A stretch of DNA of 64,000 bases from Paludisphaera borealis. GTDB taxonomy: Bacteria; Planctomycetota; Planctomycetia; Isosphaerales; Isosphaeraceae. Location of the stretch: assembly GCF_001956985.1 (NCBI RefSeq), contig NZ_CP019082.1, forward strand, positions 2,604,001 through 2,668,000, written 5' to 3'. The notes under the pieces were generated by a model, which saw only the letters and a list, made by a program, of their open reading frames with translations, made no database searches and was not told the origin of the DNA. This document shows, one piece after another, positions 1-64,000 of this stretch. Every line of letters begins with the position of its first letter. The first letter of the stretch is position 1. The translations under genes and the position numbers were made by a program.

Positions 1-318
1 CACGGCCTCTGCCCCTGCACGGGGCACCCCGTCTCCTACGTCCACCATCACGAGTTCCCCGAGGTCGTCGGCGAGGGTGACACGGACGCCGAAGGCGTGA
101 ATCACCTGACGCTCCTGCTCGGCCGGGCCCGCGACAACGCCGGCGGCGACTGGCGGAGGGATGCGATCGATCGGGCCGTCGAGGATGCGGCGGAATTCGG
201 CAGGTCACTCCCGCCCGACCCAGACTTCCACAAGTTCCTGGCGTTCGAGGACGAAGCGTCCATGGAGGGCGATGCGCACGGGAGGGTCGCCGTCCTACCC
301 CGAAGAGACGTCCCATGA
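1..318 (+). CDS. C-terminal fragment of an unrecognised protein (cut by window edge)
   Basis: Frame 1 is open from the first base to a TGA at 316-318, so this is the last 105 residues of a gene that begins outside the window. The visible part starts with a Cys/His-rich segment (HGLCPCTGHP, then VHHHEFPEVV) that could bind a metal. It continues as a charged, mostly helical tail rich in Asp, Arg and Ala. I recognise no family. An internal ATG-less stretch upstream of residue 33 reads on without a stop, which favours one longer protein over a small gene starting near base 97. Downstream lies a decayed transposase, so the gene may sit at the edge of an accessory island. Confidence 0.45.
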   Translation, partial: HGLCPCTGHPVSYVHHHEFPEVVGEGDTDAEGVNHLTLLLGRARDNAGGDWRRDAIDRAVEDAAEFGRSLPPDPDFHKFLAFEDEASMEGDAHGRVAVLPRRDVP

Positions 319-518
319 ACGACCGCACCGGTTTGCAACCCGAGATTCCATCATTCCGAAAGAAGCCGTCGCATCGCCTGACGCAGCAAACCATCTCTTC
401 CTTCCAGTTATCAAGGACATTCCTACTTAAGCTTCCCAGGGCTCAGGCGGCTGGGATTTCCGGATAGCCGCTATGCCCCAGAGCTCTACTGTAACCGTTC
501 AAGCGGATGCTTGATTGC

Positions 519-1180
519 TCACCCCGGGTCGAATCGCGCGGCTGGCGGGGAGCGGCGGGGAGGGAGTCGGTTGGCGGATTTGCGCCAGTGGTAGATGCGC
601 GCCTCCTTGTTGCGCCGCAGGACTCGGTTGACGACGCGGATCGTTTCCTCGGCCGTCGCCGCCCGTCGAGCCGCAGCAGTCGCGTCATGATCTGGCGCAC
701 TCTGGGCGAGATCGCCGCCGGGGTTCTCCCCCGATCCTCCGCCGCTCCAGGAGGAGGAACCACAACGCGACGAACGACAGGGTCATATGGGAATGCCAGC
801 CTACCCAGCTCCGGACCTCGTGGTGGGCCAGTCCGACCTCCCCCTTGGCCGCCTCGAACACCTCCTCGAGCGATGGCGTTTCCGCTGGGCTCGAGCCGCC
901 TGGTCCAGTGGGACGTCGGGGCCGGCGTTGGTCAGGGCCTAAGTCGACCCGGGTTTCGCCGACGCTGCGGATTGCGATCAGCTCGCAGGTCTTGCGTTCC
1001 CCCCCCCAGCCGGCCGCGGAGGACCAGCGCGGCGGTCCGCCGCTGCTCGACGCGGAAAAAACCGCGGCATATAGCACCGCAGGAACTCTTCCAACCGCCC
1101 GAGCCGCTCGCCGACGGCCTCGGTCGTCACGACGCGTCGGCCAGCAGAGTCCGCGACTTCGGATGATCCAGGATCGACAT
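519..1180 (-). pseudogene. IS701-like transposase remnant, frameshifted and internally deleted
   Basis: Read on the minus strand, the stretch begins with an ATG at 1180 and then shows transposase pieces in different frames. The first is an N-terminal piece (EAVGERLGRLEEFL, then VEQRRTAALVLRG). Next comes a C-terminal catalytic piece (EVFEAAKGEVGLAHHEVRSW followed by GWHSHMTLSFVAL), and last a tail (RVVNRVLRRNKEARIYHWRK) ending at a TGA at 519-521. The EVRSW-GWxxHMTL block and the RIYHWRK tail are typical of the DDE transposases of the IS701 group. At least three frame changes are needed to join the pieces. The total length (about 660 bases) is roughly half of an intact gene, so the central part is missing. 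A run of nine C at about 999-1007 lies within it and is a natural slippage site. No terminal inverted repeats were identified. Confidence 0.72.
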
Positions 1181-1608
1181 GGCCCCCCCTTTCGCCGAGC
1201 TCGCATCCCCCGGCCCCTTCAGGATATACGTGCGCGACGCCGCAGACACGGATTATCCGTTACAGTTGAGTTAGGAGGACGGTCACGGAAGAGGCTTGGG
1301 TCCAGATCGACACGCAGGTCGGCGACGAGATCCTTGGCGAGGGGCAACGTCATCGCTCTCCCGCTGCCCACTCCGTACCTCTCCCCGAAAGCTCAAATTC
1401 GAGCTTACTCACCTCCCCACGGTCATATCGGCACCTCAAGCCGATCGACCAGGACGTGCACATCGGCCCGTACAGCACCAAACTTGGCTCGGCTCATGGA
1501 GCCCATTGGTGGCAACGCACGTTTGCATCTTGGGGGGGGGCAGCGCCCTCCCTACAAACGCGCCCTGTTTGAGTCAGGAGTTTTGTGGTCGGCGTCTCGT
1601 GGCGGCGG
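1181..1608. other. Gene-poor stretch beside the transposase remnant
   Basis: I see no convincing gene in these 428 bases. A near-perfect 18-bp palindrome (AAGCTCAAATTCGAGCTT) lies at about 1391-1408 and a run of nine G at 1532-1540. Both are unlike the surrounding coding DNA. The stretch probably belongs to the decayed mobile-element region. Confidence 0.4.
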
Positions 1609-1974
1609 TCAGGCTTCCACCATCTCCCGTGCCGCTTGGTAGGCTTGGTTCAACTCGACCATCGCCTCATGGGTTCCGCCTCGGTCCGGGTGGATCTCCA
1701 CGGCCTTGCGGCGATAGGCGGCCCGGACTTGCTCCAGCGTCGTCGGAAAGGTCAGGCCGAGCGCGGCGAGGCAGGCCTCGCGATCTCCTTCAGCCCCCGA
1801 GCGAGACTCTTCCTGCTTCGCCACTGCTTCATCCCAGGCGAGCTGGGCCGCTTCGCGGGTCTCATACGCGCCGAGACGGAAGACGGTCCGATGCCGAAGT
1901 CGCTTCCCGTCGCGATACGACTCGATCACCTGCCAGTAGGTCTTTCCCCGCATCTTCCTGAACCGCAGGAACAT
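1609..1974 (-). CDS. Small J-domain (DnaJ-like) protein
   Basis: This 121-residue protein ends in a short J-domain. Helix II (RAAYRRKAVEI) is followed by the HPD signature in IHPDRGGTHEAM and by helix III (VELNQAYQAAREMVEA). HPD is the loop that stimulates the ATPase of DnaK-type chaperones. The N-terminal half (KTYWQVIESYRDGKRLRHRT) is not a standard DnaJ region. It resembles the opening of IS1634-type transposases, which read similarly around YWxxVES-RxGxxRxRTV. I chose the ATG at 1974 because a GGGAGGGGG purine block lies just upstream on this strand; an in-frame start 25 codons earlier has no such site. It lies between two decayed genes but is itself intact, so it may be functional cargo. 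The role in chaperone recruitment is inferred. Confidence 0.7.
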   Translation of the reverse strand: MFLRFRKMRGKTYWQVIESYRDGKRLRHRTVFRLGAYETREAAQLAWDEAVAKQEESRSGAEGDREACLAALGLTFPTTLEQVRAAYRRKAVEIHPDRGGTHEAMVELNQAYQAAREMVEA

Positions 1975-2107
1975 CCCTGCCCCCTCCCACCTTGACACGA
2001 CAGGCCGCCCCGCCGGCGAAACGCCCCCCGGCGGCCCGACCGTCACCACGTCTTCTTGCGGTACTTCAAAGCTTGCATGGACGGCGGCTTCCCGTCGACC
2101 TTCTAGG

Positions 2108-2302
2108 CTAACACGAACGACTCGACCACCGACCTGCCGCGAGACTCGTCGAGGGCTTCTTCGGGGAGCCGGATGGTCCCTCGTCCGACGCCGAACTTGT
2201 GGAACGGCAAGGCCGCCCTCTATTTAGAGAGCATAGCCGATAGATGTCGTCGTTCGACACGCTCAGTCGCCCGGCGACCTCGTGGACGGTGAGAAAACTC
2301 AT
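2108..2302 (-). pseudogene. Excisionase/MerR-type helix-turn-helix gene with a frameshift
   Basis: Starting at the ATG at 2302, the minus strand encodes MSFLTVHEVAGRLSVSNDDI followed by YRLCS. This is the classic opening of excisionase-family DNA-binding domains, in which a helix-turn-helix reads an operator or attachment site. The expected continuation (LPFHKFGVGRGTIRLPEEAL, then a tail ending in a stop at 2106-2108) is present but in another frame. A frameshift near 2220-2230 therefore separates the recognition helix from the wing. The total length (about 65 residues) is normal for the family. Together with the transposase remnant and the J-domain gene it suggests a former mobile island. 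An alternative start at 2347 only adds residues with no domain match. Confidence 0.62.
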
Positions 2303-2347
2303 GCCGAGCCGACCAAGAAAGCCGTCACGAAAGGTGGTCCAGCCCAT

Positions 2348-3060
2348 CCGACGTCATGCATCGGCGGTCGACGCGATGTCTCGTCAACGAGTTCCGCGAC
2401 GATCTTCCGCGGGGCCTATTTTGCTACGCTCAGGATGGGTTTCGGAGTGCTGGGATGGGGCCCCCAGCTGCAAGAGGCTTGCGCCCGGCCTCAGTGAGGG
2501 AGGTCCCAAGTCTAGAGCCACGGGGTCACAGACCCCGGCTCCAAATTGGATTCGGTCCCCCGCTCAGCGAGAGATTCCGCCTCGTTGAACACATGAGTGC
2601 GAATCCAATCGATCATCCAGATCTGCCTCTCCCTGGCCGCGACGGCGCGGAGATACGGGCGGACGAGCTCCGAAGCGGATCGAGGAAGAGGCGCGAAGAC
2701 GAGCTCGGAACCCCTACGGTCGACTGGGCGGGCGGCACATGCGATGACACGATCGATGGCGGCCCCTCGCGGGATTCCCGGCGGGAGCGGAAGCCCTTGT
2801 CGTAATGACATGTCGTCCGTACTTGTGCGCAACCCACATCAAATTCACAGCATGCAATTCGACATCGTAACAGTGCTCTTCGCGTCACGTCGTCCTTTCT
2901 GGCAGAAGGCCGCCTGATCGACCGTCGACGATCGGCCCGGTTCCTCGTCTCACAAGTCACCTCTTGCGAAGCGAGAACACAATTCAGACACTCGTCATAG
3001 ACGGGAGCGTGTCAACGGTTACTCGAAGGTCGTCCGATCCCTGGTTCGAAGGGGCGTCAC
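2348..3060. other. Gene-poor stretch upstream of the secreted LTxxQ protein
   Basis: No gene can be supported here. A minus-strand frame of 106 codons (2512-2832) is open and contains a plausible-looking helical segment, but it has no recognisable domain and no clear ribosome binding site. The last 17 bases before 3061 carry AAGGGG, the likely ribosome binding site of the next gene. Confidence 0.35.
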
Positions 3061-4755
3061 ATGAGAATCTTGATCGCGATCACATTCGTCGTCGGTTCGG
3101 TCGTCGCTCCGGCGGTTCGGGCTCAGAAGCCACCAGACGCTCCCCCACCCTCCTCGTATCAGTTGACAGACTTCGGGGTCATGCCGAGGCCTGCGTTCCG
3201 CCAGGTCCTCCTCACCCTACCGGCCGTCCAGGAAGAGTTGAAGCTGACCGACTCCCAGAAGAAGGAGGTGGAAACCACGGTGAATCAGCGTCTCAAGAAG
3301 ATGCAAACGGCAAGACGCGAGCTCACGTCGCGGCGAAAGAGCATGGAGTTTCGCGAGGCGCTCATGAAGGAGCTCGAGGCGGCGCTCCGCGAAAACTTGG
3401 AGCCGAGCCAGCGCGAGCGCCTGGATCAAATTCAGCTCCAAGCGCAGGGTCCGCTGGCCTTCAACGGGGCCGGGTCTGCTCAGATGGCTCTGGTCGACCC
3501 CGATCTGGCGAAGCGCCTCAAGCTGACCGACGACCAGATCCGTCGGACGCAAACGATCGCCGAAGAGGGGACCAGGGAGATCAAGAAGGCGGCCGCCGTC
3601 CCCATCCTCATCGATTCCAAGGCGAGCGCGCCGACGCGCGAGTCGATCCGTCGGTTCGTCGAGAGCCCGGAATTCAAGGCGACCAAACGCACGACGCGCG
3701 AAGCCGCCCGAAATGCCTGGACCAACGTCGTGCGGCGGATCGAGGACGTTCTGACCGAATCCCAGCGCAAGGCCTACCACGAGATGGTCGGCGCGCCGTT
3801 CGACCTGTCCAAGCTGCGTTCACATGAGGACGCAACGGCGGAGGACGCCGAGATCGTGGTCAGCACCCTGAACGTCGGCGGCGGCGACGATGGCAATAGC
3901 GGCGGCGGCCAGCGCGCCGACCCGGACTTCGACACCAAGGTCGCCCGGCCGGCTTACACGTCGAAGCATCCTCGCGTTCTGTTCGACGAGGCCCACAACA
4001 ATTTCCATGCAGCCGGCGGACGATACAAGCCGTTCGCGGAGCTCGTCGCCAACGACGGTTACAAGATTACACCCAGCAAGGACAAGTTCACTGCGGAGCG
4101 GCTCTCGACGGGGAACGTTCTGATCATCGCCAACGCCCTGGGGGCTGCCGGCATGGGAAGTCCCGGCGCGTCGGACTCGGCTTTTACCAAGGCCGAAATC
4201 GACGTCGTCCACGATTGGGTCCAGGCCGGCGGCTCGTTGCTCTTGATCACCGATCACGCTCCGTTCGGCTCGGCGGCCGAGTCGCTCGCCAAGCGCTTCG
4301 AGGTCGATATGAGCAAGGGTTTCACATCCGACCCCGAGAACTCGGAAGGGGGCGAGACGAGTCTGGTCTTCACCCGCAAGAACAACCTCCTGGGCGATCA
4401 CCCGATCACGAGGGGACGGGACGATTCCGAGCGGATCAACCGCGTCCAGACGTTCACCGGTCAGTCGCTGAAGGGACCGGTTGGGAGCGTCGCCATCCTC
4501 AAGCTCGCCGATACTGCGGTCGACGAAGGCGTCGATGAGAAGCCGAAATCCGCGGCCGGCCGGGCGCAAGGCGTGGCGTTCGCCTTCGGCAAGGGCCGAG
4601 TCGTCGTCCTGGGCGAGGCGGCCGAGATGTCGGCGCAGCTCATCGGAAACGAGCGGTTCGGGATGAACGTGAAGGGCCTGGACAATCGCCAACTGGCCCT
4701 CAACATCATGCACTGGCTCTCCGGCCTGCTGGAGCCGCGCGGCGACGCGAAGTGA
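3061..4755 (+). CDS. Secreted protein: LTxxQ-like N-terminal half, DUF4350/GATase1-like C-terminal half
   Basis: This 564-residue protein has a signal peptide (residues 1-21, cut after AVRA). Residues 55-250 are highly charged helices with three LTxxQ-type repeats (LKLTDSQKK, LKLTDDQIR, VLTESQRK). These are the signature of Spy/CpxP-like periplasmic sensors and chaperones. A Gly/Asp linker (about 275-290) joins a C-terminal half resembling the DUF4350 or ThuA-like class-I glutamine amidotransferase fold. That half reads PRVLFDEAHNNFH, a strand ending in LLITDHAPFG, then FGKGRVVVLGEAAEMS. No catalytic Cys of a glutaminase is visible, so it may bind a ligand rather than hydrolyse one. The start has AAGGGG seven bases upstream. 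It converges on a broken TPR gene. The substrate is unknown. Confidence 0.72.
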   Translation: MRILIAITFVVGSVVAPAVRAQKPPDAPPPSSYQLTDFGVMPRPAFRQVLLTLPAVQEELKLTDSQKKEVETTVNQRLKKMQTARRELTSRRKSMEFREALMKELEAALRENLEPSQRERLDQIQLQAQGPLAFNGAGSAQMALVDPDLAKRLKLTDDQIRRTQTIAEEGTREIKKAAAVPILIDSKASAPTRESIRRFVESPEFKATKRTTREAARNAWTNVVRRIEDVLTESQRKAYHEMVGAPFDLSKLRSHEDATAEDAEIVVSTLNVGGGDDGNSGGGQRADPDFDTKVARPAYTSKHPRVLFDEAHNNFHAAGGRYKPFAELVANDGYKITPSKDKFTAERLSTGNVLIIANALGAAGMGSPGASDSAFTKAEIDVVHDWVQAGGSLLLITDHAPFGSAAESLAKRFEVDMSKGFTSDPENSEGGETSLVFTRKNNLLGDHPITRGRDDSERINRVQTFTGQSLKGPVGSVAILKLADTAVDEGVDEKPKSAAGRAQGVAFAFGKGRVVVLGEAAEMSAQLIGNERFGMNVKGLDNRQLALNIMHWLSGLLEPRGDAK

Positions 4756-4788
4756 ATCGGCGACCGGACGGTTCGTAAGCCGACGGTT

Positions 4789-6440
4789 TCACCTTTTGTC
4801 GGGCGCGCGGACCAGCTTCGCGGCCATAGTTCGGGTCCATCGAGACCCATTCGCCGAGTCGGCGCAGCGCTGAAGGTATTTCCGCGCGTCGTCGGTCCGG
4901 CCGCGGTTGAGCAGGAACCTGCCGACGATGAACTCGGCGTTCCCCCGGGCGTCCGCTTGGATCGTATCCAGGATCTTGTCCACGGGCGCGAGGTCGAGCG
5001 GCGTCCTCGTTTCGGCGGCGAGCGAGTCGCAGATCAACTGGCAAATAGCGCAGGTCTTGGGGGCCTGATCCTTGAGTTTGGAGCAGAGGTCCTCCCGGGC
5101 CGAATCCCGACGCGCGGCGTCGCCCAGTTCGTCGGCGACGAGCATGATAGCCGTCGCGAGATTCACCCGAGGGGCGGCCTGGTACGCGGCTTCCAGGGCC
5201 TCAAGCGCCTTCCGCGGCGAGTCGTTCAGCCAGTAGATGTAGCCGGATTCCCCGGACTGGATCGACGCCGGCGCAGCGGCGAGGGCGTTGAGCCGGGCCT
5301 TGGCGTCGTCAGGCTCCGAACCGGGCCTGACGCACTGAATCCTCTGGCGGAACAGGAACAGATCCTGCCACGCGGAGGAGGGATAGCGTTCGGCGGCCTG
5401 AGTGTACCAGTACTCGGCCCGGTCCCAGTCGTGAAGCCCCTCGTTGGCCTTCGCGGCGCAGAGCATCGACCAGCCCGCCCAGGTTTGGGCGGCGGCTTCG
5501 GCGTACGCCTTCGCTTCGGCCCATTGTTCCTTCGCGATGAACGCATTCGCGAGTTGGACACGGACCCTGGCGTGGTCGAGACCGGCGTCCTCAGTCTTGG
5601 TGAGGAATTCGTCGAGCGTCGACTTCCAGCGGACTTCGTCCCCTTCCGCGTGGTAGCAGCCGGCGAGCCATTGGTACGCCCAGCGGTCGGGGGAAGCCGC
5701 GATGTAGCGGGTCAGGCAGTCTTCCACTTTCTTGTACTGCTTAATCTCACTTTACCTCTTCCCCAGCGCGCCGAGGACGGCGGGAGCATCCTTGGACTTC
5801 TCTCGCCACGACGCGGCGTCCCCCTTCGACCTGTCCCAATCATACTCCAAGAGGCCCGCCATCGCGAACGGCGAGCTCGGGCTGATTTGGTGAAGGACGC
5901 GGGCGTACTTCAGATGGTTGGAGCCCACCCCCGAGAGGATCGCGCTGAAGTCGCGGACGGTTTTGGTGGTGTGCTGGACGCTTGCATGCCTGCCGGCGTC
6001 CGCGCGCGGGCACCCGAGCGCCCTGACAGCGTCGGTCATGGCGCGCTGGCTGAGTTCGATATCGTTAAGGTCGAGATGCTCGGCGAACCCGACGAACAGT
6101 TGGAGTCCGTTTCGCGGCTCGGCGACGCTGTCGAGATACGGGCGAAAGCGATGATGAGCGACCCAGGGTTGGGCCTGCTCTCAGGATTCATCGACGGCCA
6201 CAGCCCATTTGTAGGCCATGAAGAGCAACCTTCGCCAGACATGGATGAAGCGGGCTTCGCGGGCCAGATGGGTCAGGACGCCCCAGGACGGCTCGCCCGC
6301 GTCGACGCCCGCCTTGCCCCGCATCGGTCATCGCTTCGATCGTCCCTGGTTCATCGACCGGCCGCCGAGCTTCGCGCGGACGGCCGCCGGCAGGTCGGGC
6401 AGTGCTTTCGACCTGACAGGGATGGACTCGCCGATTCGAA
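4789..6440 (-). pseudogene. Broken TPR protein gene with in-frame stops and a frameshift
   Basis: The minus strand encodes one long TPR-type protein in pieces. The last 312 codons (4789-5727) show typical repeat helices (AKAYAEAAAQTWAGWSMLCA, DRAEYWYTQAAERYP). Upstream in the same frame a TAA at 5752-5754 interrupts the run between LGALGKR and EIKQYKKVEDCL, where this family has an aromatic residue. Further upstream, still in frame, VFAYKW-type sequence (FMAYKWAVAVDES) ends at a TGA at 6181-6183 before EQAQPWVAHHRF. The part before that needs a frame change near 6330. Reading straight through the stops gives continuous family-like sequence, so the gene was intact recently. If both stops are real the gene is dead; sequencing error would have to have hit three times. 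Confidence 0.75.
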
Positions 6441-6647
6441 TCGTCCGGCGTCATGTGCTCATCCTCCAGCGGGAATTGCGCCTGGAATCGTCGCGATTCA
6501 AGGCCAACCAGCGCGGAAGCGTTAATGAGCCGAACTTAATCGAGAGCGAGGTCGATCGCAAGCACCCAACCAGCGGACGAAGTGAGTCGGTGTGCGTGTC
6601 AATGCGGAGACTCGATTCCCTACCCTGCGCGGCGAGGAATCCTCGGC

Positions 6648-6896
6648 TCAGTTCGGCAAGCGGGAGCCGGGGTGCCTCGACCCGTCGGCGAGCTGAAGCT
6701 CGACGCTGCCGTCGTCGTTCTTGATCGCGAATCCCCACTGCCGCGAGGACCGAGAGGCCAACCACAGCGATCGACGGGTCAAGGCCTCAATCTCGTAACG
6801 ACCCGCCGGCTCGCAATTGAGAAATGTTCGGACGTTGTCAACCTTGCTCGTCACCGCGGCACCGCCTGAGTGCAATCCCACCTTATAGAGAATCAT
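6648..6896 (-). CDS. Small unrecognised protein, 82 residues
   Basis: The ORF starts at an ATG at 6896 preceded by GGGAG about eight bases upstream, which makes it more credible than its longer in-frame extension over the thiolase gene. The product begins MILYKVGLHSGG and has a beta-rich, charged middle (RYEIEALTRRSLWLASR) and a short acidic strand (KNDDGSVELQLADGSR). There is no signal peptide, membrane segment or known motif. It lies between the dead TPR gene and the thiolase, on the opposite strand from the latter. It could be a genuine small protein or leftover sequence. Confidence 0.4.
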   Translation of the reverse strand: MILYKVGLHSGGAAVTSKVDNVRTFLNCEPAGRYEIEALTRRSLWLASRSSRQWGFAIKNDDGSVELQLADGSRHPGSRLPN

Positions 6897-7220
6897 GACG
6901 GGCTCCCGTGCCGTGCGAACGCTCGACGTCCATATCCTAATTAAGCATCTCATCCACCCCCCTGGCCGATCTCCGAGTAATATACGACATAGTGGACCGG
7001 AATGCACAGGGTTCACCAATCTTTCAAATGGAATCTTAGTTAACGAAGAACGGGCCTTCGATCGAGTAGATCGGGCTAAGATTCCGTGAATCCCGGCTGG
7101 CCCGCGCGCCGTGAGAATGCGGATCATCGTCTCAACCCGAGTATAATTGAGATGATGCGTCGGTCGATCGTGCGACGGTCGACGCCGCGCGGGACGATCG
7201 CGATGGGATTGAGGATCACG
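6897..7220. other. Divergent intergenic region upstream of the thiolase
   Basis: These 324 bases lie between a minus-strand small gene and the plus-strand thiolase. Parts are AT-richer than the surroundings (around 6935-7080), as expected for promoters in this GC-rich genome. I see no defined operator. GAGG at 7211-7214 is the probable ribosome binding site of the thiolase. Confidence 0.4.
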
Positions 7221-8408
7221 ATGATGGCGAACGATCAGTCGGTGATCGTGGCGGGCGTCCGGACGCCGATCGGTGCTTTTCTGGGAGGGCTGTCGGCCGT
7301 CCCCGCGCCGCAACTGGGGGCCGCCTGCGTGCGGGCGCTGGTCGAGCGGACGGGAGCGCCGCCGGAACGGATCGACGAGGTGCTCATGGGAAGCTGCATC
7401 GCGGCCGGCCAGGGGATGAACCCCGCGCGGCAGGCGGCGATCCTCAGCGGCTTGCCGACGAGCGTCCACGCGGCGACGATCAACGAAGCCTGCGCCTCGG
7501 GGATGCGCGCGGTGATGCTGGCCGACCAGATCCTCCGGGCGGGCGACGCCCGGCTGATCATCGCCGGCGGGATGGAGAGCATGAGCCGGGCGCCCTACCT
7601 TCTGCCCAAGGCTCGCGAAGGCTTCCGACTGGGGAACGGCGAGATCGTCGACTCGATGATGTTCGACGGCCTGACCGACGCCTACGCCAACAAGCCGATG
7701 GGCCATTTCGCCGACGCATGCGCCCGCGAATGCGGCCTCGACCGCGAGCGGCAAGACGCTTACGCCGTCCTGAGCCACACTCGCGCCCGCAAGGCTCTCG
7801 CCGAGAAGGCGTTCGCCAACGAAATCGTCCCCGTGTCGGTCACCGTCCGGGGCAAGACGACGATCGTCGGCGAGGACGAAGGACCGGGCAAGTTCAACGA
7901 GGCCAAGCTGCTCAGCCTCCGTCCCGCGTTCGGCGACGACGGCACGGTCACGGCCGGCAACGCATCAAGCCTCAACGACGGCGCCGCGGCGCTCATGGTC
8001 TCGACGATGGAGACCTGTAACGCGTTCGGCCTGAAACCCGTCGCCCGGATCGTCGGCGCGGCGATCCACAGCCAGGAGCCCGAGCGGTTCACCACCGCGC
8101 CCGTCGGCGCCCTCAAAAAGCTGCTCGAAAGGATCGGCTGGAAGGTCGATGACGTCGACCTCTTTGAAGTCAATGAGGCGTTCGCCGTCGTCGCCCTAGC
8201 CGTGGCCGACCAGACCGGCCTGCCCTCCGACCGGACGAACGTCTTCGGCGGCGCCATCGCGCTGGGCCACCCGATCGGCAGCAGCGGCGCGCGGCTGCTC
8301 GTCACCTTGATCCACGGCCTCGAACGAACCGGCGGCCGTCGCGGCGTCGCCGCCCTGTGCGTCGGCGGCGGCGAGGGAATCGCTATGGCCGTCGAGCGGA
8401 TCGTTTAA
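7221..8408 (+). CDS. Acetyl-CoA C-acetyltransferase (thiolase)
   Basis: This 395-residue thiolase condenses two acetyl-CoA to acetoacetyl-CoA, or cleaves beta-ketoacyl-CoA in the reverse direction. The nucleophilic Cys is in NEACASGM (about residue 91), the His in GHPIGSSGAR (about residue 350) and the second Cys in CVGGGEGIA (about residue 380). The NEAF motif lies before the His. All are conserved, so it should be active. I chose the ATG at 7221 (MMANDQSV) because GAGG lies six bases upstream; a longer in-frame extension to 7086 has no family match. It converges on pccA with only 29 bases between stops. The neighbourhood suggests a role in degrading fatty acids or branched-chain carbon to acetyl-CoA and propionyl-CoA. 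Acetoacetyl-CoA reductase partners are not in the window. Confidence 0.93.
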   Translation: MMANDQSVIVAGVRTPIGAFLGGLSAVPAPQLGAACVRALVERTGAPPERIDEVLMGSCIAAGQGMNPARQAAILSGLPTSVHAATINEACASGMRAVMLADQILRAGDARLIIAGGMESMSRAPYLLPKAREGFRLGNGEIVDSMMFDGLTDAYANKPMGHFADACARECGLDRERQDAYAVLSHTRARKALAEKAFANEIVPVSVTVRGKTTIVGEDEGPGKFNEAKLLSLRPAFGDDGTVTAGNASSLNDGAAALMVSTMETCNAFGLKPVARIVGAAIHSQEPERFTTAPVGALKKLLERIGWKVDDVDLFEVNEAFAVVALAVADQTGLPSDRTNVFGGAIALGHPIGSSGARLLVTLIHGLERTGGRRGVAALCVGGGEGIAMAVERIV

Positions 8409-8437
8409 GCCGAACTACCCATTGACTGCAAGCTCCT

Positions 8438-10444
8438 TCACTCGAACCGCAGGATCGGCTGGTCGACGGCGAGGCTGGCGCCGGGCTCGGCGAGGAGTTC
8501 GGCGACGATGCGGTCGTGGTCGGCTTTGAGGATGTTCCGCATCTTCATGGCCTCAATGACCGCGAGCGTTTCGCCGGTGTGGACTTCCTTGCCGACCTGG
8601 ACGCTCAGTTCGGCCAGCAGGCCAGGCATAGGGGAAAGAAGGAATTTGGAGAGATCCGGCGCGGGCTTCCGGGGCATCAGGGCCAGCAGCTCGGCCGCTC
8701 GGGTCGTCATGACGAACGCGTCGAACTGCGTTCCCCGGTGGAGGACGCGGTACTTCAGACCGATCCGCTCGACCTGCACGCAGATCTCGCGGCCGTTCCA
8801 GACGCCGCGAAGGAGCAAGTCGCCGAGCTTCCAGTCGGTTCGCAACTGATGACGCGAGCCGCCGTGGACGATCGCGCAGCCGCCGGCTTCGAGGACGACG
8901 ACAAGTTTGTATCGAGCGTCGTCCGTGAGGACGACCCAGTCATCGTCGACCTTTCGCGAGTGGCCTTCGAGCTGACCGCTCACGGCCGAGGCACGCTCGA
9001 TATAACGTCGCCGGGCGTAGGCGGCGACGGCCGCCAGCAAAAGCGGATCGTCATGGATAAGGCTCGACGGTCGGAAGCCGTCAGAGTAGTCCTCGGCGAT
9101 CAGCCCGGTGTCGATCTCGCCGGCGACGAACCGAGGGTTGCGCGTCAGGGCCGCCTGGAACGCGAGGTTCGAGACGACGCCCCGGATCACGAACGCGTCG
9201 AGAGCCTCGTGCATCCGGCCGATCGCCTCGTTCCGGGTCCGGCCGTGGGTGATCAGCTTGGCGATCATCGAGTCGTAGTGGATCGAGATCTCGTCCCCCT
9301 CCACCACGCCCGTGTCGATACGCACCGCGCCGGGCTCGGCGTCAGGCGGACGATACCGCACCAGCCGGCCGGTCGACGGCAGGAAGTTGCGGAACGGGTT
9401 CTCGGCGTTGATCCGGCACTCGATCGCCCATCCATCGCGGCGCACTTGTTCCTGCGTAAACCCGAGCTTCTCGCCCGCCGCGACGCGGATCATCTGCTCG
9501 ACCAGGTCGAGCCCGGTGATCATCTCGGTGACCGGATGTTCGACCTGAAGCCTCGTGTTCATCTCCAGAAAATAGAAGCTCCGATCCGCGCCGACGACGA
9601 ACTCGACGGTCCCGGCCGACTGGTACGCGACGGCTTTCGCCAGCGCGACGGCCTGCTCGCTCATCGCCTGCCGCGTGGGTTCGTCGAGGAACGGCGAGGG
9701 GGATTCCTCGACGACCTTTTGATGCCTCCGCTGCAACGAGCACTCGCGCTCCCAGAGCGAGACGACGTGGCCGTGCGCGTCGCCAAGGACCTGGATCTCG
9801 ATATGGCGCGGGCTCGCGATGTACTTTTCGAGGAAAACGCGATCGTCGCCGAAGGCGGAAGCGGCTTCGGCCCGGCAGGAGTCGAACCCCTCGGCGGCCT
9901 CGGCGTCGTTATGCGCCACGCGCAGCCCCTTGCCGCCGCCGCCGGCCGACGCCTTGATCATCACCGGATAGCCGACTTCGCGCGCAATGTCGACCGCCTG
10001 GCGGGCCGAGGCGATCGGCTCGTCATGACCGGGAATCACGTTGACGCCGGCCTCGCGCGCCAGTCGCTTCGAGGCGATCTTGTCGCCCATCGCCGCGATC
10101 GCGTCGGGCTGCGGGCCGATGAAGACGATCCCCTCGGCCGCGAGCCGCCGGGCGAACGCCTCGTTCTCCGACAGGAAGCCGTAGCCGGGGTGGACGGCCT
10201 CGGCCCCGGTAAGCTTGCAGGCGGCGATCACGGCGTCGATGTTCAGATACGACTGCCGGGCCGGTGCGGGACCGATCGCAACGGCCTCGTCGGCAAGATC
10301 GACGTGGAGCGCGTCCTTGTCGGCCTCGGAGTACACGGCGACGGTCTTGATGCCCATCGCGCGCACGGTCCGCACGATCCGGCAGGCGATCTCGCCGCGA
10401 TTCGCGATCAGGATTTTCTGAAACAAGCGGGTCTCGGCGCTCAT
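8438..10444 (-). CDS. pccA: Propionyl-CoA/acyl-CoA carboxylase alpha subunit (biotin carboxylase plus biotin carrier)
   Basis: This 668-residue subunit uses ATP and bicarbonate to carboxylate its own biotin. The N-terminal biotin carboxylase domain covers about residues 6-450. It has the ATP-grasp glycine loop ([13 protein letters not shown]), FLEKYI, and the [14 protein letters not shown] catalytic stretch. The C-terminal 70 residues form the biotinyl domain with the lysine in EAMKMRN (about residue 634). This length and fusion match PccA, MccA and actinobacterial AccA. The partner beta subunit and the methylmalonyl-CoA genes nearby favour propionyl-CoA as substrate. Its ATG overlaps the TGA of pccB by four bases (ATGA), indicating translational coupling. 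It is the last gene of the meaB-pccB-pccA operon. Confidence 0.93.
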
Positions 10445-11973
10445 AAGGGGATGTTGCCGTGCTTGCGCCAGGGATTCTCCAGCTTCTTATTGCGAAGCAT
10501 CTCCAGCGACCGCGCAATCCTCCTGCGAGTCTCGCTCGGCATGATCACATCGTCGATGAAGCCGCGATGCCCTGCAATGAACGGGTTGGCGAACTTCTCG
10601 CGATACGCGCGCTCGCGCTCGATGAGCTTGGCCGGGTCCCCCTTCTCGTCGCGGAAGATGATCTCGACGGCGCCCTTCGGCCCCATCACGGCGATCTCGG
10701 CCGAGGGCCAGGCGAAGTTTACGTCGCCGCGCAGGTGCTTCGACGCCATCACGTCGTACGCGCCGCCGTACGCCTTGCGGGTGATGACCGTGACCTTGGG
10801 GACGGTGCATTCCGCGTACGCATAAAGCAGCTTGGCCCCGTGCTTGATGATCCCCCCGTACTCCTGGGCGACTCCCGGCAGGAACCCGGGGACGTCGACG
10901 AACGTGACGACGGGGATGCCGAAGGCGTCGCAGAAGCGGACGAACCGCGCGGCCTTGATCGCGCTCTTGATGTCGAGGCAGCCGGCCAGCACGAGCGGTT
11001 GATTGGCCACGAACCCCACGCTCCGGCCGCCGATCCGGCCGAAGCCGATCACGATGTTGCGGGCGTGGTCGGGCATCAGCTCGAAGAAGTCCGACTCGTC
11101 GACGACCTTGACGAGCAGCTCCTTGACGTCGTACGGCGTATTCGGATCGTTGGGCGCGAGCGAGTCGAGCGAGGGTTCGACGCGGTCGACCGGGTCTTCC
11201 GTCGGCACGACGGGAGGCTTCTCCCGGTTGCTCGAAGGGATGAACATAAAAAGCCGGCGCGTCATCAACAGCGCCTCGACGTCGTTCTCGAACGCCAAGT
11301 CGGCCACGCCCGAGCGGATCGTATGCGTCGAAGCGCCGCCAAGCTCCTCGGCGGTCACCTCCTCGTGCGTGACCGTCTTCACGACCTCCGGGCCGGTCAC
11401 GAACATGTACGACGAGTCTTTGACCATGAAGATGAAGTCGGTCATCGCCGGCGAGTACACCGCGCCCCCCGCGCACGGCCCCATCACGACCGAGATCTGC
11501 GGCACCACGCCCGAGGCGATTACGTTGCGCTGAAAGACGTCGGCATAGCCCCCCAGCGACGCGACCCCTTCCTGGATCCGCGCGCCTCCCGAATCGTTGA
11601 GCCCGATGATCGGAGCACCGACCTTCATCGCCTGGTCCATGACCTTGCAGATCTTCTCGGCGTGCGACTCGGAGAGCGACCCGCCGAAGACGGTGAAGTC
11701 CTGGCTGAAGACGAACGTCAAGCGGCCGTTGATGGTCCCGTAGCCCGTTACCACGCCATCGCCCGGTATGAGCTGTTCCCCCATCCCGAAGTCGACGCAG
11801 CGGTGCTCCTTGAACATATCCCACTCTTCGAACGAGCCGGGATCGAGCAGCAGTTCAAGCCGCTCGCGAGCCGTCAGCTTGCCCTTGGCGTGCTGGGCGG
11901 CGATCCGTCTCGGTCCTCCGCCCAGTCGCGCGGCCGCTCGTTTCTCGTCGAGCCGGCGAATGATCTCGTGCAT
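10441..11973 (-). CDS. pccB: Propionyl-CoA carboxylase beta subunit (carboxyltransferase)
   Basis: This 510-residue subunit moves the carboxyl group from biotin to propionyl-CoA, giving (S)-methylmalonyl-CoA. It has the two crotonase-like halves of the family. The N-terminal half shows [12 protein letters not shown] and [14 protein letters not shown] (oxyanion glycine pair). The C-terminal half shows [16 protein letters not shown] and the YGGAYDVM segment. Residues after VDVPGF match acyl-CoA carboxylases with short-chain specificity, but specificity is set by one pocket residue that I cannot assign without alignment. It follows meaB by 14 bases and overlaps pccA by four. A second, distinct carboxyltransferase of the same family lies at 26173-27732. 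Confidence 0.93.
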
Positions 11974-11987
11974 GGAAACAAAACCCC

Positions 11988-13004
11988 TCAGAGGTTCGCC
12001 GACTCGACGTGGTCAAGAAGTCGATAGGCCGCCGCGCTCGGCGTGGTCTCGCCCTGGGCGACCGACCGGCTGAGCGCATCGAGATCGCGGCGGACGCGCG
12101 GGTTGCTGCGGAACCGCGACCGAAGGCCGGCGTCGATCAGGCTCCACATCCACTCGACCGCCTGCCGACGTCGCTTCTCGGCCAGCTCGCCCGTGTCGGT
12201 CAACAGCTTGTGGTGCCGCTCAATCTCGGTCCAGAACTTGGCGATCCCGTCGCCCTTGGAGGCGCTCGCCGTCACGACGACGGGCTTCCAGGGAGATGAC
12301 GACGAGTGAAGCAGCGACAGCGCGCCGGCGAGCTGGCGGCGGCCGATCTCGGCGGCGGCCGGGTCGATGTCGGCCTTGTTGACGACGATCACATCGGCCA
12401 GCTCGACGATCCCCTTCTTCATCGCCTGAAGGTCATCGCCGGCGTTGGGAAGCTGGATCAGCACGAAGGCGTCGACCATGCCGGCGACGGTCGTTTCCGA
12501 CTGCCCCACGCCGACCGTCTCGACGATCACCACGTCGAAGCCCGACGCCTCGCAGATCAGCATCGCCTCGCGCGTCTTGTCGCCGACGCCCCCGAGCGAG
12601 CCGCGCGACGGCGAGGGGCGGATGAAGGCGTCGGGACTGACCGACAGCCGCTCCATACGGGTCTTGTCCCCCAGGATCGAGCCTCCCGAGATCGTGCTGG
12701 ACGGATCGACGGCCAGCACGGCGACGCGCCTTCCCTGGCGGATCAGCTCCAGGCCGAGCGCCTCGATGAACGTCGACTTGCCCGCCCCCGGCGATCCGCT
12801 GATCCCCAGCCGGATCGATCGCCCCGTGTGCGGTAAGAGCGCGTCGAGCACGCCCGACGCCCGCCGCGCGTGATCGGCCCGCGTCGACTCGACCAGCGTG
12901 ATTGCCTTGGCCAACGCGCGCGGCCGACGGTCCAGTACGCCGTCCACCAGCGCCTGGTCAATCGGGTCCAGGGCGACTGTGCTTGTCTTGGGTTCGTGAT
13001 CCAT
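11988..13004 (-). CDS. meaB: Methylmalonyl-CoA mutase-associated GTPase MeaB
   Basis: This 338-residue G3E-family GTPase protects methylmalonyl-CoA mutase from inactivation and gates delivery of adenosylcobalamin. The P-loop is in [13 protein letters not shown] (about residue 58), the Mg-binding Asp segment in VLAVDPSST, the switch region in [14 protein letters not shown], and the NKxD base-recognition motif in VVNKADID. Length is normal. I chose the ATG at 13004; a TTG two codons upstream is possible, and neither has a strong ribosome binding site. It leads the meaB-pccB-pccA operon. Its client mutase (19256-21412) is on the same strand but 6 kb away, with an unrelated plus-strand gene between them. 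Confidence 0.92.
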
Positions 13005-13563
13005 GGTCAAGGATTATCGGTCAGTGAGGCGAGGAAACGCCAGGGGGCGTCACAAAGCCCGCCCCCGGGAAACTTTCGAGACGTGTCGAAGAAAATCCTT
13101 GTGTCTCAGTCAGCACGACTTCAGTCAGCACCGTCCCCCTATATTCCCCTTTCCCCATTTCCCACGTCCCCCTTTCCTCTCTCGTCATTTCGTCCATTCA
13201 GATTAACCCCGCTTTGTTGAGAAAATCACCTTGCTTTTTGGACGACTCGCGCGTCACTATGGGGCCAACAAGTCAATCATCATGCTTTGCATCCACTGAT
13301 GCGATAGCTAAACCGATCGCTCTCCCCTCAATCATGCGGAGGGACGAAGCAGCCAATCCTGTCTGGATTCGACGACTGGAAGACGACCTGAGTCGAGAGC
13401 GTCCGGGCTCGTCCCCGACGTACGAACGAACGCACCTCTCTCCGGACGGTTCGCGGACTCTGCCACTCGGGAATCCGCTTCGCGAGAAAACGTCGGCTCC
13501 ACTTCCCAGACTTCCATGTCGGGGCCGACCTCGGGCCAATCTTTTCGCAAAGGACATACTGGC
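13005..13563. other. Divergent intergenic region with a direct repeat and a pyrimidine tract
   Basis: No gene is supported in these 559 bases between meaB and the large exported protein. TCAGTCAGCAC occurs at 13106-13116 and again at 13121-13131, a 15-base period about 100 bases upstream of meaB. This is a possible operator. It is followed by a strongly pyrimidine-biased tract (about 13133-13200) on the plus strand. AAGGA about ten bases before 13564 is the likely ribosome binding site of the exported protein. Confidence 0.45.
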
Positions 13564-16500
13564 ATGACTCGCTTCGACAGATCCCCTGGAAAGCATTCCC
13601 GGTCTCGGCCCAAGGGCCGTGCCAACCACCCTCGGCTGGAGTTCCTGGAAGATCGGATCCTTCTGGCCGTCAACCCGATCGTCGCCGAGAACCAGTTGCC
13701 CGGGACCCCCGAGAGCGTCTGGATGATCCAAGGCGCCGGTGATACGTCGTTGCAGGGTTTCGCCACCGACATCAGCGTCAATCACGGCCAGACGGAGTCC
13801 TTCAAGATCAACGACTCCTCCGGGGCGTCGTATCACATCGACGTCTACCGGATGGGGTACTACGCCGGGGACGGCGCCCGATTGGTGACGACCATCCCCG
13901 CGTCGCAGATCGTGGAGCAAGTCCAACCCGCGCCTCTCTCGGATCCCACGACTGGACTCGTCGACGCCGGAAACTGGAGCGTTTCGGCCTCGTGGGCGGT
14001 CCCGGCGAACGCGACTTCGGGGATCTACATGGCGCGGTTGACTCGTGACGACACGGGTGACGGGAGCATGATTTATTTCGTCGTCCGCGACGATACCGGG
14101 GGCTCGGACATCCTGTTCCAAACGTCCGACAGCACATGGCAGGCCTACAACACCTGGGGAGGGAACAGCCTGTACCAGGGGAGTTCGGGGGTGGCCAGCG
14201 ACCGCGCCGTGAAGGTCAGTTACAACCGTCCCTTGACCATCGACGCGACCACCGGCGGATACGGCAATTACAATTCGCCGCTCCATGCCGAGTACCCGAT
14301 GGTGCGCTGGCTGGAGGCCAACGGCTACGACGTCAGCTACTTCACCGACGTCGACAGCGACCGCTACGGCAGCCTGATTCAGACCCACAAGGTGTTTATG
14401 TCAGTGGGCCATGACGAGTACTGGTCGGCCGCGCAGCGGGACAACGTGGAAGCGGCGAGGGACGCGGGGGTCAACCTGGCCTTTTTCAGCGGCAACGAGT
14501 CCTTCTGGAAGACGCGGTGGGAAACCAGCATCGATGGCTCGGGGACGCCGTACCGCACGCTCGTCACCTACAAGGAATCCCAAAACAACGCGCCGCTCGA
14601 CCCGCTGGACAGCTCACCCACATGGACCTGGACCGGGACGTGGCGGGACAATCGCTTCAGTCCCCCGGCTGACGGCGGCCAGCCCGAGAACGCGATGAGC
14701 GGAACGATCTATATGGACGATCGCACGTCCAACGACCTCGGCGTCAGCCTGAACGTCCCGGCGGCGGACGGGAATCTGAGATTCTGGCGGAACACGAGCG
14801 TCGCCAATCTCGCGCCGGGTCAGGTCGCCACGCTGGGCCAGTACGTGGTGGGCTACGAGGTCGATGAGGACGTGGACAACGGCTTCCGCCCGGCAGGTCT
14901 GATCGACATGTCCTCGACGTCCTTCAGCACTCAATACCACGTCTCGGTTCCCTGGGGGACCGTGGTCAGCCCTGGCGACGCGACCCACAGCATCACGCTC
15001 TACCGCGCCCCGAGCGGGGCGCTGGTCTTCAGCGCGGGGACGATCCAGTGGTCGTGGGGCCTCGACGGCGATAACAACATTGGCGACGTCGCGCCCGACC
15101 CGAGCATGCGACAGGCGACGGTCAACCTGCTGGCCGACATGGGAGTACAGCCGGGGACCCTCCAGCCCGGGCTGGTCCCGGCGTCGAAATCGACCGACGC
15201 CACTCCCCCGACCTCGATCATCACTTCGCCGGTCGGCGGCGCGAACATCGTGAGCGGGACGACCGTGACGATCACGGGTACGGCGACCGACGCGGGAGGG
15301 GGGGTGGTGGCCGGGGTCGAGGTCTCGGTCGATGGCGGAGCCACCTGGCACCCGGCCGTCGGCCGATCGAGCTGGACCTACACGTGGTCGCCGGACCAGA
15401 ACGGCAATGCGACGATCGAGAGCCGCGCGGTCGACGACAGCGGTAACATCGAGACGCCGGCGCCGGGGACGACCGTCTCGGTCCAGGGGCCGATTTCCCT
15501 CTGGAGCAACTCGATCGTCCCCGGCATCATCACGACAGCCGACACCAACTCAGTCGAACTTGGAGTCAAGTTCCGCTCGGACGTCAACGGTTACATTGAG
15601 GGGTTGCGGTTCTACAAGGGAGCTGGCAACACCGGAACGCACGTCGGCAGCCTTTGGACGTCGACCGGGACGCTGCTGGCCCAGGCCACGTTCACCAACG
15701 AGTCGTCAACGGGCTGGCAGCAGGTTCTCTTCTCCACTCCGGTGAGTATCTCCGCCAATACGACCTACGTCGCGTCCTACCACGCTAATGTCGGCGAGTA
15801 TTCCTCGGACGACCTCTACTTCGCCAAGGGTGGAACCTCGAACGGCCCGCTTCATGCGCTCGCCGATGGGACCGACGGCGGCAACGGACTGTATGAATAC
15901 AGCTCGACGAGCACTTTTCCCGTGAACTCCTACCGTTCGGAAAACTACTACGTCGACGTCGTCTTCGCCACCAGCATCGTGAACGGCGCCGCGCCCACGG
16001 TCACGAGCCAAACACCCGCGTCGGGCGCCACCGGGGTGGACCTGGCATCCGCGGTGACGGCGACCTTCAGCGAGCCGGTGACGGCCGGTTCGATCGTGTT
16101 CACGCTGACCGGGCCGGGGGGCGCCGTGCCGGCCAGCCTCTCCTACAACTCGGCCTCGCTGACGGCCACGCTGACCCCCAGTAGTCCATTGTCCGCCTCG
16201 ACCACCTACACGGCGGCCGTCAGCGGCGCCACGGACGCCTCCAGCGACGTCATGACCCCGGTCTCCTGGTCGTTCACCACGTCCACGGGCACCACGTCGT
16301 ATAACAACGTTTCCATCTGGAATAGCTCGACGACCCCCGCCGTAGCGTCGTACCCCGACCCCAACCCCTACGAGCTGGGGGTCAAGTTCCAATCGAACGT
16401 CAGCGGCTACATCACCGGGATTCGGTACTATAAGGGGAGCGGCAACACCGGCACGCACGTCGGCCACCTCTGGAGCAGCACTGGCACGCTGCTGGCCACG

Positions 16501-18771
16501 GCCACCTTCGTTAACGAGACGGCCACGGGCTGGCAGCAGGTCAACTTCAGCTCGCCGGTGGCGATCACCGCCAACACCACCTATGTGGCGTCGTATCACA
16601 CCGACGCCGGTGACTATGCCGTCGACGTCAACTACTTCGCCAGCGCCGGCGTAAGCAACGGGCCGCTCGTCGCGCTCGCCAACGGGGTCGCCGGCGGCAA
16701 TGGCGTCTATTCTCCGGGAGCCGCCGCCTTCCCGACGAGCAGCTTCAATTCGAACAACTACTGGGTCGACGTCGTCTTCAGCCAGACGCTGCCCCAGACG
16801 GCGACCACGACCACGCTCGCCTCCTCGGCCAACCCGTCGACTTCCGGCCAGTCGGTGACGTTCACGGCGACGGTGGCGCCGACGTCGGGGGGCGGCGTCC
16901 CCACCGGCCAGGTCACCTTCATGGACGGCGCGACGACGTTGGGCGCCGGCACGCTCAACGCCAGCGGAGTGGCGACCTTCGCAACTGCCGCGCTCGCTGT
17001 CGGCTCCCACTCGATCACCGCGGTCTACGGCGGCGACGCCTCGTTCCTGACGAGCACTTCCACCGTACTTAGCCAGGTGGTCAACCAGGCGGCGACGACA
17101 GCGACCACGACCACGCTCGCCACCTCGGCCAACCCGTCGACGTTCGGCCAGTCGGTGACGTTCACGGCGACGGTGGCGCCCGCGTCGGGGGGCGGCGTCC
17201 CCACCGGCCAGGTCACCTTCATGGACGGCGCGACGACGCTGGGCGCCGGCACGCTCAACGCCAGCGGAGTGGCGACCTTCGCGAGCGCCGCGCTCGCCGC
17301 CGGCTCCCACTCGATCACCGCCGTCTACGGCGGCGACGCCTCGTTCCAGACGAGCACTTCGGCCGCCCTCAGCCAGGTGGTCAACCAGGCGGCGACCACG
17401 ACCACGCTCGCCTCCTCGGCCAACCCGTCGACTTCCGGCCAGTCGGTGACGTTCACGGCGACGGTGGCGGTCAACGCCCCGGGGGCCGGCTCGCCAACCG
17501 GCACCGTGACGTTCAAGGACGGCACGACGACGCTGGGCGCCGGCACGCTCAACGCCAGCGGAGTGGCGACCTTCGCGAGCGCCGCGCTCGCCGCCGGCTC
17601 CCACTCGATCACCGCCGTCTACGGCGGCGACGCCTCGTTCCAGACGAGCACTTCGGCCGCCCTCAGCCAGGTGGTCAACCAGGCGGCGACGGCGGCGACC
17701 AAGACCACGCTCGCCTCCTCGGTCACCCCGTCGACGTTCGGCCAGTCGGTGATGCTCACGGCGACGGTGGCACCGACGTCGGGGGGCGGCGTCCCCACCG
17801 GCCAGGTCACCTTCCTGGACGGCGCGACGACGCTGGGCGTCGGCGCGCTCAACGCCAGCGGGGTGGCGACCTTCGCAACCGCCGCGCTCGCCGTCGGCTC
17901 CCACTCGATCAAGGCCGTCTACGGCGGCGACGCCTCGTTCAAGACGAGCACCTCCGCGGCCTTGAAGCAGGTGGTCAATAAGGCGGCGACCACGACCACG
18001 CTCGCCTCCTCGGCCAACCCGTCGACTTCCGGCCAGTCGGTGACGTTCACGGCGACGGTGGCGGTCGATGCCCCGGGGGCCGGCTCGCCAACCGGCACCG
18101 TGACGTTTAAGGACGGCACGACGACGCTGGGCGTCGGCGCGCTCAACGCCAGCGGGGTGGCGACCTTCGCAACCGCCGCGCTCGCCGTCGGCTCCCACTC
18201 GATCAAGGCCGTCTACAGCGGCGACGCCTCGTTCAAGACGAGCACCTCCGCGGTCCTGAAACAGAAGGTCAGCACGGCCGTCGTGGCCGCCAACGATTCG
18301 GCCAGTATCGTTCAGAGTTCCGCACCGCTCACACAGCCGATGTCAGCCCCGATCGCCACGGCAGTCAGCAACAAGGCCCTCGTGGTCGCCGGCGGCCCGG
18401 CCGGTGCCGTTCAGAGTCCTGATCCGCTGACACAGCCGTTACTGGCCCCCATCGTCGACGAAGCCATTGCGCAATGGCGGGAGGCTGGCATCGCCCCCCA
18501 GAGCCTCGCCGCTCTGCTCCATGCCGACGTTCGGATCGCCGACCTCGCCGGGCCCCTCCTGGGGATGGCCGGCCAGGGCGTCGTCACAATCGATCAAGAT
18601 GCGGCCGGTTACGGCTGGTTCATCGATACCGCCCCGGCCGACGACTCGGAATTTAGGACCGTCGCGCAAGGCCCCGCCCGCGATCGCGTCGATCTCCTGT
18701 CGGTCGTCGCCCAGGAGCTGGAGCACAAACTCGGATTGGAGGACGACGAAGGCGAGGATGTGATGGCCTAG
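13564..18771 (+). CDS. Giant exported protein: DMFase-beta-like domain, two DUF4082, five Ig repeats, degenerate metalloprotease-like tail
   Basis: This 1735-residue protein begins with a basic segment and the planctomycete export motif LEFLEDRILLAV (residues 25-36). In order it then shows five regions. An N,N-dimethylformamidase beta-subunit-like domain covers about 43-540 (MGYYAGDGARLV, VGHDEYWSAAQRD). One Ig-like domain follows (542-640), then two DUF4082 domains (about 645-806 and 916-1073; VKFRSDVNGYI, YVASYHANVGEY) around a Big_5-type domain (809-909). Five Big_3_5 Ig repeats cover about 1079-1569. The C-terminal domain contains VVAQELEHKLGLEDDEGEDV, which has the shape of the HExxHxxGxxD zinc site but with Gln in place of the first His, so protease activity is doubtful. 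The ATG at 13564 has AAGGA upstream. It is probably a cell-surface adhesin or glycan-binding protein. Confidence 0.85.
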   Translation: MTRFDRSPGKHSRSRPKGRANHPRLEFLEDRILLAVNPIVAENQLPGTPESVWMIQGAGDTSLQGFATDISVNHGQTESFKINDSSGASYHIDVYRMGYYAGDGARLVTTIPASQIVEQVQPAPLSDPTTGLVDAGNWSVSASWAVPANATSGIYMARLTRDDTGDGSMIYFVVRDDTGGSDILFQTSDSTWQAYNTWGGNSLYQGSSGVASDRAVKVSYNRPLTIDATTGGYGNYNSPLHAEYPMVRWLEANGYDVSYFTDVDSDRYGSLIQTHKVFMSVGHDEYWSAAQRDNVEAARDAGVNLAFFSGNESFWKTRWETSIDGSGTPYRTLVTYKESQNNAPLDPLDSSPTWTWTGTWRDNRFSPPADGGQPENAMSGTIYMDDRTSNDLGVSLNVPAADGNLRFWRNTSVANLAPGQVATLGQYVVGYEVDEDVDNGFRPAGLIDMSSTSFSTQYHVSVPWGTVVSPGDATHSITLYRAPSGALVFSAGTIQWSWGLDGDNNIGDVAPDPSMRQATVNLLADMGVQPGTLQPGLVPASKSTDATPPTSIITSPVGGANIVSGTTVTITGTATDAGGGVVAGVEVSVDGGATWHPAVGRSSWTYTWSPDQNGNATIESRAVDDSGNIETPAPGTTVSVQGPISLWSNSIVPGIITTADTNSVELGVKFRSDVNGYIEGLRFYKGAGNTGTHVGSLWTSTGTLLAQATFTNESSTGWQQVLFSTPVSISANTTYVASYHANVGEYSSDDLYFAKGGTSNGPLHALADGTDGGNGLYEYSSTSTFPVNSYRSENYYVDVVFATSIVNGAAPTVTSQTPASGATGVDLASAVTATFSEPVTAGSIVFTLTGPGGAVPASLSYNSASLTATLTPSSPLSASTTYTAAVSGATDASSDVMTPVSWSFTTSTGTTSYNNVSIWNSSTTPAVASYPDPNPYELGVKFQSNVSGYITGIRYYKGSGNTGTHVGHLWSSTGTLLATATFVNETATGWQQVNFSSPVAITANTTYVASYHTDAGDYAVDVNYFASAGVSNGPLVALANGVAGGNGVYSPGAAAFPTSSFNSNNYWVDVVFSQTLPQTATTTTLASSANPSTSGQSVTFTATVAPTSGGGVPTGQVTFMDGATTLGAGTLNASGVATFATAALAVGSHSITAVYGGDASFLTSTSTVLSQVVNQAATTATTTTLATSANPSTFGQSVTFTATVAPASGGGVPTGQVTFMDGATTLGAGTLNASGVATFASAALAAGSHSITAVYGGDASFQTSTSAALSQVVNQAATTTTLASSANPSTSGQSVTFTATVAVNAPGAGSPTGTVTFKDGTTTLGAGTLNASGVATFASAALAAGSHSITAVYGGDASFQTSTSAALSQVVNQAATAATKTTLASSVTPSTFGQSVMLTATVAPTSGGGVPTGQVTFLDGATTLGVGALNASGVATFATAALAVGSHSIKAVYGGDASFKTSTSAALKQVVNKAATTTTLASSANPSTSGQSVTFTATVAVDAPGAGSPTGTVTFKDGTTTLGVGALNASGVATFATAALAVGSHSIKAVYSGDASFKTSTSAVLKQKVSTAVVAANDSASIVQSSAPLTQPMSAPIATAVSNKALVVAGGPAGAVQSPDPLTQPLLAPIVDEAIAQWREAGIAPQSLAALLHADVRIADLAGPLLGMAGQGVVTIDQDAAGYGWFIDTAPADDSEFRTVAQGPARDRVDLLSVVAQELEHKLGLEDDEGEDVMA
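16804..18270 (+). repeat. Five tandem about 290-300-base repeats coding Ig-like domains
   Basis: Units begin at about 16804, 17104, 17395, 17698 and 17989 and are highly similar at the DNA level. Blocks such as AACGCCAGCGG and GTGGCGACCTTCGC are shared exactly. Units 3 and 5 share one variant (NAPGAG/DAPGAG insert, TGTVTFKDG) while 1, 2 and 4 share another (TSGGGVPTGQVTF). This alternating pattern suggests duplication of a two-unit block. Such near-identity invites recombination and copy-number change. Confidence 0.9.
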
Positions 18772-19255
18772 GCCCTGCCGGTCGGGGTACGACGTGTGCC
18801 GGTGGTGGAGCAAAGCCCAGGGAACCTCGCAGCCCAGGCTCCCATCCCCACCCTCATCGTGGCTCCGGGACCTGTGTCAATCGGCACCTCGGCGGGGAGT
18901 TCCAGTTTCGTTCTCGCTCCAGGCCGTTCCTCCAAGGTCAGTACGAGCATGGCGACGGTCCTGATCGCCCTGGCAGCGAAGATCCCCTTGTCCCCTTACA
19001 AGACAGGGGGAAGGGTCACTCCTAACATTGTAATGCAAAATACGGCGAATTGACCTGCTCCCCATTTCTTGGTCCAAGGGGAATGAGGGCAGGAGTCCGG
19101 TCGTTCAGGGGGGAACGGGGCGAAGCGCTCTCGAACGGTGGACCGAGTAGTTCTTGGGGCGAACGGACCCAATTGCTCGACCAGCGGATCGAGAGCTCGA
19201 AAGGAGGATCGGAGAGGTTTTTCCGGATTCCACCGGTTTCACGGAAGACGCTTGA
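18772..19255. other. Intergenic stretch with one copy of the GCGAACGGACCCAA repeat
   Basis: No gene is supported in these 484 bases between the exported protein and the mutase. A short minus-strand frame (18768-18950) opens with MLVLT but has no further CsrA-like sequence. Bases 19156-19174 (GGGGCGAACGGACCCAATT) match the dispersed repeat found in several copies at 39468-39833. Confidence 0.45.
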
Positions 19256-21412
<2,157 letters not shown>

Positions 21413-21974
21413 GGTCATCCTCCCATCCTAGCGTCGACGTCGGAGCGTCACACGCGTCGTGCGTCCGAATCATCCCCCTGCACCAGTCCCACGATACCTA
21501 AGTCGCCGGCCGCCGACCATCGAGGAAAGCCGCCTTGCGGGGCCGGCCGGCACCCGAGTTTTTGAATCAAATAATGCAATTATTATTTGAATCACAGCGC
21601 TCTTGACGCCGGCCGGGAGTGTGGCACTATGAGTGAAGGGAAACGACGTTGGGTCAGGCGATTTTCGGCCGGCCCGTCTTCGACTCTCCCCTGACGCGCC
21701 GTCGCCCGACCGACGGCGCCCTCCGAGCGACGTCGAATGTCGCGGCCCGCCGTCAAGGCGGCGTCCTCATCCTGTTTGAGGAGACGGAGCGTGGAACGGC
21801 GCGGGGGAATCCGCGCCGGATCTTCAAAGACTCTTCCAGGGATTTTCACAAGCGGGACGCGCGGCGGAGCCCTTCACGAGGCGAGGGGAATCCAGCCTCT
21901 TTCGGCCCGCGCCCGGTCCAGCGATACTGCATGGATCGAGTTCCGAGGTCTTCGCGACCATTGGGAGTTTCGTC
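21413..21974. other. Divergent intergenic region between scpA and the SDR gene
   Basis: These 562 bases contain no supported gene. The AT-rich island at 21557-21600 stands out sharply from the GC-rich flanks and holds the inverted and direct repeats listed separately. GGGAG at 21963-21967 is the ribosome binding site of the SDR gene. Confidence 0.5.
21561..21594. promoter_or_regulatory. Candidate operator: AT-rich inverted repeat flanked by direct repeats
   Basis: Arms TCAAATAAT (21567-21575) and ATTATTTGA (21582-21590) form a perfect 9-bp inverted repeat with a six-base spacer. TTTGAATCA also occurs twice in direct orientation (21561-21569 and 21586-21594), 25 bases apart. Symmetric AT-rich sites of this size are typical of dimeric repressors such as the TetR or GntR families. 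It lies about 150 bases upstream of scpA and 380 upstream of the SDR gene. The regulator is unknown. Confidence 0.5.
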
Positions 21975-22790
21975 ATGATCATCAAGGATAAGACGGCGGT
22001 CCTCACGGGCGCCGGCAGCGGCATCGGGCAGGCGGTGGCGATCGAACTGGCCCAGCGCGGCGTCGGCGGCCTGGGATTGATCGACAGCAGCGACAGCGTC
22101 ATCAACGTGGCTCGGGCGATCAACGACCGCCTCGGGCGGCCGATCGCTGAGGCCGTCATCGGCGACGTGACCGACGCGGCGTTCCGCACCCACGCCTTCG
22201 ATTTGATCGCCAACAAGTTCGGCGTGCCGAGCATCTGCATCCCCGCCGCCGGGATCAGTCGCGACCAGCTCGCGGTCAAGGTGGACAAGCCGACCGGAAA
22301 GGCGCTCGTCTACCCGATCGAGAAGTTCCGCGAGGTCGCCGAGGTCAACCTGATCGCCCCGTCGTACTGGGCGCTCGAGACCATCGCCCGGATCGCCGAG
22401 GACCGCCACCGCCGCGGCCTGACGAGCTGGAATCCGGACGAAGGAATCCAGGGGACGATCATCTTCCTCGGATCGGTCTCGTCGCACGGCAACACCGGGC
22501 AGGTCGCCTACTCCGGCGCCAAGGCGGGGCTTGAAGGGGTCGCGGCCACGCTCGCCAAGGAAGCCATCTACTACGGCGTCCGGTGCGCGGTGATCCACCC
22601 CGGCTACACCGACACCCCGATGGTTCGCGCCCTGGGCGACGAGTACATCAAGAAGAACATCCTTCCCTACACGCAGCTTCGACGCCTGATCGCTCCGGAA
22701 GAGATCGCCGACGCGATCTACTTCCTGATCTGCAACTCGGCTGTCAGCGGCCAGCTCTGGGCCGACGCCGGCTGGCACCCGACCGCTTGA
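21975..22790 (+). CDS. Short-chain dehydrogenase/reductase (SDR family)
   Basis: This 271-residue classical SDR is an NAD(P)H-dependent oxidoreductase of unknown substrate. The cofactor-binding motif TGAGSGIG is at residues 11-18. The catalytic Ser lies in FLGSVSSHG and the Tyr and Lys are in YSGAK (about residues 179 and 183), so the active site is complete. The segment HPGYTDTPM after the active site is typical of the family. The ATG at 21975 has GGGAG seven bases upstream. It ends 26 bases before glpX and is probably co-transcribed with it. FabG-like acyl-carrier or acetoacetyl-CoA reductases have the same fold, so a link with the thiolase is possible but not shown. Confidence 0.88.
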
Positions 22791-22816
22791 CTTTCGAGCC
22801 ATCAAGGACAACGACG

Positions 22817-23890
22817 ATGTCGCGACCACGACTCCAGGTGACCCCCGACCACAACCTCGCGCTCGACCTCGTGCGGACGACCGAAGCCGCCGCGCTGGCG
22901 GCGGCCCGATGGGTCGGCCGGGGCGATAAGAACGCCGCCGACAAGGCGGCCGTCGACGCCATGAGGCTGCTGTTCAACAGCATGCCGTTCGACGGGATCG
23001 TGGTGATCGGCGAGGGCGAGAAGGACGAAGCGCCGATGCTGTTCAACGGCGAACGCCTCGGCACGGGAGTCGAGCCCCGCACCGACGTCGCCGTCGATCC
23101 GATCGACGGCACCCGGCTCGTCGCGCGCGGCGAGGCCAACGCCGTGGCGGTCGTCGCCGTCGCCGAGCGGGGGAGCATGTTCAACCCCGGCCCGTGCTTC
23201 TACATGGAGAAGCTCATCGCCGGCCACGACGGCGGCCACGTCCTCGACGTCACCGCGCCGATCGAGGACAACGTCCGCAACCTCGCGAAAGCGCGGAACA
23301 TGCATGTCGGGGACATGACCGTCATGATCCTCGATCGCGAACGTCATCACGAGTTCATTGAACGGGTGCGCGGCATGGGCGCTCGCGTCCACCTCATCAC
23401 CGACGGCGACGTCGCCGGCGCGATCACGGCCGCCCGCCGCGGCACCGGCGTCGACCTACTGTACGGAATCGGCGGCACCCCCGAGGGGGTGATCGCCGCG
23501 GCGGCCCTCAAGTGCCTGGGAGGGGTGATCCAGGGCCGGCTCCATCCCCGCAACGCGGCCGAGCGGCAAGCGGCGATCGACGCCGGCTACGACCTCGACC
23601 GGGTCCTCCACACCGACGACCTGGTCAAGGGGGACAACGTCTTCTTCGCCGCCACGGGGATCACCGACGGCTCGCTGCTTCGCGGCGTCCGCTACAGCGC
23701 CGAGGGGGCGACGACCGAATCGATCGTCATGCGGTCCCGGTCGGGCACGATCCGGACGATCGCCGCCCAGCACCGCTGGGAAGCTCCGTCCGAAGCAACC
23801 GGCGGCCGCTGGTCGGGCGACCGCCCCGCGCACCTCGTCCCGCCGCTCCTCCGCCTGGACGAAGACCTGAACGAGGCGTCGAACACCTGA
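22817..23890 (+). CDS. glpX: Class II fructose-1,6-bisphosphatase
   Basis: This 357-residue protein hydrolyses fructose 1,6-bisphosphate to fructose 6-phosphate in gluconeogenesis, with a divalent metal. Family marks are [13 protein letters not shown] (metal-binding acidic loop), [17 protein letters not shown] (lithium-sensitive phosphatase motif), and [20 protein letters not shown] near residue 220. The ATG at 22817 opens [13 protein letters not shown], a normal start for the family; the longer upstream frame overlaps the SDR gene and is spurious. Some planctomycete and cyanobacterial relatives also accept sedoheptulose bisphosphate. Its position beside the succinate/propionate genes fits carbon flow from C3/C4 acids to sugars, which is an inference. 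Confidence 0.93.
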
Positions 23891-23917
23891 ACCACGATGA
23901 ATGCTCATCAACCGACA

Positions 23918-24316
23918 TCACGACGCCTCGACCGCCCGGGCCAGCTCGGGGGGCACGACGCATGGCTTGCGGGTCGTCGGGTCGATCGTTACCAGGACGA
24001 CCGTCGCGTCGGCCGCGACCGCGCCGTCGGGCTTGCGGATTTCTTGAGCGAGCGTGAAGCTCGTCCGGCCCAGGCGCACAGGACGGGTGACGATCGTCAG
24101 TCGCTCGCCCTGGCGACACTCGCGGCGGTAGTTCAGGTTGACGTTGACCGTCACGGTCGCCGCCCCCATCGCTTGCAGGCGGTCGTAAGGAAGGCCGTTG
24201 CGCTCGTACCATTCCTCGCGTCCCCATTCGAGATATTCAACGAACTTCGCGTTGTTCACGTGTCCGTTGACGTCGATCTCGGTGGGACGCACGATGACCT
24301 CGAGAACCGTCTCCAT
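23918..24316 (-). CDS. Hotdog-fold acyl-CoA thioesterase (4-hydroxybenzoyl-CoA thioesterase/YbgC type)
   Basis: This 132-residue single hotdog-domain protein probably hydrolyses acyl-CoA thioesters. The family signature is RPTEIDVNGHVNNAKFVEYL (residues 10-29), with the catalytic acid at the Asp of the DVNGHVNN loop. A central strand reads VNLNYRRECRQGERL. Length matches YbgC-like enzymes. I chose the ATG at 24316 (METVLEVIV); the frame runs on upstream but without homology. It converges on glpX and is divergent from the transcarboxylase run 322 bases away. The substrate is not evident; release of CoA from short-chain intermediates of the neighbouring pathway is one possibility. Confidence 0.85.
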   Translation of the reverse strand: METVLEVIVRPTEIDVNGHVNNAKFVEYLEWGREEWYERNGLPYDRLQAMGAATVTVNVNLNYRRECRQGERLTIVTRPVRLGRTSFTLAQEIRKPDGAVAADATVVLVTIDPTTRKPCVVPPELARAVEAS

Positions 24317-24638
24317 GATAGGCCGTTGCTCCGGGTCGAAACGATGAAGAAAACCGATGGGAGAAGCGGACCGTCGCAGTCTACCACGAGTTTCCCGAAA
24401 GTCGGCGGGAAAGGGCGATTGGCCAAGATCGAACCGTTCGACTATGATGGTCGCCCTGGGCTCGGCCTCTCGCACCTCTCACCGAGCTTTCAGCCGTTCG
24501 ACAACACGTTGCGTCACGTTCGAGGCCCGAACGCTTGCGGAGGGTCTGTTCGTCGCCGGCGCGTCGAATCTTCGGCCCGAAACGGATTCCAGGGCTTTCC
24601 CCGAGCCGACCGATCCACCCGCGAAGGAGTTTCTCACG
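24317..24638. other. Divergent promoter region of thioesterase and transcarboxylase operon
   Basis: The 322 bases hold no supported gene. GAAGGAG at 24622-24628 is a strong ribosome binding site for the 5S-like subunit. The promoter of the long plus-strand run (24639-28919) should lie here, but I cannot place -35 and -10 boxes with confidence. Confidence 0.4.
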
Positions 24639-26150
24639 ATGTCACGCCTGGTTGAAGTCACGGAGCTCGCCCTTCGCGACGCCCATCAAAGTCTGCTCGC
24701 GACCCGCATGACGATGGAAGACATGATTCCCGCCTGCGAGGACATCGACCAGGCCGGCTACTGGAGCGTCGAGTGCTGGGGGGGCGCCACGTATGATTCG
24801 TGCATCCGGTTCCTCAACGAAGACCCATGGGAACGGCTGCGGACGTTTCGCAAGCTGATGCCCAACTCGCGGCTCCAGATGCTGCTGCGGGGCCAGAACC
24901 TGCTCGGCTACCGCCATTATGAAGACACGGTGGTCGACCGCTTCGTCGACAAGTCGGCCGAGAACGGCATGGACGTCTTCCGCGTCTTCGACGCGCTCAA
25001 CGACCCGCGCAACCTCAAGCGGGCCATGGAAGCCGTCCGCCGCACCGGCAAGTGGGCCGAGGGGACGATCTGCTACACGACCTCGCCGCTGCACACCGTC
25101 GACAAGTTCGTCGAGCTGGCGCAGCGGCTCAAGGAGATGGGCTCGGCCTCGATCTGCATCAAGGACATGGCCGCCCTGCTCCGTCCCCAGCCCGCGTTCG
25201 ACATCGTCCGCGGCATCAAGGAGAAATGCGGTGAAGATACGATCGTCCACGTCCACGTTCACTCGACCACCGGCGTGACTCTCGTGAGCCTGATGAAGGC
25301 CATCGAAGCCGGCGCCGACATCGTGGATACGTCGATCTCGTCCCTCAGCCTGGGCCCCGGCCAGAACCCCACCGAGGCCCTCGTCGAGATGCTCGAAGGG
25401 ACCGGCTACACCACGAAGCTCGACAAGAGCCGCCTGCTCAAGATCAAGGACCACTTCGCCCAGGTCCGCCCTCGGTACGCGGATTTCGAGTCGAAGATCG
25501 TCGGCGTCGAGACCGAGATCTTCGACAGCCAGATTCCCGGCGGAATGATCTCGAACATGGAGAGCCAGCTCAAGCAGCAAGGAGCCGCCGACCGGCTCAA
25601 GGAGGTTCTCGCCGAGGTTCCCAAGGTCCGCAAGGACGCCGGCTATCCGCCGCTCGTGACCCCGTCGAGCCAGATCGTCGGCACCCAGGCCGTGTTCAAC
25701 GTCTTGATGGGCCGGTACAAGACCCTCACCGGCGAGTTCGCCGACCTGATGCTCGGCTACTACGGCGAGACGATCGCCGAACGGAACCCAGACGTCATCG
25801 CAGCCGCCGAGAACCACGCCAAGAAACCGTCGATCACCATCCGGCCCGCAGACCTGCTGAAGCCGGAATGGGAAGCGCTCGACAAGGCGGCCAAGGCGCT
25901 CCCCGGCAACGAGGGGGCGGACGAAGACACGCTCACGTACGCCATGTTCCCTAACGTGGCCCCCAAGTTCTTCGCGCAACGGGCCGAGGGGCCCAAGGAC
26001 CCCTGCAAGGGCGCGGCGCCGGCCTCGACCGCGCCGGAGAACCCGGGCTCGAAGCCGGCCGACGACGGCAAAGGTCCGATCACGGGGCCCGTCACCTACG
26101 ACGTGCGACTCGGAGACAAGACGCACAAGGTGACCGTCCAACCGGCCTGA
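24639..26150 (+). CDS. Transcarboxylase 5S-like / pyruvate (oxaloacetate) carboxyltransferase subunit
   Basis: This 503-residue protein transfers a carboxyl group between biotin and pyruvate/oxaloacetate. It matches the 5S subunit of propionibacterial methylmalonyl-CoA carboxytransferase in length and motifs. It has ALRDAHQSLLATRM at the start, the metal-site barrel, the (carbamylated) Lys in CIKDMAALL (about residue 175) and metal-ligand His in VHVHSTTG (about residues 204-208). The helical conserved carboxylase domain follows from about 300 to 450. An Ala/Pro/Asp-rich linker (about 455-485) precedes a short tail that looks like the start of a biotinyl domain (VTYDVRLGDKTHKVTVQ) but has no biotin lysine; that is supplied in trans by 28085-28471. 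It is the first gene of the run, with GAAGGAG upstream. Confidence 0.9.
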   Translation: MSRLVEVTELALRDAHQSLLATRMTMEDMIPACEDIDQAGYWSVECWGGATYDSCIRFLNEDPWERLRTFRKLMPNSRLQMLLRGQNLLGYRHYEDTVVDRFVDKSAENGMDVFRVFDALNDPRNLKRAMEAVRRTGKWAEGTICYTTSPLHTVDKFVELAQRLKEMGSASICIKDMAALLRPQPAFDIVRGIKEKCGEDTIVHVHVHSTTGVTLVSLMKAIEAGADIVDTSISSLSLGPGQNPTEALVEMLEGTGYTTKLDKSRLLKIKDHFAQVRPRYADFESKIVGVETEIFDSQIPGGMISNMESQLKQQGAADRLKEVLAEVPKVRKDAGYPPLVTPSSQIVGTQAVFNVLMGRYKTLTGEFADLMLGYYGETIAERNPDVIAAAENHAKKPSITIRPADLLKPEWEALDKAAKALPGNEGADEDTLTYAMFPNVAPKFFAQRAEGPKDPCKGAAPASTAPENPGSKPADDGKGPITGPVTYDVRLGDKTHKVTVQPA

Positions 26151-26172
26151 ACCAAGAGAGGATGATGAGATC

Positions 26173-27732
26173 ATGAGCGCGGAAGTCAAAACGATGGAGC
26201 AACTCGTCGCCGAGCTTCGCGCCCGCCGCGAGCAGCTCAAGGCGGGGGGCGGCGCCGACCGCCTCGCCAAGCAGACGAAGGACGGCAAGCGGACCGCCCG
26301 CGAACGAGTCGACGACCTCGTCGACCCCGACAGCTTCGAGGAGATCGGCTTGTTCGCCCGCCACCGCCAGACCGAGTTCGGCATGCTCGGCAAGGAGGTC
26401 CCCGCCGACGGCGTCGTCACCGGCGCGGCGACGGTCGACGGCCGGCTCGTCCACCTGGCCAGCCAGGATTTCACCGTGCTCGGAGGATCGGCCGGCGAGG
26501 TTCACTCGCTCAAGGTCGCCGAGGCGATGGAGCTGTCGCTGCACACCGGCACGCCGTTCGTCTTCATCAACGACTCCGGCGGCGCCCGCGTGCAGGAAGG
26601 GATCGACTCGCTCTCGGGCTACGGCAAGGTGTTTTTCACGAACGTCTCGCTGTCCGGGGCCGTGCCGCAAATCTCGCTGATCTGCGGCCCGTGCGCCGGG
26701 GGCGCCGCGTACTCGCCGGCCCTGACCGACTTCGTGATCATGACCCGCAAGGCCCAGATGTTCATCACCGGCCCGCAAGTCATCAAGCAGGTCACCGGCG
26801 AGCAGATCACCGCCGAGGCGCTCGGCGGGGCCGAGACCCACATGGCGCACTCGGGCGTCGCCCACTTCATCGCCGAGGACGATCAGGACGCCGTCCACAC
26901 CTGCCGCCGCCTGCTCAGCTTCCTGCCGTCGAACAACCTCGAAGACGCGCCCCGGATCGAGAATGACGGCGACGTCGACCCCAACCCCGAATTGAACACG
27001 ATCGTGCCGGTCGAGCCCAAGCGGGGCTACGACGTCCGCGACGTGATCGCCGCCGTCGTCGACCAGGGCGACTTCCTCGAAGTCCAGTCCGGCTACGCCA
27101 TGAACATGGTCGTCGGCTTCGGACGCATCCTGGGACGCTCGGTCGGGTTCGTCGCCAACCAGCCCCAGGTGCTCTCCGGCGCGATCGACATCAACGCCGC
27201 GACCAAGGCGAGCCGGTTCATCCGGTTCTGCAACGCCTTCAACATCCCGCTCGTCACCTTCGTGGACGTCCCCGGGTTCCTTCCTGGCGTCCAGCAGGAG
27301 TACGGCGGCATCATCCGCCACGGGGCCAAGATGCTGTTCGCCTACTCGGCGACCACCGTCCCCAAGATCCAGGTGATCCTCCGCAAGTCGTACGGCGGAG
27401 CGCACCTGGCGATGGGCTCGAAAGACCTGGGCGCCGACCGCGTCTTCGCCTGGCCGACCGCCGAGGTCGCCGTGATGGGGGCCGAAGGTGCCGTCGAGAT
27501 CGTCTTCCGCAAGGAAGTCGAGACCGCGACGGACAAGGCCGCCAAACGCGCCGAGTTGATCCAAGAATACAAGTCGACGTTCTCAACTCCGTACGCGGCC
27601 GCCGGCCGACGTCTGGTCGACGACGTCATCGAGCCGGCCGACACCCGCAAGCACCTGGCGCAGGCGCTCGAATACCTGCACGCCAAGCGCGAGCAGCGGC
27701 CCCCCAAGAAGCACGGCCTCATCCCCCTTTAA
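26173..27732 (+). CDS. Methylmalonyl-CoA carboxyltransferase 12S-like subunit
   Basis: This 519-residue carboxyltransferase moves a carboxyl group between methylmalonyl-CoA and biotin, releasing or using propionyl-CoA. It has the double crotonase fold of PccB/MmdA proteins: LASQDFTVLGGSAGEVH, INDSGGARVQEGIDSL, CGPCAGGAAYSPAL, and [19 protein letters not shown]. It lies 22 bases after the 5S-like gene, with AGAGAGGA before its ATG. Co-location with 5S-like and biotin-carrier genes points to transcarboxylase (or the alpha subunit of a methylmalonyl-CoA decarboxylase) rather than a second ATP-driven carboxylase. No membrane beta subunit of the sodium-pumping decarboxylases is present nearby, which supports the transcarboxylase reading. 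Confidence 0.9.
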   Translation: MSAEVKTMEQLVAELRARREQLKAGGGADRLAKQTKDGKRTARERVDDLVDPDSFEEIGLFARHRQTEFGMLGKEVPADGVVTGAATVDGRLVHLASQDFTVLGGSAGEVHSLKVAEAMELSLHTGTPFVFINDSGGARVQEGIDSLSGYGKVFFTNVSLSGAVPQISLICGPCAGGAAYSPALTDFVIMTRKAQMFITGPQVIKQVTGEQITAEALGGAETHMAHSGVAHFIAEDDQDAVHTCRRLLSFLPSNNLEDAPRIENDGDVDPNPELNTIVPVEPKRGYDVRDVIAAVVDQGDFLEVQSGYAMNMVVGFGRILGRSVGFVANQPQVLSGAIDINAATKASRFIRFCNAFNIPLVTFVDVPGFLPGVQQEYGGIIRHGAKMLFAYSATTVPKIQVILRKSYGGAHLAMGSKDLGADRVFAWPTAEVAVMGAEGAVEIVFRKEVETATDKAAKRAELIQEYKSTFSTPYAAAGRRLVDDVIEPADTRKHLAQALEYLHAKREQRPPKKHGLIPL

Positions 27733-27746
27733 CGGTGACGAAACCC

Positions 27747-28082
27747 ATGAAACCGGAGACGAACGGCCTGGCCGACGTCCTGAAGGCCCTGGCCTCGATC
27801 CAGAGCGAGCTGGTGAAGCTGGGGGAACGGGTCGCCGCGCTCGAATCCTCCGCCCACGCCAAGACCGCAAATGCTCCAGCCGCAGTGATGACGACGACGA
27901 AGGCCTACGCCGACGAGTCGCTGAGCGACGAGTTGGTGCTGATCCTCGGCGCGGCGGTCGCGGCGTTCCTCGGCAAGAAAGCCCACATCCGGCGGATTCA
28001 AGTGCTCGGCTCCACCGCCTGGGCCCAGCAAGGCCGGGTCACCATCCAGGCGTCGCACGCCCTGAACACGGCGAGGAGCTAG
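27747..28082 (+). CDS. Small OadG/MmdD-like protein without membrane anchor
   Basis: The 111-residue product (115 if the GTG at 27735 is used) has an N-terminal amphipathic helix with heptad spacing (LADVLKALASIQSELVKLGE) likely to form a coiled coil. A linker follows, then a C-terminal block (ELVLILGAAVAAFLGKKAHI then RRIQVLGSTAWAQQGR). That block resembles the soluble end of gamma/delta subunits of sodium-pump decarboxylases (OadG, MmdD). Unlike those subunits there is no N-terminal membrane helix. It sits between the 12S-like and biotin-carrier genes, exactly where such an assembly factor is found in decarboxylase operons, and ends two bases before the next start. It probably holds the carboxyltransferase and biotin carrier together. 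The family match is by eye only. Confidence 0.65.
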   Translation: MKPETNGLADVLKALASIQSELVKLGERVAALESSAHAKTANAPAAVMTTTKAYADESLSDELVLILGAAVAAFLGKKAHIRRIQVLGSTAWAQQGRVTIQASHALNTARS

Positions 28083-28084
28083 CC

Positions 28085-28471
28085 TTGAAACTCAAGATCA
28101 CTGTTGACGGCAAACTCTACGAGGTCGACGTCGAGGTCTCCGAGCCGGAACGCGCCCGTCCCGGCTTCGTGGCCCCGATCGGCCATGTCCGCGTCCCCGC
28201 GGCGCCCATCGCCGCGCCCGCCGCACCTCCGACCGGCGGCGAGACGGTCGCCGACGAATCCAAAGTCTGCCGCAGCCCATTCTCCGGCACCGTGTCGCGG
28301 GTCGAGGTCGAGGTCGGGCGGCAGATCGCGCCCAACGAGGTCCTGATCGTCCTCGAAGCGATGAAGATGGAAACGATCATCACGGCCCCCGTCGCCGGCA
28401 AGATCGCCAAGGTCAACGTCGGCGTGGGCGACGCCGTCCAGCAGGGGCGGGTCTTGATCGAATTCGAATGA
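28085..28471 (+). CDS. Biotin carrier protein (1.3S-like) of the transcarboxylase
   Basis: This 128-residue protein carries biotin between the two carboxyltransferases. After a short beta segment (LKITVDGKLYEVDVEV) there is a Pro/Ala-rich hinge (about residues 38-50). The biotinyl domain follows, with the modified lysine in LEAMKMETII (about residue 94). The length is close to the 1.3S subunit of propionibacteria (about 123). The start codon is TTG at 28085, two bases after the stop of the previous gene and six bases after GAGGAG (28073-28078). The rare start and tight spacing imply coupled, dosed translation. The domain end (VGDAVQQGRVLIEFE) is complete. Confidence 0.92.
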   Translation: MKLKITVDGKLYEVDVEVSEPERARPGFVAPIGHVRVPAAPIAAPAAPPTGGETVADESKVCRSPFSGTVSRVEVEVGRQIAPNEVLIVLEAMKMETIITAPVAGKIAKVNVGVGDAVQQGRVLIEFE

Positions 28472-28499
28472 CCTTCGCAACCTCCCAAGGAGCCCAGCG

Positions 28500-28919
28500 A
28501 TGACGCCCGTCAAAGCCGTCAATCACATCGGGATCGCCGTCCGATCGATCGACGCCCAGAAAGACTACTACCAGAACGTCCTCGGCGCGGTGTTCGAAGG
28601 CGTCGAGCACGTCGCCGACCAGAAGGTGAACGTCGGCTTCTTCAGGATCGGCGCCGTCCGCCTGGAGCTGCTCGAACCGTCCGACCCGTCGAGCACCGTC
28701 GCCGCCTTCATCGAGAAGAAGGGCGAGGGCCTGCACCACGTCGCCTTCGAGGTCGCCGACATCGCATCGCGAATCGACGAAATCAAGCAGGCAGGCTTGC
28801 GTATGATCGACGAGGCCCCCCGCGCCGGGGCGCACCACATGCAGATCGCCTTCGTGCATCCCAAGAGCACCTTCGGCGTGCTCACCGAGCTTTGCGAGCC
28901 CGCGCGAGGCGACTCTTGA
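28500..28919 (+). CDS. mce: Methylmalonyl-CoA epimerase
   Basis: This 139-residue vicinal-oxygen-chelate protein interconverts (S)- and (R)-methylmalonyl-CoA. It links carboxylase/transcarboxylase products to the mutase. It has two beta-alpha-beta-beta-beta modules: NHIGIAVRSIDAQKDYYQNV at the start, and the metal-binding segment GLHHVAFEVADI in the middle. The Glu ligand is in LRLELLEP-type sequence (VRLELLEPSDP). It follows the biotin carrier by 28 bases and closes the methylmalonyl part of the run. The mutase itself is 7 kb away on the other strand. Length and motifs are standard, so I am confident. Confidence 0.93.
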   Translation: MTPVKAVNHIGIAVRSIDAQKDYYQNVLGAVFEGVEHVADQKVNVGFFRIGAVRLELLEPSDPSSTVAAFIEKKGEGLHHVAFEVADIASRIDEIKQAGLRMIDEAPRAGAHHMQIAFVHPKSTFGVLTELCEPARGDS

Positions 28920-29079
28920 ACGCGACGAAATCGACGTCCGTCTCCCCCCATTCGACCCATCCGACTAGAATGGCATCGTGGAAGTCGTCGCATCGCAAGC
29001 GACGGCTTCGTTTCCGGAGCCCCGCGGCCTGGTTTCCAAGGGCCGTCGGCCCACTTCCTTGTTTGAACAGGAAAACGAC

Positions 29080-29781
29080 ATGAGCGCGGTTGCTTCGAGT
29101 CCTCCGGTCGGAACGAGGCCGGCGTCCCGATCCCGCCTCCAGAGGTTCATGACCTCGTCGATCGGTCTCAAGCTGGTCATGGCCCTGACCGGGGTGATCC
29201 TCTCCCTTTTCGTGCTGGGCCACATGCTCGGCAACCTCCAGGTCTTCCAGGGCGCCAAGGCGATCGACGAATACGGCGCGCTGCTCCGCAAGGAGCCCGC
29301 CCTGCTCTGGACGGCCCGACTGGGGCTGCTCGGGGCCGTAGGCCTCCACATCTACGCGTATATCGCCTTGATGAAGAAGAACGCCCAGGCCCGACCCCAG
29401 GGATATCGGGAGAAGAAGCTTCGCGAGGCGTCGTTCGCGTCGCGGTCGATGACGATCACCGGGCCGCTGATCCTCGCGTTCATCATCTTCCACATCCTTC
29501 ACATGACGACCGGCACCGTGCATTCGTCGTTCGAGGAAGGCGCGGTCCACCACAACCTGGTGACGGGCCTGACGGGCCTGGTCGGCTTGATCTACATCAT
29601 CGCCATGGTGATGCTGTCGTTCCATCTCTGGCACGGCGTCTGGAGCTTGCTCTTGACCCTCGGGCTTCCCGAAGGCCGATACGGCTCGCTGGGACGCCGC
29701 TTTGCAACGATTTTCACCGTCCTGGTCACGCTGGGGTTCGTGTCCATCCCTCTGGCCGTGTTGACCGGCGTCATCAAGTGA
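29080..29781 (+). CDS. sdhC: Succinate dehydrogenase cytochrome b subunit
   Basis: This 233-residue membrane protein anchors succinate dehydrogenase and passes electrons to quinone through heme b. Hydrophobic segments lie at about residues 27-50 ([20 protein letters not shown]), 75-98, 125-148 ([13 protein letters not shown]), 165-190 and 205-230. This is the five-helix plan of the single-anchor, di-heme (type B) enzymes. His residues suited as heme ligands occur in [21 protein letters not shown] and SFHLWHG. The ATG at 29080 is preceded by AGGA; a GTG at 28978 would add an unlikely extension. Order sdhC-sdhA-sdhB is the type B order, usually associated with menaquinone. Confidence 0.92.
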
Positions 29782-29794
29782 TCAGGAGCCTTCC

Positions 29795-31708
<1,914 letters not shown>

Positions 31709-31778
31709 GAGCCCCGTTCCCCGGCGGTTTCCAACCCAACAAGCGATCGATCTATTGATCAATCCGAGAGGATCCGAG

Positions 31779-32588
31779 ATGTCCGGACACGCGGAAGAAC
31801 AGCTCCTGAATCTAACCCTTCACGTCTGGCGGCAGAAGAATCGAACGGCCCCGGGCGCGTTCGTATCCTATACCGAGGAAGCGCGCGGCATCAGCACCGA
31901 CATGTCGTTCCTGGAGATGCTCGACGTCGTCAACGAGCGGCTGATCCACAAGGGGCAAGAGCCGATCGCCTTCGACCACGACTGTCGCGAGGGGATCTGC
32001 GGCCAGTGCGGCGTCGTCGTCAACGGCGAAACTCACGGCCCCCGCCGGGCGACCACCACTTGCCAGCTCCACATGCGGAGCTTCCGCGACGGCGACGTGC
32101 TGACCATCGAACCCTGGCGCGCGGGGGCGTTCCCCGTGGTCAAGGACCTGATGGTCGACCGCAGCGCCTTCGACCGGGTGATCGCCGCCGGCGGTTTCAT
32201 CTCGGTGCGGACCGGCAACGCGCCCGAGGCGAACGACGTCGCCGTCCCCAAGCAAGACGCCGACCTGGCGATGGACGCCGCCGCCTGCATCGGCTGTGGC
32301 GCCTGCGTCGCCGCCTGCCCCAACGCGTCGGCCATGCTGTTCGTGGCCGCCAAGGCCGAGCACCTCAACCTGCTCCCCCAGGGCCACCCCGAGAAAGACC
32401 GCCGGGTCGTGGCCATGATCGATCAGGCCGACGCCGAGGGCTTCGGCAACTGCTCCAACCACGGCGAGTGCGAGGCCGCCTGCCCCAAGGAAATCAGCCT
32501 GGGCTTCATCGCCCGGCTCAACGGCGACTACCGCCGCGCCCTCGTCAAACGCCCCCGTACCGTCGGCGCCTCCGGAGGATCCGGCTGA
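31779..32588 (+). CDS. sdhB: Succinate dehydrogenase iron-sulfur subunit
   Basis: This 269-residue subunit carries three iron-sulfur clusters. The N-terminal [2Fe-2S] cluster is in [10 protein letters not shown]. The C-terminal domain has [15 protein letters not shown] and [15 protein letters not shown], which hold the [4Fe-4S] and [3Fe-4S] clusters that lead to quinone. Length fits type B enzymes. I chose the ATG at 31779 (MSGHAEEQ) because GAGAGGA lies ten bases before it; the ATT/TTG-like frame upstream adds nothing. It follows sdhA by 70 bases. A strong hairpin at 32669-32691 closes the operon. Confidence 0.94.
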
Positions 32589-32668
32589 GAGGCGAAACGG
32601 CGCGCAACGCCGATGGGGCTGCTGTCGCGGCTTACAGTCGGCTTTACGCACAAGTCGGTGCCAAGCTC

Positions 32669-32691
32669 CCTTCTCCCGCAACGGGAGAAGG
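32669..32691. terminator. Hairpin between convergent sdhB and membrane-protein genes
   Basis: CCTTCTCCCG, loop CAA, CGGGAGAAGG makes a perfect 10-bp stem with a three-base loop, just after sdhB and before the end of the convergent gene at 32729. No long T-run follows, so termination may be partial. The stem recurs with a different loop at 39538-39560, so it is also a dispersed repeat. Confidence 0.6.
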
Positions 32692-32728
32692 CATGCTTGC
32701 TACGGCGATTGATAACCTTTTCGCTTCG

Positions 32729-33529
32729 CTATTTCCCCCGCGCTTCGGGCCCTCGCGCGAGCACGACGCCGAGAGCGACAAAGATCGCGACCGATTCCTG
32801 GGCGAAGAACCGCGTGGCCCGCGTGGCCGAAAGCGGCAGGGTGACGTCGTCGAACGGAAACGCGATCGCGCCGGCCATCTGAAAGACCACCACGCCCACG
32901 AGGGCCCCGAGCAGGCCGCCCGTGATGAACCGGAAATCCAGACGCCGGCCGCGGTCTCCCAGACCGAGGCCGAACGCCCCCCCCGCAATGGCGCCCACAA
33001 CGGCGCAGATGCTCCCCTGGACCAGGATCGCCAGGCCGAGATCACTGCCGTCGGGCCTGTAGAGCCCATGGTGAAGCGGCATGATAATCCTGTTCGCCAG
33101 ACAACCGCCGATCGCGCCGAGGACCAATCCGAGCGCCCCGGCGGCCAGGCCCGCCCGGATCGAGCCCCGGACGACGCCCCCGATCAGACCGAGCGTCAAG
33201 CCGAGAATCGCCCCCAGCATCCCGAAGGTGAGGCTCGTCTCGATCATCGCCCCTTTCCTCGACTTCAGCTCGTTCGCATTCGATTCCTCGATCGTCGGGA
33301 GACCAGCCGCCGCCACGGGCGTCGGCCGGAAGCGGCCGTACAACGGTTCGGTCAGGAACCAGGAGAAGATCCCCGCGACCAGGCCCGCCGCCAGAGTCAG
33401 CGACCAGAACCAGAACGCGGCCGGCCGCCGGACGGGGTCGCCCTCGCTCGCCAGTTCGACTGCGAAGGGGGCGGCGGCGGGGTCGGGCTGAGTCAGATCG
33501 GAGGACGGAGCATCGTCAAGAGACGACAT
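32729..33529 (-). CDS. Small polytopic membrane protein, unrecognised
   Basis: This 266-residue protein has a polar N-terminus (about 45 residues, rich in Asp, Ser and Pro). Five or six hydrophobic segments follow: FWFWSLTLAAGLVAGIFSWF, then MLGAILGLTLGLIGGVV, then LAAGALGLVLGAIGGCL, then LVQGSICAVVGAIAGGAF and a C-terminal pair. The middle segments are glycine-zipper-like (GxxxG repeats), which often form pores or packed bundles. I chose the ATG at 33529, eight bases after GGGAG; a longer frame to 34477 lies over the DUF1552 gene and is spurious. It converges on sdhB. I do not recognise the family. Confidence 0.65.
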   Translation of the reverse strand: MSSLDDAPSSDLTQPDPAAAPFAVELASEGDPVRRPAAFWFWSLTLAAGLVAGIFSWFLTEPLYGRFRPTPVAAAGLPTIEESNANELKSRKGAMIETSLTFGMLGAILGLTLGLIGGVVRGSIRAGLAAGALGLVLGAIGGCLANRIIMPLHHGLYRPDGSDLGLAILVQGSICAVVGAIAGGAFGLGLGDRGRRLDFRFITGGLLGALVGVVVFQMAGAIAFPFDDVTLPLSATRATRFFAQESVAIFVALGVVLARGPEARGK

Positions 33530-33678
33530 GATGATATCTCCCGGATCAACGTGGCATCGGGACGTACAAGGGCGAGCGGAGCCCGCGCGGCTCCGCAGTC
33601 CTGAACGGTTCCAGGACGACCCCAGCGTACGACCTCCCGAGGCTCTCGCCCAGATCGGCCTCCCTCGAAATCCCGGAC

Positions 33679-34983
33679 TCAGACGTCCGAGAGCGGCTCC
33701 TTGGAGTCGCCGAACTCGTCGCGGTGGAGGCCCGCCTTGTCGAGCATCGAGAGGTACAGGCTGCACATCCTGCGGTTGGGCGACTTCAAGTAGTCGAGCA
33801 CGCGCCCACCGCGGATCTTGCCGCCGCCGCCGCCGACGACCACCACGGGAAGCTGGGTGGCGTCGTGCGCGCCACTCATCATGCTCGAGCAGAACATGAG
33901 CATCGAGTTGTCGAGGGCCGTACGTTCGCCTTCCTGGATCGCGTCGAGCTTCCGCGCGATGTAGGCCAGCTGGCTGGTGAACAGCTGGTTGACCTTCAGC
34001 CAGTCGGCGGTGTCGGAGTGCGAAAGCAGGTGGTGGATCATGTAGTCGACGCCGAGCTGGGGGAACCGCAGCGAGCTGTGGTCGTTGTTCAGCTTCAGGG
34101 TCGTCACGCGGGTGGCGTCGGTCTGGAAGCCGAGGACGACGATGTCGCACATCAGCCGCATGTGCTCGGCGATGTCCTGGGGGATGCCGTCGGCGGGGCG
34201 CGGCAGGTTCGGCTTGTCGATCGTCGGCTTCCAGCCCTGAAGCTCGCCGCGCTTGCCGGCGCGGTCGATCCGCTGCTCGACCTCGCGGACCGATTCGAGG
34301 TACTCGTCGAGCTTGCGCTGGTCGGCGAGGCTGACGTCGCGGCGGAAGTCGCGGGCGTCGGCGATGACGGCGTCGAGCACGCTCTGATCGCCCTTGAGGA
34401 CCTCGTCCTTGAACAGCCGGTCGAAGGCGAGCGACGGGTACAGCTCCAGCGGCGTCGGGCTCGTCGGCGACGTCCACGAGATGTGCGAGCTATAAAGCAT
34501 CGAGTAATTCTTGTGGACCGCCGGGTTGGCCTGCTCGCAGCCGAGCACCAGGCTGGGCACCTTGGTCGAGCCGCCGTAGCTCTGGGCGAGAAGCTGGTCG
34601 AAGCTCGTGCCCGACCGGATGTCGCCGCCCGAGGCCAGGGGCGCGCCCGAGAGCAGGTTGCCGGTCTGCGAGCTGTGGATGTTCCCCTTCAGCGCCTCTT
34701 CATTGTAGAGGCCGCGGATGAACAGCATCTTCTCGCGGAAGTCGTGCAGCGGGGCGAGCACCTTGCCCAGCTCCATCGACTTGCCTTCGCCGCGCGCCCA
34801 CCACTCCTTGCCATGGAACCCGTTGCCGGCGAACAGCACGCCGAGCCGCACCGGAGGCTCGCTGGCCGGTCGGGTCGAGGGCGACTCGGCCCCCCAGACG
34901 TTGCGCGATTCGAGCCACGGCAGGGCCATCGTGACGCCGACGCCTCGGAGGAACGTACGCCGGGAAAGCTCGGAATTCTGCAT
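33679..34983 (-). CDS. DUF1552 protein, Tat-exported
   Basis: This 434-residue protein starts with a twin-arginine signal (SRRTFLRGVGVTMALPWLE). It is a DUF1552 member, a family almost always next to DUF1592-type cytochromes in planctomycetes and related bacteria. Recognisable stretches are FAGNGFHGKEWWARGEGKSM, LLSGAPLASGGDIRSGTSFD, and QTDATRVTTLKLNNDHSSL near residue 290. The molecular function is unknown; an oxidoreductase or hydrolase working with the partner cytochrome in the periplasm is the usual guess. It follows the DUF1592 gene (35045-39154) by 61 bases on the same strand and is probably in the same operon. Confidence 0.88.
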   Translation of the reverse strand: MQNSELSRRTFLRGVGVTMALPWLESRNVWGAESPSTRPASEPPVRLGVLFAGNGFHGKEWWARGEGKSMELGKVLAPLHDFREKMLFIRGLYNEEALKGNIHSSQTGNLLSGAPLASGGDIRSGTSFDQLLAQSYGGSTKVPSLVLGCEQANPAVHKNYSMLYSSHISWTSPTSPTPLELYPSLAFDRLFKDEVLKGDQSVLDAVIADARDFRRDVSLADQRKLDEYLESVREVEQRIDRAGKRGELQGWKPTIDKPNLPRPADGIPQDIAEHMRLMCDIVVLGFQTDATRVTTLKLNNDHSSLRFPQLGVDYMIHHLLSHSDTADWLKVNQLFTSQLAYIARKLDAIQEGERTALDNSMLMFCSSMMSGAHDATQLPVVVVGGGGGKIRGGRVLDYLKSPNRRMCSLYLSMLDKAGLHRDEFGDSKEPLSDV

Positions 34984-35044
34984 CGGCTGCCTCGCGACGG
35001 AAAAACGGTTGAAGGATCGACGTCATTCGGACCGGATGGACGGA

Positions 35045-38000
35045 TCACGGAGTCTGGGCGACGGCCGGGGCGTCGCCCCGGATCTCTCGGAACTGGCGGC
35101 TGCGGACGATCGCCTCGACGGCCGCCGAGATGCGGTAATCGTTCGCTCGAAGCTTCTGGAGGATCTCGTCGAGCAGCGGCTCGTCCGAGAGCAGCACCTC
35201 GCGGCCGAGGGCGAAGCCGAGCAGCTTCTTGGAGAACTGGCGGACGACCGTGTCGCGCCTCGTGGTCGAGAGGTAATGGCGAAGCCCGTCGTAGCCGTCG
35301 AACTCGACGCCGTCGCGGAGCTTGGCGTGCGCGTCGACCGGCTGGCCCGAGGCGTCGCGCTCGCGGAACCGGCCGATCGCATCGTACGCTTCCAGCGAGA
35401 AGCCGAACGGGTCGATCCGCGCGTGGCACCCCATGCAACGGACGTCGCTGGTGTGCTTCTCGACGATCTGCCGGACCGACAATCCGCCGGCCGAGGCGTC
35501 CTCGTCGGCCAGGATCGGCACGTCCGGCGGCGGCTTGGGCGTCCCCTCGCCGAGCAACGACTCCGTCACCCAGGTCCCTCGCAAAATCGGACTGGTCCGC
35601 GACGCCCCCGAGTGCTTCGCGAGAGTCGTCGACAGACCGAGAATCCCGCCCCGGCCGAACTTTCGCACCCCGTCCACGCGCCGCCATTCGGGACCGCTCA
35701 CGCCGGGGATTCCGTAGTGCTTGGCGAGCGCCTCGTTCAGGAACGCGTGGTCGGCGTCGAAGATCGAGAGCACCGACGCGTCGGACCGGAACACGTCGGT
35801 GAAGAACAGGATCGTCTCCTCGTACATCGCCCCGCGAAGAGCGTTGAACGTCGGAAAGTGCCGCTCGCTCTTCTCATCGAGGGCGTCGAACCCGTAGACG
35901 TCGAGCCACTGGCAGGCGAACTCCGCCGCCAGCCGGCGCGCTTCGGGCGCCTGCAACAGCCGGCGCGCCTGGGCCGCGATCACGTTCGGGTCGCTCAGGC
36001 GACCGCTGGCGGCGGCCTCGCGCAGCTCGGCGTCGGGCGCCGACGACCGCAGGAAGTAGCTCAGCCGGCTGGCAAGCTCCCAGTCGGAGACCGTCGCCGA
36101 CTTCGCCCCGGCGGCGGCCTTCTCCAGACGATAGAGGAACGACGGCGACACCAGCACGCGGGCGAGCGCCAGCCGAAGCGCCTCGTCGTGGGGGATCTCT
36201 TCCTTCCGCAGCTTGGCGTAAAGGTCGCGAAGGCCCTGCGCTTCCTCAGCCGACAGCGGCCGGCGATAGGCCTGGGCCGCGAACCGGATCAGGCCGTCGA
36301 CCTGGGCGGGCTCGGCGTCGACGAGCGCCTTGCGAAACTGCGCGGCATGCTCGTGAATCGGTTTGCGGTACGGCTCGAACAGCCGCGGGTCGCTGTCCTG
36401 GGTGGCGTACTCCATCAGTTGGTTGAAAGCGTCCACCTGGATCAAGGCTTCCTGGCTGATGAACCGAAGCTCTTGCCACATCCGGTCGAGCCGGGCCGAC
36501 TCGGCGGGGTCGAGCATCAGCCGACTCAACGGCTCGTCTTCGCGGTGGAACAGTGTGAGCGTCACCACCTCGTCGACCGGCACGATTTTCGTGTAGCACA
36601 ACGCGGGCGGGAACCAGCGGCGGAAGTCGTCGAACGCCCGCGCGGCCCTGGCCGTCGCGTCGCTCCCTTCGGCCACCAGCAGCGGCGCGTCGGCTTGCAA
36701 CCCCACACCGGGGTTCGGCTTCGCGGCGACGATCCGGAGCTGCGCGAGCCCCTCCGCCCCCGCGCCGGCCCCGAGCACACCCGAGCCCACCAGTTCGGCC
36801 CCGGCGACCAGTTCGGCCGGCAGGCGGACCTCGACGACCGTCGGCGTCTTCACGGCCAGGCTGTCGGCGGCGATCGGACCGCCGGACGGACGAGGACCGA
36901 ACGCAGCCGGATCAAGCCCCCACGTCGACGACGGCGAAACGGGCCGATCGGCCTTCACGCTCATCAATCCGGCCGAGAGCAGCGGTCCGCCCAGCGAGGT
37001 CAGCCGGCGCTGGAGCACGGCGTCGGGGCCTTCGTCCTTGGCGTCGGGAGGGCCGCCGGCCACCAGCCGCTGGATTTGATCGGCGAGCGTCTGCTTCTCA
37101 GCCGGGTCGCGCGAGGCGATCCAGCGGGCGAGCAGCGAACCGGCCGGGACGCCCTGCCCGCCGTCGTCCCCCTGCTCGGCTTCCTTATAGAGATGCCAGA
37201 CCCCGGCGTGGCCGAAACCGTCGGCGTGCGGGTTGCCCGCGTGGATGTCGCCGGAAACGTCGCGGGCGAGATCCCAGACGCCTTTCTCGTTCCCTGGCTC
37301 CTTGATGGTCAAGTCGACGGCCGTCAGGTCGCACGAGTGATTTCCGTCTCGGGGACCGATCAGGAGCGAGACGAGGTCCCCCTCGCGAACGTCGACGGGG
37401 CCGACCGGCCCAACCTTGACGGCCGCCGGCCCCGCAGTGGCCCCGCCCCCGAGTCGCTGGCGGATCGCCCCCCGGCGCAGCTCCAGCAGCCAGGTCACGC
37501 CGTTGCCGCATTCCGGATGAGCGGGCTGGACGACCCCCTCGATCTGAACGGCGCCCGTGATCGGGCTCAGCCAGCCCGCCCCCGCGCGGAGGGTCGGCGA
37601 GGGATGGACCGCGACGCCGTGCGGCTTCATCACGCCCGGCACGCGGACCTGGCCGTCGGACGAGTTGGCGATGGCCAGCGGGGTCTCACCCGTGCCCCAG
37701 CCCTTCACGAAGTCATAGCCGCCGACCCTCTCCATCCGTTCCGTGAAATGGTCGAGGAGAATCGTCGTCCTCGGCGTCAGCCCCAGGTATTCCAGCCAAA
37801 GGCCGAGGATCTCGGGATCGACGTCGTGCTTCCTGGCCAGGGCGACGCGGTCGGCTTTGTCGCCGGCCGCGGCGGCTTCGGCGGCGGCCTTCAGGCAGTT
37901 CGCCGCGGTCGCGACGACGAGGGCGCGGCGGGCGAACAGGTCATCGCAAACGGCGCGGAGGTCGCGGAGGGGAAGCTCGGGACGGCCGGGCTTCACCAGC

Positions 38001-39154
38001 CGCAGGCGTTCCCAGACGACCGACGTCTCAGCCCCAGCGCCTTGGGCCGCGAGGTAAACGACGAAATCCCGGCCGGTGGGCGCTGCCGGGAACTTGAACC
38101 GCAGGTCGCTCCGCGTCGACGCCGGGTTGACCGGCACGACCCAGGGCTTCATGTGGCCGACGGTCTGGAACCTCGCGAGCGCGTTCTGCCACTGGCGGAC
38201 GTCGGCGGCGATCGCCGGGGCGTCGGCCGGCTTGGCGGCGCGCCAGCGGGCTCGAACTTCATCGAGCACGAGCGAGTGGTCGTCGGCGTTCAACAGCATC
38301 CAGAGCGCGTTGAAATAGCGAGCGTTCAAGCCGCGACGCGCTGCGACCGAGGCGGGCGTCTCGGTCCCCTTGGCGAGCGACTCGCGATCCTCGATGGCGG
38401 CGGCGAAGTATTTCTCGAGCGCGATGTGGCCCTCGGCGTCGGCGTGCCGCGCGTAGAGACCTCGGATCTCGGTCAGCAGTTCGTCGGTCCAGTCGCGCCG
38501 GGTCGCGCCGGCAGCAAACCGCATTCCGTCGGGCAGCAGCACGGCGTGGGAGGCGATCCGCTTGGCCGATTCCAGGTACTTGCCGAGCAGCGACGGCGAC
38601 ATCACCAGCGCGTTCCCGGTGTTCGTGAACCCCTCGCCGGCGGCGGAGTCGATGGGGAACTCGCGGGCCGGCTGGAAGTCGAAGCCGGTCAGGTCGCGCA
38701 GGGTGTACGTGTATTGCACGTTATTCAGGCGGCGCAGGACGACCGGGCCCGGATCACCGGCGATCGCGTAGGCCTCTGCCTTCAGATAGCGAGCGGCCCA
38801 ACCGCGCAGCTTCGCTCGCTCATCGGCCGTCGGCTGCGGCTTCGCCTTCTTCGGGGGCATCTCCCCCTCGTCGAGCATCTCCACGACTTTCTTCCAGACG
38901 CGCTCGTTCCGGCGGACGTCGTCGAATTTCGCGAACCGTTCGAGGTCGAGGTCCCCCTGCTGCTCCTCGGTCGAATGGCATTTGATGCAAAATTGCTTCA
39001 TCAACGGCTGGACGTCGCGCCCGTACTCGGTCGTCAGCGTCTCGAACGAATCGACCGCCGCGCTCGCGCCGACCTGCGCCAGGACCAGGGCCGTCGGGAT
39101 CAAGACCAGCAAGAGGCGGAAGCTTTTGCGACGGCGGCCTGCGGACTGGCTCAT
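35045..39154 (-). CDS. Planctomycete cytochrome (DUF1587/1592/1588/1585/1595 type)
   Basis: This 1369-residue exported protein has an N-terminal hydrophobic signal (residues 12-33). A c-type heme motif follows in KQFCIKCHSTEEQQGDL (about residue 55). The DUF1587 block comes next (VVLRRLNNVQYTYTLRDLTG). A long central, partly carbohydrate-binding-like region leads into DUF1595/DUF1592 near 1000-1150 (YRRPLSAEEAQGLRDLYAKL). DUF1588 carries a second CxxCH (RCMGCHARIDPFGFSLE). The C-terminal DUF1585 is recognisable by KLLGFALGREVLLSDE. Such proteins are thought to oxidise or cleave carbohydrates or other polymers in the planctomycete periplasm. The ATG at 39154 has GGAG eight bases before it; a frame to 39385 overlaps the repeat region and is not used. 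The partner DUF1552 gene follows. Confidence 0.9.
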   Translation of the reverse strand: MSQSAGRRRKSFRLLLVLIPTALVLAQVGASAAVDSFETLTTEYGRDVQPLMKQFCIKCHSTEEQQGDLDLERFAKFDDVRRNERVWKKVVEMLDEGEMPPKKAKPQPTADERAKLRGWAARYLKAEAYAIAGDPGPVVLRRLNNVQYTYTLRDLTGFDFQPAREFPIDSAAGEGFTNTGNALVMSPSLLGKYLESAKRIASHAVLLPDGMRFAAGATRRDWTDELLTEIRGLYARHADAEGHIALEKYFAAAIEDRESLAKGTETPASVAARRGLNARYFNALWMLLNADDHSLVLDEVRARWRAAKPADAPAIAADVRQWQNALARFQTVGHMKPWVVPVNPASTRSDLRFKFPAAPTGRDFVVYLAAQGAGAETSVVWERLRLVKPGRPELPLRDLRAVCDDLFARRALVVATAANCLKAAAEAAAAGDKADRVALARKHDVDPEILGLWLEYLGLTPRTTILLDHFTERMERVGGYDFVKGWGTGETPLAIANSSDGQVRVPGVMKPHGVAVHPSPTLRAGAGWLSPITGAVQIEGVVQPAHPECGNGVTWLLELRRGAIRQRLGGGATAGPAAVKVGPVGPVDVREGDLVSLLIGPRDGNHSCDLTAVDLTIKEPGNEKGVWDLARDVSGDIHAGNPHADGFGHAGVWHLYKEAEQGDDGGQGVPAGSLLARWIASRDPAEKQTLADQIQRLVAGGPPDAKDEGPDAVLQRRLTSLGGPLLSAGLMSVKADRPVSPSSTWGLDPAAFGPRPSGGPIAADSLAVKTPTVVEVRLPAELVAGAELVGSGVLGAGAGAEGLAQLRIVAAKPNPGVGLQADAPLLVAEGSDATARAARAFDDFRRWFPPALCYTKIVPVDEVVTLTLFHREDEPLSRLMLDPAESARLDRMWQELRFISQEALIQVDAFNQLMEYATQDSDPRLFEPYRKPIHEHAAQFRKALVDAEPAQVDGLIRFAAQAYRRPLSAEEAQGLRDLYAKLRKEEIPHDEALRLALARVLVSPSFLYRLEKAAAGAKSATVSDWELASRLSYFLRSSAPDAELREAAASGRLSDPNVIAAQARRLLQAPEARRLAAEFACQWLDVYGFDALDEKSERHFPTFNALRGAMYEETILFFTDVFRSDASVLSIFDADHAFLNEALAKHYGIPGVSGPEWRRVDGVRKFGRGGILGLSTTLAKHSGASRTSPILRGTWVTESLLGEGTPKPPPDVPILADEDASAGGLSVRQIVEKHTSDVRCMGCHARIDPFGFSLEAYDAIGRFRERDASGQPVDAHAKLRDGVEFDGYDGLRHYLSTTRRDTVVRQFSKKLLGFALGREVLLSDEPLLDEILQKLRANDYRISAAVEAIVRSRQFREIRGDAPAVAQTP

Positions 39155-39467
39155 GGCGTCGTCTCCGATGCGTTTCGAGGAGAGTCGGTGGGTTCGCATT
39201 TCGGGCTGCGCCTCGAAAATCGATTGCTCGCGATGGCCCGTACGACGGAAGGAGGGACGCCGACCCCTTCGACGGAGCGGCGAAACGTCATGGATTGCGG
39301 GACGCCACCAACATACCCCCTCACATCCCCTCTGTCGACCCGCTAAAACCCCAGGAATCTCCTTCGGAAGTCGGCGTCTCGACACATATTAAGGATAGGT
39401 GGTCCCACCGCCGGCTCCTTGACAATACGCCTGAAACGGGAAAACCGGCCCCGCCCTACGTGAAATC

Positions 39468-39833
39468 GGCGCGAACGAAGCCAAATCTTCCCGGCCGGAT
39501 CGGCCGAGGAGGCGCGAACGAAGCCTTCGCGAACGTGCCTTCTCCCCTCGCGGGAGAAGGTGCCCCGCAGGGGGAGAAGCGAGAACACTCCGTCTTTTCC
39601 GCGCGAACGAAGCCACTTCGCTGAACGCTGTTACCCGCTTTAAATAAAGGACTTATGAAGCACAATGGCTTCCTTCGTCCGGCGCGAACGAACCCAATCG
39701 ACCCGCGTGGCGAAGCAGGTCGCAGGCATCGTCGGCGAGAGTGATTTCTGGACGAACGGACCCAATCCGCCGCGGATAGGGACGAGGGCGATGACGCGGC
39801 GAAACCCGTTGATTTCGGCGCGAACGAACCCAA
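39468..39833 (+). repeat. Dispersed 17-nt repeat GGCGCGAACGAAnCCAA, six copies
   Basis: Copies lie at about 39468-39486 (GGCGCGAACGAAGCCAAAT), 39511-39525, 39601-39618, 39681-39700 (GGCGCGAACGAACCCAATCG), 39751-39769 (GACGAACGGACCCAATCCG) and 39817-39833. All are in the same orientation, with spacing of 43 to 90 bases. A shorter piece (CGCGAACGTGCC) is at about 39528-39539. A seventh copy is 20 kb away at 19156-19174. The constant core is CGAACG-A-CC. No coding function is apparent. Confidence 0.75.
39538..39560. repeat. Hairpin repeat CCTTCTCCC-(5)-GGGAGAAGG
   Basis: A 9-bp perfect stem with loop CTCGC, 23 nt overall, shares its stem with the hairpin at 32669-32691. It lies inside the GCGCGAACGAA repeat field. 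The sequence and the following GTGCCCCGCAGGGGGAG resemble a hairpin repeat common in intergenic DNA of GC-rich bacteria. Confidence 0.65.
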
Positions 39834-39918
39834 CGCGCCGGCCGCTCTCGCGGGGGCGGGGGGATTCTTGTATACTTGGCTTTTACCAACGGCTAACAGC
39901 TCACCTAAAGGTTAGGCG

Positions 39919-41574
<1,656 letters not shown>

Positions 41575-41585
41575 CAAAGGAACCC

Positions 41586-42734
41586 ATGAACCTCATCGCC
41601 CGAGACTGGGAGACGTCGAGCTGGATCGAGATCGCGGTTCGCGACGGGGTCGTCGAGTCGGTCGACCGTCTCGACGACCCGGCGCCAGTCGGTGCTGACG
41701 ACCCGTTCGTCGCGCCGGCGTTCTGGGACGTGCAGACCAACGGGCGATGGGGCCATTCGTTCTCGAGTCCCGAGCTGACGGCCGATCAGGTGGTTGCCAT
41801 CGTCCGGGCTCAGCGCGAACTGGGAACGGCCCGGCTCTGCCCGACCCTCGTGACGGCCCCGATCGACCACATGATCCACGGGCTCCGGACGATCGCCTCG
41901 GCCTGCGAAACCCACCCCGACGTCGCCCGCATGGTCGTCGGAATTCATCTGGAAGGGCCGTACCTCTCGGACCTGCCGGGATACCGGGGGGCCCATCCCC
42001 CGGAGGCCATGCACGACCCCGATTGGAACGAGTTCGAGCGGCTTCAGCAAGCGTCAGGCGACCGGGTGATCCTCATGACCCTCGCCCCCGAACGAACCGG
42101 TGCGATCGCGTTCATCGACAGAGCCGCGCGAGCCGGCCTGACCATCGCACTCGGCCATACGGCCGCCGACGGGCCGACCCTGCGGGCGGCGGTCGACGCC
42201 GGGGCGAGGCTGAGCACCCATCTCGGCAATGGCATCGTCGCCGAACTCCCTCGTCACCCCAACCCGATCTGGCGGCAGGCGGCCGAGGACCGGCTCTGGG
42301 CCTCGCTGATCGCCGACGGCTGGCACCTCGACCCCGACGTCCTCCGCGTCCTGGTCCGGGCCAAGGGACTGGACCGCGTCGTCCTGGTCAGCGACGCCGG
42401 CTGGCTTTCAGGCTTGCCAGTCGGGACCTACGGCGACTGGGCCGTCGACCCCTCGGGCAAGATCGTCGTCGCCGGCACGCCGTACCTCGCCGGCTCGAAC
42501 CAGGGGCTCGAAACCGGCCTGAGGAACCTCGACCGGGTCGTTCCGTGCTTCCCCCGGCCGCTGCTCGACACGGTTACGACCAACCCGGCCGCGCTGCTGA
42601 ACCGCCCCGCGCCCCGGATCGCCCCCGGCGAACCCGCGAACCTGGTGGTCGTCCGCCGCCCCGAGCCCGGCGCCTTCACACTCGAACGGACCTGCGTCGA
42701 CGGGGTGTGGGTCGAGAACTCATCGAATCCATAA
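41586..42734 (+). CDS. NagA-like amidohydrolase
   Basis: This 382-residue protein resembles N-acetylglucosamine-6-phosphate deacetylase, which removes acetyl from GlcNAc-6-P. Metal-site motifs are visible: HLEGPYLSD (Glu ligand, about residue 123), LGHTAADG (His, about 190), STHLGNG (His, about 210) and VLVSDAGW (catalytic Asp, about 269). The usual PGxIDxQxNG opening is changed to APAFWDVQTNGRWG, so His of the canonical site may differ. Ligands otherwise look complete. It is 11 bases after pyrG. Amino-sugar recycling from the cell envelope is a reasonable role; a different N-acyl substrate is possible. Confidence 0.82.
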   Translation: MNLIARDWETSSWIEIAVRDGVVESVDRLDDPAPVGADDPFVAPAFWDVQTNGRWGHSFSSPELTADQVVAIVRAQRELGTARLCPTLVTAPIDHMIHGLRTIASACETHPDVARMVVGIHLEGPYLSDLPGYRGAHPPEAMHDPDWNEFERLQQASGDRVILMTLAPERTGAIAFIDRAARAGLTIALGHTAADGPTLRAAVDAGARLSTHLGNGIVAELPRHPNPIWRQAAEDRLWASLIADGWHLDPDVLRVLVRAKGLDRVVLVSDAGWLSGLPVGTYGDWAVDPSGKIVVAGTPYLAGSNQGLETGLRNLDRVVPCFPRPLLDTVTTNPAALLNRPAPRIAPGEPANLVVVRRPEPGAFTLERTCVDGVWVENSSNP

Positions 42735-42941
42735 CGATTGATCTGTCCACAGGCGGGCGATTCCTCTCCCATCCCCTCCCGGACCGCGATCATGACCTCA
42801 GGCGGGAGTTGCGACCGTGGAACAAAAAGGCGAGCCGCCTCGCGGACCGGCCTGGGGCGCGGTTCGCGGGACGGCTCGCTGTTGAGATTCAAGCGGCACC
42901 TGGAGGGTGCGAGGCGGGTGGCGCCTCGCACGGGGTCAGGG

Positions 42942-44456
42942 TCAGGCGTTTTCGGCCGGGTCCTTCCCGTTGATCCAGGGGCCTTCGAGCTTCTGGTAGT
43001 CGGGGGATTCGAGGAGCGAACCGGTGTCACCGGCCTTCCAGCCAGCGACCTGATTGGGCTTGCCGCGGAGCTTGCTCCGCTCTTCCCAACGAGCCGCCCA
43101 GCCGGTGTCGGCGTCGGAGACCGAGCCGTCTTCCTTGTTCAGGTAGAAGGCCTTGCCTTCGCGGTACGACTTGACGCCGAGGTTGACCGTGGCGATGGCC
43201 GCGTAGCCGAGGTCGGCCGGGCAGAGGGTTTCCGGGTTGCGCGAGCGGACGCACTCAAGGTAGTGCTCCCAGAGAGCCCGGGTGTCTTCGCGGGGCTGGT
43301 CGGGTCGGAAGCTGTTGCCGCCTTCGCCCTGGTTGGTTCCCGGAGGGGCCGGACGGCCTTCGAGCTTCTGCTGGACGACCGAGAAGCCCTCGTTGGGACG
43401 GGGGTCAAACTTGATGGTCGCGGTGTGGCCGCGGATGACCTCGGGAAGCTGGACGTCGTTGCACATGGTGGCCGAGATCAGGACCTGGCAGCCCTCGTCG
43501 TAGTCGGCGACCACGGTGGCGACGTCGGGCACGTCACGGCCGTCGTATTCGAGGTAGAGACCGCCGCCGCCCACGACCCGCCGGGGCAGGCGGACGCCCA
43601 TCGCGAGGATCAGGTGGGTGAGCTGGTGGACGAACAGGTCGGTGTACATGCCGCCGCCGAAGTCCCAGTAACAACGCCACTGGGCGTACCGGGCGCGGTC
43701 GAAGGGCTGGTCCGGGGCGAGGCCGAACTCGGTCCCCAGGAACATCTTCCAGTCGACCGTCTTGGGGGTCATGTCCTTGGTCAGGCCGTAGTACCGCCAC
43801 TGGCCCTGGTTGCTGTTGCGGTAGTACGACGTCTGGCCCTGCATCACGTGGCCGATCTTGCCGTCGGTGATCATCTGGTTGGCCAGCCGCCAGCGGGGGT
43901 CGGCGGTGGACTGGACGCCGACCGTGAAGACCTGCTTGGTCCGCTTCGCCGTCTCCGAGACCCTGCGGGCCTCGTCGATGGTGTGGGTCATCGGCTTTTC
44001 GCAGTAGACGTCCTTACCGGCTTCCATCGCGTCGATGGACATCTTGGCGTGCCAGTGGTCGGGCGTCGCGATCAGGAAGAGGTCGATGTCCTTGTTGTCG
44101 AGCAGGCGGCGGTAGTCCTTGGTGATCCGCTCTTTGTCCTTGCCCTCGGCGTCGAGCCCGCACTTCTTGGCCGAGTAGTAGAGCCCGCGCTTGATCGCGT
44201 CGTTGCCGTCCCAGACGTCGCAGAGGCCGACGATCTCGACCGCGCCCTTGGTCTCGTCCTTGAGGTGGTTGAGGATGCGGATGTGTTCCTGGGCGCGGCC
44301 GCCGGGGCCGAGAATGCCGACCCTGAGCTTCTCGTTCGCTCCCTTGACCGCGCCGATGGCGGGGTGGGCGATCGCGCCGGCGGCCATCGCGGCCCCGGTC
44401 GCAGCACCCGCTGTCTCGAGGAATGTGCGACGGTTCACGACGGGTTTGTTCTGCAT
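42942..44456 (-). CDS. Gfo/Idh/MocA-family oxidoreductase, Tat-exported
   Basis: This 504-residue protein has a twin-arginine signal (NRRTFLETAGAATGAAMAAG) and then a Rossmann fold with the NAD(P)-binding motif in LRVGILGPGGRAQEHI. The family motif EKP is in DVYCEKPMTHTIDEAR, and IATPDHWHAKMSIDAM precedes it. Such exported members are very numerous in planctomycetes and act on sugars or glycosides with tightly bound cofactor. The C-terminal half (YWDFGGGMYTDLFVHQLTHL) contains the His often placed at the active site. It converges on the NagA-like gene. The substrate is unknown. Confidence 0.9.
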   Translation of the reverse strand: MQNKPVVNRRTFLETAGAATGAAMAAGAIAHPAIGAVKGANEKLRVGILGPGGRAQEHIRILNHLKDETKGAVEIVGLCDVWDGNDAIKRGLYYSAKKCGLDAEGKDKERITKDYRRLLDNKDIDLFLIATPDHWHAKMSIDAMEAGKDVYCEKPMTHTIDEARRVSETAKRTKQVFTVGVQSTADPRWRLANQMITDGKIGHVMQGQTSYYRNSNQGQWRYYGLTKDMTPKTVDWKMFLGTEFGLAPDQPFDRARYAQWRCYWDFGGGMYTDLFVHQLTHLILAMGVRLPRRVVGGGGLYLEYDGRDVPDVATVVADYDEGCQVLISATMCNDVQLPEVIRGHTATIKFDPRPNEGFSVVQQKLEGRPAPPGTNQGEGGNSFRPDQPREDTRALWEHYLECVRSRNPETLCPADLGYAAIATVNLGVKSYREGKAFYLNKEDGSVSDADTGWAARWEERSKLRGKPNQVAGWKAGDTGSLLESPDYQKLEGPWINGKDPAENA

Positions 44457-44877
44457 TTTGGAAATCTCCGGGCCATGGAACAGAGATCGGAGTCGACGAC
44501 CGCGAGACGGCGGCCGTCGCGAGCGGGCGGAGTCGAAGCGGCGGAACGAGGCCGTCAGGAGAGACGGCGACGGCTCGGCAAGAATTCGAGCCTCTCGGCC
44601 AGTGGTTCCGACTCTAAAGCTACCCCTGACGGCGCGGGTCAGTCAAGGAGTCGCCACACTCCGCCGCTCGCTGGCGCGACGACGCGCCGGCGGTTTCCCG
44701 GCGACCCTCCGACTCGCCGCAACCGTTTGACGCGCCCGCAAGGCGACGTCACAATGGAGCCGGACAAACTACGATTCAACAAAAACGATGGATCGACCTC
44801 TTTACACTCGACACGCATATCGCAAATCAACCGACGTCGATACCGCCTACGACGACGGGGACGAAGGTGAGGGTCGG
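44457..44877. other. Divergent intergenic region
   Basis: No gene is supported in these 421 bases between the Gfo/Idh/MocA gene and the SRPBCC gene. An in-frame extension of the latter reaches 44788 but has no homology. I see no operator-like symmetry. Confidence 0.4.
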
Positions 44878-45354
44878 ATGCAGCACTTCATCAAGGAGTC
44901 GCGGATCGCATCGCCGCCGTCCACTGTGTTCGAGTTCCACGAAAGCCCCGGCGCGCTCGAACGCCTGATCCCCCCCTGGGAGCAGGTGGAGGTCGTCGAG
45001 GCCCCGCGGTCGCTCCGTCCGGGCGCGCGGGCGGTGCTGCGCACGAAGCTCGGCCCGTTCCGCCTCGACTGGATCGCCGAACATACCGAGTACGCGCGTG
45101 ACCGCCTGTTCGTCGATCGCCAGGTGAAGGGGCCGTTTTCGTTCTGGCGCCACCGCCATTGTTTCGAGGACGACGGCGAGGGCCGAACCATCCTCCGCGA
45201 CGAGGTCGAGTACCGCCTCCCGTTCGGCGCGCTCGGCGAACTCGTCGCCGGGCGGTTCATCAGGTCCCGAATTCAGCGGACCTTCGACTATCGCCACGAG
45301 GTCACCCGCCAGGCCTGCGAGCCGGCGGCCTCCCCCAAGGGCGTCCAATTATGA
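44878..45354 (+). CDS. SRPBCC-fold ligand-binding protein
   Basis: This 158-residue protein belongs to the START/SRPBCC superfamily, which binds hydrophobic ligands in a deep cavity. It opens QHFIKESRIASPPSTVFEFH, the typical first strand and helix, followed by LIPPWEQVEVVE. It later shows the conserved WRHRHCFEDDGEGRTILRDE segment, and VEYRLPFGALGELVAG before the long C-terminal helix. The same layout occurs in cyclase/dehydrase-like members. AGGTGAGG lies just before the ATG at 44878. It stands alone, with no operon partner. The ligand is unknown. Confidence 0.85.
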   Translation: MQHFIKESRIASPPSTVFEFHESPGALERLIPPWEQVEVVEAPRSLRPGARAVLRTKLGPFRLDWIAEHTEYARDRLFVDRQVKGPFSFWRHRHCFEDDGEGRTILRDEVEYRLPFGALGELVAGRFIRSRIQRTFDYRHEVTRQACEPAASPKGVQL

Positions 45355-45659
45355 AAATTTACAGAGAATTCCGTGAACACCCGTGCCCAGAAACAGGAGA
45401 GCCCGAGCCGAAAGTCGGGGCGGTTGGTCGGGTGGAGCGGATTCCGCCGAGTCTGAGCCCGGTTCCTCCGCCGCGACGGCGGTTTTCGGTAAGATTCCTT
45501 TCGTTCGGACGTTAGTAAGATAAAATGCCTTTGATCGGCCCGAGCGCGTGCGTCGGGGCGTCGTCCGCTCGCTTTTCCCTGAACTCTTGCGGCGTCGTCG
45601 GCGTATCGAGAACCAGCCGGATCGTGAACCAGCAAGTCGAAGCGACAGGCGACCGAACC
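45355..45659. other. Short intergenic region
   Basis: These 305 bases contain no supported gene; the in-frame extension of the next gene to 45525 has no homology. No strong hairpin was seen after the SRPBCC gene. Confidence 0.4.
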
Positions 45660-46697
45660 ATGCCGCGCACCATCATCTGCCAGCAATGTGGGGCCATTCT
45701 CAACCTGCCCGCGCACATCGAGCCGGGCAAGCGGTTGAAATGCCCCAAATGCGCCAAGCGGTTCGTCATCACCGAGCAGGACGCGAGCTCGGCCTCGACC
45801 CGGCCGGGCGAAGTCGACGCCGCGGCGACCTCCACCTACGAGTTGCCGAAGCGGCCCGCCAGCCTCGACGACCTGCCGCTGCCCACCGCCGAGGGCGACC
45901 TCCGCGACGCCTTCGACCTGCCGCTGCTGTCGGCGGACGCCGAGAAAAGCGTCGGCGCGGGCTCGCGAGGCCAGGCCGGCGACGTCGCCGCTCTCTTCAA
46001 GGACGACGCCCCCAGAAGGAAGAAGCCGACCGGTGCCGCGGCGCGGGCCCACGCCCGACGCTGCACGCGATGCGGCGGCGTGGTCCCGGTGGGGATGTCG
46101 CTGTGCTCGTCTTGCGGGACCGACCAAGAGACCGGCAAGCACTTCGGCCTGGACGACGACTTCGCCCCGGCCGCCCCTCCCCCCCCATCCGGCCCCCCCT
46201 TGCACATCGCCATTCCCGGCATGCTCTGCGGGCTGGCCGGCGTCGTCCTGGCCATCCTCGCCCTGATCCAGTCGGTGCGGGTGGAGCCGGGAATGTACCA
46301 GTACGGCTGGATGGCGCTGGGGGTCGTCGCCGGGTACGGGATCTACGGGGCCGTCCAGTTCCTTCGCGGCAAATCGGTCAAGAACCTGATCCTGGCGCTC
46401 ACCCTGGGGGTGATCGTCAACATCATCGCCCTGATCGCCGTGCCGATCTTCGAGGCCAACTTTCTGGAGAAGGAGCAGGTGATGGTCCGGGTCGCCGACA
46501 CCCACCAGGTCGACGACGCGCCCGACCTGAGCGAATGGGAGATCAAACCCCTCGTCGACCGGCTCGACCAGCAGCGAATCACCTTGGGGATCGTGCTGAT
46601 CTTCCTCTACGCCGCGCTCTCGATCTACTTGAACTCGCCGCCGGTCAAGCGCTACTTCACGCGACGCCAGGCGCAAATGCAAAGCATCTCGCTCTAA
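45660..46697 (+). CDS. Zinc-ribbon membrane protein
   Basis: This 345-residue protein has an N-terminal zinc ribbon (CQQC and CPKCAKRF, residues 7-35) like the MJ0042-type ribbons. A long acidic/Pro linker follows, then a second ribbon (RCTRCGGVVPVGMSLCSSCG, about 133-152) and three or four membrane segments. These are IPGMLCGLAGVVLAILALI, then WMALGVVAGYGIYGAVQF, then LILALTLGVIVNIIALIAV and a C-terminal one near residue 315. This arrangement is common in planctomycete hypothetical proteins. The role is unknown; metal-dependent protein interaction at the membrane is likely. The start is the ATG at 45660. A bidirectional hairpin separates it from the convergent acetyltransferase gene. Confidence 0.75.
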   Translation: MPRTIICQQCGAILNLPAHIEPGKRLKCPKCAKRFVITEQDASSASTRPGEVDAAATSTYELPKRPASLDDLPLPTAEGDLRDAFDLPLLSADAEKSVGAGSRGQAGDVAALFKDDAPRRKKPTGAAARAHARRCTRCGGVVPVGMSLCSSCGTDQETGKHFGLDDDFAPAAPPPPSGPPLHIAIPGMLCGLAGVVLAILALIQSVRVEPGMYQYGWMALGVVAGYGIYGAVQFLRGKSVKNLILALTLGVIVNIIALIAVPIFEANFLEKEQVMVRVADTHQVDDAPDLSEWEIKPLVDRLDQQRITLGIVLIFLYAALSIYLNSPPVKRYFTRRQAQMQSISL

Positions 46698-46727
46698 AAG
46701 ACCCGACCGGCCGGCGGCCGGGTCTTT
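46697..46727. terminator. Bidirectional hairpin terminator
   Basis: AAAGACCCG (46697-46705) pairs perfectly with CGGGTCTTT (46719-46727) around a GC-rich loop. The A-run at one foot and T-run at the other allow termination in both directions between convergent genes ending at 46697 and 46740. Confidence 0.85.
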
Positions 46728-46739
46728 CAGGGCTCAGGC

Positions 46740-48086
46740 TCAGGCCGTCGCCGAGTCGAGCGGGCTCCGCCAGATCGGTTGGACCGGGAACAGAATCCGC
46801 GCCGCGTCGAGGGCGGTCGCGGTGGACGCCGAGAAGTTCTCCTCGGCGGCGGCGGCGTCGACTCCGGTGTGCCCCATCACCAGCCGAACGAACGACGCCG
46901 GGCTCAGGGTCAGGTGCCGCCGGCTCAATTTGTCAGGCTCGACGCGCGAGCTCTTCCCCTCGATGTGGATCAACCAGCGCTGATCTCCGGCCGTGACCCC
47001 CAGTTCGAGGGGCGAGGCGATCCCCGCGTGGCTCGCCCGCAGGTTCAGTTCGGGGAGGATGGCTTTCAAGAACCGGCCGACGTCGGGGACGTGGTACATC
47101 GAGACCTGGCCGTCGACCGAGTCCTGATCGAACACCCGCCCGGAGGTCGTCCGATAGACGTCGAGGACGGGGTGGTCGACGGGGGCGTGGACGATCACCT
47201 CGGGATAGGCTCGTTCCAGAGCTTCGGCCCGGATGCGACCCAGCAAGGCGCGCAGGGCCTGCGGGTGGGCGGGGTCGAACGCCGTCTCCAGAACCCGGTG
47301 GTCCTTGACGAACGCATACCCCCGGACCGCCTCGCCCTGACAGGCGACCCAGATGACGTGCGCGTACCGCCGGCCGATCAGCCACCGCCAGTATTCCTCG
47401 GACCGGAACACCGAGCCGGTCGTCGACTCGTACTGGACGTCGTAAAGCCGCATCAGATCGCCGAGTTCGACCTGCCGCCAGGGCCGGACGTGCCAGCCCC
47501 CTCCCTTGCCCTCGACGACGCCGTCCGACACCTGGGGAAGGTTGCGGCTCAACGTCAGGCCGTAGGTCTGGCGTCCGCAAACACCCCATCCCAGCGGCCG
47601 ATAGAACTGCGGCATGCCCGTCGTCAGCGCCTGGACCACCGCGCCGGTCGCCCGCGATCGCTCATCGGCGAGCCGCATCAGGTTCTGGGCGAACCCCAGG
47701 CCACGGTATTCCGGGAGCGTGCCGACCCACATCACTCCGTTCATCGTCAGCTTCACCGACCCATAGCGGATCTCGCGCTCGGTCAGATGCACGTGGCTGA
47801 CGACCCGGCCATCCACCTTGACAAGCAATCGCTGGTCAGGGCGATAGGCGGGATCGTTCAATGCTCCCAGGTAGGCTTCGCGGTCGGGGCCGTGGAAGAC
47901 GTGCAACAGCGTCTGGTAGACGGCTTCATGATCAGCCTCGGTCCCCAGGCAGTACTCGACCGATCCGCGACGGAATGGGAGCCGGGTCCCCGGCGTGGAC
48001 GCTTTCATCGAGTCGACCATCTTGGGGACGCGCCGAGGTGGGCGAGGACTGTCTACGGTGGAACAGGAAGATCCAACGCTACTCAT
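46740..48086 (-). CDS. Eis-like GNAT acetyltransferase with SCP2-like tail
   Basis: This 448-residue protein has an N-terminal GNAT domain. The acetyl-CoA-binding stretch is MNGVMWVGTLPEYRGLGFAQ followed by NLMRLADERS, and MPQFYRPLGWGVCGR follows. A second GNAT-like half and a C-terminal sterol-carrier-protein-like segment come next (about 340-440; the block ends AARILFPVQPIWRSPLDSA). This plan matches the enhanced intracellular survival (Eis) family, which acetylates amines. The start is uncertain: ATG at 48086 has AAGG ten bases before it, but Mets at 48020 and 48008 are nearer the domain. It stands alone. The substrate is unknown. Confidence 0.8.
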   Translation of the reverse strand: MSSVGSSCSTVDSPRPPRRVPKMVDSMKASTPGTRLPFRRGSVEYCLGTEADHEAVYQTLLHVFHGPDREAYLGALNDPAYRPDQRLLVKVDGRVVSHVHLTEREIRYGSVKLTMNGVMWVGTLPEYRGLGFAQNLMRLADERSRATGAVVQALTTGMPQFYRPLGWGVCGRQTYGLTLSRNLPQVSDGVVEGKGGGWHVRPWRQVELGDLMRLYDVQYESTTGSVFRSEEYWRWLIGRRYAHVIWVACQGEAVRGYAFVKDHRVLETAFDPAHPQALRALLGRIRAEALERAYPEVIVHAPVDHPVLDVYRTTSGRVFDQDSVDGQVSMYHVPDVGRFLKAILPELNLRASHAGIASPLELGVTAGDQRWLIHIEGKSSRVEPDKLSRRHLTLSPASFVRLVMGHTGVDAAAAEENFSASTATALDAARILFPVQPIWRSPLDSATA

Positions 48087-48191
48087 GACACGGCGCCTTG
48101 CTCATATTGTACGGCCTGGAATCGGCTTCCGCCGTAAAAAGAAGAGGGAACCGACGCATTTTCCAAGGCGGAATCGGCGCAGCGGGAACAG

Positions 48192-49832
48192 TCATGCCCC
48201 CAGGGCGAGCTTGACCGCGTCGGACGAGCCTTCCCGGATAGCCTGCTCGACGCCACCCATCAACGCTCGCATCCGCTCGCGCGGGTATAGCACGAAGGAG
48301 AACTCCCGACTGTGGGCGACCCGGTTGGCTTCCAGGTCCTGAACAACCCGCCGGCGGTCGTCGCGAAGCGACGCAAGTCGTCCGGCTACCGACGGCTGAA
48401 GCGCCTCGTTGATCTCCCGGATCTCTCGAAACCGAGCGATCCGTTGCGGATGCGCGACGGCCTCGCGTTCGATCACCGCGCGCTTCGACTGGATTAATCT
48501 ACGCTGGTCCTCATTCCAGGGTTCGGAGAGATGGCGATCCGGATTATAGATCAGGCTCCGGATTGAGCGGTCGATCGCCGCGAGGGCGGCCGGAGAGGTG
48601 GAATGTTCCGCGAGGCCGAGCCATGCGGTCATGGAAAGGGTCAGAAAGCCGGGAGGCTCGAAGCCGAGGAACCGGCTGGTTATGGCGTCGCCCAGTTCGT
48701 CGTACTTGGCTCCGCCGATGCCGTGGATGAACAGGTCGCCAAGCAGGCAACGGCTGAACATCGTCGTCGTCAGCGCCCGCGTCCGGAGTCGGATCTGACT
48801 TTCGGAAAGCTCGCGGAAGCGTTCGACGGCGCAACAGGCTTCGCGATCGGCCGACAGCGGAAGCTGGAGGAACGGTTCGTCCTCGCCGGCGATCCGCAGA
48901 TCCATTTTCGTCCTGCCCTGGCGCACCTGCAGCGGCCGACGGCGCGGACGGGCGGCCCGCCACACCCAGAACGGAGCTTCAAGCCATTCGCCCTGCTTCT
49001 GCAAGGCCGAGACGGGATGGTTCTTGCTCCGGATGCCGTAGACCGCCCGGTACTCGCGGAGCGCGTCGTTGTAGACATCCTGATAGCGCGGCAGGTGGGC
49101 CAGGAGGTGGCAGGCGAACCAGGCGAACCCCTCGGTCTGGCAGAGCCGGCTGATCGGGATCTCCAGGTTCGACACGCCCCAGGACGCCTCGACGTCACGC
49201 CGGGCCAGGGCCAGGCGAAGGCCGAGCGGCAGCCCCCCCTCGCGACGCGCGGCGACGCGCGGCCAGAGGTCTTCGATCAGCGGATCGCCGACCAGGCCGC
49301 CGAGCCGCTCGACCACCCGCGCTCCGAACGAGGCGAAGACGGCCTCGTCGTGGACCGGCAGGTCTTCATAGGGGGCTTCGCCCTCCCAGCGGTCGAATTC
49401 GAGCCGGTGGGCGGAGATCCGGCCCCCCTCGGCGTGGGGGACGCGGATCGACGACGATTTGGGGATGTCGTCGTCGACGATCAGGTTGAGGCCGACGCCC
49501 CGTTGCCGGGCCGCGATCGCTGAGGCGGCGAAGTTCTTGACCCACACGCCGGGGTGGAACAGCTCGGGCTGATGGCCCGTGACGACCAGCGGCCCGGAAG
49601 CGGCGGTCTCTGGGGGTTCGACGCCGTTCGTCAGGAGGAAGCGACGGGCCTCGTCGGCGACTTCGCGACGGACGAGGTCGCGGAGCCACGACGATCGCCG
49701 ACCCTGAAAGTCGTGATCCCACGTCGCCAGGCGGCGGACGTTGGCGTCGACCTGCGATCCGGCCTCGTCGAGAGGGGGCGTCGCCAGCAGGGCGCCGTCG
49801 GTCGATGGTGCCCGCAGGCGATGCGCTTTCAT
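48192..49832 (-). CDS. Unrecognised protein with BshC-like GHQP motif
   Basis: This 546-residue protein is not one I can name. Near residue 85 it has LVVTGHQPELFHPGVWVKNF followed by a hydrophobic strand and VDDDIPKSSS. The TGxQPxLFxG pattern and position recall bacillithiol synthase BshC (cysteine ligation), though that enzyme has a different downstream His/Asp pattern. The last 150 residues are long charged helices (QRRLIQSKRAVIEREAVAHP) likely to form a coiled coil, as in BshC. No signal peptide or membrane helix is evident. Its ATG overlaps the stop of the glycosyltransferase upstream by four bases (ATGA), so the two are translated together. A thiol-ligase-like role is only a guess. Confidence 0.6.
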   Translation of the reverse strand: MKAHRLRAPSTDGALLATPPLDEAGSQVDANVRRLATWDHDFQGRRSSWLRDLVRREVADEARRFLLTNGVEPPETAASGPLVVTGHQPELFHPGVWVKNFAASAIAARQRGVGLNLIVDDDIPKSSSIRVPHAEGGRISAHRLEFDRWEGEAPYEDLPVHDEAVFASFGARVVERLGGLVGDPLIEDLWPRVAARREGGLPLGLRLALARRDVEASWGVSNLEIPISRLCQTEGFAWFACHLLAHLPRYQDVYNDALREYRAVYGIRSKNHPVSALQKQGEWLEAPFWVWRAARPRRRPLQVRQGRTKMDLRIAGEDEPFLQLPLSADREACCAVERFRELSESQIRLRTRALTTTMFSRCLLGDLFIHGIGGAKYDELGDAITSRFLGFEPPGFLTLSMTAWLGLAEHSTSPAALAAIDRSIRSLIYNPDRHLSEPWNEDQRRLIQSKRAVIEREAVAHPQRIARFREIREINEALQPSVAGRLASLRDDRRRVVQDLEANRVAHSREFSFVLYPRERMRALMGGVEQAIREGSSDAVKLALGA

Positions 49833-50554
49833 CCGCTACATCCTCCGGCGACTTCGAGCCCGGCTCGCTGGAGCGCCTCCTGAAACACGCGCCGGTAGTG
49901 GTTGAGCCGGAAGTTCGAGTCGTCGAGCGAGCCCCCGAACGCCCGCGACTCGTCAAGGTAGATGAGCGGCACGGGCGTCTCGACGATCTTCAGGCCGTTG
50001 GCGACGGCCTGCACCCAGACCTGGAGCGGCATGGCGTAGCCGAGGTCGGTGATCTCAAAGCCCCTCAGGGCCTCGCCGCGATACGCCTTGAAGCCGCAGA
50101 AGGCGTCGGTCAGGTTCAGGCCCAGGCATTCGTTCAGCCAGCGGGTGACCTCGACGTTGATCCGCCGCCGCTCCTCGGGGGGTTGCTGCGACGGGTCGAA
50201 GATCTGGAGGTATCGGCTGCCCGAAACGATGTCGGCGCCGGTCTCGACGAGCTTGGCCGCCATCTCGGGAATTCGCGACGGCTCGTGCTGGCCGTCGCAG
50301 TCGAGCGTCACCAGCCCGTCGTAACCGCCTTCGAGCGTGCGAGCGAACGCCGTTCGCAGCCCCGCTCCATATCCCAGGTTGGTCGGGTGGCGAGCGACCT
50401 GGATCGTTGGAAAACGCCCGAGCAGTTCGGCCGTCCGGTCGGTCGAGCCGTCGTCGACGACCAGGACGTCGCCCGCGTACCGCAAGACCTCCCGAAGGAC
50501 GTCCTCCAGGTACTTTTCTTCATTGTGCACGGGTATCGCGGTGAGGAACTTCAT
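49829..50554 (-). CDS. Family 2 glycosyltransferase (polyprenyl-phosphate sugar type)
   Basis: This 241-residue GT-A enzyme transfers a sugar from a nucleotide donor, probably to polyprenyl phosphate. It has AIPVHNEEKYLEDVLREVL at the start, the VVDDGSTDRTAELL nucleotide motif, NLGYGAGLRTAF, and the DxD-like LDCDGQHEPS. FCGFKAYRGEAL follows, which is typical of dolichol-phosphate mannosyltransferase-like members. It lacks C-terminal membrane helices, as in the short DPM1-type enzymes. I chose the ATG at 50554 (MKFLTAIP); longer starts have no homology. It is first in a two-gene unit with the BshC-like gene. The acceptor is unknown. Confidence 0.88.
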   Translation of the reverse strand: MKFLTAIPVHNEEKYLEDVLREVLRYAGDVLVVDDGSTDRTAELLGRFPTIQVARHPTNLGYGAGLRTAFARTLEGGYDGLVTLDCDGQHEPSRIPEMAAKLVETGADIVSGSRYLQIFDPSQQPPEERRRINVEVTRWLNECLGLNLTDAFCGFKAYRGEALRGFEITDLGYAMPLQVWVQAVANGLKIVETPVPLIYLDESRAFGGSLDDSNFRLNHYRRVFQEALQRAGLEVAGGCSG

Positions 50555-50805
50555 CAGCGCCGGTGTGGGTCCAGAGTCGAAATTAGGTTCGAGAAGACCG
50601 AGCGAGCCTCGCACTTGATTCATGGAACCTACGCATTTTAGGGCGGGACAGTGGGAAGTCAACGACCCACGACGTATCCAGATTGCCAGCCCCCTTGACC
50701 GTATCGCCAACGGCCTTCTAGCATGAACTCCTCTCCTCGTTCGCCAGCGAGCGAGCCACTGGTCCGTTTTGCTCTCATTCGAAAATTATCCCCCGGCTGA
50801 GTCTA

Positions 50806-53800
50806 ATGACACAACCTGATGCCTCTTCGCCCGTTCCGAAAAGGGGACGAGAGACCGACGTCCTCGCCGATTCGACCGTCGCGGCCGCCTCGGCCGACCT
50901 GGAGACCACCGAGTCAGTCGACGTGGAACCGGAGCCGGAACCGTGGACGCCGGAACGGGTTTCGGAGTGGAACGCCTACTACGACTGGTACGTGATGGGC
51001 GCGGCGCTGTTGCTGGCGTTCGTCGTCACCGCCTCTCGGACCAACTATTCGCCCCTCTGGGCGAACCTGAAGCAGGGCCAGTACATCCTCAACCAGTCGT
51101 CGCCCGCGCCGGCCGACGTGTTCTCCTACACCGAGGAAGGCCAGCGGTGGGTCAACATCCCCTGGCTGTTCCAGGTGAGCCACGCGGCGATCTACAAGCT
51201 CGCCTACGACCTGGTGCCGACCGACCCCAACGACCCGACGGCCAACCGGGCGTCGGCCGAGCAGATCGCGACCGGAACCCTGGTCGGCCTCACGGCCCTG
51301 GCTCGGTTGGCGACGGCCCTGGCGCTCTTGAAGATCCGCCGCAAGGGGCCGGGCCTCTGGTGGACGGCGGTTTGCACGGCCCTGGCCCTGGGGGCGATGG
51401 TCGGGCCCTTGGGGGTGGTCCTGGGGGGCATCGCGCAGCCGGGGGTCGTCGGGCCCTCGACGTGGGGCTTGCTCCTGCTGGCGATCGAAATGCTGCTGCT
51501 CTATCGGGCTTTCGGCGAGGGGCGGCAAGGGGCGCTCTACGGCCTGATCCCCGTCTTCTTGATCTGGGCGAACGTCGATGAGTCGTTCCTGCTCGGCCTG
51601 TTGATTCTGGGCGCCGCGGTGGTGGGCCGGATCCTCGACGGCGGCGCGGCCGCGACGTTGATCGAGCCTCCGGCCCGGTCGACGGCGGTCGACGAGGGCG
51701 ACGCCCCTCGGAAGCGAGTTCCGATCACGCCGATGGCCGGCGTCGTCGCCATGCTGCTGTGCGCGGCCGTCTGCCTCGCCAATCCGTCGATCTACAAGAT
51801 TTACTTGGCCACGATCGAGCCGCTGTTCCACCTGTTCGACAAGGGGGGGCCGCCCCCGACCGCCGACCAGCTCTCGTACTTCGGCCCGACGATCCGGACC
51901 CAGTTTCCCGACAGTTGGTATTTGCTGACGCTGTACTACCTGATCACGGTGGCCGCGGGCCTGGCGACCTTCCTGCTGAACTCGGCCCGATTCTCGTGGA
52001 GCCGGTTCCTGCCTTACGTCGTCGCGGCGGTCGGCTGGGGTATTTACATGCGGCTGAGCGCCGAGTTCGCGGTCGTCCTGGCCGCGGTCGCGGCGATTAA
52101 CGGCCAGGAATGGTATCAGAGCCGGTTCGGCGTCCGGGGCAAGCTGGGGAACGGCTGGGCCGCGTGGTCGACGGGAGGCCGGCTCGTGACGCTCGCCGGG
52201 CTTTTCTATTTCGTCAGCATCGCGATCACCGGTTACGGCAAGTCGCCCGGCGAACCTCGGTTCGGGTTCGGCTTCGATCCCAACGATTTCTCGTTCGAGG
52301 CCGCCGAGTACCTCGCCTCCCGCGACGACGTCACGGGCAACGTCTTCAACTGGACGCTCGCTCAGGGCGACGCCCTGATCTGGAAGGCCGGCCCCGCGCG
52401 GAAGACCTTCGTCGACAACCGCCGGAACCTGTTCCCGACCGACCTGATGGCGGAGCATCATATTCTGATGAACGCGCTCCGCGACGACGATCCCGACGTC
52501 TGGAAGCCGGCCTTCGACAAGTACAACATCACAGCGGTGATGATCGATTCGTCGAAAGCCAGGAACACCTACCGCAAGCTGATGCAGAGCCCGTACTGGA
52601 TTCCGTTCTACGACGACGGCCGCGTCGTCATGTTTGGACGGAGCGACGCGCCCGAGCCCGATCTGACGGCCTTCAAGGCCAACCGGCTTGAGCCCGACCT
52701 GCGCGCTTACAAGGTCGTGAGCCCGTTGCCCTCGGCCGATCGGCCGCCGACTCCGGTGAACTGGATCGACGACGTCTTCCAGAGCCGGGCCCTTACCGCC
52801 CCCCAGGCGCGGATCGACGCCGCCCTACGGTGGCTGGAAGGCGCCGCCCCTATCCTCGACCAGGCGACGATGCCCGATCCCGCCCGCTGCCTGCTGGCGA
52901 TCCGCGAGGCGCGCACCGCGCTGGCCCGCAACCCCGACGATACCACCGCGTACCGCGTGCTGGCCCGCGCCTACCGGCTCCTGACCCTTCAAGAAACCGC
53001 ACTGCTCGCCGGCATCCCCTTGACGCCGGAAAACCAGGACCAGATCAGCAGATTGGTCGTCAATTCCGAGGTTCTCGGCACCCGGATGCGACAGCGCATT
53101 ACGGCCCTCAATTATGCGATCCAGACGACGCCCCCGCCGAAGACCGAGCCGGCCCGTCGCGAATTGCTCAGCGTCCATTTCGAGCTGGTCGACGTGTTTC
53201 TCCAGTTGGGGTATCTCGACCTGGCGCAGGAGCGGCTCCAAGCCGCGCTCGACCTTGCCAAGCCGGGCGACCTCACGGACGAGGGTCGCTTGCAGTATCA
53301 GCGGCAGCTCGACCAGCTTGACCAGCGCGTCAACCAGATCAAGGACGCGCTCAGCGAGCTGCAAATCGAGCGGCAGGCGGGTCCGATCGAGAAGGGACGG
53401 TTCGCCGTCAGCCAGGGCGCGCCGGGGCTCGCCATCATCGAGTTCGAGGAAGCCGACCGCAGCAGCATGAGCCCGGCGATCGTCAAGCCGCAGCTCGTCG
53501 ACCTCTATTGCAGCACCGGCCAGCCCGATCGCGCCCTCGAACAGCTCTCGTCGGGCGTCGCCGAAGACCCGAACCTCGGCGAGCCGGGGACCTCGACGTT
53601 CCGCCAGGGCCAGGTCTACCTGCTGCTCGGCAATTACGTCTCGGCCGCCTCGCTGTGGCAGGAACGCGCCATCCCCCGGCTGCGGCTCGACCGCAGCATG
53701 AAAGCCCTGGGCACCGGCCAGAAACTGACGCGGGGCGACGTGCTGGGCGTTGCGAACGACGCCCTCTCGCTGCCGGGCATGATCCGAAGACAGGCCGCGT

Positions 53801-54144
53801 GGGAATACGAACTGGCCCAGTGCTTGCTTGAATCGGGCGAGCCCACACGCGCCGCCGAGCACTACACTAACACCCTGACCTTGACCCCCGACCTCGTGGT
53901 CCGGCCGATCGTCGCCTACTACCTCGAAAAGCTCGGCAAACCCGTCCCCCCCTCGACGAAGGAAAAGGAAGCCCAGGCGGCCGCCGCCGCGACCGACAAG
54001 CCCGCAGCGCCGGCCGCTCCGACTGACAAGCCTTCGGAGCCGGCCCCCGCGGCCGAGAAGCCTTCGGCCCCTGCTCCCGCCCCGAAGCCCGCGGCCGACG
54101 CCCCGAAGGAGCAGCCCAAGGAGGCGGCCGCGAAGAAGGACTGA
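50806..54144 (+). CDS. Large membrane/TPR protein with PMT-like membrane half
   Basis: This 1112-residue protein has a polar N-terminus of about 60 residues, then nine or ten membrane segments up to about residue 490. Examples are YVMGAALLLAFVVTA, WWTAVCTALALGAMVGPLGV, LIPVFLIWANVDESFLLGL and LVTLAGLFYFVSIAITG. After these comes a soluble domain with GNVFNWTLAQGDALIWKAG and FVDNRRNLFP. This NVFN-GDxLIW-FxDxRxxLF pattern is seen at the end of membrane glycosyltransferases of the PMT/GT39-like group. About residues 680-1040 form TPR-like helices. The C-terminal 80 residues are Ala/Pro/Lys low-complexity. It is divergent from the glycosyltransferase gene. A role in cell-surface assembly is plausible but unproven. 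Confidence 0.75.
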   Translation: MTQPDASSPVPKRGRETDVLADSTVAAASADLETTESVDVEPEPEPWTPERVSEWNAYYDWYVMGAALLLAFVVTASRTNYSPLWANLKQGQYILNQSSPAPADVFSYTEEGQRWVNIPWLFQVSHAAIYKLAYDLVPTDPNDPTANRASAEQIATGTLVGLTALARLATALALLKIRRKGPGLWWTAVCTALALGAMVGPLGVVLGGIAQPGVVGPSTWGLLLLAIEMLLLYRAFGEGRQGALYGLIPVFLIWANVDESFLLGLLILGAAVVGRILDGGAAATLIEPPARSTAVDEGDAPRKRVPITPMAGVVAMLLCAAVCLANPSIYKIYLATIEPLFHLFDKGGPPPTADQLSYFGPTIRTQFPDSWYLLTLYYLITVAAGLATFLLNSARFSWSRFLPYVVAAVGWGIYMRLSAEFAVVLAAVAAINGQEWYQSRFGVRGKLGNGWAAWSTGGRLVTLAGLFYFVSIAITGYGKSPGEPRFGFGFDPNDFSFEAAEYLASRDDVTGNVFNWTLAQGDALIWKAGPARKTFVDNRRNLFPTDLMAEHHILMNALRDDDPDVWKPAFDKYNITAVMIDSSKARNTYRKLMQSPYWIPFYDDGRVVMFGRSDAPEPDLTAFKANRLEPDLRAYKVVSPLPSADRPPTPVNWIDDVFQSRALTAPQARIDAALRWLEGAAPILDQATMPDPARCLLAIREARTALARNPDDTTAYRVLARAYRLLTLQETALLAGIPLTPENQDQISRLVVNSEVLGTRMRQRITALNYAIQTTPPPKTEPARRELLSVHFELVDVFLQLGYLDLAQERLQAALDLAKPGDLTDEGRLQYQRQLDQLDQRVNQIKDALSELQIERQAGPIEKGRFAVSQGAPGLAIIEFEEADRSSMSPAIVKPQLVDLYCSTGQPDRALEQLSSGVAEDPNLGEPGTSTFRQGQVYLLLGNYVSAASLWQERAIPRLRLDRSMKALGTGQKLTRGDVLGVANDALSLPGMIRRQAAWEYELAQCLLESGEPTRAAEHYTNTLTLTPDLVVRPIVAYYLEKLGKPVPPSTKEKEAQAAAAATDKPAAPAAPTDKPSEPAPAAEKPSAPAPAPKPAADAPKEQPKEAAAKKD

Positions 54145-54170
54145 CGGGCCGCGCGGCGGGGCGAGGCTCG

Positions 54171-54890
54171 TCAGGGCTTGGCCTCGCCGGGCTTCCCGGC
54201 GGCGTCAATCAGGATCACGTTATCGAGTCGGCAGACGACGTCCTGGAAGTCGTCGTTGGTCGAATACTCCCAGCCGATGATGTAGCTGTTGGGGATCTTC
54301 TTGCCGGTCGCCTTGTCGTGGTTGGGATAGATCATCGCCTTGTACGGTTGGGCCGCCAGGCGAGCGTTGACGCGAGCGACGACGCTCGGTTCGCTGAAGA
54401 CGCCGCCGTCGGGCAAGCCGTCGTTCGCGACCCAGACGCCGAACGGTTGATCGCCCGGGTCGAACCGGACGCTCGACCCGTCTTCGAGCGGCGGTGGCAG
54501 GTTGGTCTCCTGCTTCAGGTCGGCGGTCGTGTTCTTGAACGTGTACGTCCAAAGGCCCGTCTTCCTGGGGCTCTCGGCCGCCGCCGACCGATACCATCCC
54601 CCTCGCGTCCGCGACGGCAGTCCCAGGGCGATCACCGGCGTGTAGCTCACCGGCCCCGGCCCGGCCTTGCGGAACAGGCCCCGGGTCTCGGCGGCCGTCG
54701 TCGTCAGCGGGTTGAGCAGGTCGTCGAACATCGACAGCCCGTAGCGTTCGCTCAGGACGACCACCCAGTCCGGCTCGCTGGGGCCCGGCGCGACTTTGGG
54801 TTGCCTCGGACCTTGGGCCGTCGCGGCCGTCGCCAGGACCAGGCTCCAGCCCACGAGCATCGCCGACCTGCGGGTGATTCCGACGGACAT
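54171..54890 (-). CDS. Exported protein, unrecognised
   Basis: This 239-residue protein has a signal peptide with a twin-Arg-like start (ITRRSAMLVGWSLVLATAAT) cleaved after TAAQ or so. The mature part has a distinctive run: VVVLSERYGLSMFDDLLNPL, then GLPSRTRGGWYRSAA, then LWTYTFKNTTADL, and PFGVWVANDGLPDGGVFSEP. It closes with NSYIIGWEYSTNDDFQDVVC, which occurs in many planctomycete exported proteins with no assigned function. I chose the ATG at 54890 because GGAG and GAGG lie upstream. It follows the YfhO gene by 19 bases on the same strand and may be co-transcribed with it. Confidence 0.7.
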   Translation of the reverse strand: MSVGITRRSAMLVGWSLVLATAATAQGPRQPKVAPGPSEPDWVVVLSERYGLSMFDDLLNPLTTTAAETRGLFRKAGPGPVSYTPVIALGLPSRTRGGWYRSAAAESPRKTGLWTYTFKNTTADLKQETNLPPPLEDGSSVRFDPGDQPFGVWVANDGLPDGGVFSEPSVVARVNARLAAQPYKAMIYPNHDKATGKKIPNSYIIGWEYSTNDDFQDVVCRLDNVILIDAAGKPGEAKP

Positions 54891-54909
54891 GGCCTCAATC
54901 TCCTTGCGT

Positions 54910-57900
54910 TCAGCCGGCCTCGGCCGGCGTTGGGGCTTCGGGGTCTGGGTCGACGGGCGACCACGGCAGCGGCGTACGGGGCCGCCATGCGACGAAGGCC
55001 ACGAGAAGGGCCGATACGCCCAGCCCGGCGAGGGTGATGAACCCTCCCAGGCGGAACGAGGCCGGCTCATAGGTGTAAACGAGCTTGGAAACGCCGGCCT
55101 TGACGGCCGCCCCGCGCATCATCCGGTTGACCCGGTAGATCGGCGCGGGAGCGCCGTCGATCGTCAGCTTCCAGCCGGGATAATAGACGTCGGCCAGGAC
55201 GACGACCCCCGGTTTGTCGAGCGTCGCCGTCATCTCGACGCGCGCCCCGTGCGGATATACGACCTCGACCTTTTCGGACGAACGTGGTGGATACCCGCGT
55301 GTAAACCCATCAAGCGCCTCGCGATCGTCGTTCTCGATCCAGGCGAGTTCGAGCGGGTCGAAGATGTTCATCGTCGGGTCGTTCCAGATCGGGTCGCCGC
55401 CGTAGAGGATCTCCTGCATGGGGCCGGCTCGGCCGACGCGCGCGGTTCCCTCCATCGCGGGCAGCGACCGGGCTTTGTGCACGACCCAGGCGCGGGGGAA
55501 CATCTTCTTGTTGCGGAGGATCTGGTAGTCGTGATTCTCGACCCAATCCCGGGCGCGTTTCTCGGCCTCGGGGGTCCGCTCCACCATGGGCGGGGGGTGG
55601 ATCGCCTCGGACTCGGGGAGGAACGACGCGAATCCGCGATACTCGTGGGTCCAGTTCCCGGGATGCGACGGCACGACGAAATAGCGGGTGTTCCACATGT
55701 CGAACGAGCGTCTGGGATAGTAGGCGATCGAGTGGCCGGGCTCGACGTTGATGTACTTGGCGAACTCGACGCTCGCTTTGCGGGGGAACGGGCCGAAATA
55801 CCACTCGTAGTCGTACAACTCGGCGACGCCCATCGTGTGGGTGTACTCGACCCCGAGATTGATGCCGTACTTCGGCTGGATCGTGGCGTGCTCCCACTGC
55901 ATGAAGTCGCGCACACGGTCGCTCGACGCCTCACGGTTCCAGATCGGGGGATCCCAGACCGGCATCCGATGGATGCGGTAGGGACCGTCCGACGGATTCT
56001 TGCGCTCAGCCTCCTTGATGATCTTGATCACCTCGGGCTCGGCTTCGAAGAGCGACTGGGGGACCGTGGCGATCAGCCGGTGGTTGGCGACCGCGAGGTC
56101 GGCCGAGACCAGCGCGAGGGCCGCGAAACTCGCGAGCCGGGGCCGGCGGCCGGCCGTCGCCAGGACCACAACGCCGATCGCAAGCACCAGCGCGGCCTGG
56201 ACCAGGCTCTGCGTCGTCTCGCCGTACGCCGCGATCGGATCGAAGGGCCCGAAACTGGAGGTCAGAGTCGCTTTTTCGAACGACCGAAGGATCGCCGGCC
56301 GCTCGAACTGCCAGGCGGCCAGGACGCCGACGGTGAGCGTCAGCAGACAGGCGGCCAGCGCGATCGTCCCGCGCCGTCGTCCACGACCGCGACAGAAATC
56401 GTCCCAGCCGAAGCCGGCGAGCGCGGCGAGTCCCAGCATCGAAAACGTCATCAACTTGCTGGGGAAGCGAAACTGCCGGAAGCCCGGCAACAGGTTGCTG
56501 AGCGCCCAGTAGATGCCGCCGTCGCCGTCGCGGAGGAGGCGGTCCATCCGCAGCGGATTGACGTCGGGAGGGTCGAGCGCGCCGATTCCCGGCCAACTGA
56601 CCCCCGTCGACCTCTCGATCAGCCGCGCCGCCCAGATCGGGCTCGTGTACTGGCCGAAGCTTCCCAGCAGCGTGACCACGACGACGACCGAGAGCCAGAC
56701 TCGCCACGACGCCCCGCGTCGGATGGAGAAGGCGCGGAGGGCGAGGACCACGATGAAGCAACCCATGTAGAGCGTCGGCGCCCAGATCTTGCCCCGCACG
56801 GTCGAAAGCTGGATCAGGTCCGCCCAGCAGGCGTTGCGGCTGAAGTAGGTGCCGAAGACGTTGGGCCATAACATCTCGACCAACCGATGCGGCTCGACGC
56901 TGAACGGGTAGATGTCGTGCGGACCTTCCTCGGCCGCCCGGCTCGTCCGCTGGGTGAACTCGACGACCGGCAAGAGCTGCGCGGCCGTCAATGCGAGAGC
57001 CAGGGCCGCCGCAGCCGCCAGCCCGAAGCCAAGCCGTTCGAGAGCCGCGTCGCGATTCGCCTTCCGCCGTCGCACGAGGAAGAAGATCAATACAAGCCCC
57101 CAGGCGATCGAGGCCGCCAGCGGCGCCCAGCGCATCCAAGGCAAGGGAGGGGTCGGCTTCTCGGGCGGCCTCGGCGGTCGGAAGCCCGGGAAGGTCCGGG
57201 CGAGTTCCAGAGTGACCACGATCCAGACGATCAGACCGGCGGCGATCAGCGGATAGTTCCACCAGCGGCCCCACTTCCGCCCCGACGCCGGCTCCGCGAC
57301 CGCGTCGGCCGACTCCTCCTCGGCCAGCCCGCGACCGCCCGTCCAGGCGACGCCGACCGCATACCCGCAGGCGCACAGGCCGAGCAGGTATGACGCCTGG
57401 GGATCGCCGCCCAGTGTCTGCATCGCCAGGACGAACGCGAGCCCCAGCAGCGCCCGGCGACTCCCCAGTCGAATCCAGCGATCGGCGGCCAGCACCCCCA
57501 AGGGGAGCCACGCCGCTCCCACCAGATAGATGATGTTGCAGTATTGAAACAAAATCGGCCCGGAGAACGTGTAGGCCAAGGCGCTCAGGCCCGCCGCGGT
57601 CCAGCTCGCACGCCACGACCGCATCAGCGCGACCATCGCCGCGAACGCCAGAGCCACGTGGGCGAGGATGTAGATCCGCGCCCCCCACGCGTACGGAAGC
57701 ACCGCGTAGATCACCTTGCCCGGATAAAGCACCGCCGCGGTGGGGTTGCCGAGCAGCGGCATGCCCGAGTTCTCCTCAGGCTCCCAGAGCGGCCAGCGCC
57801 CCTCGTTCCAGTCGAGCTGCACGCGTTGGTAGAGCGGGTAATAGTAGTGGGCCGAATCGCGATAGGCGAACTGGTGGTCATTCAACAAGACCCGATGAAA

Positions 57901-57969
57901 ACAGATCAACAACAGGACGGCCAGACAGCCGAACAGGACGGTTTTCGGGAAGACGGGATCGTGTTTCAT
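54910..57969 (-). CDS. YfhO-family membrane protein
   Basis: This 1019-residue protein opens with a membrane helix and then YRDSAHYYYPLYQRVQLDWN and GRWPLWEPEENSGMPLLGNP, the diagnostic luminal loop of the YfhO family. About 12 further membrane segments follow up to about residue 570. An extracytoplasmic domain ends in a final helix near 980 (GGFITLAGLGVSALLVAF). YfhO proteins take part in glycosylation of cell-surface polymers with polyprenyl-phosphate sugars. The glycosyltransferase and PMT-like protein nearby would fit that. The ATG at 57969 (MKHDPVFPK) is chosen although its ribosome binding site is weak; a start at 58065 is possible. Confidence 0.82.
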   Translation of the reverse strand: MKHDPVFPKTVLFGCLAVLLLICFHRVLLNDHQFAYRDSAHYYYPLYQRVQLDWNEGRWPLWEPEENSGMPLLGNPTAAVLYPGKVIYAVLPYAWGARIYILAHVALAFAAMVALMRSWRASWTAAGLSALAYTFSGPILFQYCNIIYLVGAAWLPLGVLAADRWIRLGSRRALLGLAFVLAMQTLGGDPQASYLLGLCACGYAVGVAWTGGRGLAEEESADAVAEPASGRKWGRWWNYPLIAAGLIVWIVVTLELARTFPGFRPPRPPEKPTPPLPWMRWAPLAASIAWGLVLIFFLVRRRKANRDAALERLGFGLAAAAALALALTAAQLLPVVEFTQRTSRAAEEGPHDIYPFSVEPHRLVEMLWPNVFGTYFSRNACWADLIQLSTVRGKIWAPTLYMGCFIVVLALRAFSIRRGASWRVWLSVVVVVTLLGSFGQYTSPIWAARLIERSTGVSWPGIGALDPPDVNPLRMDRLLRDGDGGIYWALSNLLPGFRQFRFPSKLMTFSMLGLAALAGFGWDDFCRGRGRRRGTIALAACLLTLTVGVLAAWQFERPAILRSFEKATLTSSFGPFDPIAAYGETTQSLVQAALVLAIGVVVLATAGRRPRLASFAALALVSADLAVANHRLIATVPQSLFEAEPEVIKIIKEAERKNPSDGPYRIHRMPVWDPPIWNREASSDRVRDFMQWEHATIQPKYGINLGVEYTHTMGVAELYDYEWYFGPFPRKASVEFAKYINVEPGHSIAYYPRRSFDMWNTRYFVVPSHPGNWTHEYRGFASFLPESEAIHPPPMVERTPEAEKRARDWVENHDYQILRNKKMFPRAWVVHKARSLPAMEGTARVGRAGPMQEILYGGDPIWNDPTMNIFDPLELAWIENDDREALDGFTRGYPPRSSEKVEVVYPHGARVEMTATLDKPGVVVLADVYYPGWKLTIDGAPAPIYRVNRMMRGAAVKAGVSKLVYTYEPASFRLGGFITLAGLGVSALLVAFVAWRPRTPLPWSPVDPDPEAPTPAEAG

Positions 57970-58063
57970 CGGGGATTTTCGACCCCCGCAACGAGGGGTC
58001 TCCGTTGGGAGTTGGAGCGGTCCGCGTTCATCGTACCATGACGAACCGCCCTGACGGCTCCCC

Positions 58064-58108
58064 AAAAAAAGTGGGCCCGGAGACCCACGCGATGCGAGGT
58101 CTCCGGGC
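58064..58108 (-). terminator. Rho-independent terminator of the cytochrome c peroxidase gene
   Basis: On the minus strand an 11-bp perfect stem (GCCCGGAGACC at 58098-58108 as its complement, GGTCTCCGGGC at 58075-58085 as its complement) has a 12-base loop. It is followed, after four bases, by seven T (A-run 58064-58070 on the plus strand). It lies 38 bases after the stop of the gene at 58147. Confidence 0.92.
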
Positions 58109-58146
58109 TCTCTCGGGATTGATCATTCGCAGTCCGCGACGATCAC

Positions 58147-59463
58147 TCAGCGAGCTGCGTGCGGCTCGGCCTGGACGGCCTTCTTCTTGGGCGTCGAGAG
58201 CGCGGCGCGGGGATCGGGGACCTTGCCGTCTGCGTCGGACGGCAGGGTCGGCAGCAGTTCGGCAGTGGTCTTGACCTCACCGGTCAGGGCCTTCATGAAG
58301 GCGACGACGTCGGCCGATTCCTGAGGGGTCAGCTTGAGCGGCTTCATATCGACGTCGAGCGACGGGTTGGGCGTGCCCCCCTTGTTGTAGTGCTCGACAA
58401 CGTCTTCGAGGGTCTTCAGGCTGCCGTCGTGCATGTACGGCCCGGTCAGGGCGGCGTTGCGGACCGTCGGCGTCTTGAAGGCACCGAGCGAGGCGTCCGA
58501 CTTCTGGCCAATCGGCTCCGGGGCCCAGCGGCCGGGATCGTCGAATTTCTGCTTCTCTTCGTTCCAGCCGATTCCCAGGTTGTGGTACTGCTCGTCCGTG
58601 AAGTTCGCGCCGACGTGGCAGAGAGTGCACTTGGCCTTCTGAAGTTCGACGCCCGGGGCGAACTCGTCGTCGGCGTTGAGCCGGAGACCGAACAGCACCA
58701 TCCCGCGCTTCTCGCTCTCGGAGAGGGCGTCGTTCTCGCCGCCGTTGTACTTGTCGAACTTCGAGTTCCCCGACAGGGCGGCGACCCGCTCGAAGGTGGC
58801 GATCGCCTTGGCGATGCCGTCGAGCGTCGGCTTCGTGCCGAAGACCTTCTCGAACTGCTGGTTGTAGCCGGGAATCTCGCGGATTTTACGCACGACGTTC
58901 TCGTGCTTCGGCATCCCCATTTCGATCGGGTTGACGATCGGCCCCTGGGCCTGACCTTCGAGCGAGGGCGACCGGCCGTCCCAGAACATGCTCTTGCCGT
59001 ACGCGGTGTTGAAGACCGTTGGGGCGCTGCGGTTGCCGGTCTGGCCGTGAATTCCGGTCGAGACCTTGCCGCCGTCGGACCAGCCCTTGTCGGGGTTGTG
59101 GCAGGTCGCGCAGCTCACCTCGCCGTTGCCCGAGAGCCGGGGGTCGAAGTAAAGCTGACGGCCCAACTCGTACTTGCCCTTGGTGAGCGGATTGTGAGCC
59201 GGCACAACGACCTTAGGGGTCAGCGGCGGCAAGCCCTTGGGGACCACCACCGTGAGCGGCTCGTCCTGGATCAGGCTCGGGTCCGAGCGCTGCCAGAAGA
59301 ATTCGGGGGGGCTCGCGGGATCTTCATCGGCCGGCTTGTTGGGCTCGTCCTGGACCGTCGCGACGAGCGGCGACGCATTGATCGCGCGCTCCACGACGAC
59401 CGCCCCACTTAAAAGCAGGAGGCCGGGTACCGTCAGCGTCCACAGTCTCTTCAAAGGTTGCAT
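58147..59463 (-). CDS. Di-heme cytochrome c peroxidase (CCP/MauG family)
   Basis: This 438-residue periplasmic protein reduces hydrogen peroxide with electrons from a c-type donor. The signal peptide or anchor is LTVPGLLLLSGAVVVERAI. It has two CxxCH heme motifs, EVSCATCHNPDKG (about residue 128) and KCTLCHVGANF (about residue 283). Family landmarks are LFFDPRLS-type (LYFDPRLSGNGE), RNSAPTVFN-type (GNRSAPTVFNTAYG) and FWDGRSPSLEGQA, with KTPTVRNAALTGPYMHDGSL near the end. The C-terminus has an Ala/Pro/Lys tail. The ATG at 59463 has GGAG eight bases upstream. Terminator at 58064-58108. It lies next to a ferredoxin and an iron-box-like site, fitting oxidative or iron stress. Confidence 0.93.
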   Translation of the reverse strand: MQPLKRLWTLTVPGLLLLSGAVVVERAINASPLVATVQDEPNKPADEDPASPPEFFWQRSDPSLIQDEPLTVVVPKGLPPLTPKVVVPAHNPLTKGKYELGRQLYFDPRLSGNGEVSCATCHNPDKGWSDGGKVSTGIHGQTGNRSAPTVFNTAYGKSMFWDGRSPSLEGQAQGPIVNPIEMGMPKHENVVRKIREIPGYNQQFEKVFGTKPTLDGIAKAIATFERVAALSGNSKFDKYNGGENDALSESEKRGMVLFGLRLNADDEFAPGVELQKAKCTLCHVGANFTDEQYHNLGIGWNEEKQKFDDPGRWAPEPIGQKSDASLGAFKTPTVRNAALTGPYMHDGSLKTLEDVVEHYNKGGTPNPSLDVDMKPLKLTPQESADVVAFMKALTGEVKTTAELLPTLPSDADGKVPDPRAALSTPKKKAVQAEPHAAR

Positions 59464-59592
59464 GAACCAGACTCCGCTAGAAAAACGAGGATGCTTCAAA
59501 TTTAATAAATCGGCTCGGCGCGCGGACCGATCACGAACGCGCCGGCGCGCGCGACGACCGCGTCGCTCCGGATCGACGTCGACGTCCCACGG

Positions 59593-59623
59593 CGAAAAGA
59601 ACAAGGGGCCGGTTCGCGGCCCC
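59593..59623 (-). terminator. Rho-independent terminator after the ferredoxin gene
   Basis: Stem GGGGCCG (59605-59611) and CGGCCCC (59617-59623) with loop GTTCG, followed on the minus strand by the T-rich TTGTTCTTTTC (complement of 59594-59604). It starts 12 bases after the stop at 59635. Confidence 0.82.
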
Positions 59624-59634
59624 TGGGAGGTAGG

Positions 59635-60006
59635 TTACTTCTTCTTGGCCAGCAGTCCCTCGGCGTTCCGCTGCGCCTGGTCGACGAGCGCATCCCACTG
59701 CTCGTCCAGATACTGGGGAGGGCCCCCCTTGACCGCCACGTGGTACGCTACGTCGATCGTGTCCACCATGTCGATCGCGTCCCAGGGGCAAACCTGGGCG
59801 CAGTGCTTGCAGCCGATGCAGCGGTCCAGGTCGATGTCGCAGAATGTTTGCAGCGTGGGATGCTCTTCGCCCGGCACCTTGTAGATGCAGTCGACCGGGC
59901 AGACCTCAAGACAGGCCTCGCATCCCGTGCAGCCGTCCGCGTGGATCACGGCCAAAATCTTGGGAATGACCTTACGCGGTTTGCCAGCAAGGGACGGTGC
60001 CGCCAT
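59635..60006 (-). CDS. 2x[4Fe-4S] ferredoxin
   Basis: This 123-residue protein carries two CxxCxxCxxxCP cluster motifs: CTGCEACLEVCPVDCI (about residue 25) and CIGCKHCAQVCPWDAI (about residue 65). It is therefore an electron carrier with two [4Fe-4S] clusters. The second motif precedes a longer C-terminal tail (about 45 residues) ending in AKKK. I chose the ATG at 60006 (MAAPSLAG); a TTG three codons upstream is less likely. It has its own terminator. The divergent region upstream holds a Fur-box-like site, consistent with an iron-dependent protein. Confidence 0.92.
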   Translation of the reverse strand: MAAPSLAGKPRKVIPKILAVIHADGCTGCEACLEVCPVDCIYKVPGEEHPTLQTFCDIDLDRCIGCKHCAQVCPWDAIDMVDTIDVAYHVAVKGGPPQYLDEQWDALVDQAQRNAEGLLAKKK

Positions 60007-60215
60007 CGATTTCAACCCCCCAAACTTCGAGGGAACGCTCGCCTCAATCCCCGGCCCATAGCGAGCGGGAGACCCCTGAATTCGTGAAACGCATCATCTC
60101 GCGGTTTCAGTGGGCGTGTCAAGAATCCGAATCTCTTATATCGTATTCCCGACGCAGCTATCAATAATCATTATCAATAACTTGCGGGTTCCGTCAAGAA
60201 AAAAGGGCGAGGGCT
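60007..60215. other. Divergent promoter region of ferredoxin and FlK-like gene
   Basis: The 209 bases are AT-rich for this genome (especially 60130-60182). They contain the operator candidate listed separately and AAGGGCGAGGG just before the GTG at 60216. Confidence 0.5.
60157..60180. promoter_or_regulatory. Fur-box-like site / 13-bp-period direct repeat
   Basis: The 19-mer at 60157-60175 (GCTATCAATAATCATTATC) matches 15 of 19 positions of the E. coli Fur consensus. The match includes the full 12-base run ATAATCATTATC at its right side. TATCAATAA also occurs twice (60159-60167 and 60172-60180), a 13-base period. Either could bind a metal regulator (Fur/Zur family) or another dimeric regulator. 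It lies between divergent starts at 60006 and 60216. Confidence 0.5.
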
Positions 60216-60623
60216 GTGAAACACGCACCCAGACTGGGCCTTACGGGCGAGATGGTCATTGAGGTGACGGAGGAAAACTGCATCAATTTCGCCGACGGCG
60301 GAATGCCTCACGTTCTGGCGACCCCGTGGCTGGTGGCGTATCTCGAATTCGTGGCGCGCGACGCGCTGGCGACCTGCCTGGAAGAGAACGAGCGGAGCGT
60401 CGGCGCGGTCGTTGAGATCGAGCATCTCGCGCCCAGCCCGATCGGCGGCAAGGTGACATGCCGCGCCCGGGTGATCCACGTCGACGGCCCGACGATCACG
60501 TTCCAGATCGAGGCCTACGACGAGGTCGAGCCGGTCGCCAAGGGACTCCACAAACGCCGGGTGGTCGACGTCCACCGCTTCGCCCGGCGGGTCGCCAAGA
60601 AGCAGAAGCCCGCCGGCTCGTGA
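60216..60623 (+). CDS. FlK-like hotdog thioesterase
   Basis: This 135-residue protein starts at GTG (60216) after AAGGGCGAGGG. It has GEMVIEVTEENCINFADGGM at the N-terminus. A strand-helix block reads LATPWLVAYLEFVARDALAT, followed by VGAVVEIEHLAPSPIGGKVT, which is the hotdog signature of fluoroacetyl-CoA thioesterase-like proteins. The His in EIEHLA and the Thr in ATPWL are the positions used by that family. It probably hydrolyses a short acyl-CoA or binds it. The iron-box-like operator upstream may regulate it. Its substrate is unknown. Confidence 0.82.
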   Translation: MKHAPRLGLTGEMVIEVTEENCINFADGGMPHVLATPWLVAYLEFVARDALATCLEENERSVGAVVEIEHLAPSPIGGKVTCRARVIHVDGPTITFQIEAYDEVEPVAKGLHKRRVVDVHRFARRVAKKQKPAGS

Positions 60624-60735
60624 CCGGGCGCGGTTGTTAAACAAGAGGCATCCGGCCATAATGACTCTGACTCTATAGAACCGGTCGTGCGACGTTGGTC
60701 CGGTTCCCTTGAATCCGTCCGGGGAGAGAATGAGC

Positions 60736-63700
60736 ATGGATTGGTCGCGACGAGCGAGCCGGGGCGGTGCCGCGCCGGGGTGGAGAAGTCGATCGGTCCT
60801 GGGAGCGTGGTGCGTCGGCCTGCTGGCCGCGTTCATCTGCACCTCGTTGGCGCGCGCCGAGCAGCCTTCGATCGACTTCAGCCGCGACGTGCTGCCGATC
60901 CTTTCCAACAATTGTCTGCTCTGCCACGGTCCGGACGCCAATGCGCGGAAGGCCGACCTGCGGCTCGATCTCAAGGAGAGCGCGCTGCGGAAGAACGAGC
61001 CGATCATCGAGCCCGGCAAGAGCGCCGCCAGCGAGTTCATCAGCCGGCTCACGTCCGACGACCCGGACGAGCGGATGCCCCCCGCGAAATCGGGCAAGAA
61101 GCTGACGCAGCAGCAGGTGGAGACACTCACCAAGTGGGTCGACCAGGGGGCGAACTGGGGCAAGCACTGGGCGTTCGAGACGCCCAAGCGCCCCGAGCCC
61201 CCCACCGTCCGTCGTCCCGAGCTGGTCCGCAACACGATCGACCGTTTCATCGTCGCCCGGCTCGAACACGAGGGGCTGGAGCCCGCCAAAGAAGCCGAAC
61301 GCGCCACCCTGATCCGCCGCCTTGCGCTCGACCTGACCGGGCTGCCGCCGACCCCCGCCGAGGTCGATGCGTTCCGGGCCGACCGTTCGCCCGACGCCTA
61401 CGAGAAGGTCGTCGACCGCCTGCTGGCCTCGCCGCAGTACGGCGAGCGGATGGCGATGGACTGGCTCGACGGCGCCCGTTACGCCGACACGAACGGGTAT
61501 CAAAACGACTTCGCCCGCACCATGTGGCCCTGGCGCGACTGGGCCGTCGCGGCGTTCAACAGCAACCAGCCGTTCGACGCCTTCACCATCGATCAGATCG
61601 CCGGCGATCTGCTCCCGTCGCCCACCTTGCCTCAGAAGATCGCCACCGGCTTCAACCGCAACAATCGCACCGTCACCGAGGCCGGCTCGATCGAGGAGGA
61701 ATGGCGGATCGAGAACGCCATCGACCGCGTCGAGACCACGGCGACCGTCTTCCTCGGCCTGACGATGGGCTGCGCCCGATGCCACGATCACAAGTACGAT
61801 CCGCTCTCGCAGAAGGAGTTCTACGAGTTCGTCGGCTTCTTCAACAACGTCAACGAGAAGGGCGTCTATACGGAAACCAGAGGCAACGTCCCGCCGCTGA
61901 TCGCCGTCCCTTCCACTCACGACCAGGAGCGGGTCAAGGAACTGGAAGCGGCGATCGCCGCGGCCGAATCGGCCCACAAGGGGGCGGAGGCGAAGGTCGA
62001 CGCCAACCGCAAGGCGTGGGAAGAACAGCAACACGGCAAGCCGCTCCCCGGCGATTCGGTCGACTGGTCGCTTCGGTCAGCGCTGAACGGCGACCTGGCG
62101 ATCCAGGGATCGACGGGTGAGACGGCGAACGCCACATATCGCGGCAAGGGCGCGCCCAGGTGGACCGACGGCCCGGGTTCCCGCGCTTTGGCACTCGACG
62201 GCCAGGCCGACTCGTACGTGGAAACGAAGCCGGGCGTCAGCCTCGACCGCGTCGACCCGTTCACGATCGGCGTCTGGGTCCGGCCGCTCGGCGACGGTGC
62301 CTGCCTCAGCAAGATGGACGACGCCGGAGGCCACCGCGGCTACGACCTCTTGATCCAGGACGCCAAGGTGCAGGTCCACATGGTCCACGCGTGGCCCGCC
62401 GACGCCCTGAAGGTCACCACCAAGGAGACCCTGCCCCGCGACGTCTGGTCGCACGTCGTCGTCAGCCACGACGGCTCGGGCAAGGCCGCCGGCCTCAAGA
62501 TCTACCTCGACGGCCGCCCCGCGACCCTGGAAGTCCAGGCCGATCAGCTCAAGGGAACGCTCGTCAACCAGGAGCCGCTCCGCATCGGCACGAGGGCGAC
62601 GGGTCTCGCGCTGAAGGGCGAGCTGGCCGATCTGCGGATCTATCGCCGCAACCTGTCGGCCGACGATGTTCGCGTTCTCTTCGATCGGCCGATTCTCGAA
62701 ATCGCCCAGGCCGCCGAGGCGAATCGAACGCGAGCACAGAAGGACGTGATCGCACGGTACTTCCGGGGCCACGTCGATCGCGAGTTGCCGCCGCTCGTCG
62801 AGAAGCTGGCGCAGGCTCGCAAGGCGAAGGCCGACTACGATCAGCAGATCCCGACCGTGATGATCATGGAAGACGCGCCGACGCCGAGGCCGAACCACCT
62901 CCTCAAGCGCGGTCAGTACGACCAGCCCGACACGACGACTAAACTGGGATCGGGCGTCCCCGAGTGCCTGGGCCCCCTGCCCTCGTCTCAGCCGACCAAC
63001 CGTCTGGGCCTGGCGCGCTGGATGGCCTCGGCCGAAAACCCACTGACTTCGCGCGTGGCCGTCAATCGGATCTGGCAGCACCACTTCGGCAACGGACTGG
63101 TGAAGACGGCCGAGAACTTCGGGCTCCAAAGCGAGGCCCCGTCGCACCCCGAGCTGCTCGACTGGCTGGCGACCGAGTTCGTGCGGACCGGCTGGGACGT
63201 GAAGGGGATGCACCGCCTGATCGTCACCAGCGCGACCTACCGGCAGGTCTCGAAGACGCCCTCCGAGCTCGTTCAGCGCGATCCGGAGAACCGGCTCCTG
63301 GCGCGCGGGCCGAGATTCCGGCTTCCGGCCGAGGTCGTCCGCGACAACGTGCTGGCGGTCGCCGGCCTGCTGTCGACCCAGTTCGGCGGTCCCTCGGTCA
63401 AGCCCTACCAGCCGGCGGGCCTCTGGGAAGAACTGGCCGGCGGGGCCGGCGAAGCCCCTTACGTCCAGGACAAGGGAGCGAACCTCTACCGCCGCAGCGT
63501 CTACATTTACCGAAAGCGGACGGTCCCCCATCCCCTGATGGCCACCTTCGACGCTCCCAGCCGCGAGATCTGCCAGGTGAAGCGGGCGCGGACGAACACC
63601 CCCTTGCAGGCGCTCGAACTCCTCAATGACGTCACCTACGTCGAGGCCTCCCGCAGCCTCGCCGAGCTGATGATCACCCTCGGCGGCTCGACGCCCGACG

Positions 63701-63945
63701 ATCGGATCGCCTTCGCGTTCCGCCGGGCCGTCTCGCGCGAGCCCAGCGAGACCGAGCAGCGCGTCCTCAGCCGAGGGCTCGAAGGCTATCTCGCCAGGTT
63801 CCGGGCCGATCGCGAGGCAGCGGCCAAATACATTCAGGAAGGCGACCGGCCGGCGGCCGCCGCGATCGACCCGGCCGAGCTCGCCGCCTACACGGCGACC
63901 GCCAGCGTCATCCTCAACCTGGACGAAACGATCACGCTCGAGTGA
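60736..63945 (+). CDS. Planctomycete cytochrome, DUF1549/DUF1553 type with LamG-like domain
   Basis: This 1069-residue exported protein has a signal peptide (LGAWCVGLLAAFICTSLARA), then a PSCyt1 domain with CxxCH (NNCLLCHGPDANARKADLRL). DUF1549 spans about 170-390 (GLPPTPAEVDAFRADRSPDA, DWLDGARYADTNGYQND, MGCARCHDHKYDPLSQKEF with a second CxxCH). A coiled stretch and a LamG/concanavalin-like domain (about 450-640) come next, and DUF1553 occupies about 740-1050 (NRIWQHHFGNGLVKTAENFG; NTPLQALELLNDVTYVEASR). The usual partner is a DUF1501 protein, which seems to start 26 bases downstream. I chose the ATG at 60736 (GGGGAG nine bases before); the ATG at 60730 is too close to that site. It probably degrades polysaccharide or modifies sulfated sugars. 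Confidence 0.9.
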   Translation: MDWSRRASRGGAAPGWRSRSVLGAWCVGLLAAFICTSLARAEQPSIDFSRDVLPILSNNCLLCHGPDANARKADLRLDLKESALRKNEPIIEPGKSAASEFISRLTSDDPDERMPPAKSGKKLTQQQVETLTKWVDQGANWGKHWAFETPKRPEPPTVRRPELVRNTIDRFIVARLEHEGLEPAKEAERATLIRRLALDLTGLPPTPAEVDAFRADRSPDAYEKVVDRLLASPQYGERMAMDWLDGARYADTNGYQNDFARTMWPWRDWAVAAFNSNQPFDAFTIDQIAGDLLPSPTLPQKIATGFNRNNRTVTEAGSIEEEWRIENAIDRVETTATVFLGLTMGCARCHDHKYDPLSQKEFYEFVGFFNNVNEKGVYTETRGNVPPLIAVPSTHDQERVKELEAAIAAAESAHKGAEAKVDANRKAWEEQQHGKPLPGDSVDWSLRSALNGDLAIQGSTGETANATYRGKGAPRWTDGPGSRALALDGQADSYVETKPGVSLDRVDPFTIGVWVRPLGDGACLSKMDDAGGHRGYDLLIQDAKVQVHMVHAWPADALKVTTKETLPRDVWSHVVVSHDGSGKAAGLKIYLDGRPATLEVQADQLKGTLVNQEPLRIGTRATGLALKGELADLRIYRRNLSADDVRVLFDRPILEIAQAAEANRTRAQKDVIARYFRGHVDRELPPLVEKLAQARKAKADYDQQIPTVMIMEDAPTPRPNHLLKRGQYDQPDTTTKLGSGVPECLGPLPSSQPTNRLGLARWMASAENPLTSRVAVNRIWQHHFGNGLVKTAENFGLQSEAPSHPELLDWLATEFVRTGWDVKGMHRLIVTSATYRQVSKTPSELVQRDPENRLLARGPRFRLPAEVVRDNVLAVAGLLSTQFGGPSVKPYQPAGLWEELAGGAGEAPYVQDKGANLYRRSVYIYRKRTVPHPLMATFDAPSREICQVKRARTNTPLQALELLNDVTYVEASRSLAELMITLGGSTPDDRIAFAFRRAVSREPSETEQRVLSRGLEGYLARFRADREAAAKYIQEGDRPAAAAIDPAELAAYTATASVILNLDETITLE

Positions 63946-63971
63946 GCCGAACGAACCGAGGAGTGCGTATC

Positions 63972-64000
63972 GTGGACGAGCTTCAGATCGCTCAGGAACT
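63972..64000 (+). CDS. Start of a probable DUF1501 gene (cut by window edge)
   Basis: A GTG at 63972 preceded by GAGGAG (63958-63963) opens VDELQIAQE and runs to the window end. DUF1501 proteins nearly always follow DUF1549/DUF1553 cytochromes and open similarly before a twin-arginine signal. Only nine codons are visible, so the assignment rests on context. Confidence 0.5.

Follow-up and report, generated by a model that had tools for sequence, protein, structure and literature searches.

Why six same-strand copies of a 17-nt repeat should lie within 366 bases just upstream of pyrG in Paludisphaera borealis is the question raised by this locus, which is part of a stretch of 64,000 nucleotides analysed here as a whole and termed the window. 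An earlier note on this DNA had offered a REP-like mobile unit, an array of regulator-binding sites for pyrG, or a DNA-uptake or structuring motif as explanations. Our best reading, to which we give about even chances, is that the array represents a single member of a family of non-coding elements dispersed in genomes of the Isosphaeraceae, composed of the repeat (R) and an AT-rich dyad (the core), and that such arrays are copies lacking gene X of an X-linked, probably mobile element which builds up a nucleoprotein complex in phase with the helix.

The array upstream of pyrG

All six copies of R reported at 39468-39833 are present in the window, namely at 39468-39484, 39511-39527, 39600-39616, 39681-39697, 39749-39765, and 39817-39833 on the plus strand, as are the leader parts, the core, and the pyrG promoter given below, and their start-to-start spacings are 43, 89, 81, 68, and 68 bp. 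The 3' end of copy 2 has diverged, and copy 5 (TGGACGAACGGACCCAA), also diverged, differs from the consensus of the earlier note by more than three mismatches. The further copy reported near 19156 was found at 19156-19172, where it is isolated. With up to three mismatches allowed, the window contains nine R matches compared with 1.58 expected, and none of 100 shuffled sequences reached nine. The repeat, first read as GGCGCGAACGAANCCAA, is given here as GCGCGAACGAASCCAAT; its anatomy, derived from 146 copies, is [AG]WWW-S-SGCGCGAACGAASCCAATY, in which position 11 is always G or C and AASCCAA hardly varies.

The first R copy is preceded by a leader consisting of a -10-like box of putative function (CATATTAAGG, 39385-39394), which aligns with those of other array leaders (consensus TATxCTTA), a short hairpin (GGTGG/CCACC, 39398-39411) read from the sequence, with equivalents in many other array leaders, and a boxA-like motif (GCTCCTTGACAATACG, 39414-39429), which matches the boxA of the rRNA operons of this genome (GCTCTTTGACAATCCG). 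Copies 3 and 4 enclose on the left and right the 25-bp AT-rich dyad core TTACCCGCTTTAAATAAAGGACTTA (39631-39655), whose left half is imperfect and which was placed manually according to the geometry seen in 70 cores; in this assignment, it starts 30 bp after the start of copy 3 and 51 bp before copy 4. The -10 region of the pyrG core promoter (TATACTT, 39871-39877) is located outside the element and is kept in congeners without an array. Between copies 2 and 3, positions 39539-39579 are occupied by a separate REP-like inverted repeat with 16-bp arms (CTTCTCCCCTCGCGGG/CCCGCAGGGGGAGAAG), and similar hairpins occur in other intergenic regions (locus L019). A coding explanation for the array was rejected, as the copies are mutually out of frame and the spacings are not multiples of 3.

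Abundance and placement in the genome

The genome comprises 7,651,896 bases in three contigs (one of 111,833 bases) and contains three 16S genes. With up to two mismatches, 422 R matches were counted genome-wide compared with 15 for the reversed pattern, so that the count is not at the level expected from composition that the earlier note had named as its refutation, and the two strands are balanced (210/212). Placement was analysed in a sample of about 864 kb, made up of the window, one contiguous stretch of 400 kb, and 20 selected pieces of 20 kb each, in which a weight matrix detected 161 R copies as opposed to 2 in the reversed sequence at the same threshold. Coding sequence makes up 80% of this sample, yet not one of these 161 copies is located inside a gene as predicted by a simple script of our own. 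The sample includes 27 arrays of at least three R copies, and extrapolation from either six arrays in the contiguous 400 kb or 422 matches at about five per array suggests about 100 array loci in this genome (85-115).

Each element occupies about 100-650 bp between genes and contains 2-8 R copies as direct repeats. The gene located 3' of the array is oriented in the same direction in 17 of the 27 cases and convergently in the other 10, often with its stop codon 6-27 bp away from the last repeat, so that the arrays are not promoters of the next gene. Within this genome, arrays are at best about 80% alike, and neither recent identical copies nor a target duplication nor a clean empty site was found for them. 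Other dispersed intergenic repeats (GAATGCACTCGCTGGCGCTTCGGGCTTGTATT; CCCATTTTCATGAGGC) are situated near arrays at the start of locus L023, at about 1600-1800 of L001 (minus strand), and in L116. Beside one of these repeats at L001 lies a putative RAYT-like gene (YFLTWTTYGTWLHG).

Helical spacing and the dyad core

The spacing of the repeats, which had been described as irregular, is in fact quantised in steps of one DNA turn: start-to-start distances fall into bands of 43-47, 55-58, 66-71, 78-83, 87-92, 98-102, 108-113, and 120-124 bp, and the ranges in between are empty. The best period is 10.95 bp in this genome (95% 10.75-11.15), 10.45 bp in P. soli (24 arrays), and 10.2 bp in other genera, for which duplicate spacings were collapsed per genome, and in each of the three sets the strength of the period exceeds that of all 5000 jittered data sets (p<=0.0002). 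This period is the DNA helical repeat. Its occurrence in three separate genome sets points, from sequence alone, to selection on a DNA-bound complex.

In 70 intervals between R copies, a 25-bp AT-rich dyad core of the form YAA-N4-TT-N7-AA-N4-TTR was recognised, the halves of which mirror each other with a correlation of 0.81 when the anchor columns are left out. Measured from start to start, the core lies 29-32 or 38-40 bp downstream of one R and mostly 50-52 bp, but also 40-41, 45, 59-60, or 70 bp, upstream of the next. The inverted half-sites around a 6-8 bp overlap that characterise a lambda-type attachment site are found in it (YAA-N4-TT, 7 bp, AA-N4-TTR); its symmetry alone would fit a dimeric repressor as well as a tyrosine-recombinase site. 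An RNA stem in the core was also considered and rejected, since no covariation was found for the outer core bases. One core interval at locus L104 (10123-10222) forms an unusually strong hairpin (z -3.5), unlike other cores.

Leader sequences and boxA

Most arrays of this genome have a leader with a -10-like TATxCTTA box, a short hairpin, and a boxA (GCTCTTTGACAATTCGG). Of the 27 arrays, 19 have a same-strand boxA upstream, compared with 0 of 81 other placements, and the same boxA precedes 16S and is present in the 16S-23S spacer of the three rRNA operons. It thus matches the rrn leader of its own genome and lies in array orientation, as expected for an rRNA-type boxA with a putative antitermination function, and it shows this type of boxA in use well beyond rRNA and CRISPR loci. 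Given the leader, many array copies are likely to be transcribed, and boxA would, by analogy to rRNA, keep RNA polymerase from stopping in the untranslated RNA. In P. soli, one of 24 arrays has a boxA.

Among 45 genomes of the order, 41 contain intergenic rRNA-type boxA motifs, including genera without R arrays (e.g. loci L194, L197, L195, and L207); in the genomes G006 and G007, the intergenic DNA that comes after these motifs is AT-rich and unexplained. At locus L039/L379 (G025:C1, about 3705940) of G025, a distant genus, a boxA is immediately followed by a perfect tandem array in which an R-like unit of 24 nt (CCGAACGAACCCAACCGCGGCGGG) is repeated more than 20 times; its period of 24 bp is not a whole number of turns.

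Association with gene family X

Comparison of array flanks with P. soli revealed arrays directly at the 3' end of members of a gene family, here designated X, which encodes proteins of about 340-450 amino acids with the shared N-terminal motif ANRxNAxxSxGPxxxxGKAxSRxNxLxHG. The X proteins are predicted to be all-helical with a disordered C-terminal tail (mean pLDDT of the structure model 69); no family in Pfam or NCBIfam was matched, and searches against the PDB gave no significant sequence or fold match (none with E below 0.001). X was not found in viral contigs. R is present in the 3' coding end of the X copies at L001 and L023 of this genome and, beyond an inserted IS110 element, at L094 and L120, with a complete R-core-R arrangement in the tails at L023 and L120. 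It is likewise present in X tails of P. soli; X loci noted here are L360-L378 (G025), L023, L001, L094, L120, L260, and L163. Within one X gene, both at L023 and at L260 of P. soli, the reading frame changes from one R copy to another (giving NEAN and ERSQ/ERTQ), and hence it is the DNA word rather than the peptide that is conserved in X tails.

The link between X and R in this genome is in part a matter of ascertainment, because several X copies were found through R. The loci of G025 were chosen by boxA alone: there, 17 of 19 non-rRNA boxA loci have an X gene upstream, and in 13 of these 17 boxA is located 22-44 nt after the X stop codon. The X tails of G025 contain 27 R-like motifs compared with 1.2 expected, whereas none was found in the gene bodies. 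The X copies of G025 are 63-92% alike, and in the closest ones the likeness extends from about 170 nt before the start codon, in some cases until about 40 nt beyond the point where boxA starts, a pattern as for a gene that would have been copied along with its flanking DNA. An X gene is missing beside most of the sampled arrays. The order of parts differs in that boxA precedes R in the arrays and follows it in the X loci, and for this reason an origin of the arrays by simple internal deletion from X loci was rejected. The uncharacterised family X gains a testable partner in R DNA.

An IS110-family element with R as its target

The element interrupting X at L094 and L120 belongs to the IS110 family according to its DEDD_Tnp_IS110 and Transposase_20 domains. 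Its ends were located at L094 (17172 and 18618), L120 (11422 and 12868, minus strand), L106 (9028), L009 (1405), L002, L005, L015, and L102, and all ends found in the sampled part of this genome are placed at one and the same R position, with the left flank ...GCGCGAAGGAAC or a close variant and the right flank AAGAACCCAAT or AAGAAGCCAAT. As insertion occurred at the same R point in every flank seen, R is a natural target of this element, one that the arrays offer in many copies and that is probably exploited as abundant and harmless. In the members studied, the targets of IS110 elements are set by a bridge RNA (PMC11208160).

Comparison of congeners

In all five congeners compared, the pyrG promoter (TATACT...GGCTTTTACC) is kept and the array is absent, a result contrary to what the proposed pyrG regulator array would lead one to expect. 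No array was found at hisS and secA in the four congeners readable at each, and at guaB one of five congeners has one. Between hslV and its neighbour, an array is present both in this species and in P. soli, in opposite orientation. The number of R matches at one mismatch ranges from 2 to 275 among species of the genus. In the empty-site comparison at secA, the intergenic segment was replaced, with no boundary or duplication visible. R-core arrays are thus not specific for pyrG, which would be a chance neighbour.

Alternative explanations and proposed mechanism

By its parts, R-core resembles a site at which a DNA-protein machine, probably mobile, would dock, and not a pyrG switch. The reading as a pyrG-specific regulatory array, the second guess of the earlier note, can draw on the fact that the pyrG core promoter closely follows the array on the same strand, but with about 100 other loci having unrelated neighbours and with five congeners lacking the array at pyrG, we consider its chances to be almost nil. 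A nucleoid or regulon protein that binds R and core at about 100 loci, and in this way organises the genome or regulates it, would be a different matter: X would then merely carry a site, and copies would arise and vanish by duplication and drift without any mobility system. Whole-turn spacing and a dyad core are what cooperative binding needs, and the intergenic location of the arrays and the lack of any sign of recent transposition also agree with such a protein; nevertheless, we judge it unlikely, if deserving serious attention, as array positions show little conservation among congeners, an unusual trait in a regulon, as R lies inside the coding end of a multi-copy gene, and as 10 of 27 arrays run into convergent genes.

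Alternatively, promoter, hairpin, and boxA might drive antiterminated transcription of a long non-coding RNA family in which the R words act as RNA. The conserved leader with its rRNA boxA in array orientation, the presence of boxA loci in all genera of the family, and the known position of boxA upstream of long untranslated RNAs and CRISPR arrays, for the latter of which protection from termination was proposed (PMC7862264), are in favour of this. However, the spacers contain several clear hairpins without any excess over shuffled sequences (mean z -0.28), an Rfam search gave no match, the core shows no covariation, and most P. soli arrays have no boxA, so that we rate an RNA family as improbable. 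Moreover, nothing at the RNA level would account for spacer lengths that follow the helix; since RNA hairpins would not give whole-turn spacing, and in view of the folding, covariation, and Rfam results, R and core are taken as DNA sites. That R is mainly a target or scar of the IS110-family element is highly improbable: the position of all ends found in the sampled sequence at one R point speaks for it, but most arrays have no adjoining IS, and phasing, core, and boxA would be left unexplained.

In the preferred reading of the arrays as X-less copies of an X-linked, probably mobile element, a protein, either X or a partner, would bind R sites that lie on the same side of the helix and cooperate across R copies. 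The same protein would bind the core as a dimer, giving an intasome-like complex similar to that of lambda integrase on its arm and core sites. X genes with R would represent the source elements, and the arrays would be copies without X that spread into intergenic DNA. Such a complex may move DNA, fold the chromosome, or do both; mobility is favoured by the turnover of arrays, their opposite orientations beside hslV, and the multi-copy X genes; it is weakened by the fact that no recent copies or clean ends were found. Further points against the preferred reading are that X is without a recognisable enzymatic fold and that P. soli arrays are mostly without boxA. There is a real chance that X plus R-core constitute a new kind of system. 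More specifically, and as a tentative possibility only, they might form an undescribed mobile-DNA or recombination system, in which all-helical X and a partner build an intasome-like complex, and which in some species of the family would have seeded non-autonomous copies, about 100 in each genome, and be coupled to boxA-antiterminated transcription.

Comparison with known systems

A literature search for the repeat sequence or for planctomycete intergenic repeats retrieved nothing relevant, and the passages found from the published comparative genomics of these bacteria do not mention the R element (PMC5352709), which, as far as these passages go, makes R-core a previously undescribed abundant genomic element. 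A role in DNA uptake, as suggested in the earlier note, is unlikely for clustered, phased, composite loci that are intergenic apart from X tails and do not represent a scattered single word; the structuring role suggested along with it is compatible with helical phasing. The exclusion of CRISPR in the earlier note holds, as the repeats are diverged with spacings of 43-124 bp rather than near-identical with constant spacers. Like CRISPR arrays with boxA leaders, R arrays consist of a boxA leader followed by direct repeats with unrelated spacers, but they differ from them by diverged repeats, spacers of 26-110 bp in whole-turn steps, many loci, and a dyad core. A single CRISPR locus of P. borealis is published (PMC5352709). 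No cas genes were seen among the flanking genes read beside arrays.

In iteron replication origins, an AT-rich segment adjoins direct repeats that measure about 17-22 bp and lie whole turns apart. R arrays share the whole-turn spacing next to an AT-rich segment; in contrast to iterons, they are dispersed on the chromosome in about 100 copies, and no rep gene was seen beside them. The proposed REP-like mobile unit is borne out in so far as the elements are dispersed, intergenic, variable between species in position and copy number, and linked to a multi-copy gene. With REP/REPIN sequences and their RAYT genes (REPtrons), R also shares shortness, high copy number, and use as an IS target. It is not a REP, however: R is a non-palindromic direct word rather than a 20-40 bp palindrome forming a hairpin, it is helix-phased around a dyad core, the linked X protein is no recognisable Y1 (RAYT) transposase and has no Pfam match, and the consensus of 146 copies has no GTAG or CGTC tag, which at one end is part of the REP/REPIN definition (PMC3733652).

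The lambda attP site is bound by an integrase that cooperates across arm-type and core-type sites (PMC4880445). Tyrosine recombinases were rejected as partner of R-core, as their counts in six species (8, 9, 20, 20, 21, and 24) do not follow array abundance; of the eight integrase genes (PF00589) of this genome, none was found within 5 kb of sampled arrays. R-core differs from attP by its approximately 100 copies per genome and by longer and more numerous R repeats; what it has in common with attP are two inverted half-sites, a 7-bp centre, and flanking direct repeats of another class at fixed phase.
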